Below, one piece after another: positions 1 to 48,244 of a stretch of DNA of 48,244 bases. The position numbers and the translations under genes were made by a program. Numbering within the stretch: the stretch's first letter is position 1; every line of letters starts with the position of its first letter. Below the pieces are notes generated by a model that saw only the letters and a program-made list of their open reading frames with translations, had not been told where the DNA came from and made no database searches. The DNA comes from an uncultured Lachnospiraceae bacterium (lineage in GTDB: Bacteria; Bacillota; Clostridia; Lachnospirales; Lachnospiraceae), in contig CANQUG010000023.1 in the NCBI GenBank assembly GCA_947626985.1, forward strand, positions 1-48,244. The letters are read 5' to 3'.

Positions 1-647
1 ACCGCGTCGAAGGCCAGCTCCGCCAGCCAGTTGTCGCAGTAGGCGGAATAAACGATATTCAGCCCGCTCCCCTCGATTCCCTTCAGAAATCCTTCCTGCA
101 CCAGGGACACATTGTGGTCGGCAGGCGAGCCGTAGATAGCGAAAATATTTCCCCCGTCGGGAAGCGCTTCCGTCATGGCCTGAGCCATCAGCGCGCCCAC
201 CATCTCGTTGTCAAAGGAGATATAGAGATTCGTGTCCGCGTCCATCACCAGACGGTCGTAGCACACCACCCGGATTCCCTTGCGCCTGGCCTCCCGGATG
301 GCGTCCGTGAGCCCTTCGCCGTCCACCGCGATGACCACGATCACGTCCACATTCTTCTTAATAAAATAACCGATCTGGGAAATCTGCTCCTCCAGATCCC
401 CGTTGGCCACCTGCACGTTCACATCCGCCCCAAGCTCCTGGGCGGTCATGACAAACTGATCTCTGTCCCGCAGCCATCTCTCAATGACAAAGGAGTCGAA
501 GCTCATGCCGATCTGCAGACGTTCCTGCTCCGTCTCCTCCTGACGCGTCTCCTCCGTCTCATCTGCCGAAGCACAGCCGCCGCAGAAAACAATACAGACA
601 GACAGCAGAATCAGAAGCACTGTCCCATATTGTCTGTTTCCCTTCAT
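1..647 (-). CDS. ABC sugar-binding lipoprotein, XylF-like (C-terminus outside window)
   Basis: Periplasmic-binding-protein-type lipoprotein that would deliver a sugar, probably a pentose, to an ABC importer. The reading frame starts at the ATG at 647, 7 bases after a GGGAG ribosome site, and runs off the left edge, so about 215 residues are visible. The N-terminus has a positively charged start (MKGNRQ), a hydrophobic stretch and a lipobox-like CGGC, followed by an acidic T/E/Q-rich linker, then the fold of the family (QIGMSFDSFVIERW, then VIVVIAVDGEG, VCYDRLV). It is last of four minus-strand genes after a XylFII-like sensor, kinase and regulator, the order found in clostridial xylose systems, so ABC ATPase and permease genes are expected beyond the edge. 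The family is clear; the substrate is inferred from context only. Confidence 0.85.
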   Translation of the reverse strand, partial: MKGNRQYGTVLLILLSVCIVFCGGCASADETEETRQEETEQERLQIGMSFDSFVIERWLRDRDQFVMTAQELGADVNVQVANGDLEEQISQIGYFIKKNVDVIVVIAVDGEGLTDAIREARRKGIRVVCYDRLVMDADTNLYISFDNEMVGALMAQAMTEALPDGGNIFAIYGSPADHNVSLVQEGFLKGIEGSGLNIVYSAYCDNWLAELAFDA

Positions 648-712
648 AACACTCCCTTCCGCCTTCAGCCGCAAAATCCGCTCACACTCATTGTCCCTGA
701 AGCCTGGCATTT

Positions 713-2308
713 TCACATCCTCTCCCGGTATTCACTGGGTGTAGCGTCCTCCTGTTTTTTGAAAATCCGGCTGAAATAATTGGGATCGCTGTACCCCGAC
801 ATCAGGCAGATTTCCTTGATGCTCAGCTCCGGATTTTTCAGAAGCTCTTTGGCATGAGCAATCCGCACTCTCGTAAGATATTCGATAAAGTTCTCCCCGG
901 ATTTCTCCTTGAACAGCTTGCTGAAATAGTAGGGACTGATATCCACGATCCGTGAAACCTCGTCCAGGGAAAGATCCCTGGCAAAATTTTCATCGATATA
1001 AGCCTTCGCCCTGGAGATCACGCTGTCCGACTGCTCCCCTTTCCCGGCGCTGCTGCTCCGGCACACCGTCTCCAGTTTTTCCAGAAACCACTCCCGCAGG
1101 GCCGGATAATCCGGACAGGAAAGCACCGCGGAGAGGTAATCCTTCCTGGAATGAAAATCATAGCTTTCGATCCTTCCGTCAAAGAACGCATCCCGCTCCG
1201 CCCAGATCACGAACTCCAGAACCTTCAGCTGAATGTCCTCCCGGTCCTCATAGTAATTGTGAACCATCCAGTCAAAAAACTCGTTGGCCGTCTGCCTGGC
1301 TCCCTCCCAGTCTCCCTTTGCGATCCGGGCAAAGAGCTTCCGCTCCGTGGAACCGGGATAATTTCCCACGTATTCCCCCCGCACCGCCAGATCGTCCACA
1401 TGGGCCACGCTGCTGGTACTCTGGCTCAGGGCCCGGTAGGCCTCGCTGTAGGAAAGGCGGAGCTCCTCAATCCGGTAGGTCTTTCCGATGCCTGCCCGGA
1501 ACCTGGCCTCAAACCTTCTGCCCAGCTTTCTGAGCATATTCCTGGTCTGCTCGATAATGCGGATACGCGCCTTATATTCCTGGATCTCTTCCTCACAGGG
1601 AATGCAGAGCACCACCCGGTTCGTCATGACAGGACCCACGATACAGGGAAAAAACTCCTTGCATACCGCGCGCAGCTCCGGATAAAGGGCCTGGGCCTTC
1701 ACGCTCATCCCCACCGGCGCAGTGAGAATCCCGTGCTCATCCGGCTGGCCGAACTGAATCAGCATCACATAGGCGTACTCCTGCTGAAGATCCAGAAGAG
1801 TCCGATAATAGCTCAGATCGCTGGAATTGTCCTCCTGAAGGATCAGACTGTTCACAAACCCGTTCTCCACAATGGGAATCACCGTCTCCAGCTTTTCCTG
1901 GATCTTCAGATCATCGCTGCGCTTTTTCCGCTCCTCGTCGATCTCCTTCATGGCCCTTTCCAGAGAGCTGACTACCAGGGCGCGCTTCACTGGCTTGGTG
2001 AGATAGTCCAGAACTCCCAGATTGATGGCTTCCTTGGCGTAATCGAAGGTGTCATAGGCCGTGATGATAAAAAATTTTATGGAACCGCTGAACTTGCGGA
2101 TCTCCCGGATGGCCTGGATGCCGTTGATCCCGGGCATCTGGATATCCATAAACACAATATCCGGCCGGAAGGATTCCGCCAGCTCCACCACGGCCCGGCC
2201 AGTTTTTGCAAAGGCAAGCTCGCATTCGTTGCCGAAATTTTTTTCGATGATATTTTTCAGGGCCTCTCTCATGATGCCCTCGTCATCTGCGATCAGAACT
2301 CTGTACAT
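713..2308 (-). CDS. YesN-type response regulator with AraC DNA-binding domain
   Basis: Cytoplasmic transcription regulator of 531 residues. The N-terminal receiver domain (about 1-120) has the acidic pair IADDE, phospho-acceptor Asp55 in FMDIQMPG and the conserved lysine in LTKPVKR. A long middle region follows, and the C-terminal 100 residues are an AraC/XylS double helix-turn-helix (SLDEVSRIVDISPYYFSKLF, then IKEICLMSGYSDPNYFSRIF). It lies 53 bases downstream of the LytS/YesM-like kinase gene and must be its partner. By analogy with clostridial XylFII-LytS-YesN it would activate the sugar ABC genes that begin at 647. The start at 2308 is preceded by GAGGGAGACC. The ligand is not deducible from this protein. 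Confidence 0.93.
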   Translation of the reverse strand: MYRVLIADDEGIMREALKNIIEKNFGNECELAFAKTGRAVVELAESFRPDIVFMDIQMPGINGIQAIREIRKFSGSIKFFIITAYDTFDYAKEAINLGVLDYLTKPVKRALVVSSLERAMKEIDEERKKRSDDLKIQEKLETVIPIVENGFVNSLILQEDNSSDLSYYRTLLDLQQEYAYVMLIQFGQPDEHGILTAPVGMSVKAQALYPELRAVCKEFFPCIVGPVMTNRVVLCIPCEEEIQEYKARIRIIEQTRNMLRKLGRRFEARFRAGIGKTYRIEELRLSYSEAYRALSQSTSSVAHVDDLAVRGEYVGNYPGSTERKLFARIAKGDWEGARQTANEFFDWMVHNYYEDREDIQLKVLEFVIWAERDAFFDGRIESYDFHSRKDYLSAVLSCPDYPALREWFLEKLETVCRSSSAGKGEQSDSVISRAKAYIDENFARDLSLDEVSRIVDISPYYFSKLFKEKSGENFIEYLTRVRIAHAKELLKNPELSIKEICLMSGYSDPNYFSRIFKKQEDATPSEYRERM

Positions 2309-2361
2309 GTTGGTCTCCCTCTGTATTTCTCAGGTCTTCCGCTGCATTCGCTTTCTCTGTT

Positions 2362-3912
2362 TCATTTCTCCGGGACGTCCGTCCCGGCAGGCTCAGCATC
2401 CGGGCTCCGGTCTTTTCCGCCCTCCGTATGGACCGGAATCAGCAGCCGCACCTCTGTCCCGCATCCCGGACCGCCGCTGAAAATTTCCACCAGACCTTTT
2501 TCCTCGTAAAACAGTTCCAGTCTGCGGATCACATTATCCAGGCCGATACCTGTGGAATCCTTCTCCGTATCCCTTCTGATCCGGCCTGAGAGGACCTCCT
2601 GAATCCGCTCTTCCGTCATTCCCATGCCGTTATCCCGGACGCTTACCACAATACGGTTCTCTCTGCGGAAAATTTTCAGCCAGATATGGCCTTCCCATTC
2701 CGCCTCCCGCAGCCCGTGATTCACCGCATTCTCCACAACAGGCTGAAGGATCATGCTGGGAAGACGCGCCTCCTCCACGCCGGCCTCAATTTCCTTCTCA
2801 AAATGAATGTCCCCGGAAAAACGGACATTCAGAATATATACATAATTATCCACCGTCTCGATCTCTTCCGCCAGAGTGACGCTCTCCCTGCCCTTCCGCA
2901 CATTGTACCGGAAGAAATCCGCCATTTTTTCAATAAAGATGCTGGTCTTTTCCGCATCCTCCATCACCGCAAGCTGCGCTCCGGCATTCAGGGAATTAAA
3001 CAGAAAATGGGGATTGATCTGAGCCTGAAGATAGCGGAGCTGAGTGTCCTTTAAACTGGTCTCCATCAAAAGCTCACGCTCCATCATTTTCTGTTCCTTT
3101 TCCATGCTCTCCCTGGTTCTCACGATATACTCCCGGATACTGTACACCATTTTATTAAAGGCATCCGTCACCACTCCCACCTCGTCCCGGCCGGGAGCAT
3201 CGGGAAGACGGATGTCAAAATTCCCCTGGGCCACCTGATTGGATGACACGGCCAGCATCCGCAGAGGCTCCGTGATGGTCCGGATCAGTACGAAAAGGAT
3301 CAGAAGATTGATGACCACCACCAGCGCCATCACAAGGAAGCTTGCCATTTCCATGTAATTCAGGGATTCCCTCAAAACCTGATAATTCTCCGAATTGTTC
3401 CGGAACTGCAGGCTGTTGAGGCAGTAAATGGCCGTCCGGATATATCCGTAATTCTTTGATTCCTCCCCGAAGGCCGCCTTGTAGCCCTCCACATTGCGGC
3501 CGCGCTTCGCCTGAATGGTCTCCTCCGCCAGCTCCAGATACTTTTCCGACATGTTCCGGATATTTTTTTCCAGGATTTTCCGCTCGCTGTCCACAACAGC
3601 GCCGTTCAGCTGCTCCAGCATATCCTGAAACTGCTGAACATCCCGATAATAATCCTCCAGGGAGTCGGAACTTTTTGTACTCAGATATTCCAGAATATTT
3701 CCATGAATTCCCTCCAGGCACTCCGTCATCTCACTGAGACTGACGTTGGTGGCGTACACCTGATCCAGTTCATTCATGGAACGATTGATTTCCCCGTACA
3801 GAAGGATGTTGACCAGAAACATCAGGCAGGCCATAAGGGCAAAGATCATGACCAGCTTGGTGCGGATGGAAAACATCCCCCCGACTCCCGGATTTTTTTC
3901 TTTTCTGCTCAT
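2362..3912 (-). CDS. LytS/YesM-type sensor histidine kinase
   Basis: Membrane histidine kinase of 516 residues. Transmembrane helices lie at about 19-38 and 190-211, with an extracytoplasmic helical sensor between them. A HAMP segment (about 212-264), a coiled linker, the His_kinase box with His302 in NPHFLFNSLNA, the N-box PSMILQPVVENAVNH and the G-box DNGMGM/GIGLDNV follow. Its start codon overlaps the stop of the upstream binding-protein gene by ATGA, so the two are translationally coupled. That fits a kinase that senses sugar through the membrane-anchored binding protein rather than directly. It phosphorylates the regulator encoded next. Confidence 0.93.
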   Translation of the reverse strand: MSRKEKNPGVGGMFSIRTKLVMIFALMACLMFLVNILLYGEINRSMNELDQVYATNVSLSEMTECLEGIHGNILEYLSTKSSDSLEDYYRDVQQFQDMLEQLNGAVVDSERKILEKNIRNMSEKYLELAEETIQAKRGRNVEGYKAAFGEESKNYGYIRTAIYCLNSLQFRNNSENYQVLRESLNYMEMASFLVMALVVVINLLILFVLIRTITEPLRMLAVSSNQVAQGNFDIRLPDAPGRDEVGVVTDAFNKMVYSIREYIVRTRESMEKEQKMMERELLMETSLKDTQLRYLQAQINPHFLFNSLNAGAQLAVMEDAEKTSIFIEKMADFFRYNVRKGRESVTLAEEIETVDNYVYILNVRFSGDIHFEKEIEAGVEEARLPSMILQPVVENAVNHGLREAEWEGHIWLKIFRRENRIVVSVRDNGMGMTEERIQEVLSGRIRRDTEKDSTGIGLDNVIRRLELFYEEKGLVEIFSGGPGCGTEVRLLIPVHTEGGKDRSPDAEPAGTDVPEK

Positions 3913-4976
3913 GACTCACCGCCCTGTTCCGTCTGTGTGTCCCTGTAATCTCCCACGTTCCGCCGGGTGATCACATTCAGATCCACGCTCATATAACTGC
4001 TGGTATATCCCATGGTGTGGTACTCCTCCAGAGCCTCGATGCTGTAGCGTCCCATCTGCTCCGTGTCCGGAGTAATGGCCACGGGCACATTTCCCTTTTC
4101 GATGGCGTCCAGAATCGTCTCCGACTGGTAATACCCGATGATATCGATGCTGCCCACCAGATTATAGTCCACCACTGCGTTGTAGGCGCTCTCGCTGTCC
4201 GTCTCATTCATGCACACCAGAATATCCGGCCGGGTATCCAGGTCTATGATCCGGTCGCGGATCACTTCCTCCGCGTCAAAGGTACTCTGCGCCTCTATGG
4301 TCAGAGAATCGATCTCCGGCATTTTTCCCTGCTGCTCCCGGAATCCCTTTTCCTCCAGACCGTCCTCGACGGCGGTTTTCAGATTCTGAAAGATCAGCTC
4401 GTTTCCCAGATTCCCCCGCTTAAAGAGGACCGTGATTTTCCGGGTGGACGAATCCACGCATTTCAGGATTTCCCTGCCGTAAGCAGCGCCCAGCTGATAA
4501 TTATTGAATCCCACAAAGCTTTTCCGGCTGCTGGACGTATCGTCGTCAATCACGGTAATTACCGGAATGCCCGCTTCGTCCGCTTTTGCAATGGCCCGGC
4601 GCATGCCGGCCGTACCGTCCGGTTTGATGATAATGCCGTCCACCTGAGCCGCAACAGCGATATCCATGTAGGACAGCGGCGTATAATCTCCCGCCTCCCA
4701 GTCGCCCAGAAGCTCCACATAGGCGTCATGCTCCTCTGCCGCGGCGCTGGCGCTGCGGTAGATATCCTGCCAGAGAGGCGAGGCACAGTCCTCGGGAATA
4801 ATCACATAATGGCGCTTATATTCTCTGACATTCAGGAGGTCGTCCAGCTGATTTCTCTCAATCGCGGCAATATAATATCTCCATCCCGCCATGGTCAGAA
4901 GCACCACCACTGCCAGAGCGGCAAGGGCGCCGTAAAAAACATAGCCGGGGGAGGTTTTTCTGTCTTTCTCTTTCAT
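3909..4976 (-). CDS. Membrane-anchored sugar-binding sensor, XylFII-like
   Basis: Substrate-binding protein of 355 residues held in the membrane by one uncleaved N-terminal helix (about 12-32, rich in A, V and L after KTSPGYVFYG) with no lipobox cysteine. The rest is a Peripla_BP_4 type fold (MDIAVAAQVDGIIIKPDGTA, ITVIDDDTSSS, SFVGFNNYQLG, ILVCMNETDS). It is first in the operon and coupled by ATGA to the kinase gene. In clostridial XylFII-LytS-YesN systems this kind of protein binds D-xylose and contacts the kinase sensor domain. The start at 4976 has AGGAG six bases upstream. Sugar identity is inferred from the gene order. Confidence 0.88.
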   Translation of the reverse strand: MKEKDRKTSPGYVFYGALAALAVVVLLTMAGWRYYIAAIERNQLDDLLNVREYKRHYVIIPEDCASPLWQDIYRSASAAAEEHDAYVELLGDWEAGDYTPLSYMDIAVAAQVDGIIIKPDGTAGMRRAIAKADEAGIPVITVIDDDTSSSRKSFVGFNNYQLGAAYGREILKCVDSSTRKITVLFKRGNLGNELIFQNLKTAVEDGLEEKGFREQQGKMPEIDSLTIEAQSTFDAEEVIRDRIIDLDTRPDILVCMNETDSESAYNAVVDYNLVGSIDIIGYYQSETILDAIEKGNVPVAITPDTEQMGRYSIEALEEYHTMGYTSSYMSVDLNVITRRNVGDYRDTQTEQGGES

Positions 4977-5034
4977 ATTTCTCCTGAACAGTTTTTCCCG
5001 GGCCGGGACCTCTCTCCCCGGACCGGAGAATCAT

Positions 5035-5089
5035 AAAGAAACGGGGTTCCGCCTCCGCTGTCCACACAACAGCCGGATATCGGAGCCCC
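5035..5089 (-). terminator. Probable Rho-independent terminator after the DUF4867 gene
   Basis: On the minus strand GGGGCTCCG (5081-5089) can pair with CGGAACCCC (5043-5051), with one C-A mismatch, and is followed by GTTTCTTT. It sits between the DUF4867 gene stop and the start of the sensor operon. The stem is imperfect and the loop long, so this is a moderate call. Confidence 0.5.
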
Positions 5090-5154
5090 TGTCTGTTACA
5101 TTTCTGAAAGATACAGCTCAGGCCGCATCTGACCTGCCTTCCCGGCCGCAGCCT

Positions 5155-5772
5155 TTACCTGATGCAGATGTTCTCTCCCACAAGACCCATGGGGGAGCCT
5201 TCGGGAAGACCGCCCTCAGGATGGCCCAGAAGCCACTTGTTCTTCGCGGTAAGCCTTCCGTCCTCGCCGCCCTTATGCTCCTCATCCAGAGGAAGGTTCG
5301 TATCCTTCGGCAGCACAACCGCTACGCGGAAGCCGTCCTCGGCTGCATTGCAGGGAGCATAGTGAAGAGTGGTGGCGTATACTTCCACGCCCACGCCCTT
5401 CGGAAGCAGGAACGCCTCCACCAGGGAGGTATCATAGGTGCCGTCCTCCGCGATGTCCGGCTGCCATCCTAGCAGAAGCACCGCGTCCGTTCCGCCTACA
5501 TTGATCTCCGAGGAGCGGTGATACTCCAGGGCATTGAGCTTGTAATTATTTCCGTTGCAGTATCCGATCTGAATGGGCAGTTCGCCGTAGGTCTTCGTCT
5601 GAAGCTCCTGAAAAACAGGAAGCTGCTCCAGAAGTTCCACGGAGGGCTCATAAACCGTATCCTCGGGGCAGGGAGTCTCCGCCAGTCTGGCGACAAGCTC
5701 CGAAAAATCCACATTGTCAACCACGCGGCCGTATTTTTTAAAGGCCGGATCCGTCACTTTTTTTATCTGCAT
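5155..5772 (-). CDS. DUF4867 family protein
   Basis: Protein of 205 residues recognised as DUF4867, a cupin-like family of unknown reaction found in Firmicutes near carbohydrate genes. I chose the ATG at 5772 (MQIKKVTDP) because AGGAGG (5781-5786) stands eight bases before it; an in-frame ATG at 5811 would add 13 residues but has no ribosome site. Visible family features are TYGELPIQIGYCNGNNYKLN, EYHRSSEINVGG and VEVYATTLHYAPC, which look like a cupin barrel with histidines at the metal or substrate site. It has no signal peptide or membrane helix. It lies upstream of the sugar-sensor operon, but the probable terminator at 5035-5089 separates them, so a role in that sugar pathway is only a guess. 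Confidence 0.82.
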   Translation of the reverse strand: MQIKKVTDPAFKKYGRVVDNVDFSELVARLAETPCPEDTVYEPSVELLEQLPVFQELQTKTYGELPIQIGYCNGNNYKLNALEYHRSSEINVGGTDAVLLLGWQPDIAEDGTYDTSLVEAFLLPKGVGVEVYATTLHYAPCNAAEDGFRVAVVLPKDTNLPLDEEHKGGEDGRLTAKNKWLLGHPEGGLPEGSPMGLVGENICIR

Positions 5773-6034
5773 ATCCAATTCCTCCTGTGCAGTTAAAGTA
5801 TTTTTAGTCATTTTACTACTTTATAAGGGAAATTTCCAGTATATTTTTGCACATTGACGGCAGGGGCTCCGGCGATACGTCTGCCTGCCCGTTCCCTGCG
5901 TATTCTTCCCTCCGGTTCTTCTTTTTTTGACGAATAATTTCGAAAAAATTATAAAAATAGGGGATTACTATTTGCGGGAAGATGTGATAGAATAAGAAAG
6001 ATAAAAAAGATAACACAGGGGAGAGCAATAACTA

Positions 6035-7405
6035 ATGTTTATAAGGGAAATGAAAAGGAAAAAAACGAAACGGTTATGGCAGCTGGTTGCCTGCCTCATA
6101 CTGTGTGTGATCCTGGCGGTCTCTGTCCATGCTGACGAACCCGGCATGCAGAAACCGGATTACGCCACAGATTACTTTATGATTGTGGATTCCCCCCAGG
6201 GCGGAATCAATATCTACCCGGGAGCAAGCCTGTCCCACGAGCCGCTGAACAGCGAGCTGATTCCCAACGGCACGGCTCTACATATTCTGGGAGAGCTCAC
6301 CGACGACAGCAAACGCGTATGGGGATATACGGCGTACCTGGGTATGAACGGCTACGTACCTCTGGACGACTGTTCTCCCGCCACGGAAGAGGAAGCGATC
6401 GAATCCGAGCTTTCCCTCGCGGGAGACGATCACAGGAATTACAACGCTGATTACGATATCACGGTATCCGCCGAAGACGGAACGGTTATCCTCCGCAAGG
6501 GCCCGGCTAAAAAATACAACCGTGTTTCCGGCAGCGGAGATATTCCCGGCGGCACAGTGCTTCACATGGACGAAGACGTGGAAATGAACGACGGAAGCCA
6601 CTGGGGGCACACCGAATTCGGCGGCCTGAAAGGCTGGGTGAACCTGGAGGGTTTAAAAGAGTGGAAAGAAACATACGGGGCTTCTTCCTCCGGCAGCATA
6701 CCGGAAACAGATGTTCCGGATCTCGTGGATCCCCTTCAGAGTCCTGTTTCGGAGGATGAGGGAAATACACCCGGTTCCTCACAGACAGGCGCTACGCTTC
6801 CGGGAGAAGGCACTACATCGGAATCCGATGATCTCATCGCAGCTTCCTCAGGAGAGATTCAGACGACTCCCTCCGCTGCAAAGACAGCCAAAGCTGCTGC
6901 GACAGCCACTCCGAAGCCCACCGCGACTCCCACTCCGAAGCCTACTGCAACACCGACTCCGGAGCCTACTGCGACACCGACTCCGGAACCCACGGCAACT
7001 CCCACTCCGGAGCCTACCGCAACACCGACTCCGGAACCTACCGCGACTCCTACACCGGAGCCTACGGAAACTCCTACTCCGGAACCTACTATGACTCCTA
7101 CACCGGAGCCTACGGAAACTCCTACTCCGGAACCTAGTGAAACTCCCACTCCGGAGCCCAGTGAAACTCCCACCGCAGAGCCGACCATGACTCCCACTGT
7201 GGAACCGACGGCTGCATCCGAAGCGGAGGATGAAGAAACCTCAGGCGTTACCGGAGCTGCTGCTTCCGGACAGGAGGCATCCAGTCAGGAAGTGAAAACC
7301 GCCGAGTCACCGCTGCAGAATCCCTTAGTCTGGATTGGCGGCCTGACCATTCTGGTAATCATTATCCTGCTGATCTACCACTTCGTAAAAAGTAAAAAGA
7401 AATAA
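6035..7405 (+). CDS. Secreted SH3b / Pro-Thr repeat protein with C-terminal membrane anchor
   Basis: Envelope protein of 456 residues. It has a signal peptide or N-terminal anchor (basic MKRKKTKR then [19 protein letters not shown]), two bacterial SH3-like domains (about 50-112 and 143-206, each with the INIYPGAS / [14 protein letters not shown] start and a G-W or G-Y turn), an acidic S/G/T linker, an 8-residue [12 protein letters not shown] repeat tract (about 292-393), and a C-terminal helix [20 protein letters not shown] followed by KSKKK. There is no LPXTG motif. The layout suggests a membrane-held protein whose SH3b domains reach into the wall. It is a single-gene unit, ending at the strong hairpin at 7431-7485. 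Ligand and function are unknown. The start could also be the ATG at 6050. Confidence 0.85.
6908..7213 (+). repeat. 24-bp coding repeat (TPTPEPTA units)
   Basis: About thirteen in-frame 24-base units encode the TPTPEPT[A/E/M] tract of the SH3b protein. The units are degenerate at synonymous positions (acg/act/acc, ccg/ccc), with Lys variants at the start and Ser/Glu/Met variants at the end. Because the unit is a multiple of three, copy change would alter tract length but not frame. Confidence 0.9.
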
Positions 7406-7430
7406 AAGCTGACGCATAAAAAAGTAAAAA

Positions 7431-7485
7431 GGGGACATCATTTCCCGATGAACTTACAGGTTCGCGGAAAAATGATGTCCCCTTT
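7431..7485 (+). terminator. Strong hairpin terminator
   Basis: A perfect 13-bp stem, GGGGACATCATTT (7431-7443) against AAATGATGTCCCC (7470-7482), with a 26-base loop, is followed by TTT. It lies 25 bases after the SH3b gene stop and is preceded by an A-rich run, so it could work in both directions. Confidence 0.85.
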
Positions 7486-7602
7486 CCGATATGAAAATAC
7501 GGAAAAACCATACCGTTCTGAAACAAAGATCCGAGGCAGGATATGACTCCGAATGCCGGGATTTTCTTTGTTTCCTCAATAAAAAGAAAGAGAGGCTCCC
7601 TC

Positions 7603-8184
7603 ATGAAAAAACTTGCCATTCTTTTTCCGGGCATCGGCTACACCTGCGTGAAGCCCCTGCTGTACTACACCGGCTCCCTGGCCGCCGAGCTGGGATACGA
7701 AGTTCTCCGTCTGGATTACGGCCAGGACATTCACACCTTCCGGGGCCGCACTCCCGAAGAAATGAGACCCATCCAGAAGCTCGCACTGAAAAGAACGCTG
7801 GACCAGCTGGAAAAGGTGCCTTTCCAGGAGTACGAATCCCTCCTGTTTATCTCCAAGAGCATCGGCACCGTGGTGGCCTGCAAAACGGAAATCATCCTGC
7901 AGCTCTCGGACAAAACCAGACATTTCCTCATGACTCCCATCCCCGACACTCTTCCCTATCTGAAGGATGTAAACGGAATCTTCCTCTCGGGGACCGGGGA
8001 TCCGTACATTTCCGCGGATCTGGTCCGCAATGCGGCCAGCAGTTGGCCGGAAAAAACAGGAGGAATCTTCGAAGGCTGCAATCATTCTCTGGAAAAACCC
8101 GGAGACATTATGGAAGGCCTGAAAAATCTCACCCTTGTCTGCACCTGCTTAAAGGAAATGCTCACGCGCCCTCTCAGTACCTGA
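7603..8184 (+). CDS. Small alpha/beta hydrolase fold protein
   Basis: Protein of 193 residues starting at the ATG at 7603 (MKKLAILFPGIGYTC), with GAGAGG upstream; an in-frame ATG at 7543 lies in sequence without a ribosome site. It shows the alpha/beta hydrolase pattern: an N-terminal beta strand with LFPGIGYT, a nucleophile-elbow-like FISKSIGT, a late acidic residue in FLSGTGDPYI and a late histidine in EGCNHSLE, giving a plausible Ser-Asp-His triad. It has no signal peptide, so it acts in the cytoplasm. It stands alone between two terminator regions, and the substrate cannot be inferred. Confidence 0.75.
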   Translation: MKKLAILFPGIGYTCVKPLLYYTGSLAAELGYEVLRLDYGQDIHTFRGRTPEEMRPIQKLALKRTLDQLEKVPFQEYESLLFISKSIGTVVACKTEIILQLSDKTRHFLMTPIPDTLPYLKDVNGIFLSGTGDPYISADLVRNAASSWPEKTGGIFEGCNHSLEKPGDIMEGLKNLTLVCTCLKEMLTRPLST

Positions 8185-8334
8185 TAATAAAATGCATATC
8201 CCTGTATGCCTCCGGCTTCCGGATTATGATGATCTTTCAATTTCCGGCAAAGCAGGAGGCAGACCCGCATGGTAAAAATTCGTGGCAAAGATTCTGTGAC
8301 AGAAGCTGTTCCGCTTCCGGAACATGATAATCCC

Positions 8335-9336
8335 TCAGCTTCTGATAAAATGGGGCGCATATTTTGCGGCCAGAAGGATGGCCTCTATCATGCTGACAGG
8401 GCTGGCGATCCCTTTTCCCGCAATATCAAAGGCCGTTCCGTGATCCACAGAGGTACGCAGTATGGGCATACCGTTGGTGATGGCGATGGTTTTCTCAAAA
8501 TCCAGAGTCTTCGCCGCGATATGCCCCTGGTCATGGTAAAGGGACAGCACGCTGCTGTACCTGCCCATAGCTGCCTGATGAAACACGGAATCCGCTCCGA
8601 TGGGACCCTCCACAGGGTAACCCTCTCTTTTCAGTTCTTCCACAGCGGGAATAATCTCCCGTACCTCCTCCCAGCCGAAAAGTCCATGCTCTCCGCTGTG
8701 AGGATTCAGCCCCGCTATGGCCATGGTGCCTTCCTCTGCGCCCAGCTTTTTCAGCGCTTCCAGACACCGCTTCACATAATCCATGATCCGTTCTTTCGTG
8801 ATCATATCCAGCATCTGCCTCAGGGATACATGCCGGGTGAGAAAGAACACCCGCATCCCTCTGGTCTCAAACATGGTAAGGGGATCCTTCGTCCCGGTGA
8901 GCGCTCCGAAGATTTCCGTGTGGCCGATATAATTCACGCCGCCTGCACGCAGAGACTCCTTATTGATGGGCGTGGTAGCCACCGCGTCCGCCTTTCCCGC
9001 CATAGCGAGCCCGATGGATTTCTCGATATACTCATAGGCGGCTCTCCCGCACATGCCGCTCACTTCTCCGCGGACAAAGGAATTTCGATCCACATTTGCC
9101 AAATCCGCCAGATTCAAAACCCCTTCGCGGAAATCTCCATTCTCCGGCGAATCCGTCACATGCACGGACAGATTTACGCCTGTGATCTCCATTGCTCTTT
9201 CCGTAATCCACCTGTCTCCCACGAAGAGACAATCCGCCGCGTTCCTCACACTTTCCGACGCGGCAGCCCTTACCGCTATTTCCGGTCCGATTCCCGCCGG
9301 ATCTCCCATGGGAACCACGATGCATGGCTTTTTCAT
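8335..9336 (-). CDS. PdxA-family 4-phospho-hydroxyacid dehydrogenase
   Basis: NAD-dependent dehydrogenase of 333 residues in the PdxA family (4-hydroxythreonine-4-phosphate dehydrogenase and its PdxA2 relatives acting on 4-phospho-D-threonate or erythronate). The start at 9336 ([19 protein letters not shown]) is supported by AAGGAGG about ten bases upstream. Metal and phosphate-site segments visible are [27 protein letters not shown] and LYHDQGH. No pyridoxal genes and no DUF1537 kinase (the usual partner of PdxA2) are in the window, so its substrate is open. It lies downstream of the BMC operon on the same strand but behind a terminator, with a repeat array filling its leader. Confidence 0.9.
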
Positions 9337-9383
9337 AATACAAGGCCCTCCTTTTTTCAATGAAAACCGACTCCCGGCAATCA

Positions 9384-9532
9384 AGCAGGCTTCGCAATAA
9401 AGCAAACTTCATAATAAAGCAAACCTCATAATAAAGCAAACCTCATATAAAGCAAACCTCATAATAAAGCAAACCTCATATAAAGCAAACCTCATATAAA
9501 GCAAACCTCATATAAAGCAAACCTCACAAAAA
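9384..9532 (-). repeat. Nine-copy 16/17-bp tandem repeat in the pdxA-like leader
   Basis: Nine head-to-tail units of 16 or 17 bp, plus-strand form agcaaacctcata(a)taa, run in the length order 17-17-17-16-17-16-16-16-17. The left copies are degenerate and the central ones identical. On the transcribed minus strand each unit reads TTATATGAGGTTTGCTT or TTATTATGAGGTTTGCT, so every copy carries a GAGG and an ATG. The array fills most of the space between the pduO-side terminator and the pdxA-like start, so any dedicated pdxA promoter must lie in or next to it. Confidence 0.95.
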
Positions 9533-9573
9533 AGCAGCTGTATGATTTTTCCCAACCAACAGCCGCTTTTTTT
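9528..9573 (-). terminator. Bidirectional terminator ending the BMC operon
   Basis: AAAAAAGCAGCTGT (9528-9541) pairs with ACAGCCGCTTTTTT (9559-9572) with one G-U. On the minus strand the stem is followed by TTTTTT, about 150 bases after the pduO stop. It should end the BMC transcript before the repeat array and the pdxA-like gene. Confidence 0.85.
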
Positions 9574-9667
9574 AATATCCAGGATTTTCTGTCGCAACTC
9601 TTTTTCCGTCACACAGGCTTTCCGCAATCTATCCTCCGGAGCTCTGCCGAACGACCAGCCATCAACG

Positions 9668-9713
9668 GTGAGGGACTCGTCCCCAAAAGAACACCACGTT
9701 CCAAATCCCTCAC
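9668..9713 (-). other. Stem-loop just after pduO
   Basis: GTGAGGGA (9668-9675) is complementary to TCCCTCAC (9706-9713), with a nested GGGAC/GTCCC possibility on the minus strand. It begins seven bases after the pduO stop codon. There is no U-tract, so it may be a 3-prime stabiliser rather than a terminator. The remaining bases from 9574 to 9667 show nothing recognisable. Confidence 0.45.
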
Positions 9714-9719
9714 ATCCGC

Positions 9720-10778
9720 TCAGAGAACCTCTCCCAGAACCGACAGCCCGTACTCCGCCAGACTGTGATCCTCCTCGCCGGTCCCGCCGCTGACGCCCAG
9801 TCCGCCGATAATGGTATCTCCAATCTTAATGGGCACTCCGCCGCCGAAGATGATGATATTTCCGCCTTCCATCTTGTCCAGTCCGTAGAAGGTTCCTCCC
9901 GGCTGGGCCAGAGCGCTCAGCTCCATGGTGGACATCTTCACGGCCACAGAGGTGTAGGCCTTTTTTACCGCCACGTCAAAGCTTACCAGAAAAGCGCCGT
10001 CCATCACATGAACGGCTATGGGACGCCCTTCGGGACCGCACACGGCGATCACCGCCTTTTTGCCCCGGCGCTTCGCCTCCTCCTCGATCTTCTCGATCAG
10101 GCGTTTGGCCGCGTCCAAGGTGATCCTTCCCGGAACTCCCATGCGCTTTAATACCTCCTGAATCACAGCCTCGCTGACTGTACCCTTCTGATCCTTCTCC
10201 ATCTCCGCTCCATTCCCGGAATGCTCCGGCGTCCCGGATTCCCGGCCGAAGCCGTCCTCCGGCTTCCGGCCCTGCTCATCCAACGATTCCACATATCTGG
10301 CCAGTACATAGAGGTAATCTGCCAGACGGTTCATATATTTTTTCGTCCCCGTGTCCGAGCCGAACTTCACGCTCACCATGGCAAGCGCCCGTTCCGCCCT
10401 GCGGGCTACCGTGCGGGCGATATCGATCTCCGCGCACAGCGGACTGCTTCCCGGAAGGATAAACCGCTTCGGCCGCTCAAACAGTCCCTCCAGCCGGTCG
10501 ATCTCCTCCTCCAGAAGCTCCGTCCTGTCGTCCGGAATCTTATAGTCCCTGTTGTAGGGATCCGCCACGCCAGCCATCACCGTGATCAGAGTTTCCTGAA
10601 TCTTTTCCAGAAAGCGGATGGTATCCCTGTCCCGAAGCATGGTCTTCACCAGACCCAGATGGCTGGTCAGCTCGTCGATGGTGCCCACAAGCTGAATCCT
10701 GTCGTCCGATTTGGACACATTTTTCGTATGAATGAGACTGGTCGTCCCCTTATCTCCGCTCTTCGTATAAATGTTCAT
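9720..10778 (-). CDS. pduO: PduO: ATP:cob(I)alamin adenosyltransferase with HbpS/GlcG domain
   Basis: Two-domain enzyme of 352 residues. The N-terminal PduO-type adenosyltransferase (about 1-170) begins MNIYTKSGDKGTTSL and contains ARTVARRAERAL and YMNRLADYLYVLAR, the family corrinoid/ATP-site segments. After a flexible linker comes a GlcG/HbpS-type domain (about 235-352, AVIAVCGPEGRPIAVHVMDG to GGLGVSGG). It makes adenosylcobalamin for the diol dehydratase. The start at 10778 is chosen because GGGAG lies upstream and the family begins MxIYTKxGD; an in-frame upstream start would add 23 unrelated residues. The linker holds a short amphipathic stretch (about 200-214) like an encapsulation peptide. 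It is the last gene of the BMC operon. Confidence 0.95.
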   Translation of the reverse strand: MNIYTKSGDKGTTSLIHTKNVSKSDDRIQLVGTIDELTSHLGLVKTMLRDRDTIRFLEKIQETLITVMAGVADPYNRDYKIPDDRTELLEEEIDRLEGLFERPKRFILPGSSPLCAEIDIARTVARRAERALAMVSVKFGSDTGTKKYMNRLADYLYVLARYVESLDEQGRKPEDGFGRESGTPEHSGNGAEMEKDQKGTVSEAVIQEVLKRMGVPGRITLDAAKRLIEKIEEEAKRRGKKAVIAVCGPEGRPIAVHVMDGAFLVSFDVAVKKAYTSVAVKMSTMELSALAQPGGTFYGLDKMEGGNIIIFGGGVPIKIGDTIIGGLGVSGGTGEEDHSLAEYGLSVLGEVL

Positions 10779-10854
10779 AAGGAATCTCCCACTTATCCCT
10801 GAAAATCCGCATTTCCATATCCCGGCCGTCCTCCCGGACGGCCCCATCCTCGCA

Positions 10855-11190
10855 TCAGTACACCGCCCTGAAGGGCATCTTTTTTACAGCTCTGGCGCTG
10901 TTGGCCCCCAGGTTCCGGCACTGCCAGAAGGCGGGCTCGTTCAGCTCAAAGACGTTTTTTCCCTTGGGCAGGTGCATCATCTGCATGGCAAGTCCTCTTT
11001 CACAAATTCCTATTCCCGAACCCAGCATGGATTCGTTGGCCGCCTCGTACGCCAGCGTGTCCAGGTCCCCCTCGTGAGACTGCACCCGAAAAAGAACTCC
11101 CTCTTCCTCGATTCCGGCGCACACCTCCGCCAGGAAATCCTGATCCGCGTCCTTCACATAAATAACAACCTCCGGCCGGTTCACTACCAT
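10855..11190 (-). CDS. pduH: PduH: diol dehydratase reactivase small subunit
   Basis: Small subunit (111 residues) of the diol dehydratase-reactivating factor. It helps exchange damaged cobalamin from PduCDE in an ATP-driven chaperone complex with PduG. The sequence begins MVVNRPEVVIYV and contains the family features CAGIEEEGVLF, GSGIGICERGLAMQM and NEPAFWQCRNLGANSARAVK. The ATG at 11190 has GTGGAG upstream; a GTG at 11202 is an alternative. It lies 46 bases after pduG and is followed by pduO. Confidence 0.9.
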   Translation of the reverse strand: MVVNRPEVVIYVKDADQDFLAEVCAGIEEEGVLFRVQSHEGDLDTLAYEAANESMLGSGIGICERGLAMQMMHLPKGKNVFELNEPAFWQCRNLGANSARAVKKMPFRAVY

Positions 11191-11236
11191 AAGCAACCAC
11201 ACTCCACTTTTTATCCCAAAGGGCCGCGTTCCGGGG

Positions 11237-13045
11237 CTAGCCCAGATAGGACAGCACCAGCCCTGTGGCCACCGCGTTTCTGGGTCCTTCCGTTCCCCGG
11301 ATATTTCCTCTTCCGCAGACGATCCTGTACTCCGAGAGCGCTTCCGTAAGCATCTCCGGAATCTCGAAATCCTCCGCGGAGCCGCCCACCAGCACCACGT
11401 TGGGAATCTTCCTCAGATCACGGTCCGGCGCCACAGCCGTCAGGGCCCGGAGGGCATTTCTCACAAACACCTTCCGCTTGGCGTCCCGGCGGACCTCCAG
11501 AATCCTTTCCATGGGAATGTCCTCCTCGATCTTCAGCATTTCTCCCGGCGCCAGCAGCACCACATGGCCGTAATACCTGGGGTCGATGGACTCCTCGAAG
11601 AACTGCATGGCCCCGTTTTCCAAGCGCATATGGAACAGACTCTCCACCTTCCCCATGGGATATTTCTTGATCTGCTCCGCTGTCGTCCGGCTTCCCAGAC
11701 CAAGCTCCGTCTGAATCAGCATGGAAACCAGCTCCCCCGCTCCGGCCTGATGAGTGGTGCGGACTCTCCCGTCCGCTTCCAGAACGGCGGCGTCCGTGGA
11801 GCCGCCTCCCATGTCCAGAATCGCCAGAGGAAGTCTGGTCCCCGGCGTGGTCATGGCTCCCAGGGAAGCCATCACAGCCTCCACTCCTGCCACTGTGGAG
11901 CGGACATGCAGCTCCTGCTCCAGTCTCTCCGCGATCTTCTGCATGGGAAGGTGCCGGGTCTTCACCATGGCCGCGATGCCCACAGCCTTCTCCATGCAGG
12001 TCTCCCCTGCCAGGGAACCGGAGATCTCCACCGGAGCCAGCGTATCCACCGCCAGGATATCCGTGATCCGGATTTCGCTGTCCTGCTCCTGCGCCACATC
12101 CGCCATGCTGGTCTTTATCCTGGAGAGCATATTTCCCACATTCGTATGTTTCTCCCCGTCGATATCCCGGATCTCACCGGCGGATGACAGCGCCTCCATG
12201 ATCCCGTCGGCCCCTGAGTCGATGTTTATGTTTACGTCCTTTTCGCCGTGAAAGGTAATCTCACCGGCGGGAAGAACATTCTCCTGCACATTTCCATGAG
12301 GAGTGCGGATAACCACCGCGCTTCTCTTGCCGATCAGGCTCTTGGCGATGGGGGTGACAGAGCGGGTCTCCTCCGCGTCCAGCCCCAGAAGGGTGGCGAT
12401 TCCATAGGGATTGGACAGCATGCGGATGGAGGTCCCGGGCAGGGCCACCTCGATCGCCGCAAGCTTCCCCTCGGGAACCTTCCGGATATGCCGCACCTCA
12501 TCCACAATGGGAATTTTTTTGCTGAGACGGTTTTCCACAAGAACCGCCTCGTCTGCCTGGAGGATCAGCCCCCGCACATCCAGCTCGGGAATGTACTGAT
12601 TCAGCCTGGCGGCCGCCTCCTCATAGGAAAACCGATTGGACGCCACCACGATATAGGGCGTCCCGGGCTTTCCCTTCCATATATTCTCCAGAAACAGGAG
12701 CTCGCCCACAGCGTCCCCCGCTCCGGCCGGTGTTGACGGATTATGTCCGATCATGGAGGATTCCGTGATGATGGTCTCCGTAATGGTCTCCATGGCGGTA
12801 TCCCCGATGACGGGCGCGGCTTCATTGAGGCGCACCAGATCAATGGCGCTCACAGGCTGACGGATCCGGTCCATCGCCTCCAGAAGAGCGGATTTGATCC
12901 CGTGAACGTTGGGAAGAGTTCCCTTGGTCCCCGTAGTCATGCGGGAGGCGCCGGAGAGGAACTGAAACCTTCCGTCCTCCCCTACAGCGCCGATGCATAC
13001 TTCAGTTGTAGAATTTCCGATATCAACACCCGCGATCAGTTTCAA
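11237..13045 (-). CDS. pduG: PduG: diol dehydratase reactivase large subunit
   Basis: ATPase subunit (602 residues, the usual family length) of the diol dehydratase reactivase. It belongs to the actin/Hsp70-like fold: the phosphate-1 motif is VDIGNSTTEVC at residues 6-16, and a second nucleotide motif is LPLAILDMGGGSTDAAV near residue 410. The late segment NVVLVGGSAEDFEIPEM fits the adenosine site. It works with PduH to release inactive cobalamin from PduCDE inside the compartment. Its start codon overlaps the pduE stop by ATGA, so the two are coupled. Confidence 0.96.
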   Translation of the reverse strand: MKLIAGVDIGNSTTEVCIGAVGEDGRFQFLSGASRMTTGTKGTLPNVHGIKSALLEAMDRIRQPVSAIDLVRLNEAAPVIGDTAMETITETIITESSMIGHNPSTPAGAGDAVGELLFLENIWKGKPGTPYIVVASNRFSYEEAAARLNQYIPELDVRGLILQADEAVLVENRLSKKIPIVDEVRHIRKVPEGKLAAIEVALPGTSIRMLSNPYGIATLLGLDAEETRSVTPIAKSLIGKRSAVVIRTPHGNVQENVLPAGEITFHGEKDVNINIDSGADGIMEALSSAGEIRDIDGEKHTNVGNMLSRIKTSMADVAQEQDSEIRITDILAVDTLAPVEISGSLAGETCMEKAVGIAAMVKTRHLPMQKIAERLEQELHVRSTVAGVEAVMASLGAMTTPGTRLPLAILDMGGGSTDAAVLEADGRVRTTHQAGAGELVSMLIQTELGLGSRTTAEQIKKYPMGKVESLFHMRLENGAMQFFEESIDPRYYGHVVLLAPGEMLKIEEDIPMERILEVRRDAKRKVFVRNALRALTAVAPDRDLRKIPNVVLVGGSAEDFEIPEMLTEALSEYRIVCGRGNIRGTEGPRNAVATGLVLSYLG

Positions 13046-13437
13046 AGAAGGATTCCTCTCTTTTCGTATATTTCAGCGGCTTCCAGAACCAGCTTCGCAC
13101 AGTGAGGCGCGTGATACTTCTCCAGCAGCTCCTGCGCCATGAGAAGAAGCTCTTTTTTCGTAGAACGATTCGGGCGAAGCTTGTTGTACATGGTCAGAAT
13201 CACATCGTCCGGAACGTTCACCAGCTCGGAGGCTCTCTCGAAATTCGCCTCCATCTGAACATTGTCCGCGGCCGCGGCTACCTGACCCTGGCGCTTCAGC
13301 ATCTCCGAGGATATTTTGATATCGTCGGCAGTGACGTTGCCCCGCTTCACTTCATCCAGGGTAATCCCGGAAAGCTTTTTTCCGGTCCTGGAGGTGATGG
13401 TTTCGGCTTCCTTCTGCCCTAATGGATAACTGCTCAT
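13042..13437 (-). CDS. pduE: PduE: diol dehydratase small subunit
   Basis: Gamma subunit of B12-dependent propanediol dehydratase, 131 residues. The start at 13437 (MSSYPLGQKEAE) overlaps the pduD stop as ATGA and has GGAGGGCGG before it, so the longer in-frame start at 13452 is rejected. Family features are GKKLSGITLDEV, the helical GNVTADDIKIS and RPNRSTKKELL, and the C-terminal EKYHAPHCAKLVLEAAE. It completes the alpha2-beta2-gamma2 enzyme with the products of the two preceding genes. Confidence 0.95.
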   Translation of the reverse strand: MSSYPLGQKEAETITSRTGKKLSGITLDEVKRGNVTADDIKISSEMLKRQGQVAAAADNVQMEANFERASELVNVPDDVILTMYNKLRPNRSTKKELLLMAQELLEKYHAPHCAKLVLEAAEIYEKRGILL

Positions 13438-14111
13438 TTTCCGCCCTCCCATACGATCATGCCCTTTTCCGGATCAAGCTGTTCCGTCTCGATGATGTGC
13501 ATCAAAGCCGCCTTCACCTGGAATTTCGCCCGCACCATGGGATCGTTGGTGCACTCGATGGGCGTCACCTTCTCACCCTTCACATACCTGGCGGCATTCC
13601 TGCCGATCTTGCGGTAGGTCTCCAGATCCATCGTCGGGGCCTGGGGAAACAGCTCCAGATTCGTCAGCGGATAAAGATCCTTCTGATGGATCACCGTGGT
13701 TCCCTTGGACTGAATCCCGATGCCGATGCCGGATCCGGAAAGTTTGGCGCACTGGAGGGCCATAAAGGCCACGTCCGAGGTATCCAGAACCTTCACCACG
13801 CGGGAAACCATTCCTTCCTCCTCGATCCCGGCGCGCACGTTGCGCAGAACCTCATCCAGAGGAATGCCGCCGATGGTGTAATTGATCTCCGTCTGAAAGG
13901 CGGCTCCCACCCCGATGACAATCTCCTTCGGGTCCGTTCCCTGCTTCGCCTTCACCGCGCCTTCGTAGGAATGCTTCGGGCGCATTCTGGTTTTTCCCGC
14001 CAAGCTCTGAGCGCCTGACACGGTACTGTTCTGAGGCTTCCCACCGTTTTTCTGAAGCTGTTCCACCACGGCCTGAGTAATGGCCCGTATCAGCTGTTCA
14101 TTTACTTCCAT
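13434..14111 (-). CDS. pduD: PduD: diol dehydratase medium subunit with encapsulation peptide
   Basis: Beta subunit of propanediol dehydratase, 225 residues. The first 20 residues (MEVNEQLIRAITQAVVEQLQ) form the amphipathic helix used to target the enzyme to the BMC lumen. A Gly/Ser/Gln linker and then the conserved core follow (IVIGVGAAFQTEINYTIGGI, LRNVRAGIEEEGM, GSGIGIGIQSKGTTVIHQKD, RKIGRNAARYVKGE). It contributes the cobalamin-binding face with PduC. It starts 11 bases after pduC with TAGGAGGTGG as ribosome site. Confidence 0.96.
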   Translation of the reverse strand: MEVNEQLIRAITQAVVEQLQKNGGKPQNSTVSGAQSLAGKTRMRPKHSYEGAVKAKQGTDPKEIVIGVGAAFQTEINYTIGGIPLDEVLRNVRAGIEEEGMVSRVVKVLDTSDVAFMALQCAKLSGSGIGIGIQSKGTTVIHQKDLYPLTNLELFPQAPTMDLETYRKIGRNAARYVKGEKVTPIECTNDPMVRAKFQVKAALMHIIETEQLDPEKGMIVWEGGK

Positions 14112-14122
14112 GGGTCCACCTC

Positions 14123-15787
14123 CTAAAACTCGTTTACATTGATCCTGTGAGGAATCGCCTTGATCTCCTCCCAGCGTTTTCCTGTTACCCGATAGCCGGT
14201 TCCGGGCCCCATGTAGTCGTTGGGGGTGTTCACGCCGGACATCACCTGGAAATTCTCGTCCAGAATGGCCGCCGTATGCATGTAATCCCCGATGACTCTC
14301 TGCTTGAGCATGTTCAGAATGCTCTCCGCCAGCTCCTCAAACCCGCTTTCCGCCAGGGCCTTCACCACATCGACGCCGGTGATCCCACGCTTCATCAGGT
14401 CATCCGCGGCCATCAGATCCGACGCCACGTCCCGCTTCGGGGTGTCCTTGCTGCCGTGGGCGTAGGTCACAGCCTCCACCTGCTCGTCCGTCACCTCTGT
14501 GAGCCCCAGATATTTAAAGACAGCCTGCACGGCCTTTCCCGCCTCCCGGCGGACCCGGATCACTTCCTCCTCCGTCACCGGGCGGAGGCCGCCGTCCACC
14601 TGCATGTCTCTCTGCAGAACGTTGTAATCGTCAAAATCCTCGGCGTCAAAATTGGACCCCGCAAACATATTGTCATAGTTGGGCTCGGCGGCGTAGCCGG
14701 AAAAGATAAAGTCCGTTCCCGGCATGAACTGCAGCATGGTTCTGGCAGTCCGCCTCATATCGGAATTGGAAAAGCTCTGGTCGTTGGAGGAGGCGCATTC
14801 CAGTCCCAGAAGGGCCGCCACCAGATTTTCTCCCATAACCTCCCGGATTCCCGCGGGAACGCTGGCCGCCACGCCGATGCAGCTCACGGAACCGTTCTGG
14901 ATCCCCTGGCTGCCCGCCCCCTTGGTTACGTACAGGCATCTGCACTCCAGATAGAGCATGGATTTTTTCTCGCTGGAGCCCATCAGCACCTCCGAACCGG
15001 CGCCCGAGGTGAAGCGGACCTTCAGACCTCTGGAGGCGTAGGCGGAATTCAGGAAGGCCTTGGAATAGGGCGTATCGTCTCCGTCGATGAACACCTTCTC
15101 CGTGCCGTACACGGAAAGAGTCTCCGCGTAGGTGGTGAGTCCCCGGATGCCCAGCTCCAGCTCAATGGCCTCCTCCACCGCGCACTGGGTGAGAACGCCC
15201 TTTCTCCCCACCTGGGAGCCGATGAGCAGGGCAATGGCGTTGAAGGGGGCATATCTGGCCACTCCTGTGGTGGTCTCCTCCTCGCTGAAGCCCCGGAGAG
15301 CTCCCTCCGCCGCATCCGCCGCGATCTGCACCGGGTCGTCCTTCAGATTGGTGATGTGGGCCTGATTTCCCGGAACCCTCCGGGCCCGCATCTTCTGCAT
15401 GCCCATCATCATCTCCACCACGTTCAGGTAGTTGATGACCTCCACCATCTTGGCGGGAGTGATGCCGGAAACGATCTCCAGAATCTCCTTCCGGGGAGTC
15501 TGAATATCCACGATCTTCCTGGCGATCTCCAGGGAGGGAATGGCCATGGAGGTCTCCGTTCTGTCAGTGCGGATGGCGTAATCCGCGATAAACTGATCCA
15601 GAAAATCGAAATCCTCCCGTTTTTTTCCGTCCAGCTCCGTGATCACGCCGTTTTCCACAGCCACGGAGGGTTTGGGATCGTAGGGGCTGTGCATGGCCAC
15701 AAAGCCCATCTCCGGCCATTCATCGATGAATCCGTCCTTGTTTACCGCTCTTTGATCCAGGATCTCAATTCTTTTCGATCTTTTCAT
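14123..15787 (-). CDS. pduC: PduC: B12-dependent propanediol dehydratase large subunit
   Basis: Catalytic TIM-barrel subunit, 554 residues, converting 1,2-propanediol to propionaldehyde (or glycerol to 3-hydroxypropionaldehyde) by a radical route with adenosylcobalamin. It is full length and very like enterobacterial PduC: VPGNQAHITN, AADAAEGALRGF, QCAVEEAIELELG, ETLSVYGTE, NGSVSCIGV, ECASSNDQ and FMPGTDFI. By position Gln142, His144, Glu171 and Glu222 match the Klebsiella active-site residues Gln141, His143, Glu170 and Glu221. It begins 79 bases after pduQ. The reaction is secure; preference for propanediol over glycerol is inferred from the lactaldehyde-producing aldolase in the same operon. 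Confidence 0.97.
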   Translation of the reverse strand: MKRSKRIEILDQRAVNKDGFIDEWPEMGFVAMHSPYDPKPSVAVENGVITELDGKKREDFDFLDQFIADYAIRTDRTETSMAIPSLEIARKIVDIQTPRKEILEIVSGITPAKMVEVINYLNVVEMMMGMQKMRARRVPGNQAHITNLKDDPVQIAADAAEGALRGFSEEETTTGVARYAPFNAIALLIGSQVGRKGVLTQCAVEEAIELELGIRGLTTYAETLSVYGTEKVFIDGDDTPYSKAFLNSAYASRGLKVRFTSGAGSEVLMGSSEKKSMLYLECRCLYVTKGAGSQGIQNGSVSCIGVAASVPAGIREVMGENLVAALLGLECASSNDQSFSNSDMRRTARTMLQFMPGTDFIFSGYAAEPNYDNMFAGSNFDAEDFDDYNVLQRDMQVDGGLRPVTEEEVIRVRREAGKAVQAVFKYLGLTEVTDEQVEAVTYAHGSKDTPKRDVASDLMAADDLMKRGITGVDVVKALAESGFEELAESILNMLKQRVIGDYMHTAAILDENFQVMSGVNTPNDYMGPGTGYRVTGKRWEEIKAIPHRINVNEF

Positions 15788-15865
15788 AGTTTCTACCTTT
15801 CTCTGAGTTTTCCGGAAAACCGCCGCAGCTCCGGAAAGAAGCGCCGGCGCCGCAGCCGGATGTTC

Positions 15866-17017
15866 TCAGAAGGACCAGAGTTTCACGTAAATCTTTACGA
15901 TGTCCTCTTTGGTGGGAACCCTGGGATTGCTGGCGGTGCAGGTATCCGCCAGAGCGGCCTCCGCCATCCTGTCCACAGCCGTAAAATACGCGTCCGGGGT
16001 AATGGTTCCCATCTCCTGAATGGTCAGCGGAATGTTCATCTCCTTCTGCATAAACTGGATCCAGTTTACCAGGGAGCGGACACTCATGACCTTGTTATAG
16101 TTGCTCAGGCCCAGAATATGGGCGATATTGGAATACCGCTTCACTGCAGGCAGGTATTCCTTCTGACTTTTGCTGTGTTTATCGATATTGGCATTAAACT
16201 CCACGATATGGGGGAGGAGCATGGCGTTGGCTCTTCCGTGAGGAATATGGAACACCGCTCCCAGCTGATGAGCCATACTGTGGGTAATGCCCAGTCCCGC
16301 TGTGTTGAAGGACAGGCCGGCCAGACAGGAGGCCACGTGCATCTTCTGCCGGGCGTGCATGTCGTTTCCGTCCAGATAGGCACGCAGGAGAAAGACGCCG
16401 CAGATCTCAATAGATTTTTCCGCCAGGGCAGAGGAAAACTCATTGTGCCCCGTACTCACATAGGACTCCAGGGCATGGGTGAATACGTCCATCCCCGTGT
16501 CCGCCGTAATGGCGGGAGGCACGCTTCTCACCAGCTCCGCGTCCAGGATCGCCTCGTCCGCCGTCAGCCGGTCAGACACCAGAGGATATTTCACCTTGGC
16601 GCTGGTGTCGTTCACCACCGCAAAGGAAGTTACCTCGGAGCCTGTTCCGCTGGTGGTGGGAATGGCGATCAGCCCCACCTTCCCGTAGTTATTGATCTTC
16701 AGGGCAAACTCCCGGATGGCCTTGGAGGAATCGATGGCGGAGCCTCCGCCCACAGCCACAATGGCCTCGGGCTGGAACTGGAGGAATTTCTTCACACCCT
16801 CCGCAATCTTGTCCACCGGCGCGTCCGGCACCACGTCCTGAAAAATATCGTATTCAATTCCCCCCTTCTGCAGGGGCGCCGTAATCAGATCGATCATTCC
16901 GCTCTGTACTACGAAGGGATCCGTGATCACCAGAACCCTTTTATAGGGAAGTACCCTCAGACGGTCCAGAGAGTTATCCCCAAAGTGGATGACCGTTTTC
17001 ATTTCAAAGGTCTTCAT
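15866..17017 (-). CDS. pduQ: PduQ-like iron-containing alcohol dehydrogenase
   Basis: Iron-dependent alcohol dehydrogenase, 383 residues. It probably reduces propionaldehyde to 1-propanol and recycles NADH made by the acylating aldehyde dehydrogenase within the compartment. Motifs are VAVGGGSAIDSSKAIREFA, PTTSGTGSEVTSFAVV, and the iron ligand region ITHSMAHQLGAVFHIPHGRA with several histidines. The start is two bases from the stop of the DeoR regulator gene. It stands directly before pduC, so it opens the dehydratase half of the operon. No obvious encapsulation peptide is present; in Salmonella PduQ is thought to enter by contact with other cargo. Confidence 0.93.
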   Translation of the reverse strand: MKTFEMKTVIHFGDNSLDRLRVLPYKRVLVITDPFVVQSGMIDLITAPLQKGGIEYDIFQDVVPDAPVDKIAEGVKKFLQFQPEAIVAVGGGSAIDSSKAIREFALKINNYGKVGLIAIPTTSGTGSEVTSFAVVNDTSAKVKYPLVSDRLTADEAILDAELVRSVPPAITADTGMDVFTHALESYVSTGHNEFSSALAEKSIEICGVFLLRAYLDGNDMHARQKMHVASCLAGLSFNTAGLGITHSMAHQLGAVFHIPHGRANAMLLPHIVEFNANIDKHSKSQKEYLPAVKRYSNIAHILGLSNYNKVMSVRSLVNWIQFMQKEMNIPLTIQEMGTITPDAYFTAVDRMAEAALADTCTASNPRVPTKEDIVKIYVKLWSF

Positions 17018-17018
17018 A

Positions 17019-17834
17019 TCAGCTTCTCCTCACCTGCCGTTCCGGATCCAGCTGGAACACCGTGGACTTCGGCTCCGGATATCTGCAGGAGATATCCAGC
17101 TCCTCAAAGCGGCGGATCCACTTGTCGCAGGGTTTTTTATCTGTCACGACGATATCCACATCCCGCAGATTTCCCGCTACAAAAAATGCGGTCTGATCAA
17201 ATTTCGTGCTGTCAACCACCAGAATCTTCTCCCGGCCGGAAGCCATCATGGCCCGCTTGGTGGTGCCGAAGGCTTCCTGGGATTCCATGATCCCCCACTG
17301 GTAATCCAGGGCCTTGCAGGAAAACAGAACCTTGTCCATGTAGTAGGAACGGATGGCTTCCTCCGTCCGGGAACCCAGAAAGGCCAGATAGCCTTCCTTC
17401 ATCACGCCTCCCGTGGAAATGATGTTCCAGCCGGACACATCCGACAGCTCGATCAGGATTTCCATGGAGTTGGTCACCACGGTAAGCCGCTCCTTGGACT
17501 TCAGCGCCTTGGCCACAAAGACCGCGGTGCTGCTGGCGTCCAGAAAAATGTGATCCCCCTCCTGTACGAGGGAGGCCACGATCTCCGCCATTTTCTGCTT
17601 GCCCGCCACATTCTGGTTTTTTCGGATATTAAAAGGCAGATCAATACTCACATCTTCCTTCAGTACGGCGCCTCCGTAGCTTTTTGTGGCGAAACCTTCT
17701 TTTTCCAGTTTTTCCAGATCCCGCCGGATGGTTTCCTCGGAAACCTCAAAAAGCTGACTGAGGACGCTGACCACCACGCGCTTCTCGCTCTGAAGCTTCT
17801 CCAGAATCAAATTGCGTCTCTCTAATGCCAGCAT
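17019..17834 (-). CDS. DeoR-family regulator of the BMC operon
   Basis: Transcription regulator of 271 residues. The N-terminal DeoR helix-turn-helix (about 5-58) has the signature VLSQLFEVSEETIRRDLEKL, and the C-terminal sugar-phosphate-sensing domain has FLDASSTAVFVAKAL, TGGVMKEG and ILVVDSTKFDQTAFF. It sits inside the operon between pduT and pduQ, so it is probably autoregulated. Family members usually repress and are released by a phosphorylated sugar intermediate; here fuculose- or rhamnulose-1-phosphate or DHAP would be logical. A candidate operator, three to four GTTTTTGTT-type direct repeats, lies upstream of the operon promoter at 25951-25992. Confidence 0.92.
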   Translation of the reverse strand: MLALERRNLILEKLQSEKRVVVSVLSQLFEVSEETIRRDLEKLEKEGFATKSYGGAVLKEDVSIDLPFNIRKNQNVAGKQKMAEIVASLVQEGDHIFLDASSTAVFVAKALKSKERLTVVTNSMEILIELSDVSGWNIISTGGVMKEGYLAFLGSRTEEAIRSYYMDKVLFSCKALDYQWGIMESQEAFGTTKRAMMASGREKILVVDSTKFDQTAFFVAGNLRDVDIVVTDKKPCDKWIRRFEELDISCRYPEPKSTVFQLDPERQVRRS

Positions 17835-17873
17835 CTCTTCTGCTTCCTTTCTTAAAATGTCTGCGATAAGAAT

Positions 17874-18422
17874 TTATAATAATGTCTCCATCATGCGGGG
17901 ATCCGGGTGAGCGATGACGGAGGAATCCAGATACATTCCCTTTTCCGCAACCAGCTCTCTGGCCCGCTCGATGGACGCCTCCACCGCGGAGACCTCGCCG
18001 GTGATGAGCATGTAGGATTTTCCGCACATACCCTTGGCGATCCGCAGCTCGATCAGATTCACGATGGCTGTTTTGGCCGCCTGGTCCGCCGCTTCGATGA
18101 TGGAAGCCGCGTCGTAGGTTTCCAGTATGCCCAGCGCGCTGATCTCCTCCACCACGGTGGTGCCGTAAATGGCGGGGAAGATGGATTCATGAGGATTTCC
18201 CAGCACGAAGCTGTCGATGCATTTGTCCTCATAGGTGGTCACCGCGGCTTCCACGGCGGCCTTCACCGCGCTTAAATCGCCGGTAATGATGGCGATATAT
18301 TTGCCCGGGCATACGGTCTGCGCCTCCACGATCTCAACATCCGAGGTTTTTACCATAGCATCCGCAGCCGTGATACCGGAGGCAGTCGTTTTAAATTCAA
18401 TCATTCCGATTGCTTTGCTCAT
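17874..18422 (-). CDS. pduT: PduT-like BMC-T shell protein
   Basis: Tandem-domain BMC shell trimer subunit of 182 residues: first BMC domain about 1-88, second about 89-182. The first-domain pore loop has VCPGKY with a cysteine at position 38, matching the Cys38 that holds a [4Fe-4S] cluster at the PduT pore. The gene follows pduS, its usual electron-transfer partner. The start at 18422 (MSKAIGMIEF) has AAAGGA ten bases upstream and fits the family start; an in-frame ATG at 18449 overlapping the pduS stop would add nine residues. It is the only BMC-T in the operon, as no PduB homologue was found. Confidence 0.93.
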   Translation of the reverse strand: MSKAIGMIEFKTTASGITAADAMVKTSDVEIVEAQTVCPGKYIAIITGDLSAVKAAVEAAVTTYEDKCIDSFVLGNPHESIFPAIYGTTVVEEISALGILETYDAASIIEAADQAAKTAIVNLIELRIAKGMCGKSYMLITGEVSAVEASIERARELVAEKGMYLDSSVIAHPDPRMMETLL

Positions 18423-18445
18423 ATTCTGCACGTCCTTTCTCATGC

Positions 18446-19771
18446 TCATCCGGCTATCAGGATGTGACGGTCCGTCACCTCCGTAACCCTGCCGCAGATG
18501 GAAGCGTGAATTCCCACGCTCAGTCCGTCCGCAGGACCGGCGATCATCTGTCCTCTCGTAACTTCCTCCCCTGCCTTCACCAGTGCTCTGGCAGGCGCGC
18601 CGATGTGCTGGCTCAGCAGGATCTTCACCTTGGAAGCTCCCACCAGCGTCTCATCCAGAGGCGCGTCCTTATCATATTTCGTCAGTCCCAGGCGCGCCAT
18701 CAGACGCTCCTCGGGAACCTTGCGGTATTCTCTGGCGGAGGTCACGGGCTTCGGCTGTACTCCCTGAGGCGGACGGACGCCCGCCGCCTTCAGACCGCCC
18801 TTCATGTCCGCCAGAAGGCTTCTGGGGGCCAGGCTCTGAGGACAGGAATACATTTCGCAGACGCCGCAGGAGCTGCAGAAGTTTGCGTTCAGATAAGGAT
18901 TCAGATCCCTGAAATCCCCGTTGGACGCCGCTCTCATAAAGCGCGCCGGATCGATGGGATGTCCCAGATTATGCCGGGGACAGAGATCCGTACAGGTATT
19001 GCACTGGCAGCAGATCGACGCCGCCCGTTTCAGATCGATGGAGGAGGATCTCTGCTTCTTCATCACGATGAGGTGATCCTTCGGGAGAACCAGAATGGCG
19101 TTGGTGGTCTTCGTCACGGGATCCGAACCGCTGCCGATCCGGCCCATCATGGGACCGCCCACAAAGTAAACCGGGTCCTTCACCGTCACGCTGCCCGCCT
19201 GGGCCACCACCTCATCCAGCGTACATCCCAGGGGCATCCGCACCGTCACGGGGTCGGAAACCTCCCCCACCACAGAGATATATTTATCTGTGACGGGCTT
19301 CTGCTTTTCCACCGCGCGATATACATTATAAACCGTTTCCACGTTGAATACCGCCACACCCTGCTCTATGGGAAGCCCGCCCGGTCTCACCACGCGGCCG
19401 GTAGCCTCGTAGATGAGGACCACCTCGTCTCCCATGGGGTAAACCTCCTCCAGCAGATGAAGCCGCATGCCCGGAAACTCCTCGATCCGCTGCTGAAGAG
19501 CCTTCACCGTCTGGACATAGGATTTTTTAATCCCGATGATGGCCTGGGAGGCGCCCACCGTCTCCGCAATCAGGTGAAAGGTCTTCATGATCTCATAGGC
19601 ATGCTTTTCCAGCAGCTGCCGGTGAAGCTTCAGGAGCGGCTCGCACTCCGCACAGTTCAGGAGAATGATCTCAGCCTTGTCCGTCAGCTTGGCATAAGTG
19701 GGAAATCCGGCTCCGCCGGCGCCCACCACGCCGTTCTCCTGCATGATTTTCTGTAATTCTTTGATTTCCAT
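18446..19771 (-). CDS. pduS: PduS-like corrinoid reductase / RnfC-type flavo-iron-sulfur protein
   Basis: Electron-transfer protein of 441 residues. It has an N-terminal RnfC/NuoF-like FMN/NADH domain (NGVVGAGGAGFPTYAKL, LLNCAECEPLL, GDEVVLIYEATGR), an SLBB region, and two [4Fe-4S] clusters in CQCNTCTDLCP (about 255-265) and CSSCGVCEMYSCP (about 299-311). In Pdu systems it reduces cob(III/II)alamin for PduO or moves electrons across the shell through PduT. It follows the EutN-type vertex gene by four bases and overlaps or adjoins pduT. Confidence 0.93.
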   Translation of the reverse strand: MEIKELQKIMQENGVVGAGGAGFPTYAKLTDKAEIILLNCAECEPLLKLHRQLLEKHAYEIMKTFHLIAETVGASQAIIGIKKSYVQTVKALQQRIEEFPGMRLHLLEEVYPMGDEVVLIYEATGRVVRPGGLPIEQGVAVFNVETVYNVYRAVEKQKPVTDKYISVVGEVSDPVTVRMPLGCTLDEVVAQAGSVTVKDPVYFVGGPMMGRIGSGSDPVTKTTNAILVLPKDHLIVMKKQRSSSIDLKRAASICCQCNTCTDLCPRHNLGHPIDPARFMRAASNGDFRDLNPYLNANFCSSCGVCEMYSCPQSLAPRSLLADMKGGLKAAGVRPPQGVQPKPVTSAREYRKVPEERLMARLGLTKYDKDAPLDETLVGASKVKILLSQHIGAPARALVKAGEEVTRGQMIAGPADGLSVGIHASICGRVTEVTDRHILIAG

Positions 19772-19775
19772 GGCG

Positions 19776-20042
19776 TTACTCCAATCCCGCGCCGTCGTCG
19801 ATGATTCCTACAATGGCCGCATCCACCGGCGCCGTTTCTACGCCGCAGCCGATTCTCGCTGCGCTGCCCTGTGCCACCAGCACATATTCGCCGATTCCCG
19901 CACCGATGATGTCGATGGCGACGATCCGATCATACTCCGCATTCATATGATGCACCGGCTCAATAATCATAAATTTCTGTCCGATCAGTTTTTCACTTTT
20001 CCGCGTGGAAACCACGCTTCCAACCACTTTGCCTACAATCAT
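19776..20042 (-). CDS. pduN: BMC-P vertex protein (EutN/PduN/CcmL)
   Basis: Pentameric BMC vertex subunit of 88 residues, which closes the corners of the polyhedral shell. It begins MIVGKVVGSVVSTRKSEKL and contains the family central segment IDIIGAGIGEYVLVAQGSAAR and the end DAAIVGIIDDGAG. It is the only BMC-P gene here. The ribosome site is GGAGG; the next gene, pduS, starts four bases after its stop. Confidence 0.96.
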   Translation of the reverse strand: MIVGKVVGSVVSTRKSEKLIGQKFMIIEPVHHMNAEYDRIVAIDIIGAGIGEYVLVAQGSAARIGCGVETAPVDAAIVGIIDDGAGLE

Positions 20043-20113
20043 ATGAGCCTCCGTAGATTTCCTCTGTTCCTGCGCCGCGGGCTGACACGCCGGCGGCGCG
20101 GCCAGAAAATATG

Positions 20114-20758
20114 TTATCTGATGATGGTCACCGTGTTGCCCGTGGCGATTTTGGCAGCATTGGCTTCATCCGTATCAATATGCATCTCCAGGGTAAAGCT
20201 GTCGTCCACACGGATCTTCACCTGGTTGAAGATGGTGCCCCGCTCGTTGTCCGCTTTTACGGACACGATGTCGCCGTCCTTCACTCCGGCGGCCTGGGCG
20301 TCCCTGGGGGACATATGGATATGGCGCATGGCCACGATACATCCCTCTTTGAGATAAATGGCGCCTTTCGGCCCCACAACGGCAATGGGAGCGCTTCCCT
20401 TCACGTCTCCGGATTCCCGGACAGGAACATTCATGCCCAGCTTAATGGCGTCCGTGGCGGACACCTCCACCTGGGAGGCCTTGCGCACCGGGCCCAGAAT
20501 CCGCACATTCTCAATAGCGCGGAGCTTAAGTCCCACGATGGTCACGGTCTCATTGGACGCAAACTGTCCGCCCATCAGCTCCTTCTTCTTCGTCAGCTGA
20601 TATCCCGGTCCGAACAATGCCTCCACATGCTCCTGGGTCAGATGAATGTGTCTTGCGGAAACCCCGATGGGCACCAGAAAGCCTTTGCTCTTGCTCTCAC
20701 TGCGGTTGATTGCCTCAATTACCATTTTTGTAATCAATTCAATATTATTCGTTTCCAA
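20114..20758 (-). CDS. pduL: PduL: BMC-type phosphotransacylase
   Basis: Zinc phosphate propanoyltransferase of 214 residues, converting propionyl-CoA and phosphate to propionyl-phosphate and recycling CoA in the compartment. Two PduL domains carry the metal histidines in GVSARHIHLTQEHVEALFG and MRHIHMSP. The N-terminal ETNNIELITKMVIEAINRS is an amphipathic encapsulation peptide followed by a short Ser/Lys linker. The start codon is TTG at 20758 behind AGGTGGA; the first internal ATG would remove half of the targeting helix. No acetate/propionate kinase gene is in the operon, so that step uses a kinase encoded elsewhere. Confidence 0.95.
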   Translation of the reverse strand: METNNIELITKMVIEAINRSESKSKGFLVPIGVSARHIHLTQEHVEALFGPGYQLTKKKELMGGQFASNETVTIVGLKLRAIENVRILGPVRKASQVEVSATDAIKLGMNVPVRESGDVKGSAPIAVVGPKGAIYLKEGCIVAMRHIHMSPRDAQAAGVKDGDIVSVKADNERGTIFNQVKIRVDDSFTLEMHIDTDEANAAKIATGNTVTIIR

Positions 20759-20842
20759 GAGTCCACCTGCTTTCTCTCCGGATTCTGTTCTGCGGTCCGT
20801 TCCTCACACGGAGCGGCGGACCTGCAGAAAGCTCTGAGAATC

Positions 20843-21316
20843 TTATTTGATAACCGGAAGGATCTTCTCAACGTCTGCATGGGGTCTGGGAATTACGTGG
20901 GTAGCTACCAGCTCGCCCAGTCTGGAAGCCGCTGCGCTTCCGCTCTCCACTGCGGATTTTACAGCGCCTACATCGCCGCGTACCATAACGGTTACCAGTC
21001 CGGAACCGATCTTCTCTGTTCCAACCAGTGAAACGTTCGCTGCCTTGCACATCTGATCCGCTGCCTCGATAGCTGCGGTAAGTCCTCTGGTTTCAACCAT
21101 TCCTAATGCTTCCTGTGTCATTTTTTTCTCCTCCTTATGGATAATTGGTTCTGCCGCTGCCCCGGATTCAGCCTTTTTCACGCTGATCTTCTCCGGTTCA
21201 GCCTTTTCGGCTCTGAGAGCCTCTGTCTTCTGTTCGTCTGCCTTCTGGGATTGTTTCTTCCTCGCGGTCTTTCCAGGGGCTGCACTTTTTGCCGCTGTTT
21301 TTTTCTCTTCAGCCAT
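20843..21316 (-). CDS. BMC-H shell protein with long N-terminal extension and internal start
   Basis: A 157-residue reading frame made of a 65-residue K/A/E-rich, low-complexity extension (begins [12 protein letters not shown]) and a complete PduA-like BMC-H domain of 92 residues ([15 protein letters not shown] onward). The long start at 21316 has AGGGGGATGAACG upstream. The domain start at 21121 has its own strong ribosome site, AAGGAGG at 21130-21136, eight bases before the ATG and read in frame as Lys-Glu-Glu. Two products are therefore likely: a tailed subunit and a normal hexamer subunit. The domain is about 90 percent identical to the product of 21681-21956, so the pair is a recent duplication. 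The extension resembles no domain I know; it could bind cargo or another shell face. Confidence 0.88.
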
Positions 21317-21330
21317 CGTTCATCCCCCTG

Positions 21331-21624
21331 TTATTCTTTTTTTCTCAATCGACTCGCACTTAATTCCACCAATTTCACGATCTCTTCATGAGGACGGGCG
21401 ATGACCGCATAGCTTGCCGGCTTTTTGATCGCCTTGGCTGCCGCTGTTTCCACGGCCTCTGTGACAGCCGCCACATCACCTTCCACTATGATGGTTACCA
21501 GTCGTCCGCCCAGCTTACGTTCCCAGGACACCAGCTCCACATCCGCGGTTTTGCACATAATGTCCAGAGCATCCATAGCCGCTACAACACCTGTGATTTC
21601 AATAAAACCATATGATTTACTCAT
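21331..21624 (-). CDS. BMC-H shell protein (divergent)
   Basis: Hexameric BMC shell subunit, 97 residues, with one BMC domain. It begins MSKSYGFIEITGVVAAMDA and carries VTIIVEGDVAAVTEAVETA and the end YAVIARPHEEIVKLVEL. The usual pore region reads WERKLGGRLVT rather than the KIGSG of the two PduA-like paralogues, so pore chemistry should differ. A short basic tail (SRLRKKE) follows the domain. AAGGAG lies eight bases before the ATG. It sits between two PduA-like genes. Confidence 0.93.
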   Translation of the reverse strand: MSKSYGFIEITGVVAAMDALDIMCKTADVELVSWERKLGGRLVTIIVEGDVAAVTEAVETAAAKAIKKPASYAVIARPHEEIVKLVELSASRLRKKE

Positions 21625-21680
21625 GAGCGAACTCCTTCTGCTGCAATCATCCGGTCAGAATCCCGAATCATTACCTTATT

Positions 21681-21956
21681 TCAGATTGTAGGGAGAATCT
21701 TCTCCACGTCCTCGTGGGGTCTGGGGATCACGTGGGTGGCTACCAGCTCGCCCAGTCTGGAGGCTGCCGCGCTTCCGCTCTCCACTGCTGCCTTCACGGC
21801 GCCTACGTCGCCGCGAACCATAACGGTTACCAGTCCGGAACCGATCTTCTCCGTTCCCACAAGGGTAACCTCCGCCGCCTTCGTCATCGCGTCGGCCGCC
21901 TCAATCGCAGCGGTAAGCCCTCTGGTTTCCACCATTCCCAATGCTTCTTTTGCCAT
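21681..21956 (-). CDS. pduA: PduA/PduJ-like BMC-H shell protein
   Basis: Canonical hexameric shell subunit of 91 residues: [20 protein letters not shown], pore loop [15 protein letters not shown], and the end [16 protein letters not shown]. This form is the major facet protein in Pdu shells, with a KIGSG pore for propanediol passage. Its sequence matches the domain of the tailed paralogue at 20843 in all but about nine of 91 positions. AGGAGGAATGAATC precedes the ATG. Confidence 0.95.
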
Positions 21957-22020
21957 GATTCATTCCTCCTGAAATTTATGTTTTTTCAACTCTCTATCTT
22001 CTTAAAACTAAGCGGGACGT

Positions 22021-22335
22021 CTAGTCCTTGTCCAAAGCGCTGATCTTCAGCATTTTTTCCGTGCCCGGCTCGGGGTTGGGAATCACGTGATGCTGCACCA
22101 CGCCGGTCAGCTTCTTCGCCGCCTCGATCCCGGCATCCACGGCCGCCGTGACGTCCGTCACGCTGCCGCGGTATTTAATGGTCACCAGAAGAGGCACCGG
22201 CAGGCTGTCCGCATTGGCCGGCTTATTTTTGTCAAATACCTCCAGGCGGACATTGGCCGCCTTGCAGCCGGCGTCCGCCGCCACAAAGGCGGTGGCCAAC
22301 CCATAAACTTCCAGAATTCCTACAGCTTCTGCCAT
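22021..22335 (-). CDS. BMC-H shell protein (104 aa)
   Basis: Shell hexamer subunit of 104 residues, first of four BMC-H genes in transcription order. It begins MAEAVGILEVYGLATAFVAA and has an enlarged pore-side loop (FDKNKPANADSLPVPLLVTI) that replaces the short KIGSG loop, followed by YRGSVTDVTAAVDAGIEAAK and the end HHVIPNPEPGTEKML. The insertion should change or narrow the pore. It follows the zinc alcohol dehydrogenase gene by 23 bases with AAGGAG as ribosome site. Confidence 0.92.
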   Translation of the reverse strand: MAEAVGILEVYGLATAFVAADAGCKAANVRLEVFDKNKPANADSLPVPLLVTIKYRGSVTDVTAAVDAGIEAAKKLTGVVQHHVIPNPEPGTEKMLKISALDKD

Positions 22336-22358
22336 TTTGTTTCTCCTTCGTCACAGGA

Positions 22359-23582
22359 TCATTCGTTGATGATCGCAATCTTCAGACCGGTCATCGCAAG
22401 GTTGGTCTGATGGGCCTCGTTGATCTTGTCCAGCGGGAACCTGTCTGTGATCAGCTCGGACATGGGAAGTCCGATCCCCTTGGCTCTTCTCAGGAAATCA
22501 AAGGTGGTGGCATAATCTCTCAGAGTGTACACCCAGGAGCCCACCGTGGTGATTTCCTTGGAGCAGATGTCAAAGTGAGGATTGATGGTGGCGTCTCCGC
22601 CATTGATGAAGAATCCCAGCTCACAGAGACCGCCGCCATTGCGGATAAATTTGTAAATGTTGGAGTGACCCGCGGGAGATCCGGTGCACTGGAAGGCGAA
22701 ATCTGCCAGATGTCCGCCGAAAGCGTCCTGCACGGCGCCTGCCAGAGCTTCGATTCCCTTGTGATCCTTGAAGTTCACGGTCATGGAAGCGCCCATCCTC
22801 TTCGCGAAGTCCAGACGTTTCTGCTCGCCGTCCACCGCGCAGATGTTCTCCACGCCCATGGTGCGGAGCACCGCGATGCAGATCAGGCCGATGGGGCCGC
22901 ATCCCTGTACCACGACTCTGCTGTTGAAGCGGAGAATGTTGGTGGTCTTCGCTCTCTCCACCGCATGTACCAGAACGGCGCAGGGCTCGATGAGGATTCT
23001 GGAGTCCAGATCCAGGTCGCTTACATTGAAGAATGTGGAGCCGAAGCTTCCGCCTCTGATAAAGATGTAATCGGAGAACCAGCCGTTCAGATGTACGTCG
23101 TCGTCGGGAAGAAGTCCGTAGACATCCGCTCCGCCCACGTTTTTCTTATTCAGATCGAACATGGTGATCTCCGGATCATCCTTGAAGATCATGCAGGTAA
23201 CGATCTTGTCGCCTACCTTTACAGGCTTTCCGGCGGTGTCCACCTTTACGTTCTTGCCCATGGCCACGATCTCGCCGGTACCCTCATGTCCCAGAGCTAC
23301 AGGGATCAGGCCGAAGGGGTCTCTTCTGAATTCGTGAGCGTCCGTTCCGCAGATGCCGCAGCCCTCCACCTTCACCAGAATGTCGTCGTCTCCTACCGGC
23401 GGGATGGGGAATTCCTTGATATCATAATGCTCCAGAGATGTGAGCATGGCTACTCTTGCGGTTTTCGGGATAGCGCCCGGTGCAGCGGGGGCCTTGGGAG
23501 CCGGTGCTGAGGAAGCGTTTCCTGTCATGCCGGAGAGAACCTGTCTGACAATTTCTTCTATATTAATATTATTTATATCCAT
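22359..23582 (-). CDS. Zinc alcohol dehydrogenase with N-terminal encapsulation peptide
   Basis: Medium-chain dehydrogenase/reductase of 407 residues. The N-terminus MDINNINIEEIVRQVLSGMT is an amphipathic targeting helix, joined by an Ala/Pro linker (about 21-40) to the catalytic domain. Zinc-site residues lie in VEGCGICGTDAHEF (Cys78) and LGHEGTG (His99, Glu100); the four-cysteine structural zinc loop of many relatives seems missing. The Rossmann motif is VVQGCGPIGLICIAVL. The start at 23582 has AGGAGG eight bases upstream, so the in-frame ATG at 23612, overlapping the previous gene, is rejected. It is placed beside the aldolase, so reduction of lactaldehyde to 1,2-propanediol inside the compartment is the likely job, with propionaldehyde reduction as the alternative. 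Confidence 0.92.
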   Translation of the reverse strand: MDINNINIEEIVRQVLSGMTGNASSAPAPKAPAAPGAIPKTARVAMLTSLEHYDIKEFPIPPVGDDDILVKVEGCGICGTDAHEFRRDPFGLIPVALGHEGTGEIVAMGKNVKVDTAGKPVKVGDKIVTCMIFKDDPEITMFDLNKKNVGGADVYGLLPDDDVHLNGWFSDYIFIRGGSFGSTFFNVSDLDLDSRILIEPCAVLVHAVERAKTTNILRFNSRVVVQGCGPIGLICIAVLRTMGVENICAVDGEQKRLDFAKRMGASMTVNFKDHKGIEALAGAVQDAFGGHLADFAFQCTGSPAGHSNIYKFIRNGGGLCELGFFINGGDATINPHFDICSKEITTVGSWVYTLRDYATTFDFLRRAKGIGLPMSELITDRFPLDKINEAHQTNLAMTGLKIAIINE

Positions 23583-23599
23583 TGTGCTGTTCCTCCTGA

Positions 23600-24988
23600 T
23601 TAACGAATGCAAAGACTGTCGGACATGACGCAGCGTCTTCTCTTGGTAAAGGTGCTGGCACTGGTAAGTCCCTCGCCGGTACGGCTGGCGATGGTGAAGG
23701 TGCAGTAGCCCTCCCCGCCGAAGCCCAGAGCCGCGTAGGACGGGGCGTTCTTTACGAGAATGGCCGTATCGATGGCCCTTGCATACTTGGTAATGTTATC
23801 AATATTTTTGGAATGGATGTGGGCGGAATGACGGTTGCCGTGCTCCAGCCATACAGCCTGCTCTACCGCGTCGTCAAAGTCCTTCGCCCTTACCACGCCC
23901 AGGATGGGCATCATCAGCTCTTCCGCAATGAGGGGATGTTCCTTGGGTCCTTCGAAAACGATGCAGCGGATATTCGCCGGCGCATCCACGCCGATCATGG
24001 ACAGAAGGGTTCTGGCATCCCGGCCCACGCATTTCCGGTTCAGCTTTCCGCCTGCGAGAACGATGTTCACCAGCTTGTCCTGCTCCTCCTTCGAGGCCAG
24101 ATAGCAGTCGTTCTCCGTGATGAGATAATGCATCAGCTCGTCCATGATGGAGGAAACCGCCACGATCTCTTTCTCCGCGATGCAGGGAAGGTTATTGTCG
24201 AAGGTGCATCCGTTGACGATATCCTGAGCCGCCTTGCGCACATCCGCGGTCTCGTCCACCAGAGCGGGGGGATTTCCCGCGCCTGCGCCGATGCCTCTCT
24301 TTCCGGAGGAGAGCACTGCGGTCACCACTCCGGGGCCGCCTGTGGCGGCGATCAGCGGGATATCTTTATGTTTCATCATAATGTTGCTGGTCTCAAGAGT
24401 GGGCTTCTCCACGGTGACAGCGATGTTGTCCGGGCCGCCCGCCTCCAGAGACGCTTCATTTACCAGGTTAATGGCGTAAATGGAAGTCTTGATCGCCGCC
24501 GGATGGGGGTTGAAGACAACGGTGTTGCCGCCGGCCACCATGCCGATGGTGTTGCAGAGAATGGTCTCGCTGGGGTTGGTGCAGGGAGTGATGGCTCCGA
24601 TGACGCCGAAGGGGCCCATCTCAATGAGGGTAAGTCCTCTGTCCCCGGACCAGGCGGTGGTGGTGATGTCCTCCGTGCCCGGCGTATTGTCCGCTACCAG
24701 GTGATGCTTGAGGATCTTGTCCCCCACATTTCCCATTCCGGTCTCGTCCACTGCCATGCGGGCGAGGATCTCCGCGTTTTCTTTCGTTTTCCTGCGGATG
24801 CAGGTGAGAATCTTCTCTCTCTGGTCCATGGACATTCTCTTAACGATGGCCTGCGCTTTTTTAGAAGCCTCGATGGCGTCGTTCATATCCCTGAAGATGC
24901 CGTGCTTTCCTGCGGGAGCTTCTGCAATCTGCATTTTCGCCATAACTTCCTGTACAATTTCCTGTACCATGCTTTCACTGATTGGCAT
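23600..24988 (-). CDS. pduP: PduP-like CoA-acylating aldehyde dehydrogenase
   Basis: Aldehyde dehydrogenase of 462 residues that oxidises propionaldehyde to propionyl-CoA with NAD. The first 20 residues (ISESMVQEIVQEVMAKM) form an amphipathic encapsulation peptide. The catalytic domain shows GPFGVIGAITPCTNPSE, GGNTVVFNPHP, ATGGPGVVTAVL and the catalytic Cys269 in FDNNLPCIAEKE. AAGGAGGACAATCTC precedes the ATG. Its position after the aldolase and before the zinc alcohol dehydrogenase follows the order seen in fucose/rhamnose glycyl-radical BMC loci as I recall them. Product CoA ester goes to PduL. Confidence 0.95.
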   Translation of the reverse strand: MPISESMVQEIVQEVMAKMQIAEAPAGKHGIFRDMNDAIEASKKAQAIVKRMSMDQREKILTCIRRKTKENAEILARMAVDETGMGNVGDKILKHHLVADNTPGTEDITTTAWSGDRGLTLIEMGPFGVIGAITPCTNPSETILCNTIGMVAGGNTVVFNPHPAAIKTSIYAINLVNEASLEAGGPDNIAVTVEKPTLETSNIMMKHKDIPLIAATGGPGVVTAVLSSGKRGIGAGAGNPPALVDETADVRKAAQDIVNGCTFDNNLPCIAEKEIVAVSSIMDELMHYLITENDCYLASKEEQDKLVNIVLAGGKLNRKCVGRDARTLLSMIGVDAPANIRCIVFEGPKEHPLIAEELMMPILGVVRAKDFDDAVEQAVWLEHGNRHSAHIHSKNIDNITKYARAIDTAILVKNAPSYAALGFGGEGYCTFTIASRTGEGLTSASTFTKRRRCVMSDSLCIR

Positions 24989-25021
24989 GAGATTGTCCTC
25001 CTTTAAGTTTCCCTGTAAAAA

Positions 25022-25822
25022 TTATTTCAGTCCCAGCTGTTCCATTACCTTTTTGGTGATGCTGGCTACCAGATCCGCGTCCGCGCCCTTGGACTCTTCC
25101 TTGCCGCAGGAGCCGCCGCAGTTGTGGCAGTTCAGGCCGTCCTTGTTCTGGCAGAGGTTCGCCGGATGTTTGCCCGGTAAGCCCATCTGTCTTCTGATCT
25201 CATACAGTCTCTGCACGGTCTCTTTATCGAATTCCTTGGGGCCGCCGAGCATCTTGGACTGATAGAGCAGCTGAGCGTAAAATTCTACGGATTCCATCTT
25301 CAGATAAGCGGCCAGAAGGTCTACGGACCAGGTCAGCGCGCCGTGGCTCTCAAGGAGAACTGCGTCAAAGTAGGGAAGATATTTCTCCAGTCTGTCGGGA
25401 ATTTCATTGGTGGAAGGCGTGCCGTACTCCGCGATGGGAACGCAGCCAAGTGCGATTACCGCTTCCGGCATGATGGGCTGTGTCAGCGGAATGCCTGCGA
25501 TGGCAAAAGAGGTGGCGTATACGGGATGAGCATGCACCACTGCGCCTACGTCCGGTCTCTTCTGATACACTCTCATGTGCATCTTGATCTCGGATGAGGG
25601 ACGGAAGCCCGGGTTCGCCTGGATCACTTCGCCCTTGGCGTTTACCTTGCAGATATACTCGGGGGTCATGAAGCCCTTGGATACACCGGTGGGGGTGCAG
25701 AGGAACTCGTCGTCGCTGAGCTTTACGGAAATGTTTCCGTCGTTGGCGGCTACCATGTTGCGGTTGTAGATTCTTTTTCCGATGTCGCAGATCTGTTTTT
25801 TAATTTCAAATTCGTTTACCAT
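25022..25822 (-). CDS. fucA: Class II aldolase (fuculose/rhamnulose-phosphate type) with C-terminal encapsulation peptide
   Basis: Zinc aldolase of 266 residues splitting fuculose-1-phosphate (or rhamnulose-1-phosphate) into DHAP and L-lactaldehyde. Visible catalytic features are NDGNISVKL, SSEIKMHMRVY (Glu78), VVHAHPVYA (His97, His99) and ESHGALTW (His160). After the catalytic domain comes a four-cysteine stretch (Cys224, 232, 235, 239) and then an amphipathic tail DADLVASITKKVMEQLGLK, a C-terminal encapsulation peptide. The start at 25822 (MVNEFEIKK) has AAGGAGG nine bases upstream, so the in-frame start at 25846 is rejected. It is first in the BMC operon, 88 bases after the promoter -10. 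Fuculose versus rhamnulose cannot be decided. Confidence 0.9.
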   Translation of the reverse strand: MVNEFEIKKQICDIGKRIYNRNMVAANDGNISVKLSDDEFLCTPTGVSKGFMTPEYICKVNAKGEVIQANPGFRPSSEIKMHMRVYQKRPDVGAVVHAHPVYATSFAIAGIPLTQPIMPEAVIALGCVPIAEYGTPSTNEIPDRLEKYLPYFDAVLLESHGALTWSVDLLAAYLKMESVEFYAQLLYQSKMLGGPKEFDKETVQRLYEIRRQMGLPGKHPANLCQNKDGLNCHNCGGSCGKEESKGADADLVASITKKVMEQLGLK

Positions 25823-25909
25823 GCTTTTTTTCCTCCTTAAACGCATTTGGTAATTTCGCTCCTGCGGATGTGTTACAGGGGCAGTTGTTTTTATTGGTTT
25901 CTGAGGCTG

Positions 25910-25938
25910 ATTATACCCTTTTTCCCAGGAAAAGTCAA
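25910..25938 (-). promoter_or_regulatory. Sigma-A promoter of the BMC operon
   Basis: On the minus strand TTGACT (25933-25938), a 17-base spacer and TATAAT (25910-25915) form a near-perfect sigma-A promoter. Transcription should start near 25903, leaving an 80-base leader before the aldolase ATG. It can serve all genes down to the terminator at 9528-9573, over 16 kb. Confidence 0.9.
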
Positions 25939-25950
25939 GGTATTATTGTG

Positions 25951-25992
25951 GTTTTATGTTGTTTTTGTTCGGTTTTTGTTTTGTTTTTATTT
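25951..25992 (-). promoter_or_regulatory. Candidate DeoR operator: helically phased direct repeats
   Basis: Plus-strand GTTTTTGTT at 25961 and 25972 and GTTTTTATT at 25983 repeat with 11-bp period, and a related GTTTTATGTT starts at 25951. The block ends 12 bases upstream of the -35 hexamer. Several DeoR-family proteins bind direct repeats of about this spacing, and a DeoR gene lies in the operon. The link is inferred; a T-rich UP-like element is an alternative. Confidence 0.5.
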
Positions 25993-26072
25993 GAATTCTG
26001 ATTTTTTATCCGCAGCGGAGGAAATTTCCTCTTCCACAGCGCAGAAACAGGCCGGATGAACAGGCATTTTAT

Positions 26073-26109
26073 AAAAAAATACGACAGCCGAAGGGATGCG
26101 CTTCGGCTG
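26073..26109 (-). terminator. Rho-independent terminator
   Basis: Minus-strand stem CAGCCGAAG (26101-26109) with CTTCGGCTG (26085-26093) and a 7-base loop is followed by CGTATTTTTTT. It begins nine bases after the stop of the cysteine-rich small protein gene and isolates it from the BMC operon promoter. Confidence 0.88.
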
Positions 26110-26117
26110 CCGCCAGG

Positions 26118-26411
26118 TCAGAGGCCCTGCTCCCTGACCTTTCTCATCAGTTCCGCAATTTCGTTGTATTTTCCCACCACATGGCCGTAATTCTCCCGTC
26201 TGTGGGGAACCAGACATCCTTTACAGTCCTTCCGCCCCTGTTCTGTGATGCGGAAATTTCCGCCGCACTTTTCTCCCAGCGCGTACAGCGGACAATAGCA
26301 GAACAGACAGTTGAAATCGTCCGGGTCCGCCCCTTTATGGCAGGGGAAAAACTCGCATTTTTTATGGCTGAAATAAGAATATTCCTTTCCGTCCCAGTAA
26401 TTTTTTTCCAT
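26118..26411 (-). CDS. Cysteine-rich small domain protein
   Basis: Protein of 97 residues with a dense Cys/His pattern: HKKCEFFPCHKG, FNCLFCYCPLYALGEKCGG and KDCKGCLVPHRREN. It looks like the cysteine-rich small domain family (PF04071 type), proposed to bind metal; members occur alone or fused to corrinoid-related proteins, which is notable beside a B12-dependent locus but not proof of function. GGAGGCGTGTA precedes the ATG at 26411. It is followed by a strong terminator and preceded, 27 bases away, by the methyltransferase gene on the same strand, so the two may be one unit. Confidence 0.8.
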   Translation of the reverse strand: MEKNYWDGKEYSYFSHKKCEFFPCHKGADPDDFNCLFCYCPLYALGEKCGGNFRITEQGRKDCKGCLVPHRRENYGHVVGKYNEIAELMRKVREQGL

Positions 26412-26438
26412 TACACGCCTCCATACAGATGAACCGGC

Positions 26439-27200
26439 TCACACTGCCGTTTTTCTTGCCCGAAAGCGAATGCGCACATAGTCTATGATCCACTTCCCGT
26501 TTCTGTGCAGAACGCTCTCCAGCTTTACATTCGCTTCCTGTAAAATGGACTCCTTCAGATCCGGCTCCATGCCCTCGAATGGTGCTTTCACAAACATATT
26601 GATCCAGTCCGTCAGCCCGTCCTCCGACTGCTGCACCGTGGGCCGGTCAAACAGCAGCGCATATTCCACCCGCAGGCCGTGTCTTTCCAGAATGGGAGCG
26701 TACTCTCCGATGGTCGGAAAATAAAACGTGCGCGGATACTGAAGTCCCCGCTCCTCAAAACATTTCTCCAGTGTGGAATGCACCGCTTCCGCGCAGCCAT
26801 ACCCGCCGAACTCACACACCAGTTCGCCTCCGGGCTTTAACTGCGCCGCCACATTTCCTACCAGCCTGTCCTGATTTTTTCCGTCGATCCAGTGAAATAC
26901 CGCATTGGAAAAAATGGCGTCAGCCTTCTCCTCCAGCTGAAATTCCATGGCGTCGGAAACCAGAAACCGCAGCTGAGGGTATGTCTTTCTTGCCAGAGCG
27001 ATCATGCTTTCGGACGCGTCCACCCCTGTGACCGCATACCCCTTTTCGGATAACGTTTTGCTCAAAACACCGTTCCCGCAGCCCAAATCGATCACCCGGC
27101 TGCCCTCCTTTACCGTAAGCAGATTCATCACGTCTTCCCCGTACCGGGGCACAAAGGAAAACCGCTCCTTATAACCATCCGCGTCCCACGTAATATTCAT
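26439..27200 (-). CDS. SAM-dependent class I methyltransferase (trans-aconitate methyltransferase-like)
   Basis: Protein of 253 residues with a Rossmann methyltransferase domain: motif I VIDLGCGNGVLSKTL, GVDASESMIALAR (acidic loop), LVSDAMEF and AIFSNAVFHWIDGK. The N-terminal WDADGYKERFSFVPRYGEDV and the FNAVFHW-type segment match the trans-aconitate 2-methyltransferase group, but substrates in this group vary. AAAGGAGATGCTTT precedes the ATG. It is probably cotranscribed with the cysteine-rich protein downstream. Methyltransferase activity is secure as a class; the substrate is unknown. Confidence 0.85.
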   Translation of the reverse strand: MNITWDADGYKERFSFVPRYGEDVMNLLTVKEGSRVIDLGCGNGVLSKTLSEKGYAVTGVDASESMIALARKTYPQLRFLVSDAMEFQLEEKADAIFSNAVFHWIDGKNQDRLVGNVAAQLKPGGELVCEFGGYGCAEAVHSTLEKCFEERGLQYPRTFYFPTIGEYAPILERHGLRVEYALLFDRPTVQQSEDGLTDWINMFVKAPFEGMEPDLKESILQEANVKLESVLHRNGKWIIDYVRIRFRARKTAV

Positions 27201-27379
27201 AAAGCATCTCCTTTTTATTATCAGATGAAAAAGAGCCGCCGCGAATGGCCTCGTTCTCTGTCCTTTTGCGGGGGGGCCGGAAACGAATCCGTTTTCCGAA
27301 AAAGCGCCCTGAAAATCCAGACGAGAGCCACTCTCCGACAGCTCCTTATGTATTCACTACAGATTACCGACCGGGCAGA

Positions 27380-28666
27380 TCAGAACAATCCCGGGAAAAT
27401 GGCCTTGGGAATCGCCAGCCACAGATCCGGCATCAGAATCATCAGAAGCAGTACAGCCAGTGATGACAGGAAGTACGGCATGGTTCCCTTAAAGGCATCC
27501 TCAATGGTGATGCCGCTGATGGAAGACGCGATCAGCAGACACAGACCATAGGGAGGCGTTACCAGACCAAGAGCCAGAGTAACAACGATGATCAGGCCAA
27601 GGATGATCGGGCTGATTCCAAGAGAAGTCGCTGCCGGAAGAATGATCGGAACAAAAAGGATCATAGCCGGAACAGCGTCCATGAACGTACCCACAAACAT
27701 AAAGAACGCCACTACCACCAGAAGGAATACCAGTTTTCCGCCCGGCATGTTTGCGAAGAATCCCTGCACGATCACGTTCAGCTGATAGTAGCTGAGCAGC
27801 TCGCCAAGAGCGTTGGCCGTCGCCAGCGCGAACAGAGACAGAGAAGAAAGCTTCATGGTCTCGATGAGGATTCTCGGCAGATTTTTAATCTTGATGGTCT
27901 TGTAGAAGAAAATACCAACCAGCAGAGCATACACGCAGGCAAACGCCGCGGACTCTGTGGGTGTGAACAGACCGGACACGATACCGCCGATCAGAATGAT
28001 GGGCGTAAGCAGTGCCGGCAGGGACTGGAATACCAGTCTCAGGATTTCTTTTACTTTAACCGGCGCACACTGGGGGAAGTTCTTCTTCTTGGAGTACATT
28101 TTTATCACCAGCATCATGGCCAGGCCCAGCAGAATACCGGGCACCAGACCTGTCATAAACAGGGCGCCTGTGCCTACATTGGCAATGCCGGAATACACCA
28201 CCATGGTGATACTTGGCGGGATGATGGAGCCCAGCGTGGACGACGCCGCGGTTACGCCGACGGAAGTTCCCTTGTCATATCCCTGTTTTTCCATGGAGGG
28301 GATAAAGATCTTGCCGACGCCCGCGGTATCCGCCTGTGAAGAACCGGAAATACCGGCGAAAATCATGGACACCAGTACGTTGGAGTACGCAAGTCCGCCG
28401 CGGAAACGGCCTACCAGAGCGTTGCAGCAGTCGATGAGCTTCTCTGTAATTTCTCCCTCATTCATGAGGTTTGCCGCCAGGATGAACAGCGGAACCGCCA
28501 GCAGCGTAAAGCTGTTCATACCGTTAAACATCTTCGAGAATACAACCGTATTCGGAATCGCCGGCATAGCCATAATACCGGTAAAAGATACCACTCCGAG
28601 AGCAAAGGAGATCGGCACGCCTATGGCGACAAAAACAACAAACATAATAACTAATAACGCGCCCAT
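27380..28666 (-). CDS. dctM: TRAP transporter large permease (DctM family)
   Basis: Integral membrane subunit of 428 residues with about twelve hydrophobic helices. It begins MGALLVIMFVVFVAIGVPIS and has family segments FTLLAVPLFILAANLM, GISGSSQADTAGVGKIFIPS, FTPTESAAFACVYALLVG and VTPPYGLCLLIASSI. It drives sodium- or proton-coupled uptake of an organic acid with DctP and DctQ. Its start overlaps the stop of the small permease by one base. Last gene of the operon. The 180 bases up to the methyltransferase gene show no gene and only a weak hairpin near 27281-27301. Confidence 0.94.
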   Translation of the reverse strand: MGALLVIMFVVFVAIGVPISFALGVVSFTGIMAMPAIPNTVVFSKMFNGMNSFTLLAVPLFILAANLMNEGEITEKLIDCCNALVGRFRGGLAYSNVLVSMIFAGISGSSQADTAGVGKIFIPSMEKQGYDKGTSVGVTAASSTLGSIIPPSITMVVYSGIANVGTGALFMTGLVPGILLGLAMMLVIKMYSKKKNFPQCAPVKVKEILRLVFQSLPALLTPIILIGGIVSGLFTPTESAAFACVYALLVGIFFYKTIKIKNLPRILIETMKLSSLSLFALATANALGELLSYYQLNVIVQGFFANMPGGKLVFLLVVVAFFMFVGTFMDAVPAMILFVPIILPAATSLGISPIILGLIIVVTLALGLVTPPYGLCLLIASSISGITIEDAFKGTMPYFLSSLAVLLLMILMPDLWLAIPKAIFPGLF

Positions 28667-29151
28667 TATTTCTTATCTCCTTTCCCGAAATTTACAAATT
28701 CGTCGATCAGCTGCGCGATCAGATAAATCGCGGATGTTCCTCCGCAGATCGGCAGACACAGCCAGGTGGGTCCTCTCTTGAACTGAGGCAGAGTCACCCA
28801 CGTATAGTTCCAGAACTGCTTGGTCACCAGAATTCCATAATACACCATCAGTACTGAGAAAAACAGCATGATCAGCGTAATGATGATCGCCAGAACGGAT
28901 TTCGCCGCCTGATTTTTTAACATATCGCTCACAGAAGTAAAAGCAAAATGGCGCTTTTCATAAACCATGGCGCCCGCTCCCATAAACACGGCCCAGATAA
29001 ATGCATACATGGAAACATCCTGTGTCCAGGTAACGGAAATCCCCAGATAACGGCAGACGATCTGAATCACCACCGTAACAAGGAAAATGCAGAGGAAACA
29101 TCCGCCAACCGCAATCTGTATCTTCTGCAGCATTGCAATCGCATTTTTCAT
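28666..29151 (-). CDS. dctQ: TRAP transporter small permease (DctQ family)
   Basis: Membrane subunit of 161 residues with four hydrophobic helices (VGGCFLCIFLVTVVIQIVCR, VSMYAFIWAVFMGAGAMVYE, IIITLIMLFFSVLMVYYGIL, and a last one near WLCLPICGGTSAIYLIAQL). It pairs with DctM. The start at 29151 (MKNAIAMLQKI) has AAAGGTGG upstream; an in-frame ATG at 29193 would add 14 residues. It lies downstream of the intergenic hairpin that follows dctP. Confidence 0.9.
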   Translation of the reverse strand: MKNAIAMLQKIQIAVGGCFLCIFLVTVVIQIVCRYLGISVTWTQDVSMYAFIWAVFMGAGAMVYEKRHFAFTSVSDMLKNQAAKSVLAIIITLIMLFFSVLMVYYGILVTKQFWNYTWVTLPQFKRGPTWLCLPICGGTSAIYLIAQLIDEFVNFGKGDKK

Positions 29152-29204
29152 AGTTATAAACCACCTTTCAGCGAAAAGTACGGGCTGTTTCATACTCTTA
29201 AGAA

Positions 29205-29227
29205 GGCCGTCCGGATTCCGGACGGCC
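29205..29227 (-). other. Intergenic stem-loop between dctP and dctQ
   Basis: GGCCGTCCGGA (29205-29215) and TCCGGACGGCC (29217-29227) form a perfect 11-bp stem with almost no loop, without a U-tract. Such hairpins behind binding-protein genes commonly protect the upstream mRNA and let the binding protein be made in excess over the permeases. Confidence 0.8.
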
Positions 29228-29286
29228 TCCTCAGTTTTCGTTCAGTATGATACAATCCCTTTCATGACAGGCTGTCGCGCACGGAT

Positions 29287-30300
29287 TTATTCTGCAGCCG
29301 CGCGAACCATCTCCAGATACTCTGTCATGTTGTTCTTTTCTGCAAACTCATCCTGAATGGGAACAGCCAGTTCCTTAAACGCGTCGATGTCGATATCCTC
29401 AAATTCGGTAACGATCGCGCCGTCATCGATAACCTGCTGTTTGGACTCATCGAACATTCTGTAAACAACCTCGCGCTCCTCAGCGGTAGCCGCCTCAACA
29501 GCCTCGTCGATCCAGCCCTTCTGCTCATCGGTCAGGCTGTCATAGAAATTGCCGCTCATCAGGAACAGACGCGTGGTGTAGTCATGATGTGTCTCACTTA
29601 CATACTTGCCGTTGTCGGTCTTATGATGATCCTTCAGCATGAAGTTGGTGTAGTCGTTCTCAGCGCCGTCCACAACGCCCTGCTGAAGAGCCTGATAAAG
29701 CTCGCCCCATGCTACTGTGGTGGGAACCGCGCCGCAGGCCTCGAAGAACTGCTTCTGTACCGCGGAATCCTGTGTACGGATGCTCATACCGTCCAGGTCT
29801 GCCGGGCAGGTGATCGCTTTTTTCGCATATATGTCACGAACGGAGGAGGACCAGTAGCCCATCACGCGGAAACGATTGCCTGTCTTCTCGTTGATCAGTG
29901 TCTTCATCGCATCGCCGAACTCGCCGTCCACTGCCGCTTCCCAGTGATCAAAGCTGTCGAACAGATAAAGGAGTGAGAACATATCCACCTCCGGCACGCC
30001 GATGGAGGTCATAAAGCCCGGAGACGCAACTACCATGCTGGCAGCGCCCATTTCCAGTTTTTCGATCAGCTCGGACTCATTCTCGCCCAGAGTTCCGTGA
30101 TGCAGGGTAACTTCAATGGCACCATCGGACAGGTCTTCCACAACCTCTTTGAACTTAATGATACCATAGGCATAAGGGTTTTCCAGAGACGTCTGATTGT
30201 GTGCCACGATCAGATTCAGGTCTGCGGCAGATACAGTGCTTGCAAATGCTCCTAACGCCACAACGCCTGCCAGTAAAGCTCCTAAGATCCTCTTTTTCAT
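29287..30300 (-). CDS. dctP: TRAP transporter substrate-binding protein (DctP family)
   Basis: Exported solute receptor of 337 residues. The signal peptide is MKKRILGALLAGVVALGAFA with cleavage near STVSAADL; there is no lipobox cysteine. The DctP fold shows the conserved carboxylate-binding arginine in LDGMSIRTQDSA, and NPYAYGIIKFKEVVED and ALQQGVVDGAEN. TRAP receptors of this group bind organic acids, mostly sugar or keto acids. GGAGGATG precedes the ATG. It is followed by a stem-loop and then the permease genes. Confidence 0.94.
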   Translation of the reverse strand: MKKRILGALLAGVVALGAFASTVSAADLNLIVAHNQTSLENPYAYGIIKFKEVVEDLSDGAIEVTLHHGTLGENESELIEKLEMGAASMVVASPGFMTSIGVPEVDMFSLLYLFDSFDHWEAAVDGEFGDAMKTLINEKTGNRFRVMGYWSSSVRDIYAKKAITCPADLDGMSIRTQDSAVQKQFFEACGAVPTTVAWGELYQALQQGVVDGAENDYTNFMLKDHHKTDNGKYVSETHHDYTTRLFLMSGNFYDSLTDEQKGWIDEAVEAATAEEREVVYRMFDESKQQVIDDGAIVTEFEDIDIDAFKELAVPIQDEFAEKNNMTEYLEMVRAAAE

Positions 30301-30455
30301 TAATACATCCTCCTGTCATTCATTTTGTTTTTTTATTTTCACAGCATCACTCTGCTGTAAAATACTCTTAACATGATTGCGGGAGCGCAAAGCTCAGAGC
30401 AATCCATGCATCACTGAGGGCAAAATACCTTTTGGCCCCATCATCATACCATTCA

Positions 30456-30920
30456 TCAGAGCAGAGCCATGCTCACTTTTACAACCACCTTGCGCACCGT
30501 CATGGACGTTCCGCTTATCAGCGCGGGCCGGTGCACATCCGCCGGGAAAAACATGGTGTAGCATCCCGGAACCGCCTCAACATAGCCTTCATTCTCCACT
30601 GATTTATAAAAAATAAGGTCGCGTTCTTCGATACGCTCATCCACCTCATAGTTTCCGGTATCCCAGGTAAAGCCAAGACGTTCTTTTCCGGATGCCAGGA
30701 ACTGTACGTCCACATATTTTTCATGAACCTCCGGACGAACCTCCTCCGGCTCTTTGGTCTGCGCGTCAAATACCTGCGCGTAGATCTCTTTTCCCTGGAT
30801 TTCATATACGCCCGGTTCCATATTAACAAAATCATTGGATTTTAAATACTCCAGCGCCTTCTGGATCGCCTTCGGATAGGTATTTACAATATCCTTCGCA
30901 TAAATAGATGAAAAAATCAT
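30456..30920 (-). CDS. yiaL: YhcH/YjgK/YiaL family protein
   Basis: Cytoplasmic cupin-like protein of 154 residues in the family named for YhcH, YjgK and YiaL, thought to act on sugar acids (isomerase or anomerase role). Features are MIFSSIYAKD, DVQFLASGKERLGF, GCYTMFFPADVHRPAL and VRKVVVKV, with the metal-type His/Glu pattern around EVHEKYVDVQF and ADVHRP. In Escherichia coli YiaL sits next to YiaK and a TRAP transporter (YiaMNO), the same trio as here. AGGGAGGGATGCAAGACC precedes the ATG. The 155 bases before dctP hold a short stem-loop (ACAGCA/TGCTGT) and no gene. Confidence 0.9.
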   Translation of the reverse strand: MIFSSIYAKDIVNTYPKAIQKALEYLKSNDFVNMEPGVYEIQGKEIYAQVFDAQTKEPEEVRPEVHEKYVDVQFLASGKERLGFTWDTGNYEVDERIEERDLIFYKSVENEGYVEAVPGCYTMFFPADVHRPALISGTSMTVRKVVVKVSMALL

Positions 30921-30941
30921 GGTCTTGCATCCCTCCCTTTT

Positions 30942-31946
30942 TTACATCGCGCGGACTGTCTCCCACACTTCTTCGATAGCCGGAATCCCCAGCTCCATGT
31001 TCTCCTTCACGGCCTTTGCCACCCGCTCTCCGGGATACAGCACCGGTTTTCCCTCCTCAAGGGGCTCGGATGTTTTCAGGTCCGCAAGAATGCCGTCCAC
31101 AATCTCATCTGTAAGCTCCGTGGAATTCAGTTTTCCGGGATCAATGGCGATCATCACCTGGGACAATCCCACTTCATCCCCGAAGGTACCGATTTTTGCA
31201 ACAGAATGGCCGTTCGTAAGGATCGTCGCAATCAGATCCAGCGCGATGGAAAGACCGCTGCCTTTCCAGTAGCCCATGGGAAGCACGCGCCAGGTCTTCT
31301 CAATCTCAGCGGGATCCGTCGTGAGATTTCCCTGGGTATCATAGCCTCCCGGCACGGGAAGGGGTATGCCCTTCAGCTTGCAGTCCTCCAGTTTTCCGTA
31401 GGAAAACTGGGACAGCGCGCAGTCCACCACCACATGTTCCCCGTTGCTTCTGGGGACCGCGAAGATAACCGGATTATTCCCGATCTTACGGTCTCTTCCT
31501 CCCCAGGCCGGCATATTGGGCATCGTGTTGGACCAGCAGATCCCGATACAGCCGGCGTCCGCCGCCTGCCAGCCGTAGCTGCCGCCCCGCATCCAGTGAT
31601 TGTTATTGCCCAGGGCTACCAGACCGATACCGTACTGCTTCGCAAGCTCAATGGCACGGTCCATGGCCCGTTTCGCATTCAGCGGACCCATACCGCGATG
31701 TCCGTCCCACCGCTCCATCAGACCTGCGCTCATCTCACAGGTAGCCGTATTTTCCGGCTTGATCTCTCCCCTGTCCAGATAATCCACCACACGGGGAAAC
31801 CGGTTCAGTCCGTGAGAGGGCACTCCCGCCAGACTGTTCTGCGTAAAGATAAACGCGGCGTCTTCGGCTCCCTTCTCGTCAAAGCCCTTTTTCATCAGCA
31901 CCCGCTTAAACTCCTGAAACATGTCATCGTATTTGATCCTGAGCAT
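30942..31946 (-). CDS. Ldh2-family dehydrogenase (YiaK / malate-lactate type)
   Basis: NAD(P)-dependent oxidoreductase of 334 residues in the malate/L-lactate dehydrogenase 2 family that includes YiaK (2,3-diketo-L-gulonate reductase). Typical segments are AGVPSHGLNRFPRVVDYL (substrate histidine), VALGNNNHWMRGGSYGWQA, GICWSNTMPNMPAWGG, IGNNPVIFAVPR and GYWKGSGLSIALDLIATIL. GGAGGAATTTACCT precedes the ATG. Gene order beside YhcH/YiaL and TRAP genes supports reduction of a 2-keto or diketo sugar acid, but no kinase or decarboxylase of the diketogulonate route is present. Confidence 0.92.
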   Translation of the reverse strand: MLRIKYDDMFQEFKRVLMKKGFDEKGAEDAAFIFTQNSLAGVPSHGLNRFPRVVDYLDRGEIKPENTATCEMSAGLMERWDGHRGMGPLNAKRAMDRAIELAKQYGIGLVALGNNNHWMRGGSYGWQAADAGCIGICWSNTMPNMPAWGGRDRKIGNNPVIFAVPRSNGEHVVVDCALSQFSYGKLEDCKLKGIPLPVPGGYDTQGNLTTDPAEIEKTWRVLPMGYWKGSGLSIALDLIATILTNGHSVAKIGTFGDEVGLSQVMIAIDPGKLNSTELTDEIVDGILADLKTSEPLEEGKPVLYPGERVAKAVKENMELGIPAIEEVWETVRAM

Positions 31947-32062
31947 AGGTAAATTCCTCCAATAAAATCAGAATTCTTCCTTATTTCTTTGTATATCATA
32001 TCACACAATTTTACAAATATCAACCTGTCTTTATGCGTATTTGCCAGAAAAGCCCAGGGACA

Positions 32063-32974
32063 TTATTGTTTTTCTTCCATTGCGTGAACCATTTCCACCA
32101 GAAATTCATGAGTGGGCGCTGGCACATGGTATTTCCTCGCCGCCCGTACCACAGAACCGCTGATCGTGTCCACCTCCGTCTTTCTGCCGTCCCGCAGATC
32201 CGCCCGGATGGACGTACAGCCGTTGGGAGATCCCTCCGATGTTTTTTTCACCTTCTCCAGAATGGCGCTCTCATCAAAGGTCAGCCCCATGGCCGCGGCC
32301 ACCTCCACAGCCTCATGCACCAGCTGCTTCGTCATGTTCCAGGCATGGGCGTTGCCCGCAATATATCCCATATCCACCTGAAGGATGCCGGTAACCGCGC
32401 TCAGGGATACGTTGGTAAACAGCTTGTCCCAGATCAGCTGCTGGATATTCTCATGAATATTCACCTTAAAGCCGCAGGCGTCAAACGCTTCCTTCAGCTT
32501 CGGCAGGAAGCCTTCCTTATCTTCTGTGAGCATTCCCACATTTGTCCTGCCCTCTCCGCCATGACGGATATGACCCAGTCCCAGCACCGCGCCGTTATCC
32601 TCCGTGGTGCCGATGATAATATGATCCTCCCGCACAAACTCGGAAAGAATGTCCTCATGGCCGGAGCCGTTCTGCAGGGTCAGCACGTAGGTGTTTTCTC
32701 CGATCAGGCTCTGGTTGCCCTTCAATGCCGCGCGGGAGAACAATGCTTTTACAAACAGGATGATCAGGTCCACATTCTCCAGGCCCTCCGTGGAGGAGAC
32801 CGCCTTCGGATGATAGGCCACATCCTCTCCGTTCTCCTGTAAAATCAGTCCGTTGGCCTGCAGATGATCCACTACCGCCTGATTGGTGTCTACAAGATAT
32901 ACGTCATTGTGCAGGGACAGATGCCCGCCATATATGGAGCCCATGGCGCCTGCGCCGATAACTGCAATTTTCAT
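32063..32974 (-). CDS. Ketopantoate reductase-like dehydrogenase (PanE/ApbA family)
   Basis: NADPH-dependent 2-keto-acid reductase family protein of 303 residues. The N-terminal Rossmann motif is MKIAVIGAGAMGSIYGGHLS, and the catalytic lysine region is VKALFSRAALKG. The C-terminal helical domain has LIWDKLFTNVSLSAVTGILQ and the family end PAPTHEFLVEMVHAM. Because it lies inside a catabolic operon with another dehydrogenase and a hydrolase, a role on a 2-keto acid of the imported substrate is more likely than pantothenate synthesis, although the latter cannot be excluded. AAGGAGGATTTTTT precedes the ATG. Confidence 0.85.
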   Translation of the reverse strand: MKIAVIGAGAMGSIYGGHLSLHNDVYLVDTNQAVVDHLQANGLILQENGEDVAYHPKAVSSTEGLENVDLIILFVKALFSRAALKGNQSLIGENTYVLTLQNGSGHEDILSEFVREDHIIIGTTEDNGAVLGLGHIRHGGEGRTNVGMLTEDKEGFLPKLKEAFDACGFKVNIHENIQQLIWDKLFTNVSLSAVTGILQVDMGYIAGNAHAWNMTKQLVHEAVEVAAAMGLTFDESAILEKVKKTSEGSPNGCTSIRADLRDGRKTEVDTISGSVVRAARKYHVPAPTHEFLVEMVHAMEEKQ

Positions 32975-33001
32975 AAAAAATCCTCCTTGCGTTTTATTCC
33001 G

Positions 33002-33685
33002 TCATGAAAATTCCGGCAGCCCTTCGATGGCATACGCGCGGATCGGGCAGGAATCCAGCCCCTTGATGGGCAGCGGAGAATATGACATAAAGAAGGTATC
33101 CGTGGACAGCTCCTCCAGATTTTTCAGCACCTCAAGAAATACCACGTCCACCTCCATCAGAACATCATGGAACGCAGAGACGTCTGTATTATTGCTTTCA
33201 ATGGACACGCCGTCGCCGAAGCCCACGCACTTTACCTTCTTTTCCTTCAGCCACTCCGCAGTCTCGCGGCAGATGAACAGACGCTTATCCTCCTCCGTAT
33301 TGGAAGCCGGCGTAAAGGGAGGCAGCTTCATGGGAGAATCCAGGATCACGATATCGCCCTCCTTGATTCTGTCGCCGCAGGCCTTCTCCAGATCCTCTCC
33401 CTTAATTTTGTCATTGGGGCCCATGTGTGTGATGTTCACATAGATCGCCCGTCCCATAAAGGTAGTGATGGGCAGCGACTGCACGTCATGCCAGTCGTCG
33501 TTGTGATGGTAGGGACACTCCACATGGGTGCCTAGGTGGCTGGTCAGGTCCATGATGGTGTGAAAGTCCGGAATCGGGCCTCCTGTATTAAAACGTGTCA
33601 GACCGCACCTTCTCGTTTCTGTTTTGGGATCCAGAACCTTTGTCAGATCCACTACTCTTAAATTTCCCATTTGATATACGCTCAT
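33002..33685 (-). CDS. Cyclase family metal hydrolase (kynurenine formamidase-like)
   Basis: Hydrolase of 227 residues in the cyclase/KynB family, metal enzymes that open amide or lactone bonds. The metal motif is seen in TSHLGTHVECPYHHNDDWHD, with later IVILDSPMKLPP and ADD-like VGFGDGVSIESN. The start at 33685 (MSVYQMGNLR) has AAAGGAGGATATCGC upstream; the in-frame start at 33703 would contain that ribosome site. In this operon it may open a lactone or cleave the imported acid before the dehydrogenases act. Substrate unknown. Confidence 0.87.
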   Translation of the reverse strand: MSVYQMGNLRVVDLTKVLDPKTETRRCGLTRFNTGGPIPDFHTIMDLTSHLGTHVECPYHHNDDWHDVQSLPITTFMGRAIYVNITHMGPNDKIKGEDLEKACGDRIKEGDIVILDSPMKLPPFTPASNTEEDKRLFICRETAEWLKEKKVKCVGFGDGVSIESNNTDVSAFHDVLMEVDVVFLEVLKNLEELSTDTFFMSYSPLPIKGLDSCPIRAYAIEGLPEFS

Positions 33686-33719
33686 GCGATATCCTCCTTT
33701 CATTTTTCATCTTTATTTA

Positions 33720-34649
33720 TTACATTCCGCTGAGCGTTCCCGCCACAGCAATCAGTAACGGCATTGTGATAATACAAAGCAGTGTGCTCTGCGCGATAGA
33801 CTGCGACGCGGTCCGGGTATCCCGGTGGAACTGCTGGGCAAACATCCCCACAGCCGCCGCAGTGGGACAGCCGATGGAGATCACGATGGACAGGTACATG
33901 GTGGTATCCATATGAAAGGGCAGCAGCGCCAGCATAACCGCCGCAGGAAAGATAATCAGCCGCAAAGCGCTGATCAGATACAGCTTCTTATCCAGAAAGG
34001 TTTCCAGAATGTCCGCCGACGCCATCTGCGCTCCGATCACAAGCATGGCAAGGGGCGTGTTCAGACTGCTCATAAACTCCATGGCCCGGTCCACGGGCGC
34101 AGGCAGGGCAAGCCCCGTGACAAACAGCAGAAAGCCTGTGGAAAATCCGATCACACCGGGATTGATCAGCGCCTTTTTTAAGGAAATATACTCCTTCCCT
34201 CCCATGACGGCGACTCCGTGGGTCCAGGTAAAAATATTGATGACCACGGATCCGATCACGCCATAGAGAATCGCCTCGTCTCCCAGCACGGACTGCAGGA
34301 GCGGCAGGCCCATAAACAGCGCGTTTCCGTAAACGGCCGCACTGTTTAAAGAGGCCCTGGTGTCTTCCGGCTGCTTCCGGAACAGGACCCATGCAGTCGC
34401 CGCGCATACGATATATATGAAAATAAAAGTAATTCCTGTCATCCCGAAAATACGCAGGGTCTGAGCATTACACTCATCCGGCATATTGGTGATGATGATG
34501 CAGGGAGTGACGATATAAAGCAGTATCCGCGTCATCTGGCTGCGGGTCCCCTCGGAAAACCATCTCATTTTCGCCAGCACAAATCCCAGCAGCATCATCA
34601 GAAGCAATGTCAGCACATTGCCTGCCACTAATATCATATTCGAAATCAT
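33720..34649 (-). CDS. AEC family transporter (auxin efflux carrier / malate permease type)
   Basis: Membrane carrier of 309 residues with about ten helices, among them VLTLLLMMLLGFVLAKM and FGMTGITFIFIYIVCAATAW, and the family half-repeat segments NAALFMGLP-like YGNALFMGLPLLQSV and SIGCPTAAAVGMFAQQF. It is first in the operon, ahead of the cyclase, two dehydrogenases and a TRAP uptake system, so it could export an end product such as an organic acid or add a second uptake path. A promoter lies 140 bases upstream. The ribosome site (ACAGAG) is weak. Confidence 0.9.
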   Translation of the reverse strand: MISNMILVAGNVLTLLLMMLLGFVLAKMRWFSEGTRSQMTRILLYIVTPCIIITNMPDECNAQTLRIFGMTGITFIFIYIVCAATAWVLFRKQPEDTRASLNSAAVYGNALFMGLPLLQSVLGDEAILYGVIGSVVINIFTWTHGVAVMGGKEYISLKKALINPGVIGFSTGFLLFVTGLALPAPVDRAMEFMSSLNTPLAMLVIGAQMASADILETFLDKKLYLISALRLIIFPAAVMLALLPFHMDTTMYLSIVISIGCPTAAAVGMFAQQFHRDTRTASQSIAQSTLLCIITMPLLIAVAGTLSGM

Positions 34650-34787
34650 AATCGCATCTCTGTACGTTCACTCCGGGCCGCCGTCCCCCCGGGCGGGAGC
34701 TCCGGGCTGCTTTTCATGAAGCCTGCCGTGAATTTCTCCGGCTGTTGTTCTGTAATGCAGAAATCTTCCTGATTTAAGATGTCTATT

Positions 34788-34816
34788 ATTTTATCACATT
34801 CTTTATATTTTTTAAA
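34788..34816 (-). promoter_or_regulatory. Probable promoter of the AEC-TRAP operon
   Basis: Minus-strand TTTAAA (34811-34816), a 17-base spacer and TAAAAT (34788-34793). The -10 matches five of six consensus bases, the -35 four of six. It leaves a leader of about 130 bases before the AEC start. Confidence 0.6.
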
Positions 34817-34929
34817 CAAAAATATAGCTTTGACAGCGCTGAAAAACAAATTTATTGTGCAGAATGTATGAGTATGAGCCTCTCAGGAGTGAAAAATCCC
34901 GTTCTTATTTCTTCGTTTGTTTCATTTGT

Positions 34930-35006
34930 TTCGTTTCTCTTTCATATGCTGTTCAGTTTCTCTTTCATATGTTCAGTTTCTCTTTCATATGTTCATTTTC
35001 TCTGAA
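34930..35006. repeat. 20-bp tandem repeat, about 3.5 copies
   Basis: gttcagtttctctttcatat is repeated perfectly at 34951-34970 and 34971-34990, with a degenerate copy before (34930-34950) and a partial one after (34991-35006). It lies in non-coding sequence between the AEC promoter and the terminator at 35010-35030. Confidence 0.9.
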
Positions 35007-35009
35007 AAT

Positions 35010-35030
35010 AAAAAAAGACGCCTGCGCGTC
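35010..35030 (-). terminator. Short terminator ending the riboswitch transcript
   Basis: Minus-strand GACGC-gcag-GCGTC followed by TTTTTTTATTTTC. The stem is only five G-C-rich pairs but the U-tract is strong. It sits about 190 bases after the riboswitch terminator and would stop read-through before the AEC operon promoter. Confidence 0.65.
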
Positions 35031-35202
35031 AAATTTCTTTTTCGAGGTGCGACACTACTTCGGGGTAGACAATGATCCGTTCAAAAAAATATGCGGAGGG
35101 AACGAACACAACCGAAGCAGTATCGCCTGCCATTTAATCACACCCTCTTCCGGGCGCATCGCCGTCACCGCAAACGCGGTCAGGGCGGTATGTATAATTC
35201 AT
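35029..35202 (-). other. Two abutting mini-ORFs downstream of the cobalamin riboswitch
   Basis: Between the riboswitch terminator and the second terminator the only reading frames are a 22-codon ORF (35134-35202, MNYTYRPDRV...) and, directly after its TAA and in the same frame, a 34-codon ORF (35029-35133, MAGDTASVVFVPSAYFFERI...) with GAGGG ten bases before its ATG. Neither resembles a family I know. They could be a decayed gene with one stop, a genuine small peptide, or chance frames in a non-coding RNA. Confidence 0.3.
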
Positions 35203-35221
35203 ATGAACAGGCGCATTCCAT

Positions 35222-35247
35222 AAAAAATGTCTGCCTTAAAGCAGACA
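35222..35247 (-). terminator. Riboswitch expression-platform terminator
   Basis: Minus-strand TGTCTGC (35241-35247), loop TTTAAG, GCAGACA (35228-35234), then TTTTTT: a textbook intrinsic terminator. It follows the cobalamin aptamer by about 60 bases. The upstream stem TTCCGGGA/TCCCGGAA (35251-35276), extended by ACAAC/GTTGT, overlaps the 5-prime flank and may be the competing structure. Confidence 0.88.
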
Positions 35248-35304
35248 ACGTTCCGGGACTGCGGAATTTCCCGGAATTGGTTGTTACACTTTACACGGAA
35301 GGTT

Positions 35305-35485
35305 AACCTCGCCATACGAAGCAGGTTTCCTGACTCCAGAATCATCGCTCCTTCTCCCCTTCTCATACCTGCGGTACAATGGGATGCCGAGAACTCGCTC
35401 CTCTGTCACAGTGACCGGATCGCTCAGGACTCTCACCTGATTCCCTCTTCTGCTCACCATGCGGCTGATGAACAGCACTTCATAT
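35305..35485 (-). promoter_or_regulatory. Cobalamin riboswitch
   Basis: The minus strand carries the ordered conserved parts of the adenosylcobalamin aptamer: AGAGGGAATCAGGTG (core GGGAA at 35441-35446 region), AGAGTCCTGAGC, CCGGTCACTGTGAC, GAGAAGGAGCGATGA and the B12 box AGTCAGGAAACCTGC (35321-35335, consensus AGYCMGGAGACCTGC). It has a strong promoter just upstream and an intrinsic terminator downstream, so it should terminate transcription when the vitamin is abundant. No recognisable corrinoid gene follows. Confidence 0.93.
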
Positions 35486-35511
35486 GTTCAATATGGAATT
35501 ATACTGGAGAT

Positions 35512-35541
35512 ATCATACCACTGTTATCCGGATAATGTCAA
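35512..35541 (-). promoter_or_regulatory. Sigma-A promoter of the riboswitch transcript
   Basis: Minus-strand TTGACA (35536-35541), 18-base spacer, TATGAT (35512-35517). The spacer contains the perfect palindrome TTATCCGGATAA, which could be a repressor site. Transcription should start near 35505, just before the aptamer. Confidence 0.88.
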
Positions 35542-35649
35542 TGATTTTTCAGAAAATTTTATGAAGGCAAATATTCAGTCCGCAGACACTTTCATAACAT
35601 GCAGACATTCTCATATCATCATGAAGCCGAGCACATAGCAAAAAACACA

Positions 35650-35678
35650 TTGCAGGAACCTTTTGATAATGATATATT
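35650..35678 (+). promoter_or_regulatory. Promoter of the chrA pair
   Basis: TTGCAG (35650-35655), 17-base spacer, TATATT (35673-35678). It is oriented toward the two chromate-transporter genes and leaves a leader of about 80 bases. Confidence 0.65.
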
Positions 35679-35764
35679 GAAAGAAACGGATACAAGGCGC
35701 GCGCTTTCTTTTCAGCGGACCGCCCCGGAATTAGATATCAGTTAAGAAAAGGAGACTGCATCAT

Positions 35765-36328
35765 ATGCCAAAATTACTGGATCTGTTTCTTACCTTCGCC
35801 CGGATCGGCGGACTGACCTTCGGCGGCGGCTACGCCATGCTTCCCATGCTTCAGAAGGAGGTCATCGAGACGAAAAAATGGGCCACAGAAGAAGAAGTGA
35901 TGAATTATTACGCCGTAGGTCAGTGCACCCCCGGCATCATTGCCGTAAACACCGCCACCTTCATCGGGTATAAAACCTGCGGAATCCCGGGCGGAATTTT
36001 CGCCACACTGGGAGTCGTCTTTCCCTCCCTTGTAATTATTTCCATCATTGCCGCTTTCATCACCAACTTCGCAGAGCTGGCTGTGGTAAAAAACGCTTTC
36101 GCCGGAATCCGCGTCTGCGTCTGTGTGCTGATCCTGAACGCGGTGGTCAAGCTGTTTAAAAAATCGGTGATCGATATCCCCACCGCCGTTCTTTTTATTG
36201 TGATTTTCATCGGATCCATACTGACCGATATTTCTCCCATTATATTTGTGATCGCGGCGGGCGCCGCGGGCATCATTATCCAGACTCTGACCCAGAAGGG
36301 AAAAAGTGAAGGAGGGAAGCAGGCATGA
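35765..36328 (+). CDS. chrA: ChrA chromate transporter, N-half protein
   Basis: Membrane protein of 187 residues, one half of a split CHR-family transporter. The family signature is at the start: LFLTFARIGGLTFGGGYAML then PMLQKEVIE, followed by YAVGQCTPGIIAVNTATFIG and several helices up to IIIQTLTQ. Short CHR proteins act as pairs and export chromate or a related anion by an unproven mechanism. The next gene overlaps its stop by ATGA, so the two halves are coupled. AGGAGACTGCATC precedes the ATG. Confidence 0.92.
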   Translation: MPKLLDLFLTFARIGGLTFGGGYAMLPMLQKEVIETKKWATEEEVMNYYAVGQCTPGIIAVNTATFIGYKTCGIPGGIFATLGVVFPSLVIISIIAAFITNFAELAVVKNAFAGIRVCVCVLILNAVVKLFKKSVIDIPTAVLFIVIFIGSILTDISPIIFVIAAGAAGIIIQTLTQKGKSEGGKQA

Positions 36329-36900
36329 TTTATCTTCAGCTGTTTTTTGAATTTTTTAAAGCGGGACTTTTTGCCATCGGCGGAGGACTGGCCACACTGC
36401 CCTTCCTGTCCGATATCGCGGATAAAACCGGATGGTTCACCCACGGGGACCTGGCGGATATGATCGCCATCTCCGAGTCCACGCCCGGGCCCATAGGAGT
36501 TAACATGGCCACCTACGCCGGTTTTAATACGGGAGGCATTCCCGGCGCCGTGATCGCTACTCTGGGTCTGATCTGCCCCTCCATTATTATCATCATCGCC
36601 ATTGCGAAAATTCTGGACAAATTCCGGAAAAGTCCTCTGGTAAACCACACCTTTTACGGCCTTCGCCCCGCATCCGTGGCCCTCATAAGCGCCGCGGGCA
36701 TCATGGTGGTAAAGATGGCTCTCCTGGATATGGACGCCTTTCATGCCTCGGGAAATATCCTGGATATGATCAAATATAAGGAAGTCATCCTGGCTGTGGC
36801 GCTGTTCTTCCTCATAAAAAAATTTAATAAACTGCACCCTGCAGTTTTCCTGGCAGGTTCTCTCGCCGTAGGAATTATCCTTCGCCTGGGAGGCGCCTGA
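36325..36900 (+). CDS. chrA: ChrA chromate transporter, second half protein
   Basis: Partner half of the split CHR transporter, 191 residues, with the same signature in mirrored form: FFEFFKAGLFAIGGGLATLP, AISESTPGPIGVNMATYAGF, GGIPGAVIATLGLICPS, then helices ending in FLAGSLAVGIILRLGG. The start overlaps the first half by four bases. The two proteins differ enough to be a normal heteromeric pair, not a broken gene. A strong hairpin terminator follows at 36982-37058. Confidence 0.92.
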   Translation: MIYLQLFFEFFKAGLFAIGGGLATLPFLSDIADKTGWFTHGDLADMIAISESTPGPIGVNMATYAGFNTGGIPGAVIATLGLICPSIIIIIAIAKILDKFRKSPLVNHTFYGLRPASVALISAAGIMVVKMALLDMDAFHASGNILDMIKYKEVILAVALFFLIKKFNKLHPAVFLAGSLAVGIILRLGGA

Positions 36901-36981
36901 CTGTCTGAGAAGCGTCTGACTATCAAAAATATCGCCGGGCAGTCCACGTCCGTTTTCATCATAAGCTGCCGGTAAAATTAT

Positions 36982-37058
36982 AAAAAAGGCTGTCAGCAAA
37001 TTGCGTGACAGCACGATACTATATCGTGTCCTGTCCCCATTCCGCGACAGCCTTTTTT
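36982..37058. terminator. Bidirectional terminator between chrA and tex
   Basis: AAAAAAGGCTGTC (36982-36994) pairs perfectly with GACAGCCTTTTTT (37046-37058). The long loop holds further inverted repeats (GCGTGACAGCACGATA with TATCGTGTC). It can end transcripts from both the chrA pair and the tex gene. Confidence 0.85.
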
Positions 37059-37156
37059 ACAGCATACAATAGTCGTCCGCTTCCCGCAAAGGGAGGCATC
37101 TCCAATACAAAACATTTCTGTGCAGAATATTTCTGCCTCCGCGCAGGCCGGCCCCT

Positions 37157-39313
37157 TTATTTTCCGATTCCTTTCATGGAAAGGCTGATCCGTTTTTTCT
37201 TCTCATCCACTCCCAGAACCCGCACTTCCACCACATCGCCCACGCTCACCGCCTCCAGGGGATGCCTGATAAACTTCTCGCTCATCTCGGAAATATGTAC
37301 CAGACCGTCCTGATGGACGCCGATATCCACAAAAGCGCCGAAATCGATCACATTCCGGACGGTTCCCTTGAGAATCATACCCTCCTTCAGATCCTTCATT
37401 TCCAGCACATCCGTGCGCAGAATGGGACGGGGCATCTCGTCACGGGGATCCCGGCCGGGCTTTTCCAGCTCCTTCACGATATCCCGGAGAGTGGGCTCTC
37501 CTACCTCCAGCTCCTCAGCCAGTTTTTTGTAATTTTTCACCTGGCGGGAAATGCCGGCAAGGCCGCCCTTCGCCAGTTCGGAGGGATCATGTCCCAGCTT
37601 TTCCAGAAGCTTCAGCGCCGACTCATAGCTTTCAGGATGAACGCTGGTGGCGTCCAGAGGATTCTGTCCGCCGATGATTCTGGTAAACCCGGCGCACTGC
37701 TCGAAGGCCTTCGGCCCCAGCTTCGCCACCTTCAGAAGGTCTTTGCGGCTCTGAAAACGGCCGTTTTCCTCCCGGTATGTGACAATATTCTTCGCTATGG
37801 TTTTACTGATTCCGGAAATATATTCCAGCAGGGAAGCGGACGCCGTATTCAGGTCCACGCCCACTTTGTTCACGCAGTCTTCCACCACGCCGCCCAGGGC
37901 TTCTCCCAGCTTTTTCTGATTCATATCGTGCTGATACTGTCCCACTCCGATGGACTTCGGATCGATCTTCACCAGCTCCGCCAGAGGATCCTGAAGACGT
38001 CTGGCGATGGAAGCGGCGCTCCTCTGCCCCACGTCAAAGTTGGGGAACTCCTCCGTAGCCAGCTTGCTGGCGGAATACACGGAAGCTCCCGCTTCATTGG
38101 TAATAATATAGCGGACCTTCTCCGGAATCTCCTTCAGGAGCTCCACGATGATCTGCTCGGATTCCCTGGAAGCGGTTCCGTTTCCCACGGAGATCAGCGT
38201 GATCCCGTATTTGCGGATCATTTTTTTCAGAGTCTCCTTAGCAGCCTTGATCTTGGCTTCCGAGGTAGGCGCGGTAGGGTAAATCACCGCGGTGTCCAGC
38301 ACTTTGCCCGTAGCATCCACCACGGCCAGCTTGCAGCCGGTCCGGAAAGCGGGATCCCATCCCAGAACCACGTGACCCACGATAGGAGGCTGCATCAGAA
38401 GCTGTTCCAGATTCTTTCCAAAAATCTTAATGGCTCCGTCCTCCGCCTTCTCCGTGAGATCGCTGCGGATCTCCCGCTCGATGGCCGGGCCGATCAGCCG
38501 ATGATAACTGTCCTCCACCACATCCCGGAGAATGGGAGCGGTATACGGATTCTCTCTCTTAATGATCTGATGCTCCAGATAACGTATGATCTCCTCCTCC
38601 GGCGCGTTGACCTTCACCGTCAGGATCTTCTCCTTCTCTCCCCGGTTCAGAGCCAGGATCCGGTGGCCCGGAAGTCTTTTCAAAGGCTCCTCAAACTCAT
38701 AATATTTGTCGTAAACGGTGGAAACCTCCGGCTTTTTCGCCACAGAAGCAATGCTTCCCGAGGATGCGGTCACCTCCCGGATATGAATGCGGTAGTCCGC
38801 TTCATCGGAAACATATTCCGCCAGGATATCTTTGGCGCCGTTTATGGCGTCCTCCACAGTGAGAACTTCCTTCTCCTCATCCAGAAAGGCTTTCGCTTCC
38901 TCCTCAACGGGCTTCTTTGTCATCTGAAGCATGATAATATTGGCCAGAGGCTCCAGACCCTTTTCCTTCGCAATGGTCGCCCGGGTACGGCGTTTGGGAC
39001 GGTAGGGACGGTAAAGGTCCTCCACCACCACCAGCGTCTGCGCCTCCAGGATCTGCTGCTTCAGCTCCGGGGTCAGTTTGCCCTGCTCCTCAATACTGCT
39101 CAGAACCTGAGCCTTTTTTTCCTCCAGATTCCGCAGATACTGAAGACGTTCATACAGATTCCGCAGCTGTTCGTCGTTCAGAGAACCGGTGGCCTCCTTG
39201 CGGTAACGGGAAATAAAAGGAATGGTATTTCCCTCGTCGATGAGCTTTACAGCCGCATCCACCTGCCAGACCTGCACCTTCAGTTCTTCTGTAATTACCT
39301 GATTAATATTCAT
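37157..39313 (-). CDS. tex: Tex RNA-binding transcription accessory protein
   Basis: Cytoplasmic nucleic-acid-binding protein of 718 residues, the usual Tex length. In order: N-terminal helical Tex domain (INQVITEELKVQVWQVDAAV, FISRYRKEATGSL), YqgF/RNase H-like domain (GHVVLGWDPAFRTGCKLAVV, ISVGNGTASRESE), helix-hairpin-helix (VGVDLNTASASLLEYISGIS, NIVTYREENGRFQSRKDLL), and a C-terminal S1 domain (LKEGMILKGTVRNVIDFGAF to KRISLSMKGIG). It influences transcription and RNA handling. It stands alone with AGGAGAGG as ribosome site. Confidence 0.97.
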   Translation of the reverse strand: MNINQVITEELKVQVWQVDAAVKLIDEGNTIPFISRYRKEATGSLNDEQLRNLYERLQYLRNLEEKKAQVLSSIEEQGKLTPELKQQILEAQTLVVVEDLYRPYRPKRRTRATIAKEKGLEPLANIIMLQMTKKPVEEEAKAFLDEEKEVLTVEDAINGAKDILAEYVSDEADYRIHIREVTASSGSIASVAKKPEVSTVYDKYYEFEEPLKRLPGHRILALNRGEKEKILTVKVNAPEEEIIRYLEHQIIKRENPYTAPILRDVVEDSYHRLIGPAIEREIRSDLTEKAEDGAIKIFGKNLEQLLMQPPIVGHVVLGWDPAFRTGCKLAVVDATGKVLDTAVIYPTAPTSEAKIKAAKETLKKMIRKYGITLISVGNGTASRESEQIIVELLKEIPEKVRYIITNEAGASVYSASKLATEEFPNFDVGQRSAASIARRLQDPLAELVKIDPKSIGVGQYQHDMNQKKLGEALGGVVEDCVNKVGVDLNTASASLLEYISGISKTIAKNIVTYREENGRFQSRKDLLKVAKLGPKAFEQCAGFTRIIGGQNPLDATSVHPESYESALKLLEKLGHDPSELAKGGLAGISRQVKNYKKLAEELEVGEPTLRDIVKELEKPGRDPRDEMPRPILRTDVLEMKDLKEGMILKGTVRNVIDFGAFVDIGVHQDGLVHISEMSEKFIRHPLEAVSVGDVVEVRVLGVDEKKKRISLSMKGIGK

Positions 39314-39380
39314 ATAAAAATTCCTCTCCTAAAAGGATACCGTTCCCCTGCTTCCTGCCCGGGGCGGCTTTTTAAAGGCT

Positions 39381-40214
39381 TCATGCCTCCGAATTATAAT
39401 CGTCCTGGTTATTCTCATCCTGCTCATCATTCTGCCTGTCCTGCACAATCTCCGGGATGGAAGAATAATCATAATCATAGACATCCTGCGGCGGATCCAG
39501 CTCTCCCCGCAGGTCCATGTAGAACACCGCGGAGGTCATAAGCATATAGGGAACCAGCCACAGCAGTCCGAAGCCCAGAGTAAACATACACAAAATGGCA
39601 AGGGGAAGAAAGCTGACCTGAAGCAGGAGATACCGGATCATCTTTCCCCGCATAAGAGAAAAGCTGGTCTTCAGCGCCTCTGTTCCGCTCATCTCCGGAT
39701 CGTCCGCCAGGAGAAAATAGGACATCTCAAAGGGAATCTTCAAAACCACTCCCAGCACCGCGGAAATCAGCATGGTATTGGTCACCTGCTGCATCTGCAT
39801 CATCATCTCCTGAATGGTTTCCGCAGCCGGAGTGGTATAGCTTACATACAGATAGGGAATCGATACCACCGTATCAATCAGCGTCAGCACAAAAGCGGCC
39901 GTAATCACACGATCCGGCTGATGAGAAAACATATAAAGGAGATCCCTCAGGGAAAACTCCCGGTTCCTTGCCATATTCAGATACATATAGGACAAACCGG
40001 AATAAAACACCGCCATAATCAGGGTAATGATAAAGACAGCCGCCTGATAGACGATCAGCATGGTCACAGAAGTCCCCTGAAAAATCCCCGAGGCAAGCAT
40101 GCTGCTCACAAAAGTGATTCCCTCCACTGCCATCATTCCCGCAATGGCGGTAAAAAATCTGCCGTTCAAAGCCTTTCTGGCAAATCTCTTCCAGTCTCCC
40201 GATCTTCTTTCCAT
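39381..40214 (-). CDS. DUF975 family integral membrane protein
   Basis: Membrane protein of 277 residues of the DUF975 family, common in Firmicutes and without known function. It starts at 40214 (MERRSGDWKRFARKALNGRF) with GAAGGAG upstream; an in-frame ATG at 40253 lacks one. Hydrophobic helices include TMLIVYQAAVFIITLIMAVF, VITAAFVLTLIDTVVSIPYL and LLLQVSFLPLAILCMFTLGF, with the cytoplasmic DLLYMFSHQPDR loop and FSLMRGKMIRYL typical of the family. The C-terminal tail is strongly acidic and Asn-rich. It is separate from its neighbours. Confidence 0.88.
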   Translation of the reverse strand: MERRSGDWKRFARKALNGRFFTAIAGMMAVEGITFVSSMLASGIFQGTSVTMLIVYQAAVFIITLIMAVFYSGLSYMYLNMARNREFSLRDLLYMFSHQPDRVITAAFVLTLIDTVVSIPYLYVSYTTPAAETIQEMMMQMQQVTNTMLISAVLGVVLKIPFEMSYFLLADDPEMSGTEALKTSFSLMRGKMIRYLLLQVSFLPLAILCMFTLGFGLLWLVPYMLMTSAVFYMDLRGELDPPQDVYDYDYSSIPEIVQDRQNDEQDENNQDDYNSEA

Positions 40215-40325
40215 AATAACTCCTTCTGGTACAGCGCCGTATGCCCGCGGCACAGGCTCCGCACAGGCCGAAACAGCGTTCCGGCCAAAGCCGTGCCGGT
40301 CATTGCAGCCTGAAGAAATATACAG

Positions 40326-40363
40326 AAAACCTGCCGGTACACAGATTTCTCATGGCAGGTTTT
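40326..40363. terminator. Bidirectional terminator after the PGM-like gene
   Basis: AAAACCTGCC (40326-40335) pairs perfectly with GGCAGGTTTT (40354-40363) across an 18-base loop, and T-rich sequence lies on both outer sides. It sits between the PGM-like gene stop and the DUF975 gene. Confidence 0.75.
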
Positions 40364-40456
40364 CCCATTTTATAAATGTAATTCAGGAGGAAGCGTCGGC
40401 GGCTTTTCCTTTCTGACGTTTCCCCAAAAGCAGTTTTCCTTCCCGGGTCCGGCCTC

Positions 40457-41659
40457 CTATCTGGAAAACAGACAGGACATAAGATCCCATCCATGCTCCA
40501 CCCGTATTCCGCCGGCCTGTGCGTCTTTTTCATTGTAGAGTCCCTTATTTTCCCTAGGCTCCGTACTGTCGTACAGAAGGTAGGGAACAGGCTCCGCCAC
40601 GTGGGTCCGCACCTTTATGGGCGTGGGATGATCCGGAAGAATCAGCATGCGGTACGGTTCCCCGGATGCGTCCAGCCCTTCCTTTACCAAACGGATCAGG
40701 CGCTGATCCAGATATTCAATGGAGCGGATTTTCTTCTCCACACTGCCCTGATGCCCCATTTCATCCGGAGCTTCCACATGAATATAGGCAAAATCATATC
40801 CGTCCTTTACCAGAGCTTTGACAGCGGCCTGCGCTTTTCCCTCATAATTGGTGTTCAGGCCGCCGTTGGCTCCCTCCACCACGATACGGTCCATGCCGAT
40901 TCCCACTGCAATCCCCTTCAAAAGGTCCACAGCGGAAATCATAACGCCCTTTTTATGATAAATCTTCTCGAAGGAATCCAGCGCGGGACGTGTGCCCGCC
41001 CCCCAGAACCAGAAGCTGTTGGCAGGATTTTTGCCCTCGGCCTTCCGCTTCATATTAACGGAATGATTCTTCAGGATTTCGTAGCTTTTCTTCTGCATCT
41101 CCCGGAGCATTTCGTTCTCGGGAAGATAGGGCGTAATCTTTCTGGCAAGAATATCATGAGGCTGCGCCAGATTCAGTACCGGCCCCTTATCCCAGACCAT
41201 ACAGTGACGGTAGCTGGTCCCCGTGTAAAAGGTGCAGCAGGAGCTGTTCAGCTCCCGCACCACATCCTTCAGGAGAATATCCGCTTCCGCCGTACTGATC
41301 TCACCGGCGCTGTGGTCCAGAATGGTCTGCTCCTCATAAGGAGCGTCCTCCTCGGTAAGAGTGACGATATTGCAGCGGTACACCACATCCGTGTCCTTCA
41401 TCTGCACGCCGATGCTCAGCGCCTCCAGCGGGGAACGGCCGGAATAATATTTTCTGGGATCGTAACCGATCACAGAGAGATTCGCGGTATCGCTTCCGGG
41501 CGCCATTCCCTCGGGAATAGTGGAAACCATACCTACCTCGGATACCTTCGCAAGGGCATCCATCGCGGGCGTAACGGCACAGGAAAGCGGTGTCCCGCCG
41601 GACAGCTCCTCCAGAGGCCAGTCCGCCATTCCGTCGCCCAAAATAACTACATATTTCAT
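40457..41659 (-). CDS. apgM/COG3635-type phosphotransferase, probable homoserine kinase
   Basis: Alkaline-phosphatase superfamily protein of 400 residues, annotated by similarity as cofactor-independent phosphoglycerate mutase (archaeal type). It starts at 41659 (MKYVVILGDGMADWPLEELS) with GAGGAG upstream. Metal-site segments are GDGMADW, GSDTANLSVIGYDP (nucleophile serine region), HVEAPDEMGHQGS and LPDHPTP. It directly follows homoserine dehydrogenase and an ACT regulator on the same strand. Members of this family have been shown to be the missing homoserine kinase in some bacteria lacking ThrB, and the gene order strongly favours that role here; phosphoglycerate mutase remains possible. Confidence 0.88.
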   Translation of the reverse strand: MKYVVILGDGMADWPLEELSGGTPLSCAVTPAMDALAKVSEVGMVSTIPEGMAPGSDTANLSVIGYDPRKYYSGRSPLEALSIGVQMKDTDVVYRCNIVTLTEEDAPYEEQTILDHSAGEISTAEADILLKDVVRELNSSCCTFYTGTSYRHCMVWDKGPVLNLAQPHDILARKITPYLPENEMLREMQKKSYEILKNHSVNMKRKAEGKNPANSFWFWGAGTRPALDSFEKIYHKKGVMISAVDLLKGIAVGIGMDRIVVEGANGGLNTNYEGKAQAAVKALVKDGYDFAYIHVEAPDEMGHQGSVEKKIRSIEYLDQRLIRLVKEGLDASGEPYRMLILPDHPTPIKVRTHVAEPVPYLLYDSTEPRENKGLYNEKDAQAGGIRVEHGWDLMSCLFSR

Positions 41660-41737
41660 AATAATCTCCTCGTTTTTCATGAACTGTCCGGGATTCGCCG
41701 CGGGTCCTCCCGGACCGTATCAAAAGCTAAAAAAATT

Positions 41738-42952
41738 TCAGTCCTTCACACGTATCATGGTCAGCACCCTGCTTCCAAGGCTCTGCACCTTCTCCTTATA
41801 TTCGCCCTGCTTCATATTTTCCGTGATAAACGCGAATTCGCCAGGCAGGCTCTTCAGATTGATGATCTGCACCTTTCCGAAGATCTTCTGCACTTCCTCC
41901 ACCGTCGCCGCGGATACCCGGACGAAGAATCTTCCCTCCACCTCGTCCGTCTCGATCAGATGGAGAGGACGGCTGCTCCAGTTGGTCATGATGTTGCGGT
42001 GAAGATGCTTGGCCTCATCCACCACATCCGCCACTACAGCGCTGGCCGTGGGAAGCTTGCCGGCGCCGCTGCCGTAGAACATGGCGTCGCCCAGCACATT
42101 TCCATGGACAAAAATGCCGTTGAACACATCGTTTACGCTGTAGAGCGGACTCTTCTGACTCAGCAGGAAGGGAGCCACCATTGCGTAGAAAGTTCCTTCT
42201 CCCACCTTCCGGCTGGTGCCCAGAAGCTTGATGGTCATTCCCAGCTCTTTTGCGTATTCCATATCCTGAGGCGTGATCTTCGTGATTCCCTCAGTATAAA
42301 TATCTTCATAATTTAAAAATCTGCCGTAAGCCAGAGAGGAAAGAATGGCGATCTTCCTGCAGGCGTCGTAGCCTTCCACATCGGCGCTGGGATCAGCCTC
42401 CGCATAGCCCATTGCCTGGGCCTCCTTCAGAATGGCGTCAAACTCGCAGCCCTCCGTGCTCATTTTATAGAGCATATAGTTGGTGGTTCCGTTGAGAATG
42501 CCTGTGATCTCATCGATCTCATCCGCCGTGAGGGAGGAATTCAGCGCCCGGATAATGGGAATTCCGCCGCCGCAGCTGGCCTCAAATAAAAAGTTGATGT
42601 CTCTTTCTCTGGCAAGCTCCATAAGCTCCGGACCATGGCTGGCCACCAGGGCTTTATTGGAGGTGCATACGCTTTTGCCTGCAAGGAGCGCCCGCTTTAC
42701 AAAGGTGTAGGCGGGTTCGATACCGCCCATCACTTCCACTACAATATTGACTTCCGGATCGTTTACGATCACTTCATAATCATGAACCAGAATCTCCTGT
42801 ACAGGATCTCCCGGGAAGTCGCGGAGATCCAGAACATATTTGATATGGATATCCTCTCCCGCACGTTTATTGATGCTCTTGTGATTCGTGTTGATTACTT
42901 CCACCACACCGCTTCCCACGGTACCGTATCCCAAAACTGCTATATTAATCAT
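41738..42952 (-). CDS. hom: Homoserine dehydrogenase
   Basis: NAD(P)-dependent enzyme of 404 residues that reduces aspartate semialdehyde to homoserine for threonine and methionine synthesis. N-terminal Rossmann motif INIAVLGYGTVGSGVVEV, substrate segments GGIEPAYTFVKRAL, TSNKALVASHG, FEASCGGGIPIIRAL, ILNGTTNYML and EADPSADVEG, and a C-terminal ACT domain (about 325-404) for feedback control. The start at 42952 has GGAGGACGAT upstream; an in-frame ATG at 43018 adds 22 unrelated residues. It lies 120 bases after the ACT regulator gene. Confidence 0.96.
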   Translation of the reverse strand: MINIAVLGYGTVGSGVVEVINTNHKSINKRAGEDIHIKYVLDLRDFPGDPVQEILVHDYEVIVNDPEVNIVVEVMGGIEPAYTFVKRALLAGKSVCTSNKALVASHGPELMELARERDINFLFEASCGGGIPIIRALNSSLTADEIDEITGILNGTTNYMLYKMSTEGCEFDAILKEAQAMGYAEADPSADVEGYDACRKIAILSSLAYGRFLNYEDIYTEGITKITPQDMEYAKELGMTIKLLGTSRKVGEGTFYAMVAPFLLSQKSPLYSVNDVFNGIFVHGNVLGDAMFYGSGAGKLPTASAVVADVVDEAKHLHRNIMTNWSSRPLHLIETDEVEGRFFVRVSAATVEEVQKIFGKVQIINLKSLPGEFAFITENMKQGEYKEKVQSLGSRVLTMIRVKD

Positions 42953-43072
42953 ATCGTCCTCCAGAAGCGCTTCCGCGCTGTTTTTCGAAGCAGTCCCCTC
43001 CCGGACCCGCCCCGGCATGTCACTGTCCGGGAACCATCGCGGCCGTCCGCCGCGCCGGAAATCTCCTGCTTT

Positions 43073-43525
43073 TTATTCTCTGCCCAAAATTTTCAGGTAA
43101 TGGATGCCTTCGCTCTGTTCGATGACCTCCACCATCGCCTCCGCGTCTCCCTCTCCGGGAAGAATCTCCACGCTGAGGGTCAGCGTAGCCACTCCGTTGA
43201 TGGGAATACTCTGATGAATGGTAAGAATATTCCCGTGAAAGCGGGCGATGATCTGGAGCACATTGGACAGAAGCCCGGGCTCGTCAAGCATCTGTATGAT
43301 AAACGTGATGGTCTTTCCTTTTGCCTCCTCATGGAAGGGAAAAATATCATCCTTATATTTATAGAAGGAACTGCGGCTGATCCCGGTGGCGTCCGCGGCC
43401 TCCTGAACAGTCTGCACCTTCCCGGAATCCAGAAGACGCTTCGCCTGCACGACCTTTAACAAAACCTCCGGTACGGCCCGTTCCCGGACCACATAATATT
43501 TTTTCTTCTCCGTGGATTTCTGCAT
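43073..43525 (-). CDS. UPF0735 / PheB-like ACT domain protein
   Basis: Regulatory protein of 150 residues with an N-terminal helix-turn-helix-like part (VQTVQEAADATGISRSSFYK) and a C-terminal ACT domain (ITFIIQMLDEPGLLSNVLQI to VEILPGEGDAEAMVEVIEQ). ACT domains bind amino acids, so it may sense an aspartate-family amino acid. It is first in the hom operon, behind its own promoter. I took the ATG at 43525 with AGAAGGTGA upstream; an in-frame ATG at 43558 is an alternative. Confidence 0.9.
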   Translation of the reverse strand: MQKSTEKKKYYVVRERAVPEVLLKVVQAKRLLDSGKVQTVQEAADATGISRSSFYKYKDDIFPFHEEAKGKTITFIIQMLDEPGLLSNVLQIIARFHGNILTIHQSIPINGVATLTLSVEILPGEGDAEAMVEVIEQSEGIHYLKILGRE

Positions 43526-43577
43526 ATTTGTCACCTTCTGTCCGTTCTCAAAAGACACTTGTTTTTATACCAGAGAT

Positions 43578-43606
43578 ATGTTATCACACATAGGAATTGT
43601 ATGCAA
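43578..43606 (-). promoter_or_regulatory. Promoter of the ACT-hom-PGM-like operon
   Basis: Minus-strand TTGCAT (43601-43606), 17-base spacer, TAACAT (43578-43583), about 50 bases before the ACT gene start. Four of six bases match consensus at each hexamer. Confidence 0.6.
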
Positions 43607-43645
43607 GCATTTATTGGCGTTCTGTCTAAAATAAAACAGGAATGT

Positions 43646-43866
43646 CTGCTTTTCACGGACAGCAAACATTTTTCTCACTCTGTGAAAAGCAGCGCAGGAC
43701 ATGCCTGCGCCTCATGATTCTTATTGATACAATCAGGATATCGCTGCCAGCCCTCCCGGGGGCTGGCAGATCCTATATGCCGCTGCACAGCGCTTTCGCT
43801 TTTGCCTCGTTATGTGCGGCAAACTTCGGTTCTGCGCGGCTGTCAGCCGCCGGGAATGCCCGGCGG
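43646..43866. other. Gene-free stretch with three inverted repeats
   Basis: The 320 bases between the ACT gene promoter and prfB hold no plausible gene. Three perfect inverted repeats occur: CTGCTTTTCAC/GTGAAAAGCAG (43646-43656 and 43682-43692), CTGCCAGCC/GGCTGGCAG (43744-43752 and 43761-43769) and CCGCCGGG/CCCGGCGG (43847-43854 and 43859-43866). None is followed by a clear U-tract; the last lies 15 bases after the prfB stop and may be its 3-prime end structure. Confidence 0.6.
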
Positions 43867-43881
43867 TCCGGCAAAAAAAAA

Positions 43882-44998
43882 TTATTCCTTTTTCGCAAGA
43901 GCCATCCATTTCAGATAGGCATTGATAAAGGGATCGATAGCGCCGTCCATGACAGCGTCCACGTTTCCTGTCTCCTCATTGGTACGGTGATCCTTCACCA
44001 TGGTGTAGGGCTGCATAACATAGGAACGGATCTGGTTTCCCCAGCCGATCTCCGTCACCTCGCCCCGGATGCCGGAAAGCTTGGCCTCCGCCTCCTGCTG
44101 CTTCAGAAGATACAGCTTGGCCTTCAGCATCTGCATGGCTTTATCCTTGTTCATGTGCTGGGAGCGCTCATTCTGGCACTGTACCACGATTCCCGTGGGG
44201 AAATGAGTGATGCGCACCGCCGATGAGGTCTTGTTAATGTGCTGGCCGCCGGCGCCGCTGCTTCGGTAGGTATCCACGCGGATATCATCATCGTTGATCT
44301 CCACGTCCAGATCCTTCTCAATGTCCGGCATCACGTCGCAGGACACAAAAGAGGTCTGACGCTTGCCCGCAGCATTGAAGGGAGAAATACGCACCAGACG
44401 GTGCACGCCCTTCTCGGACTTCAGATAACCGTACGCGTTCTCACCGTTCACCTGGAAGGTGACGGACTTAATGCCCGCCTCGTCGCCGTCCAGATAATCC
44501 AGAACCTCCAGAGTATATCCCTTTCGGTCCACCCAGCGGCTGTACATGCGGTAAAGCATTCCGCACCAGTCGCAGGCCTCCGTACCGCCCGCTCCCGCGT
44601 TCAGCTTGATGATGGCGTTCTCACTGTCGTACTCTCCCGACAGCAGGGTTTTTACACGAATATTGTCAAAATCTCTCTGGAACTGGTCCAGCATTTCCTG
44701 GATTTCCGGAATCAGCTCCGGATCGTTCTCCTCGTAGCCCATCTCGATCATGGTTTCCATATCTTCCATCTGGGTCTCCAGACTCTTGTAGGTTTCCATG
44801 TCGTCCTTCAGGCTTTTCAGTTCCTTCATCTTCATCTGGGACAGCTCCGCATGATCCCAGAAATCGGGAGCTTCCATCTCCCGCTCTAATTCTTCGACCC
44901 GCTTTTCCTTATTAGCCAGGTCAAAGTGAATCCCTCACTTCCACTAATGGTCCCTCGTAGGTTCCAAGAATTGTCTTGAACTGATCCAACTCAACCAC
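43882..44998 (-). CDS. prfB: Peptide chain release factor 2 with programmed +1 frameshift
   Basis: Release factor 2, reading UGA and UAA stops. The gene is in two frames: a 25-codon zero frame from GTG at 44998 (MVELDQFKTILGTYEG...) ends at an in-frame TGA at 44921-44923, preceded by CTT and by a Shine-Dalgarno-like GAGGG, and the main frame continues as DLANKEKRVEELEREM. A +1 slip at CTT-TGA-C joins them into about 366 residues, the normal RF2 autoregulation. The main frame shows the stop-recognition SPF in RISPFNAAGKR and the catalytic GGQ in SSGAGGQHINKTSSAVR. GAGGG seven bases upstream supports the GTG start. Confidence 0.96.
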
Positions 44999-45065
44999 AG
45001 CTTCACCCTCTTTCTTTTCATTCCATTGGTCTGTATGTCAATTCCGCAGGGCGGACTTAAGTAAT

Positions 45066-45094
45066 ACCATAGCATATCAGGGAGAAAATTACAA
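45066..45094 (-). promoter_or_regulatory. Probable prfB promoter
   Basis: Minus-strand TTGTAA (45089-45094), 17-base spacer, TATGGT (45066-45071), about 65 bases before the GTG start. Each hexamer matches consensus at four positions. Confidence 0.5.
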
Positions 45095-45152
45095 ACAGAT
45101 TTTTTCTCCTGAGCAATATCTGAGCAATATCCTCCGGCGGGAAGCAAATCCC

Positions 45153-45181
45153 TTGACATTTCGGGAAAAAACAGGCAAAAT
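45153..45181 (+). promoter_or_regulatory. Probable promoter of the dnaJ-like gene
   Basis: TTGACA (45153-45158) is a perfect -35; a 17-base spacer leads to CAAAAT (45176-45181), four of six. It is divergent from the prfB promoter. About 115 bases of leader follow. A short direct duplication TGAGCAATATC lies just upstream (45112-45133). Confidence 0.55.
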
Positions 45182-45298
45182 AAATTCATCCGTAAAATGT
45201 ACAGTATCCCGGGCTGCCGAACCGGACCGGACGCTTTTTGGCACAGCCCCGGCAGCAGTATCCTTTTGTATGAAAAACAATGTATTGAGGACAATATT

Positions 45299-46231
45299 AT
45301 GAGAAATTATTATGATATTCTTGGGATCAAACGTGACGCGACTCAGAGCGAGATCAAGACGGCCTATCGAAAACTGGCCAAAAAATACCACCCGGATTCC
45401 TCCTCGGGAAGCGAGGAGGATAAAGCCCGCTTCCAGGAAATCCAGGAAGCCTATTCCGTCCTCTCCGATCCGGAAAAGCGCAAGCAGTACCACTATTACG
45501 GACACGACGCCTACCGGAGCAGCTATCACGCACAGCACAGCGCCTCTCATGACGGGGAAGATTCCCAGACCATGGACGGACACTGCGGCGGATGCGAAGC
45601 AGGACGCAAGCCCAAACAGACCGAGGAGGAATGTCCTCCCCAGGCCGTCCGGATCGCCGTGTGGCTGGAGCTGGAGGAAACTCTCCGGGAAGTGGAAAAG
45701 GACGCTTATTATACGGAGCGGATCCCCAATCCGGATCCTCTCTCCAAACTGAAATTTATCGAGAAAAACTGGAAATTCCGGGTAAAGATTCCCTCAGATT
45801 CCTTCGACCGGCAGTTTTATATGCTGGAAAGCGTACTCTGCGAGGAAACAGACTTTCTGGAGGAACAGAAGCTGAGAAATCCGGACAAAATTTTCGCCGT
45901 GATCATTCTTCTCCGGGACAAACCCGGCTTTATCCGCCAGGGCTATCACCTGTACACCGACCTCACCGTGGATTATCACACTCTGGTTCTGGGCGGACCG
46001 GTAAAGATCCCTACCCTCACAGGAGAGGAAATCTACGATATCCCGGCGGGAACCACCGCCGAACAGAAGCTGCGCCTTCCCGGACAGGGCCTTATCCAGC
46101 CCAAAAAAGCCGGCGGAAGAGGCGATATCTACGTGCGGCTGCACATCCGCATTCCTCAGGAGCTCACCATTCCTCAGCTCTCCGCTATGCTGAAGCTGAG
46201 AGATGCCATGGAGGCTGAGGAGTTTCAATAA
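45299..46231 (+). CDS. DnaJ/CbpA-type J-domain co-chaperone
   Basis: Protein of 310 residues. The J domain (1-66, [20 protein letters not shown], catalytic HPD in [10 protein letters not shown], then [17 protein letters not shown]) stimulates Hsp70 ATPase. A short Cys/His-containing linker (GHCGGCEAG) is not a DnaJ zinc finger. A degenerate DnaJ C-terminal substrate domain follows ([52 protein letters not shown]), so it is CbpA-like rather than full DnaJ. The start at 45299 has TTGAGG upstream and begins at the J domain; the in-frame ATG at 45197 adds 34 unrelated residues. Confidence 0.9.
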
Positions 46232-46245
46232 AAATTTTTTCCATA

Positions 46246-46289
46246 GAAAGCCCCCTGTTCCCCATTCATGGGGAATTCAGGGGGCTTCC
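46246..46289. terminator. Long hairpin after the dnaJ-like gene
   Basis: GAAAGCCCCCTG (46246-46257) pairs with CAGGGGGCTTCC, and the loop itself forms TTCCCCAT/ATGGGGAA, giving one long stem. The U-tract after it is poor on the plus strand, but position and strength suggest a terminator shared by the two converging units. Confidence 0.65.
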
Positions 46290-46312
46290 GTCATCGTTCC
46301 CGCAGGCTGATC

Positions 46313-46549
46313 CTATTTCCCCGTTCTCCGTTCCTTCCTGTACAGATCCGCCACATAAGATGGACCGTTCCACCAGAGTTTTGAGGATTCGTCATACAGC
46401 AGAGTACCTGTTTTCGATGTCACAAAATCCTTCAAAACTATCGAGGGAGCAAGATTGAAATCTCTGACCAGTTCCTCCACTACCAGAGTCACCATCGCAT
46501 CAATCGCAAATTTTCTTTGTTCCTCAGTAACAGTCCTTAATTTTTCCAT
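46313..46549 (-). CDS. Small hypothetical protein of the DUF3791/DUF3990 module
   Basis: Protein of 78 residues that I do not recognise. It begins MEKLRTVTEEQRKFAIDAMV, is predicted mostly helical in its first half (VTLVVEELVRDFNL), and ends with YVADLYRKERRTGK. Its start overlaps the end of the DUF3990-like gene by 13 bases, so the two are coupled. Small helical proteins in this position often accompany DUF3990 genes and may be antitoxin-like, but this is inference from neighbourhood only. Confidence 0.65.
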   Translation of the reverse strand: MEKLRTVTEEQRKFAIDAMVTLVVEELVRDFNLAPSIVLKDFVTSKTGTLLYDESSKLWWNGPSYVADLYRKERRTGK

Positions 46550-46860
46550 ACCTGCTCACTTCCTTCAAACAAAAGACACTGCAGACCTTTCACGGTTCTG
46601 AAACAAAACTGATCTTTTAAACGTTCCGGAATAAGTCTTCCTATACACAGCCGGTCAGCCTCCTCGCTTCCAACTGTACCATAAGCTCCAATCAGATACG
46701 TCAAAATTGTAATATTAGTTGCATCGTTTGCAATCTTTCCGGCTATCACATCATATTTTTTCATTAAGTCCTTAAAATTTGCGCATTTTGTCAAATCCGG
46801 AACTTTCACTTCACAATAGCTTCCATGATAAAGAAGCATCCCATCAGATAACTGCAGCAT
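46537..46860 (-). CDS. Shortened DUF3990 protein (ADP-ribosyltransferase-like remnant)
   Basis: Protein of 107 residues. It opens like DUF3990 (GMLLYHGSYCEVKVPDL) and ends like it (KKYDVIAGKIANDATNITIL, LIPERLKDQFCFRT), but the usual middle of about 60 residues with the DFGxGFYxT motif is missing: CANFKDLMKKYDVI joins the two ends directly. Full members are about 160 residues and resemble ADP-ribosyltransferase toxins. Reading frame and ribosome site (AAGGGGGTAG) are intact, so the loss looks like an in-frame deletion and the protein is probably inactive as an enzyme. It overlaps the DUF3791 gene by 17 bases. Confidence 0.75.
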   Translation of the reverse strand: MLQLSDGMLLYHGSYCEVKVPDLTKCANFKDLMKKYDVIAGKIANDATNITILTYLIGAYGTVGSEEADRLCIGRLIPERLKDQFCFRTVKGLQCLLFEGSEQVWKN

Positions 46861-47077
46861 TCAAATCTACCCCCTTATTTCTCAACAGGGTTTTAATCTC
46901 CTCCAGGACTGCATAATCACCTTCCATATGAAAAACGTCATAGCAGTCTTCTATGAAGTTAAAAACATGATATTGTTCAAACAAAACAGCTGTCTCTTGA
47001 ACCGGCATCCTCCATTCCTCCGATGCGAGGCGGAGCAGTCGAACCTGCATAAAAATAATTTCAGTTCTTTCATTCAT
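46844..47077 (-). CDS. DUF3791 family protein
   Basis: Small protein of 77 residues of the DUF3791 type: FMQVRLLRLASEEWRMPVQE, then VLFEQYHVFNFIEDCYDVFH and a C-terminal VLEEIKTLLRNKG. DUF3791 genes regularly precede DUF3990 genes in gut Clostridia and are thought to be part of an accessory toxin-antitoxin-like unit. AAGAGGG lies before the ATG at 47077. It is first of three overlapping genes and has a promoter with a palindrome over its -10. Confidence 0.8.
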   Translation of the reverse strand: MNERTEIIFMQVRLLRLASEEWRMPVQETAVLFEQYHVFNFIEDCYDVFHMEGDYAVLEEIKTLLRNKGVDLNAAVI

Positions 47078-47119
47078 CTCAGTTTTTCCCTCTTTTGATA
47101 TTTCAGTTCCATGTGTTAT

Positions 47120-47147
47120 AGTATAACATACCTCTTAAAAGAAGCAA
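47120..47147 (-). promoter_or_regulatory. Promoter with palindromic -10 region for the DUF3791 operon
   Basis: Minus-strand TTGCTT (47142-47147), 16-base spacer, TATACT (47120-47125). The -10 is embedded in the palindrome GTTATAGTATAAC (47115-47127), a natural operator for an autorepressing small protein. Confidence 0.6.
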
Positions 47148-47195
47148 AACCCTTTTTGTTCCAAAGCTTTGTTGAAAAAAGGCAAATATCTTACA

Positions 47196-47224
47196 TTGAC
47201 TTCTCTCTTTTTCACTGATACAAT
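47196..47224 (+). promoter_or_regulatory. Sigma-A promoter of the Rpn-type nuclease gene
   Basis: TTGACT (47196-47201), 17-base spacer, TACAAT (47219-47224): five of six matches at each hexamer. It leaves a leader of about 150 bases with no recognised motif. The space between this and the divergent DUF3791 promoter holds no gene. Confidence 0.8.
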
Positions 47225-47380
47225 AAAACCACATATCTGGGAAATCTCAATGCCGTTTCGGCTGCTTCTCCCCATATGAATCTTAAAATCTGGATATATG
47301 GCGGAAGGCAGAAGCAGGCAGAGGTCATGTAAGATACATCGGCTCTTTTTCTTCTTTTCGTCAGGAAAGGAGCTGTACTT

Positions 47381-48244
47381 TTGGAACAGAAAAAACAAAA
47401 CAGGCGAGAACATGAAAAACGCAAACTCACCGACTTAAATCTGCTGGACGACTTTTTATTCTGGGCTGTGGTAAATTATCCTGAAATCGGTGTACGCTTT
47501 GTCCGTGAACTGCTGCAGACCATTTTTCACAGAGATTTCGGAGAGCTTAAAATCACCGCACAGAAAGTCTACTACGGACGCGACACAGACAGACACGGCG
47601 CACGGCTGGATGTTTATCTGGAGGAAAAAGACATACAGGCGCTGGCAGGAACAGGTTCCATCTTCGATGTGGAACCGGATCAGAAGGATGATGAACAATC
47701 CATTGCCGAACTTCCCAGACGGGTGCGCTTTTACCATGCTGTTATAGACACGGAAAGCCTGAGAAGCGGCCAGGGATACCGGGCACTGAAGAATGTTCTG
47801 GTCATAGTGATTACTCCTTTTGATCCTTTCGGCCGGGACAGGATGCAGTATACCATTTCCAACCGGTGTCTGGAAGAACCGGACCTGCCTTATGACGATG
47901 GGATGCAGACGATATTTTTGAATACGAAAGGCACCAGAGATATCCCATCTCCGGAGCTGGCACAGCTGCTGCACTATATGGAGGAAACCACTCCGGAAAA
48001 TGCGGTCAGTTCCCGCCTGAAGTCCATTCAACAGATGGTTGATACGGTAAAACAGGATAAGGAGGTCTCATTAAGTTATATGAAGAGCTGGGAACTTGAA
48101 GAAATGTGGTTCAATCGAGGCCGGGAAAAAGAACGGGAAAATACTGAAAAAGAACGCGCAAACGCACAAAAAGAACGCGCAAACGCACAAAAGGAACGCG
48201 CAAACGCACAAAAGGAACGTCAGAGAGCAGAAAACGCAGAAGCT
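47381..48244 (+). CDS. Rpn / PD-(D/E)XK nuclease family putative transposase (C-terminus outside window)
   Basis: Open frame of 288 codons running off the right edge, starting from TTG at 47381 with AAAGGAG nine bases upstream; no in-frame ATG precedes the conserved part. LTDLNLLDDFLFWAVVNYPE and FVRELLQTIFHRDFGEL match the N-terminus of the Rpn family, then RHGARLDVYLEEKD is the PD-(D/E)XK core, followed by RFYHAVIDTESLRSGQGY, VIVITPFDPFGR and IFLNTKG. Relatives promote RecA-independent recombination. The C-terminal part becomes a charged helical repeat, ERANAQK. Whether it ends normally cannot be seen. Confidence 0.85.
   Translation, partial: MEQKKQNRREHEKRKLTDLNLLDDFLFWAVVNYPEIGVRFVRELLQTIFHRDFGELKITAQKVYYGRDTDRHGARLDVYLEEKDIQALAGTGSIFDVEPDQKDDEQSIAELPRRVRFYHAVIDTESLRSGQGYRALKNVLVIVITPFDPFGRDRMQYTISNRCLEEPDLPYDDGMQTIFLNTKGTRDIPSPELAQLLHYMEETTPENAVSSRLKSIQQMVDTVKQDKEVSLSYMKSWELEEMWFNRGREKERENTEKERANAQKERANAQKERANAQKERQRAENAEA
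48152..48214 (+). repeat. 21-bp coding repeat (ERANAQK x3)
   Basis: Three consecutive in-frame copies of gaacgcgcaaacgcacaaa(a/g), each encoding the heptad ERANAQK in the nuclease C-terminus. The copies differ only at the final base. A further similar heptad (ERQRAEN) follows, so the tract may continue past the window edge. Confidence 0.92.

Follow-up and report, generated by a model that had tools for sequence, protein, structure and literature searches.

A cobalamin riboswitch followed by a conserved, structured and probably non-coding RNA in a Blautia lineage

The stretch of DNA analysed here over its full length of 48,244 nucleotides (the window) comes from a Blautia lineage and contains, on its minus strand, a cobalamin riboswitch unit that is not followed directly by a gene. 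As judged from its sequence, the stretch behind the first terminator of this unit is a conserved, structured and probably non-coding RNA without a match in Rfam. The position of a B12 sensor before a conserved RNA, not a gene, suggests that B12 is used to control a regulatory RNA, and a B12 riboswitch-gated autonomous RNA with a trans regulatory role of its own is the best explanation of the unit, one to which we give an even chance. The orphan appearance of the riboswitch unit is genuine, its partner having been displaced, not lost.

The complete unit claimed in an earlier note on this DNA (promoter, B12 aptamer, terminator, approximately 190 nt and a second terminator, all on the minus strand) was confirmed in each of its parts. 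Its features are listed below, together with the usual partner gene of the RNA and the gene cluster that separates the two.

35512..35541, minus strand: sigma-70-type promoter, TTGACA-18-TATGAT (TTGACA 35541-35536, TATGAT 35517-35512), 11/12 consensus
35496..35504, minus strand: 5'-terminal leader GTATAATTC, complementary to 35200-35192
35303..35497, minus strand: cobalamin riboswitch aptamer, RF00174, 101.5 bits against a cut-off of 31.5
35222..35247, minus strand: terminator 1, stem 35247-35228, then T6 / U-run to 35222
35042..35223, minus strand: conserved structured RNA domain, model R1, 130.4 bits, no Rfam family
35208..35213, minus strand: CGCCTG, 5' strand of a helix, pairing with 35129-35124
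35192..35200, minus strand: GAATTATAC, partner of the 5' leader
35141..35191, minus strand: variable insert of type A loci, two small hairpins in the predicted fold
35130..35139, minus strand: GATTAAATGG, near-invariant strand
35124..35129, minus strand: CAGGCG, 3' strand of the helix, pairing with 35213-35208
35049..35126, minus strand: long covarying hairpin, two helices, seven pairs changed on both sides
35093..35102, minus strand: TTCCCTCCGC, near-invariant C-rich loop
35010..35030, minus strand: terminator 2, stem 35030-35017, then T7 / U-run to 35010
26439..34649, minus strand: gene cluster separating the RNA from the PF04071 gene
26118..26411, minus strand: gene for a PF04071 cysteine-rich small protein, the usual downstream partner of the RNA, displaced; 98.7 bits at 26139-26381

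The aptamer is a full-length match to RF00174 (model positions 1-189 of 189). Both promoter boxes were visible by eye in most aligned relatives, in which the position of terminator 1 was likewise terminator-like by eye. Between 34600 and 35800, both strands included, four terminator-like sites were found against 1.2 expected and seven promoter-like sites against 2.5 expected. The absence of a corrinoid gene behind the unit was borne out: the next genes on the same strand encode an AEC transporter, a cyclase, a ketopantoate reductase-like protein, a dehydrogenase, YhcH and TRAP proteins. The promoter attributed to this next operon was found as a weak candidate only (9/12, at 34816-34788), and the count of two mini-ORFs behind terminator 1 has to be corrected to four ATG frames of 13 to 34 codons. 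Directly behind terminator 2, GAACATATGAAAGAGAAACT on the minus strand forms three similar copies (34930-34995). Two neighbouring chromate transporter genes (35765-36900) are divergent from the riboswitch unit. The genome itself, a 4.08-Mb draft in which the window is contig 23, has six cobalamin riboswitch matches; on contig 130, two cobalamin riboswitches are arranged in direct tandem, 7 nt apart (L093:69-253 and 261-439).

Apart from RF00174, no Rfam family reached its cut-off in the window, and the best weak match of the RNA domain (35223-35042) was SAM_VI, with 20.5 bits against a cut-off of 57.5. The 213 nt from 35222 to 35010 folded better than 200 of 200 shuffled versions (z -3.75), and the fold of 34990-35300 gave a z of -5.74. 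Structure was counted over 22 named pairs in 45 loci (42 distinct) of the window's genus, g1. The underlying alignments (A1 and A2) comprise 45 of 48 rows, leaving out L080, which meets a contig end, and the divergent L075 and L092. The 22 pairs were formed in 98.4% of cells and those of slid controls in 24 to 45%, a comparison in which the structure is favoured over its slid versions because it was drawn from the same 45 sequences. Changes on both sides of a pair (seven pairs, 43 cells) reached a level seen in 0 of 500 shuffles; the number of further pair types was unexceptional (89 of 500 shuffles).

Five pairs of the CGCCTG/CAGGCG helix were formed in 99.5% of cases and are almost invariant (alignment A1), and as this helix hardly varies within the genus, the evidence that it provides is weak. 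L151, from outside g1, carries CACCTG/CAGGTG instead, and one of the four counted pairs in the corresponding helix of genus g29 (CCUG:CAGG) does not form in 6 of 15 loci. The g29 RNAs also have a covarying hairpin of another kind, with a UCCCGCAAC-like loop and changes on both sides in five of its six pairs. The GATTAAATGG strand is retained with small changes in the other genera, and the variable insert is missing or different in loci that are not of type A. The CTCCGC loop is also found in L151, in all 15 g29 loci and in two of the four loci of genus g196 (L178 and L179), being absent from the other two.

The RNA was present in 47 of the 64 genomes of g1, at 48 loci. The DNA of the unit matched 50 of these genomes, three of them (G400, G417 and G448) in an aptamer stretch only. 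All 48 sources were matched by the covariance model, 45 having been used in building it; the three outside model building scored 97.8 bits (L075), 78.7 bits (L080, cut by the contig end) and 54.4 bits (L092). A family-wide draw of 397 genomes added four further genomes with the RNA beyond g1. One weak match in that draw, L155 of G233 (26.3 bits), was taken as false; its fetched stretch contains no cobalamin riboswitch. Outside g1, the RNA was found in 14 of 20 genomes of g29, in four of five of g196 and in G136. RF00174 lies within about 250 nt upstream of all 20 loci from these three genera, and a cobalamin riboswitch was visible in all 45 aligned loci inside g1. At the order level, a pattern search returned 9 of 392 genomes, confined to g1, g29 and g196; since this pattern permits short spacers only, type A loci like that of the window were missed. 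A class-level model search with strict filters returned one of 391 genomes, the window's own, and plasmid and phage collections contained no match. An exact scan of named species genomes with an 18-base motif of the RNA gave 45 stretches. Forty coincide with RNA loci, and those with a genus name are Blautia; the remaining five (L103, L111, L112, L114 and L137) match no fetched RNA locus and were taken as chance. As a Candidatus Blautia merdavium record is a g29 locus, both g1 and g29 include genomes called Blautia. Two riboswitch-RNA units occur in one genome in G424 (L049 and L053) and in G470 (L167 and L177).

In all 67 loci from four genera, as in the window, the 5' leader of the transcript (GUAUAAUUC) finds its complement, GAAUUAU(A/G)C, behind the terminator, with one terminal mismatch each in L085 and L152. 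Changes in the two strands are mostly wobbles; the one compensated change, from U-A to C-G, occurs in L152. The exact leader 9-mer was not seen in the five other cobalamin riboswitches of the genome, one of which (L093) has GTACAATTCC upstream of its aptamer. In pseudoknot-free folds of 44 RNAs, the mean probability of the leader helix was 0.24 compared to 0.38 for local pairing with the GAUUAAA strand in its place, so that the two may compete. Unlike in the usual RF00174 setting, what comes next after the aptamer is not a gene but a structured RNA domain with complementarity to the 5' end of its own transcript.

Among the 46 g1 loci for which the PF04071 gene could be located, it starts less than 500 nt from the RNA motif in 43, at distances from 94 to 492 nt. 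It also follows the RNA in four g196 loci and in L151 (five loci of g196/g137), and in g196 the RNA hairpin abuts the ribosome-binding site (RBS) of the gene. A PF04071 search found none at L080 and L082, where both RNAs lie at a contig end. In the window, the gene is intact and lies 8726 nt (8.7 kb) from the RNA motif. The intervening cluster encodes an AEC transporter, a cyclase, PanE-like and 3-dehydro-L-gulonate dehydrogenase-like proteins, YhcH, TRAP DctP/DctQ/DctM and a methyltransferase, and by its gene content looks like a system that takes up and oxidises a carboxylate or a sugar acid. None of the cluster genes was found in the loci of 47 relatives (about 6 kb on each side, or to the contig end). 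In 13 of these 47 loci, the fetched stretch shows the first genes of a bacterial microcompartment (BMC) operon downstream of the RNA and on its strand, and the gene order of the window therefore reads as an insertion. Other sequence also lies between the RNA and the PF04071 gene in L073 (5.8 kb) and L051 (1.0 kb).

The RNA of the window shows no sign of decay. Of the columns that at least 90% of the other loci conserve, 81 in all, it departs in one (median, 1), and its model score of 130.4 bits lies inside their range. Likewise, the RNA of L073 is intact. Aligned over 459 positions, the unit and that of the best-matching relative, L047, show 65 differences, which means that changes had room to accumulate; a recent insertion, however, might not yet have left visible decay in the RNA. 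Decay of a target gene at the unit was rejected in view of the intact PF04071 gene 8.7 kb away and the undecayed RNA. The earlier note had considered a lost target gene; the usual downstream gene was instead moved away. Of the refuting outcome named in that note, an intact B12-related gene in relatives together with decay in the window, one half was seen: relatives do have a gene at this point, the PF04071 gene, but the window RNA departs only in the single column given above. Seven genomes (G416, G418, G445, G449, G451, G453 and G454) contain the PF04071 gene and no match to the RNA, nor is a cobalamin riboswitch present in their fetched stretches, which suggests joint loss or contig breaks.

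We propose that the promoter would start a transcript with the cobalamin riboswitch. As cobalamin riboswitches of the terminator type are known to do, the unit would respond to B12 by termination: terminator 1 would end the transcript after about 280 nt when B12 is bound; with B12 in short supply, the polymerase would read into the conserved structured RNA of approximately 190 nt and stop at terminator 2. The read-through product would be a non-coding RNA of approximately 495 nt, the 5' end of which can pair with the site behind terminator 1. In the ancestor the RNA probably stood before the PF04071 gene, and the catabolic cluster would have separated them in the window species. As the RNA and the gene are separated here and unlinked in a second Blautia lineage, the RNA would most likely regulate in trans.

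The second lineage is g29, where the flanks fetched for 15 loci, up to 1.5 kb long, contained no PF04071 gene in any case. In two g29 genomes that were checked, PF04071 lies on another contig, with no cobalamin riboswitch within the fetched 1.5 kb. A terminator-like hairpin follows the g29 RNA in 11 of 15 loci (by eye). As expected of a trans-acting small RNA, the conserved RNA of the window stands apart from the neighbouring gene, between a promoter and a terminator of its own, and the 15 g29 loci likewise lack a flanking PF04071 gene; this persistence without its usual neighbour favours an autonomous role. The reading of the orphan unit as a source of regulatory RNA gains from the structured, apparently non-coding domain and its gene-free occurrence in g29, but the sponge for BMC regulation that the earlier note had in mind does not (see below).

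Against an autonomous RNA stands its location directly before the PF04071 gene in 43 of 46 g1 loci and the five g196/g137 loci, which is as expected of a cis element. This tight linkage speaks for a cis-acting rival, in which the RNA would serve the PF04071 gene as a second leader that regulates in cis, in the form of an antiterminator, an RBS-occluding fold or a second aptamer, and the window copy would be an intact-looking relic after the insertion. We consider this unlikely, although it deserves weight. The hairpin abutting the RBS in g196 fits such a leader, as does a further terminator-like hairpin seen by eye between the RNA and the gene in many type A loci. However, the distance between RNA and gene varies across the 43 loci, the RBS sequences of the gene show no pattern following the loop (by eye), all 15 g29 loci have kept the RNA without the gene in their fetched flanks and the window RNA has not decayed.

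Building on the autonomous reading, we tentatively suggest, with somewhat less than even confidence, that these RNAs form a new Lachnospiraceae family of B12-gated, trans-acting RNAs. Their 5' ends would be sealed by long-range pairing, and their C-rich (mostly CUCCGC-type) loops would be offered to mRNAs or a protein, coordinating metabolism in a way unlike that of EutX/Rli55. Such RNAs would have begun ahead of a gene for a cysteine-rich protein, as its leader, and have become free-standing at least twice. A literature search on cobalamin and orphan riboswitches and on riboswitch-regulated small RNAs, in which subscription papers are thinly covered, returned no description of this RNA among the matches listed, and a search on PF04071 found nothing. 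If true, gut commensals would provide a case unrelated to those known before and open to phylogenetic tracing, together with a natural series, gene-linked at one end and free-standing at the other, in which one can ask how a leader RNA may become an independent regulator. An RNA with a covariance model and coordinates also offers a handle on the response of these bacteria to B12 shortage.

Several candidate targets of the RNA were tried in limited tests, and none was found, which counts against the autonomous reading. The genome contains 51 perfect complements of the C-rich loop (GCGGAGGGAA), compared to nine matches for a reversed control. A start codon follows 2 to 13 nt downstream in only 3 of the 30 occurrences examined, so the excess over the control may reflect codon usage, and targeting of Shine-Dalgarno sequences by this loop was rejected. 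Antisense pairing with the leaders of the BMC operon, where the earlier note had suggested looking for complementarity, or of the PF04071 gene was also rejected, both being unremarkable (z 0.31 and 0.75, respectively, when the RNA was compared with 100 mononucleotide shuffles of itself). Predicted duplexes between the RNA and the starts of 22 genes in the window, some at approximate coordinates, revealed nothing outstanding; three other gene starts gave z of -2.05 to -2.36, which is not remarkable among 22.

An element acting on the riboswitch itself is improbable. In this case, a UUCCCUC loop would pair with GAGGGAA of its own aptamer and reset the riboswitch after read-through. Seven-base complementarity, with G-U allowed, was indeed seen by eye in many g1 loci (alignment A2). 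However, GGGAA is constant in the Rfam cobalamin consensus, so the match may be due to chance, and the complementarity is weak or absent by eye in L180, L152 and g29.

To our knowledge, a B12 riboswitch controls a free RNA, not a gene, in two known cases: EutX/Rli55 and an antisense RNA of Listeria. The latter is a B12 riboswitch-controlled antisense RNA to pocR. With the window unit as proposed here it would share a B12 riboswitch controlling an RNA, not the adjacent gene, and a BMC context. Unlike in Listeria, the strand opposite the window RNA holds only unassigned frames of the ORF list, and the next plus-strand gene begins at 35765, so that there is no antisense overlap with an identified gene. 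In EutX of Enterococcus faecalis and Rli55 of Listeria monocytogenes, a cobalamin riboswitch bearing a terminator gates a non-coding RNA, an arrangement like that of the window, and AdoCbl leads to a shorter form of that RNA (PMC5821096). Unlike these, the window RNA has no ANTAR dual hairpins, no EutV-like neighbourhood was found and its RNA domain is unrelated.

The BMC operon near the unit is B12 dependent, as the earlier note had stated, encoding a diol dehydratase, its reactivase and a cobalamin adenosyltransferase, as well as a DeoR-type regulator. With this operon nearby, its first genes following the RNA in 13 of the 47 loci from relatives, and a like order of B12 riboswitch, terminator and RNA, a sponge of the EutX/Rli55 type comes to mind, in which the read-through RNA would sequester an ANTAR regulator and thereby control the BMC operon. 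Several results make this very improbable. ANTAR-binding dual hairpins carry A at loop position 1 and G at position 4. Paired hexaloop hairpins of this type were found in 0 of 45 g1 and 0 of 15 g29 RNAs, a single one being present in 9 of the 45. The genome, a draft that is 97.6% complete, yielded one ANTAR protein, encoded beside a gene that is presumably glutamine synthetase-like, and no ANTAR regulator of the EutV type, together with a target leader of eut or pdu genes, was found in this draft. Furthermore, the BMC operon encodes a DeoR-type regulator, and the pairing with its leader (z 0.31) is not notable. A protein-binding motif common to the RNA and the BMC leader (ATCCGCAGGA, near 25870 of the window) was rejected, as it is absent from the BMC leaders of the relatives inspected. 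Motifs resembling AAAAACAACA are repeated upstream of the BMC promoter (about 25880-26000 of the window) in many of the relatives inspected and, given the encoded DeoR-type regulator, may be its operators.

That the read-through region encodes a regulatory peptide, the alternative product named in the earlier note, is the least probable reading of all: although the ATGGCAGGCG ATG is kept in 45 aligned g1 loci and in the window (ATG at 35133) has GAGGG about 9 nt upstream, this GAGGG lies inside the variable insert and is missing there in loci without the insert, seven of 45 loci have a different frame between the ATG and the C-rich loop, L092, g137 and g196 have lost the ATG (AAACGG/AAACGA), and the two paired positions that vary most fall on first bases of codons (by eye).

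Tandem arrangements of AdoCbl riboswitches include an AdoCbl/T-box(Val) arrangement in two Blautia species (PMC9481103). It shares with the window unit an AdoCbl riboswitch in Blautia with no clear ORF for a long way behind it. Two g29 loci have T-box leaders (L153:7438-7661 and L154:1976-2200) more than 3 kb downstream of the riboswitch-RNA unit, and unlike in the published tandem it is the RNA that lies directly behind the riboswitch. In L153, a transporter-like ORF and an ORF on the opposite strand lie between riboswitch and T-box. The published tandem (PMC9481103) may concern the neighbourhood of L153 and L154.
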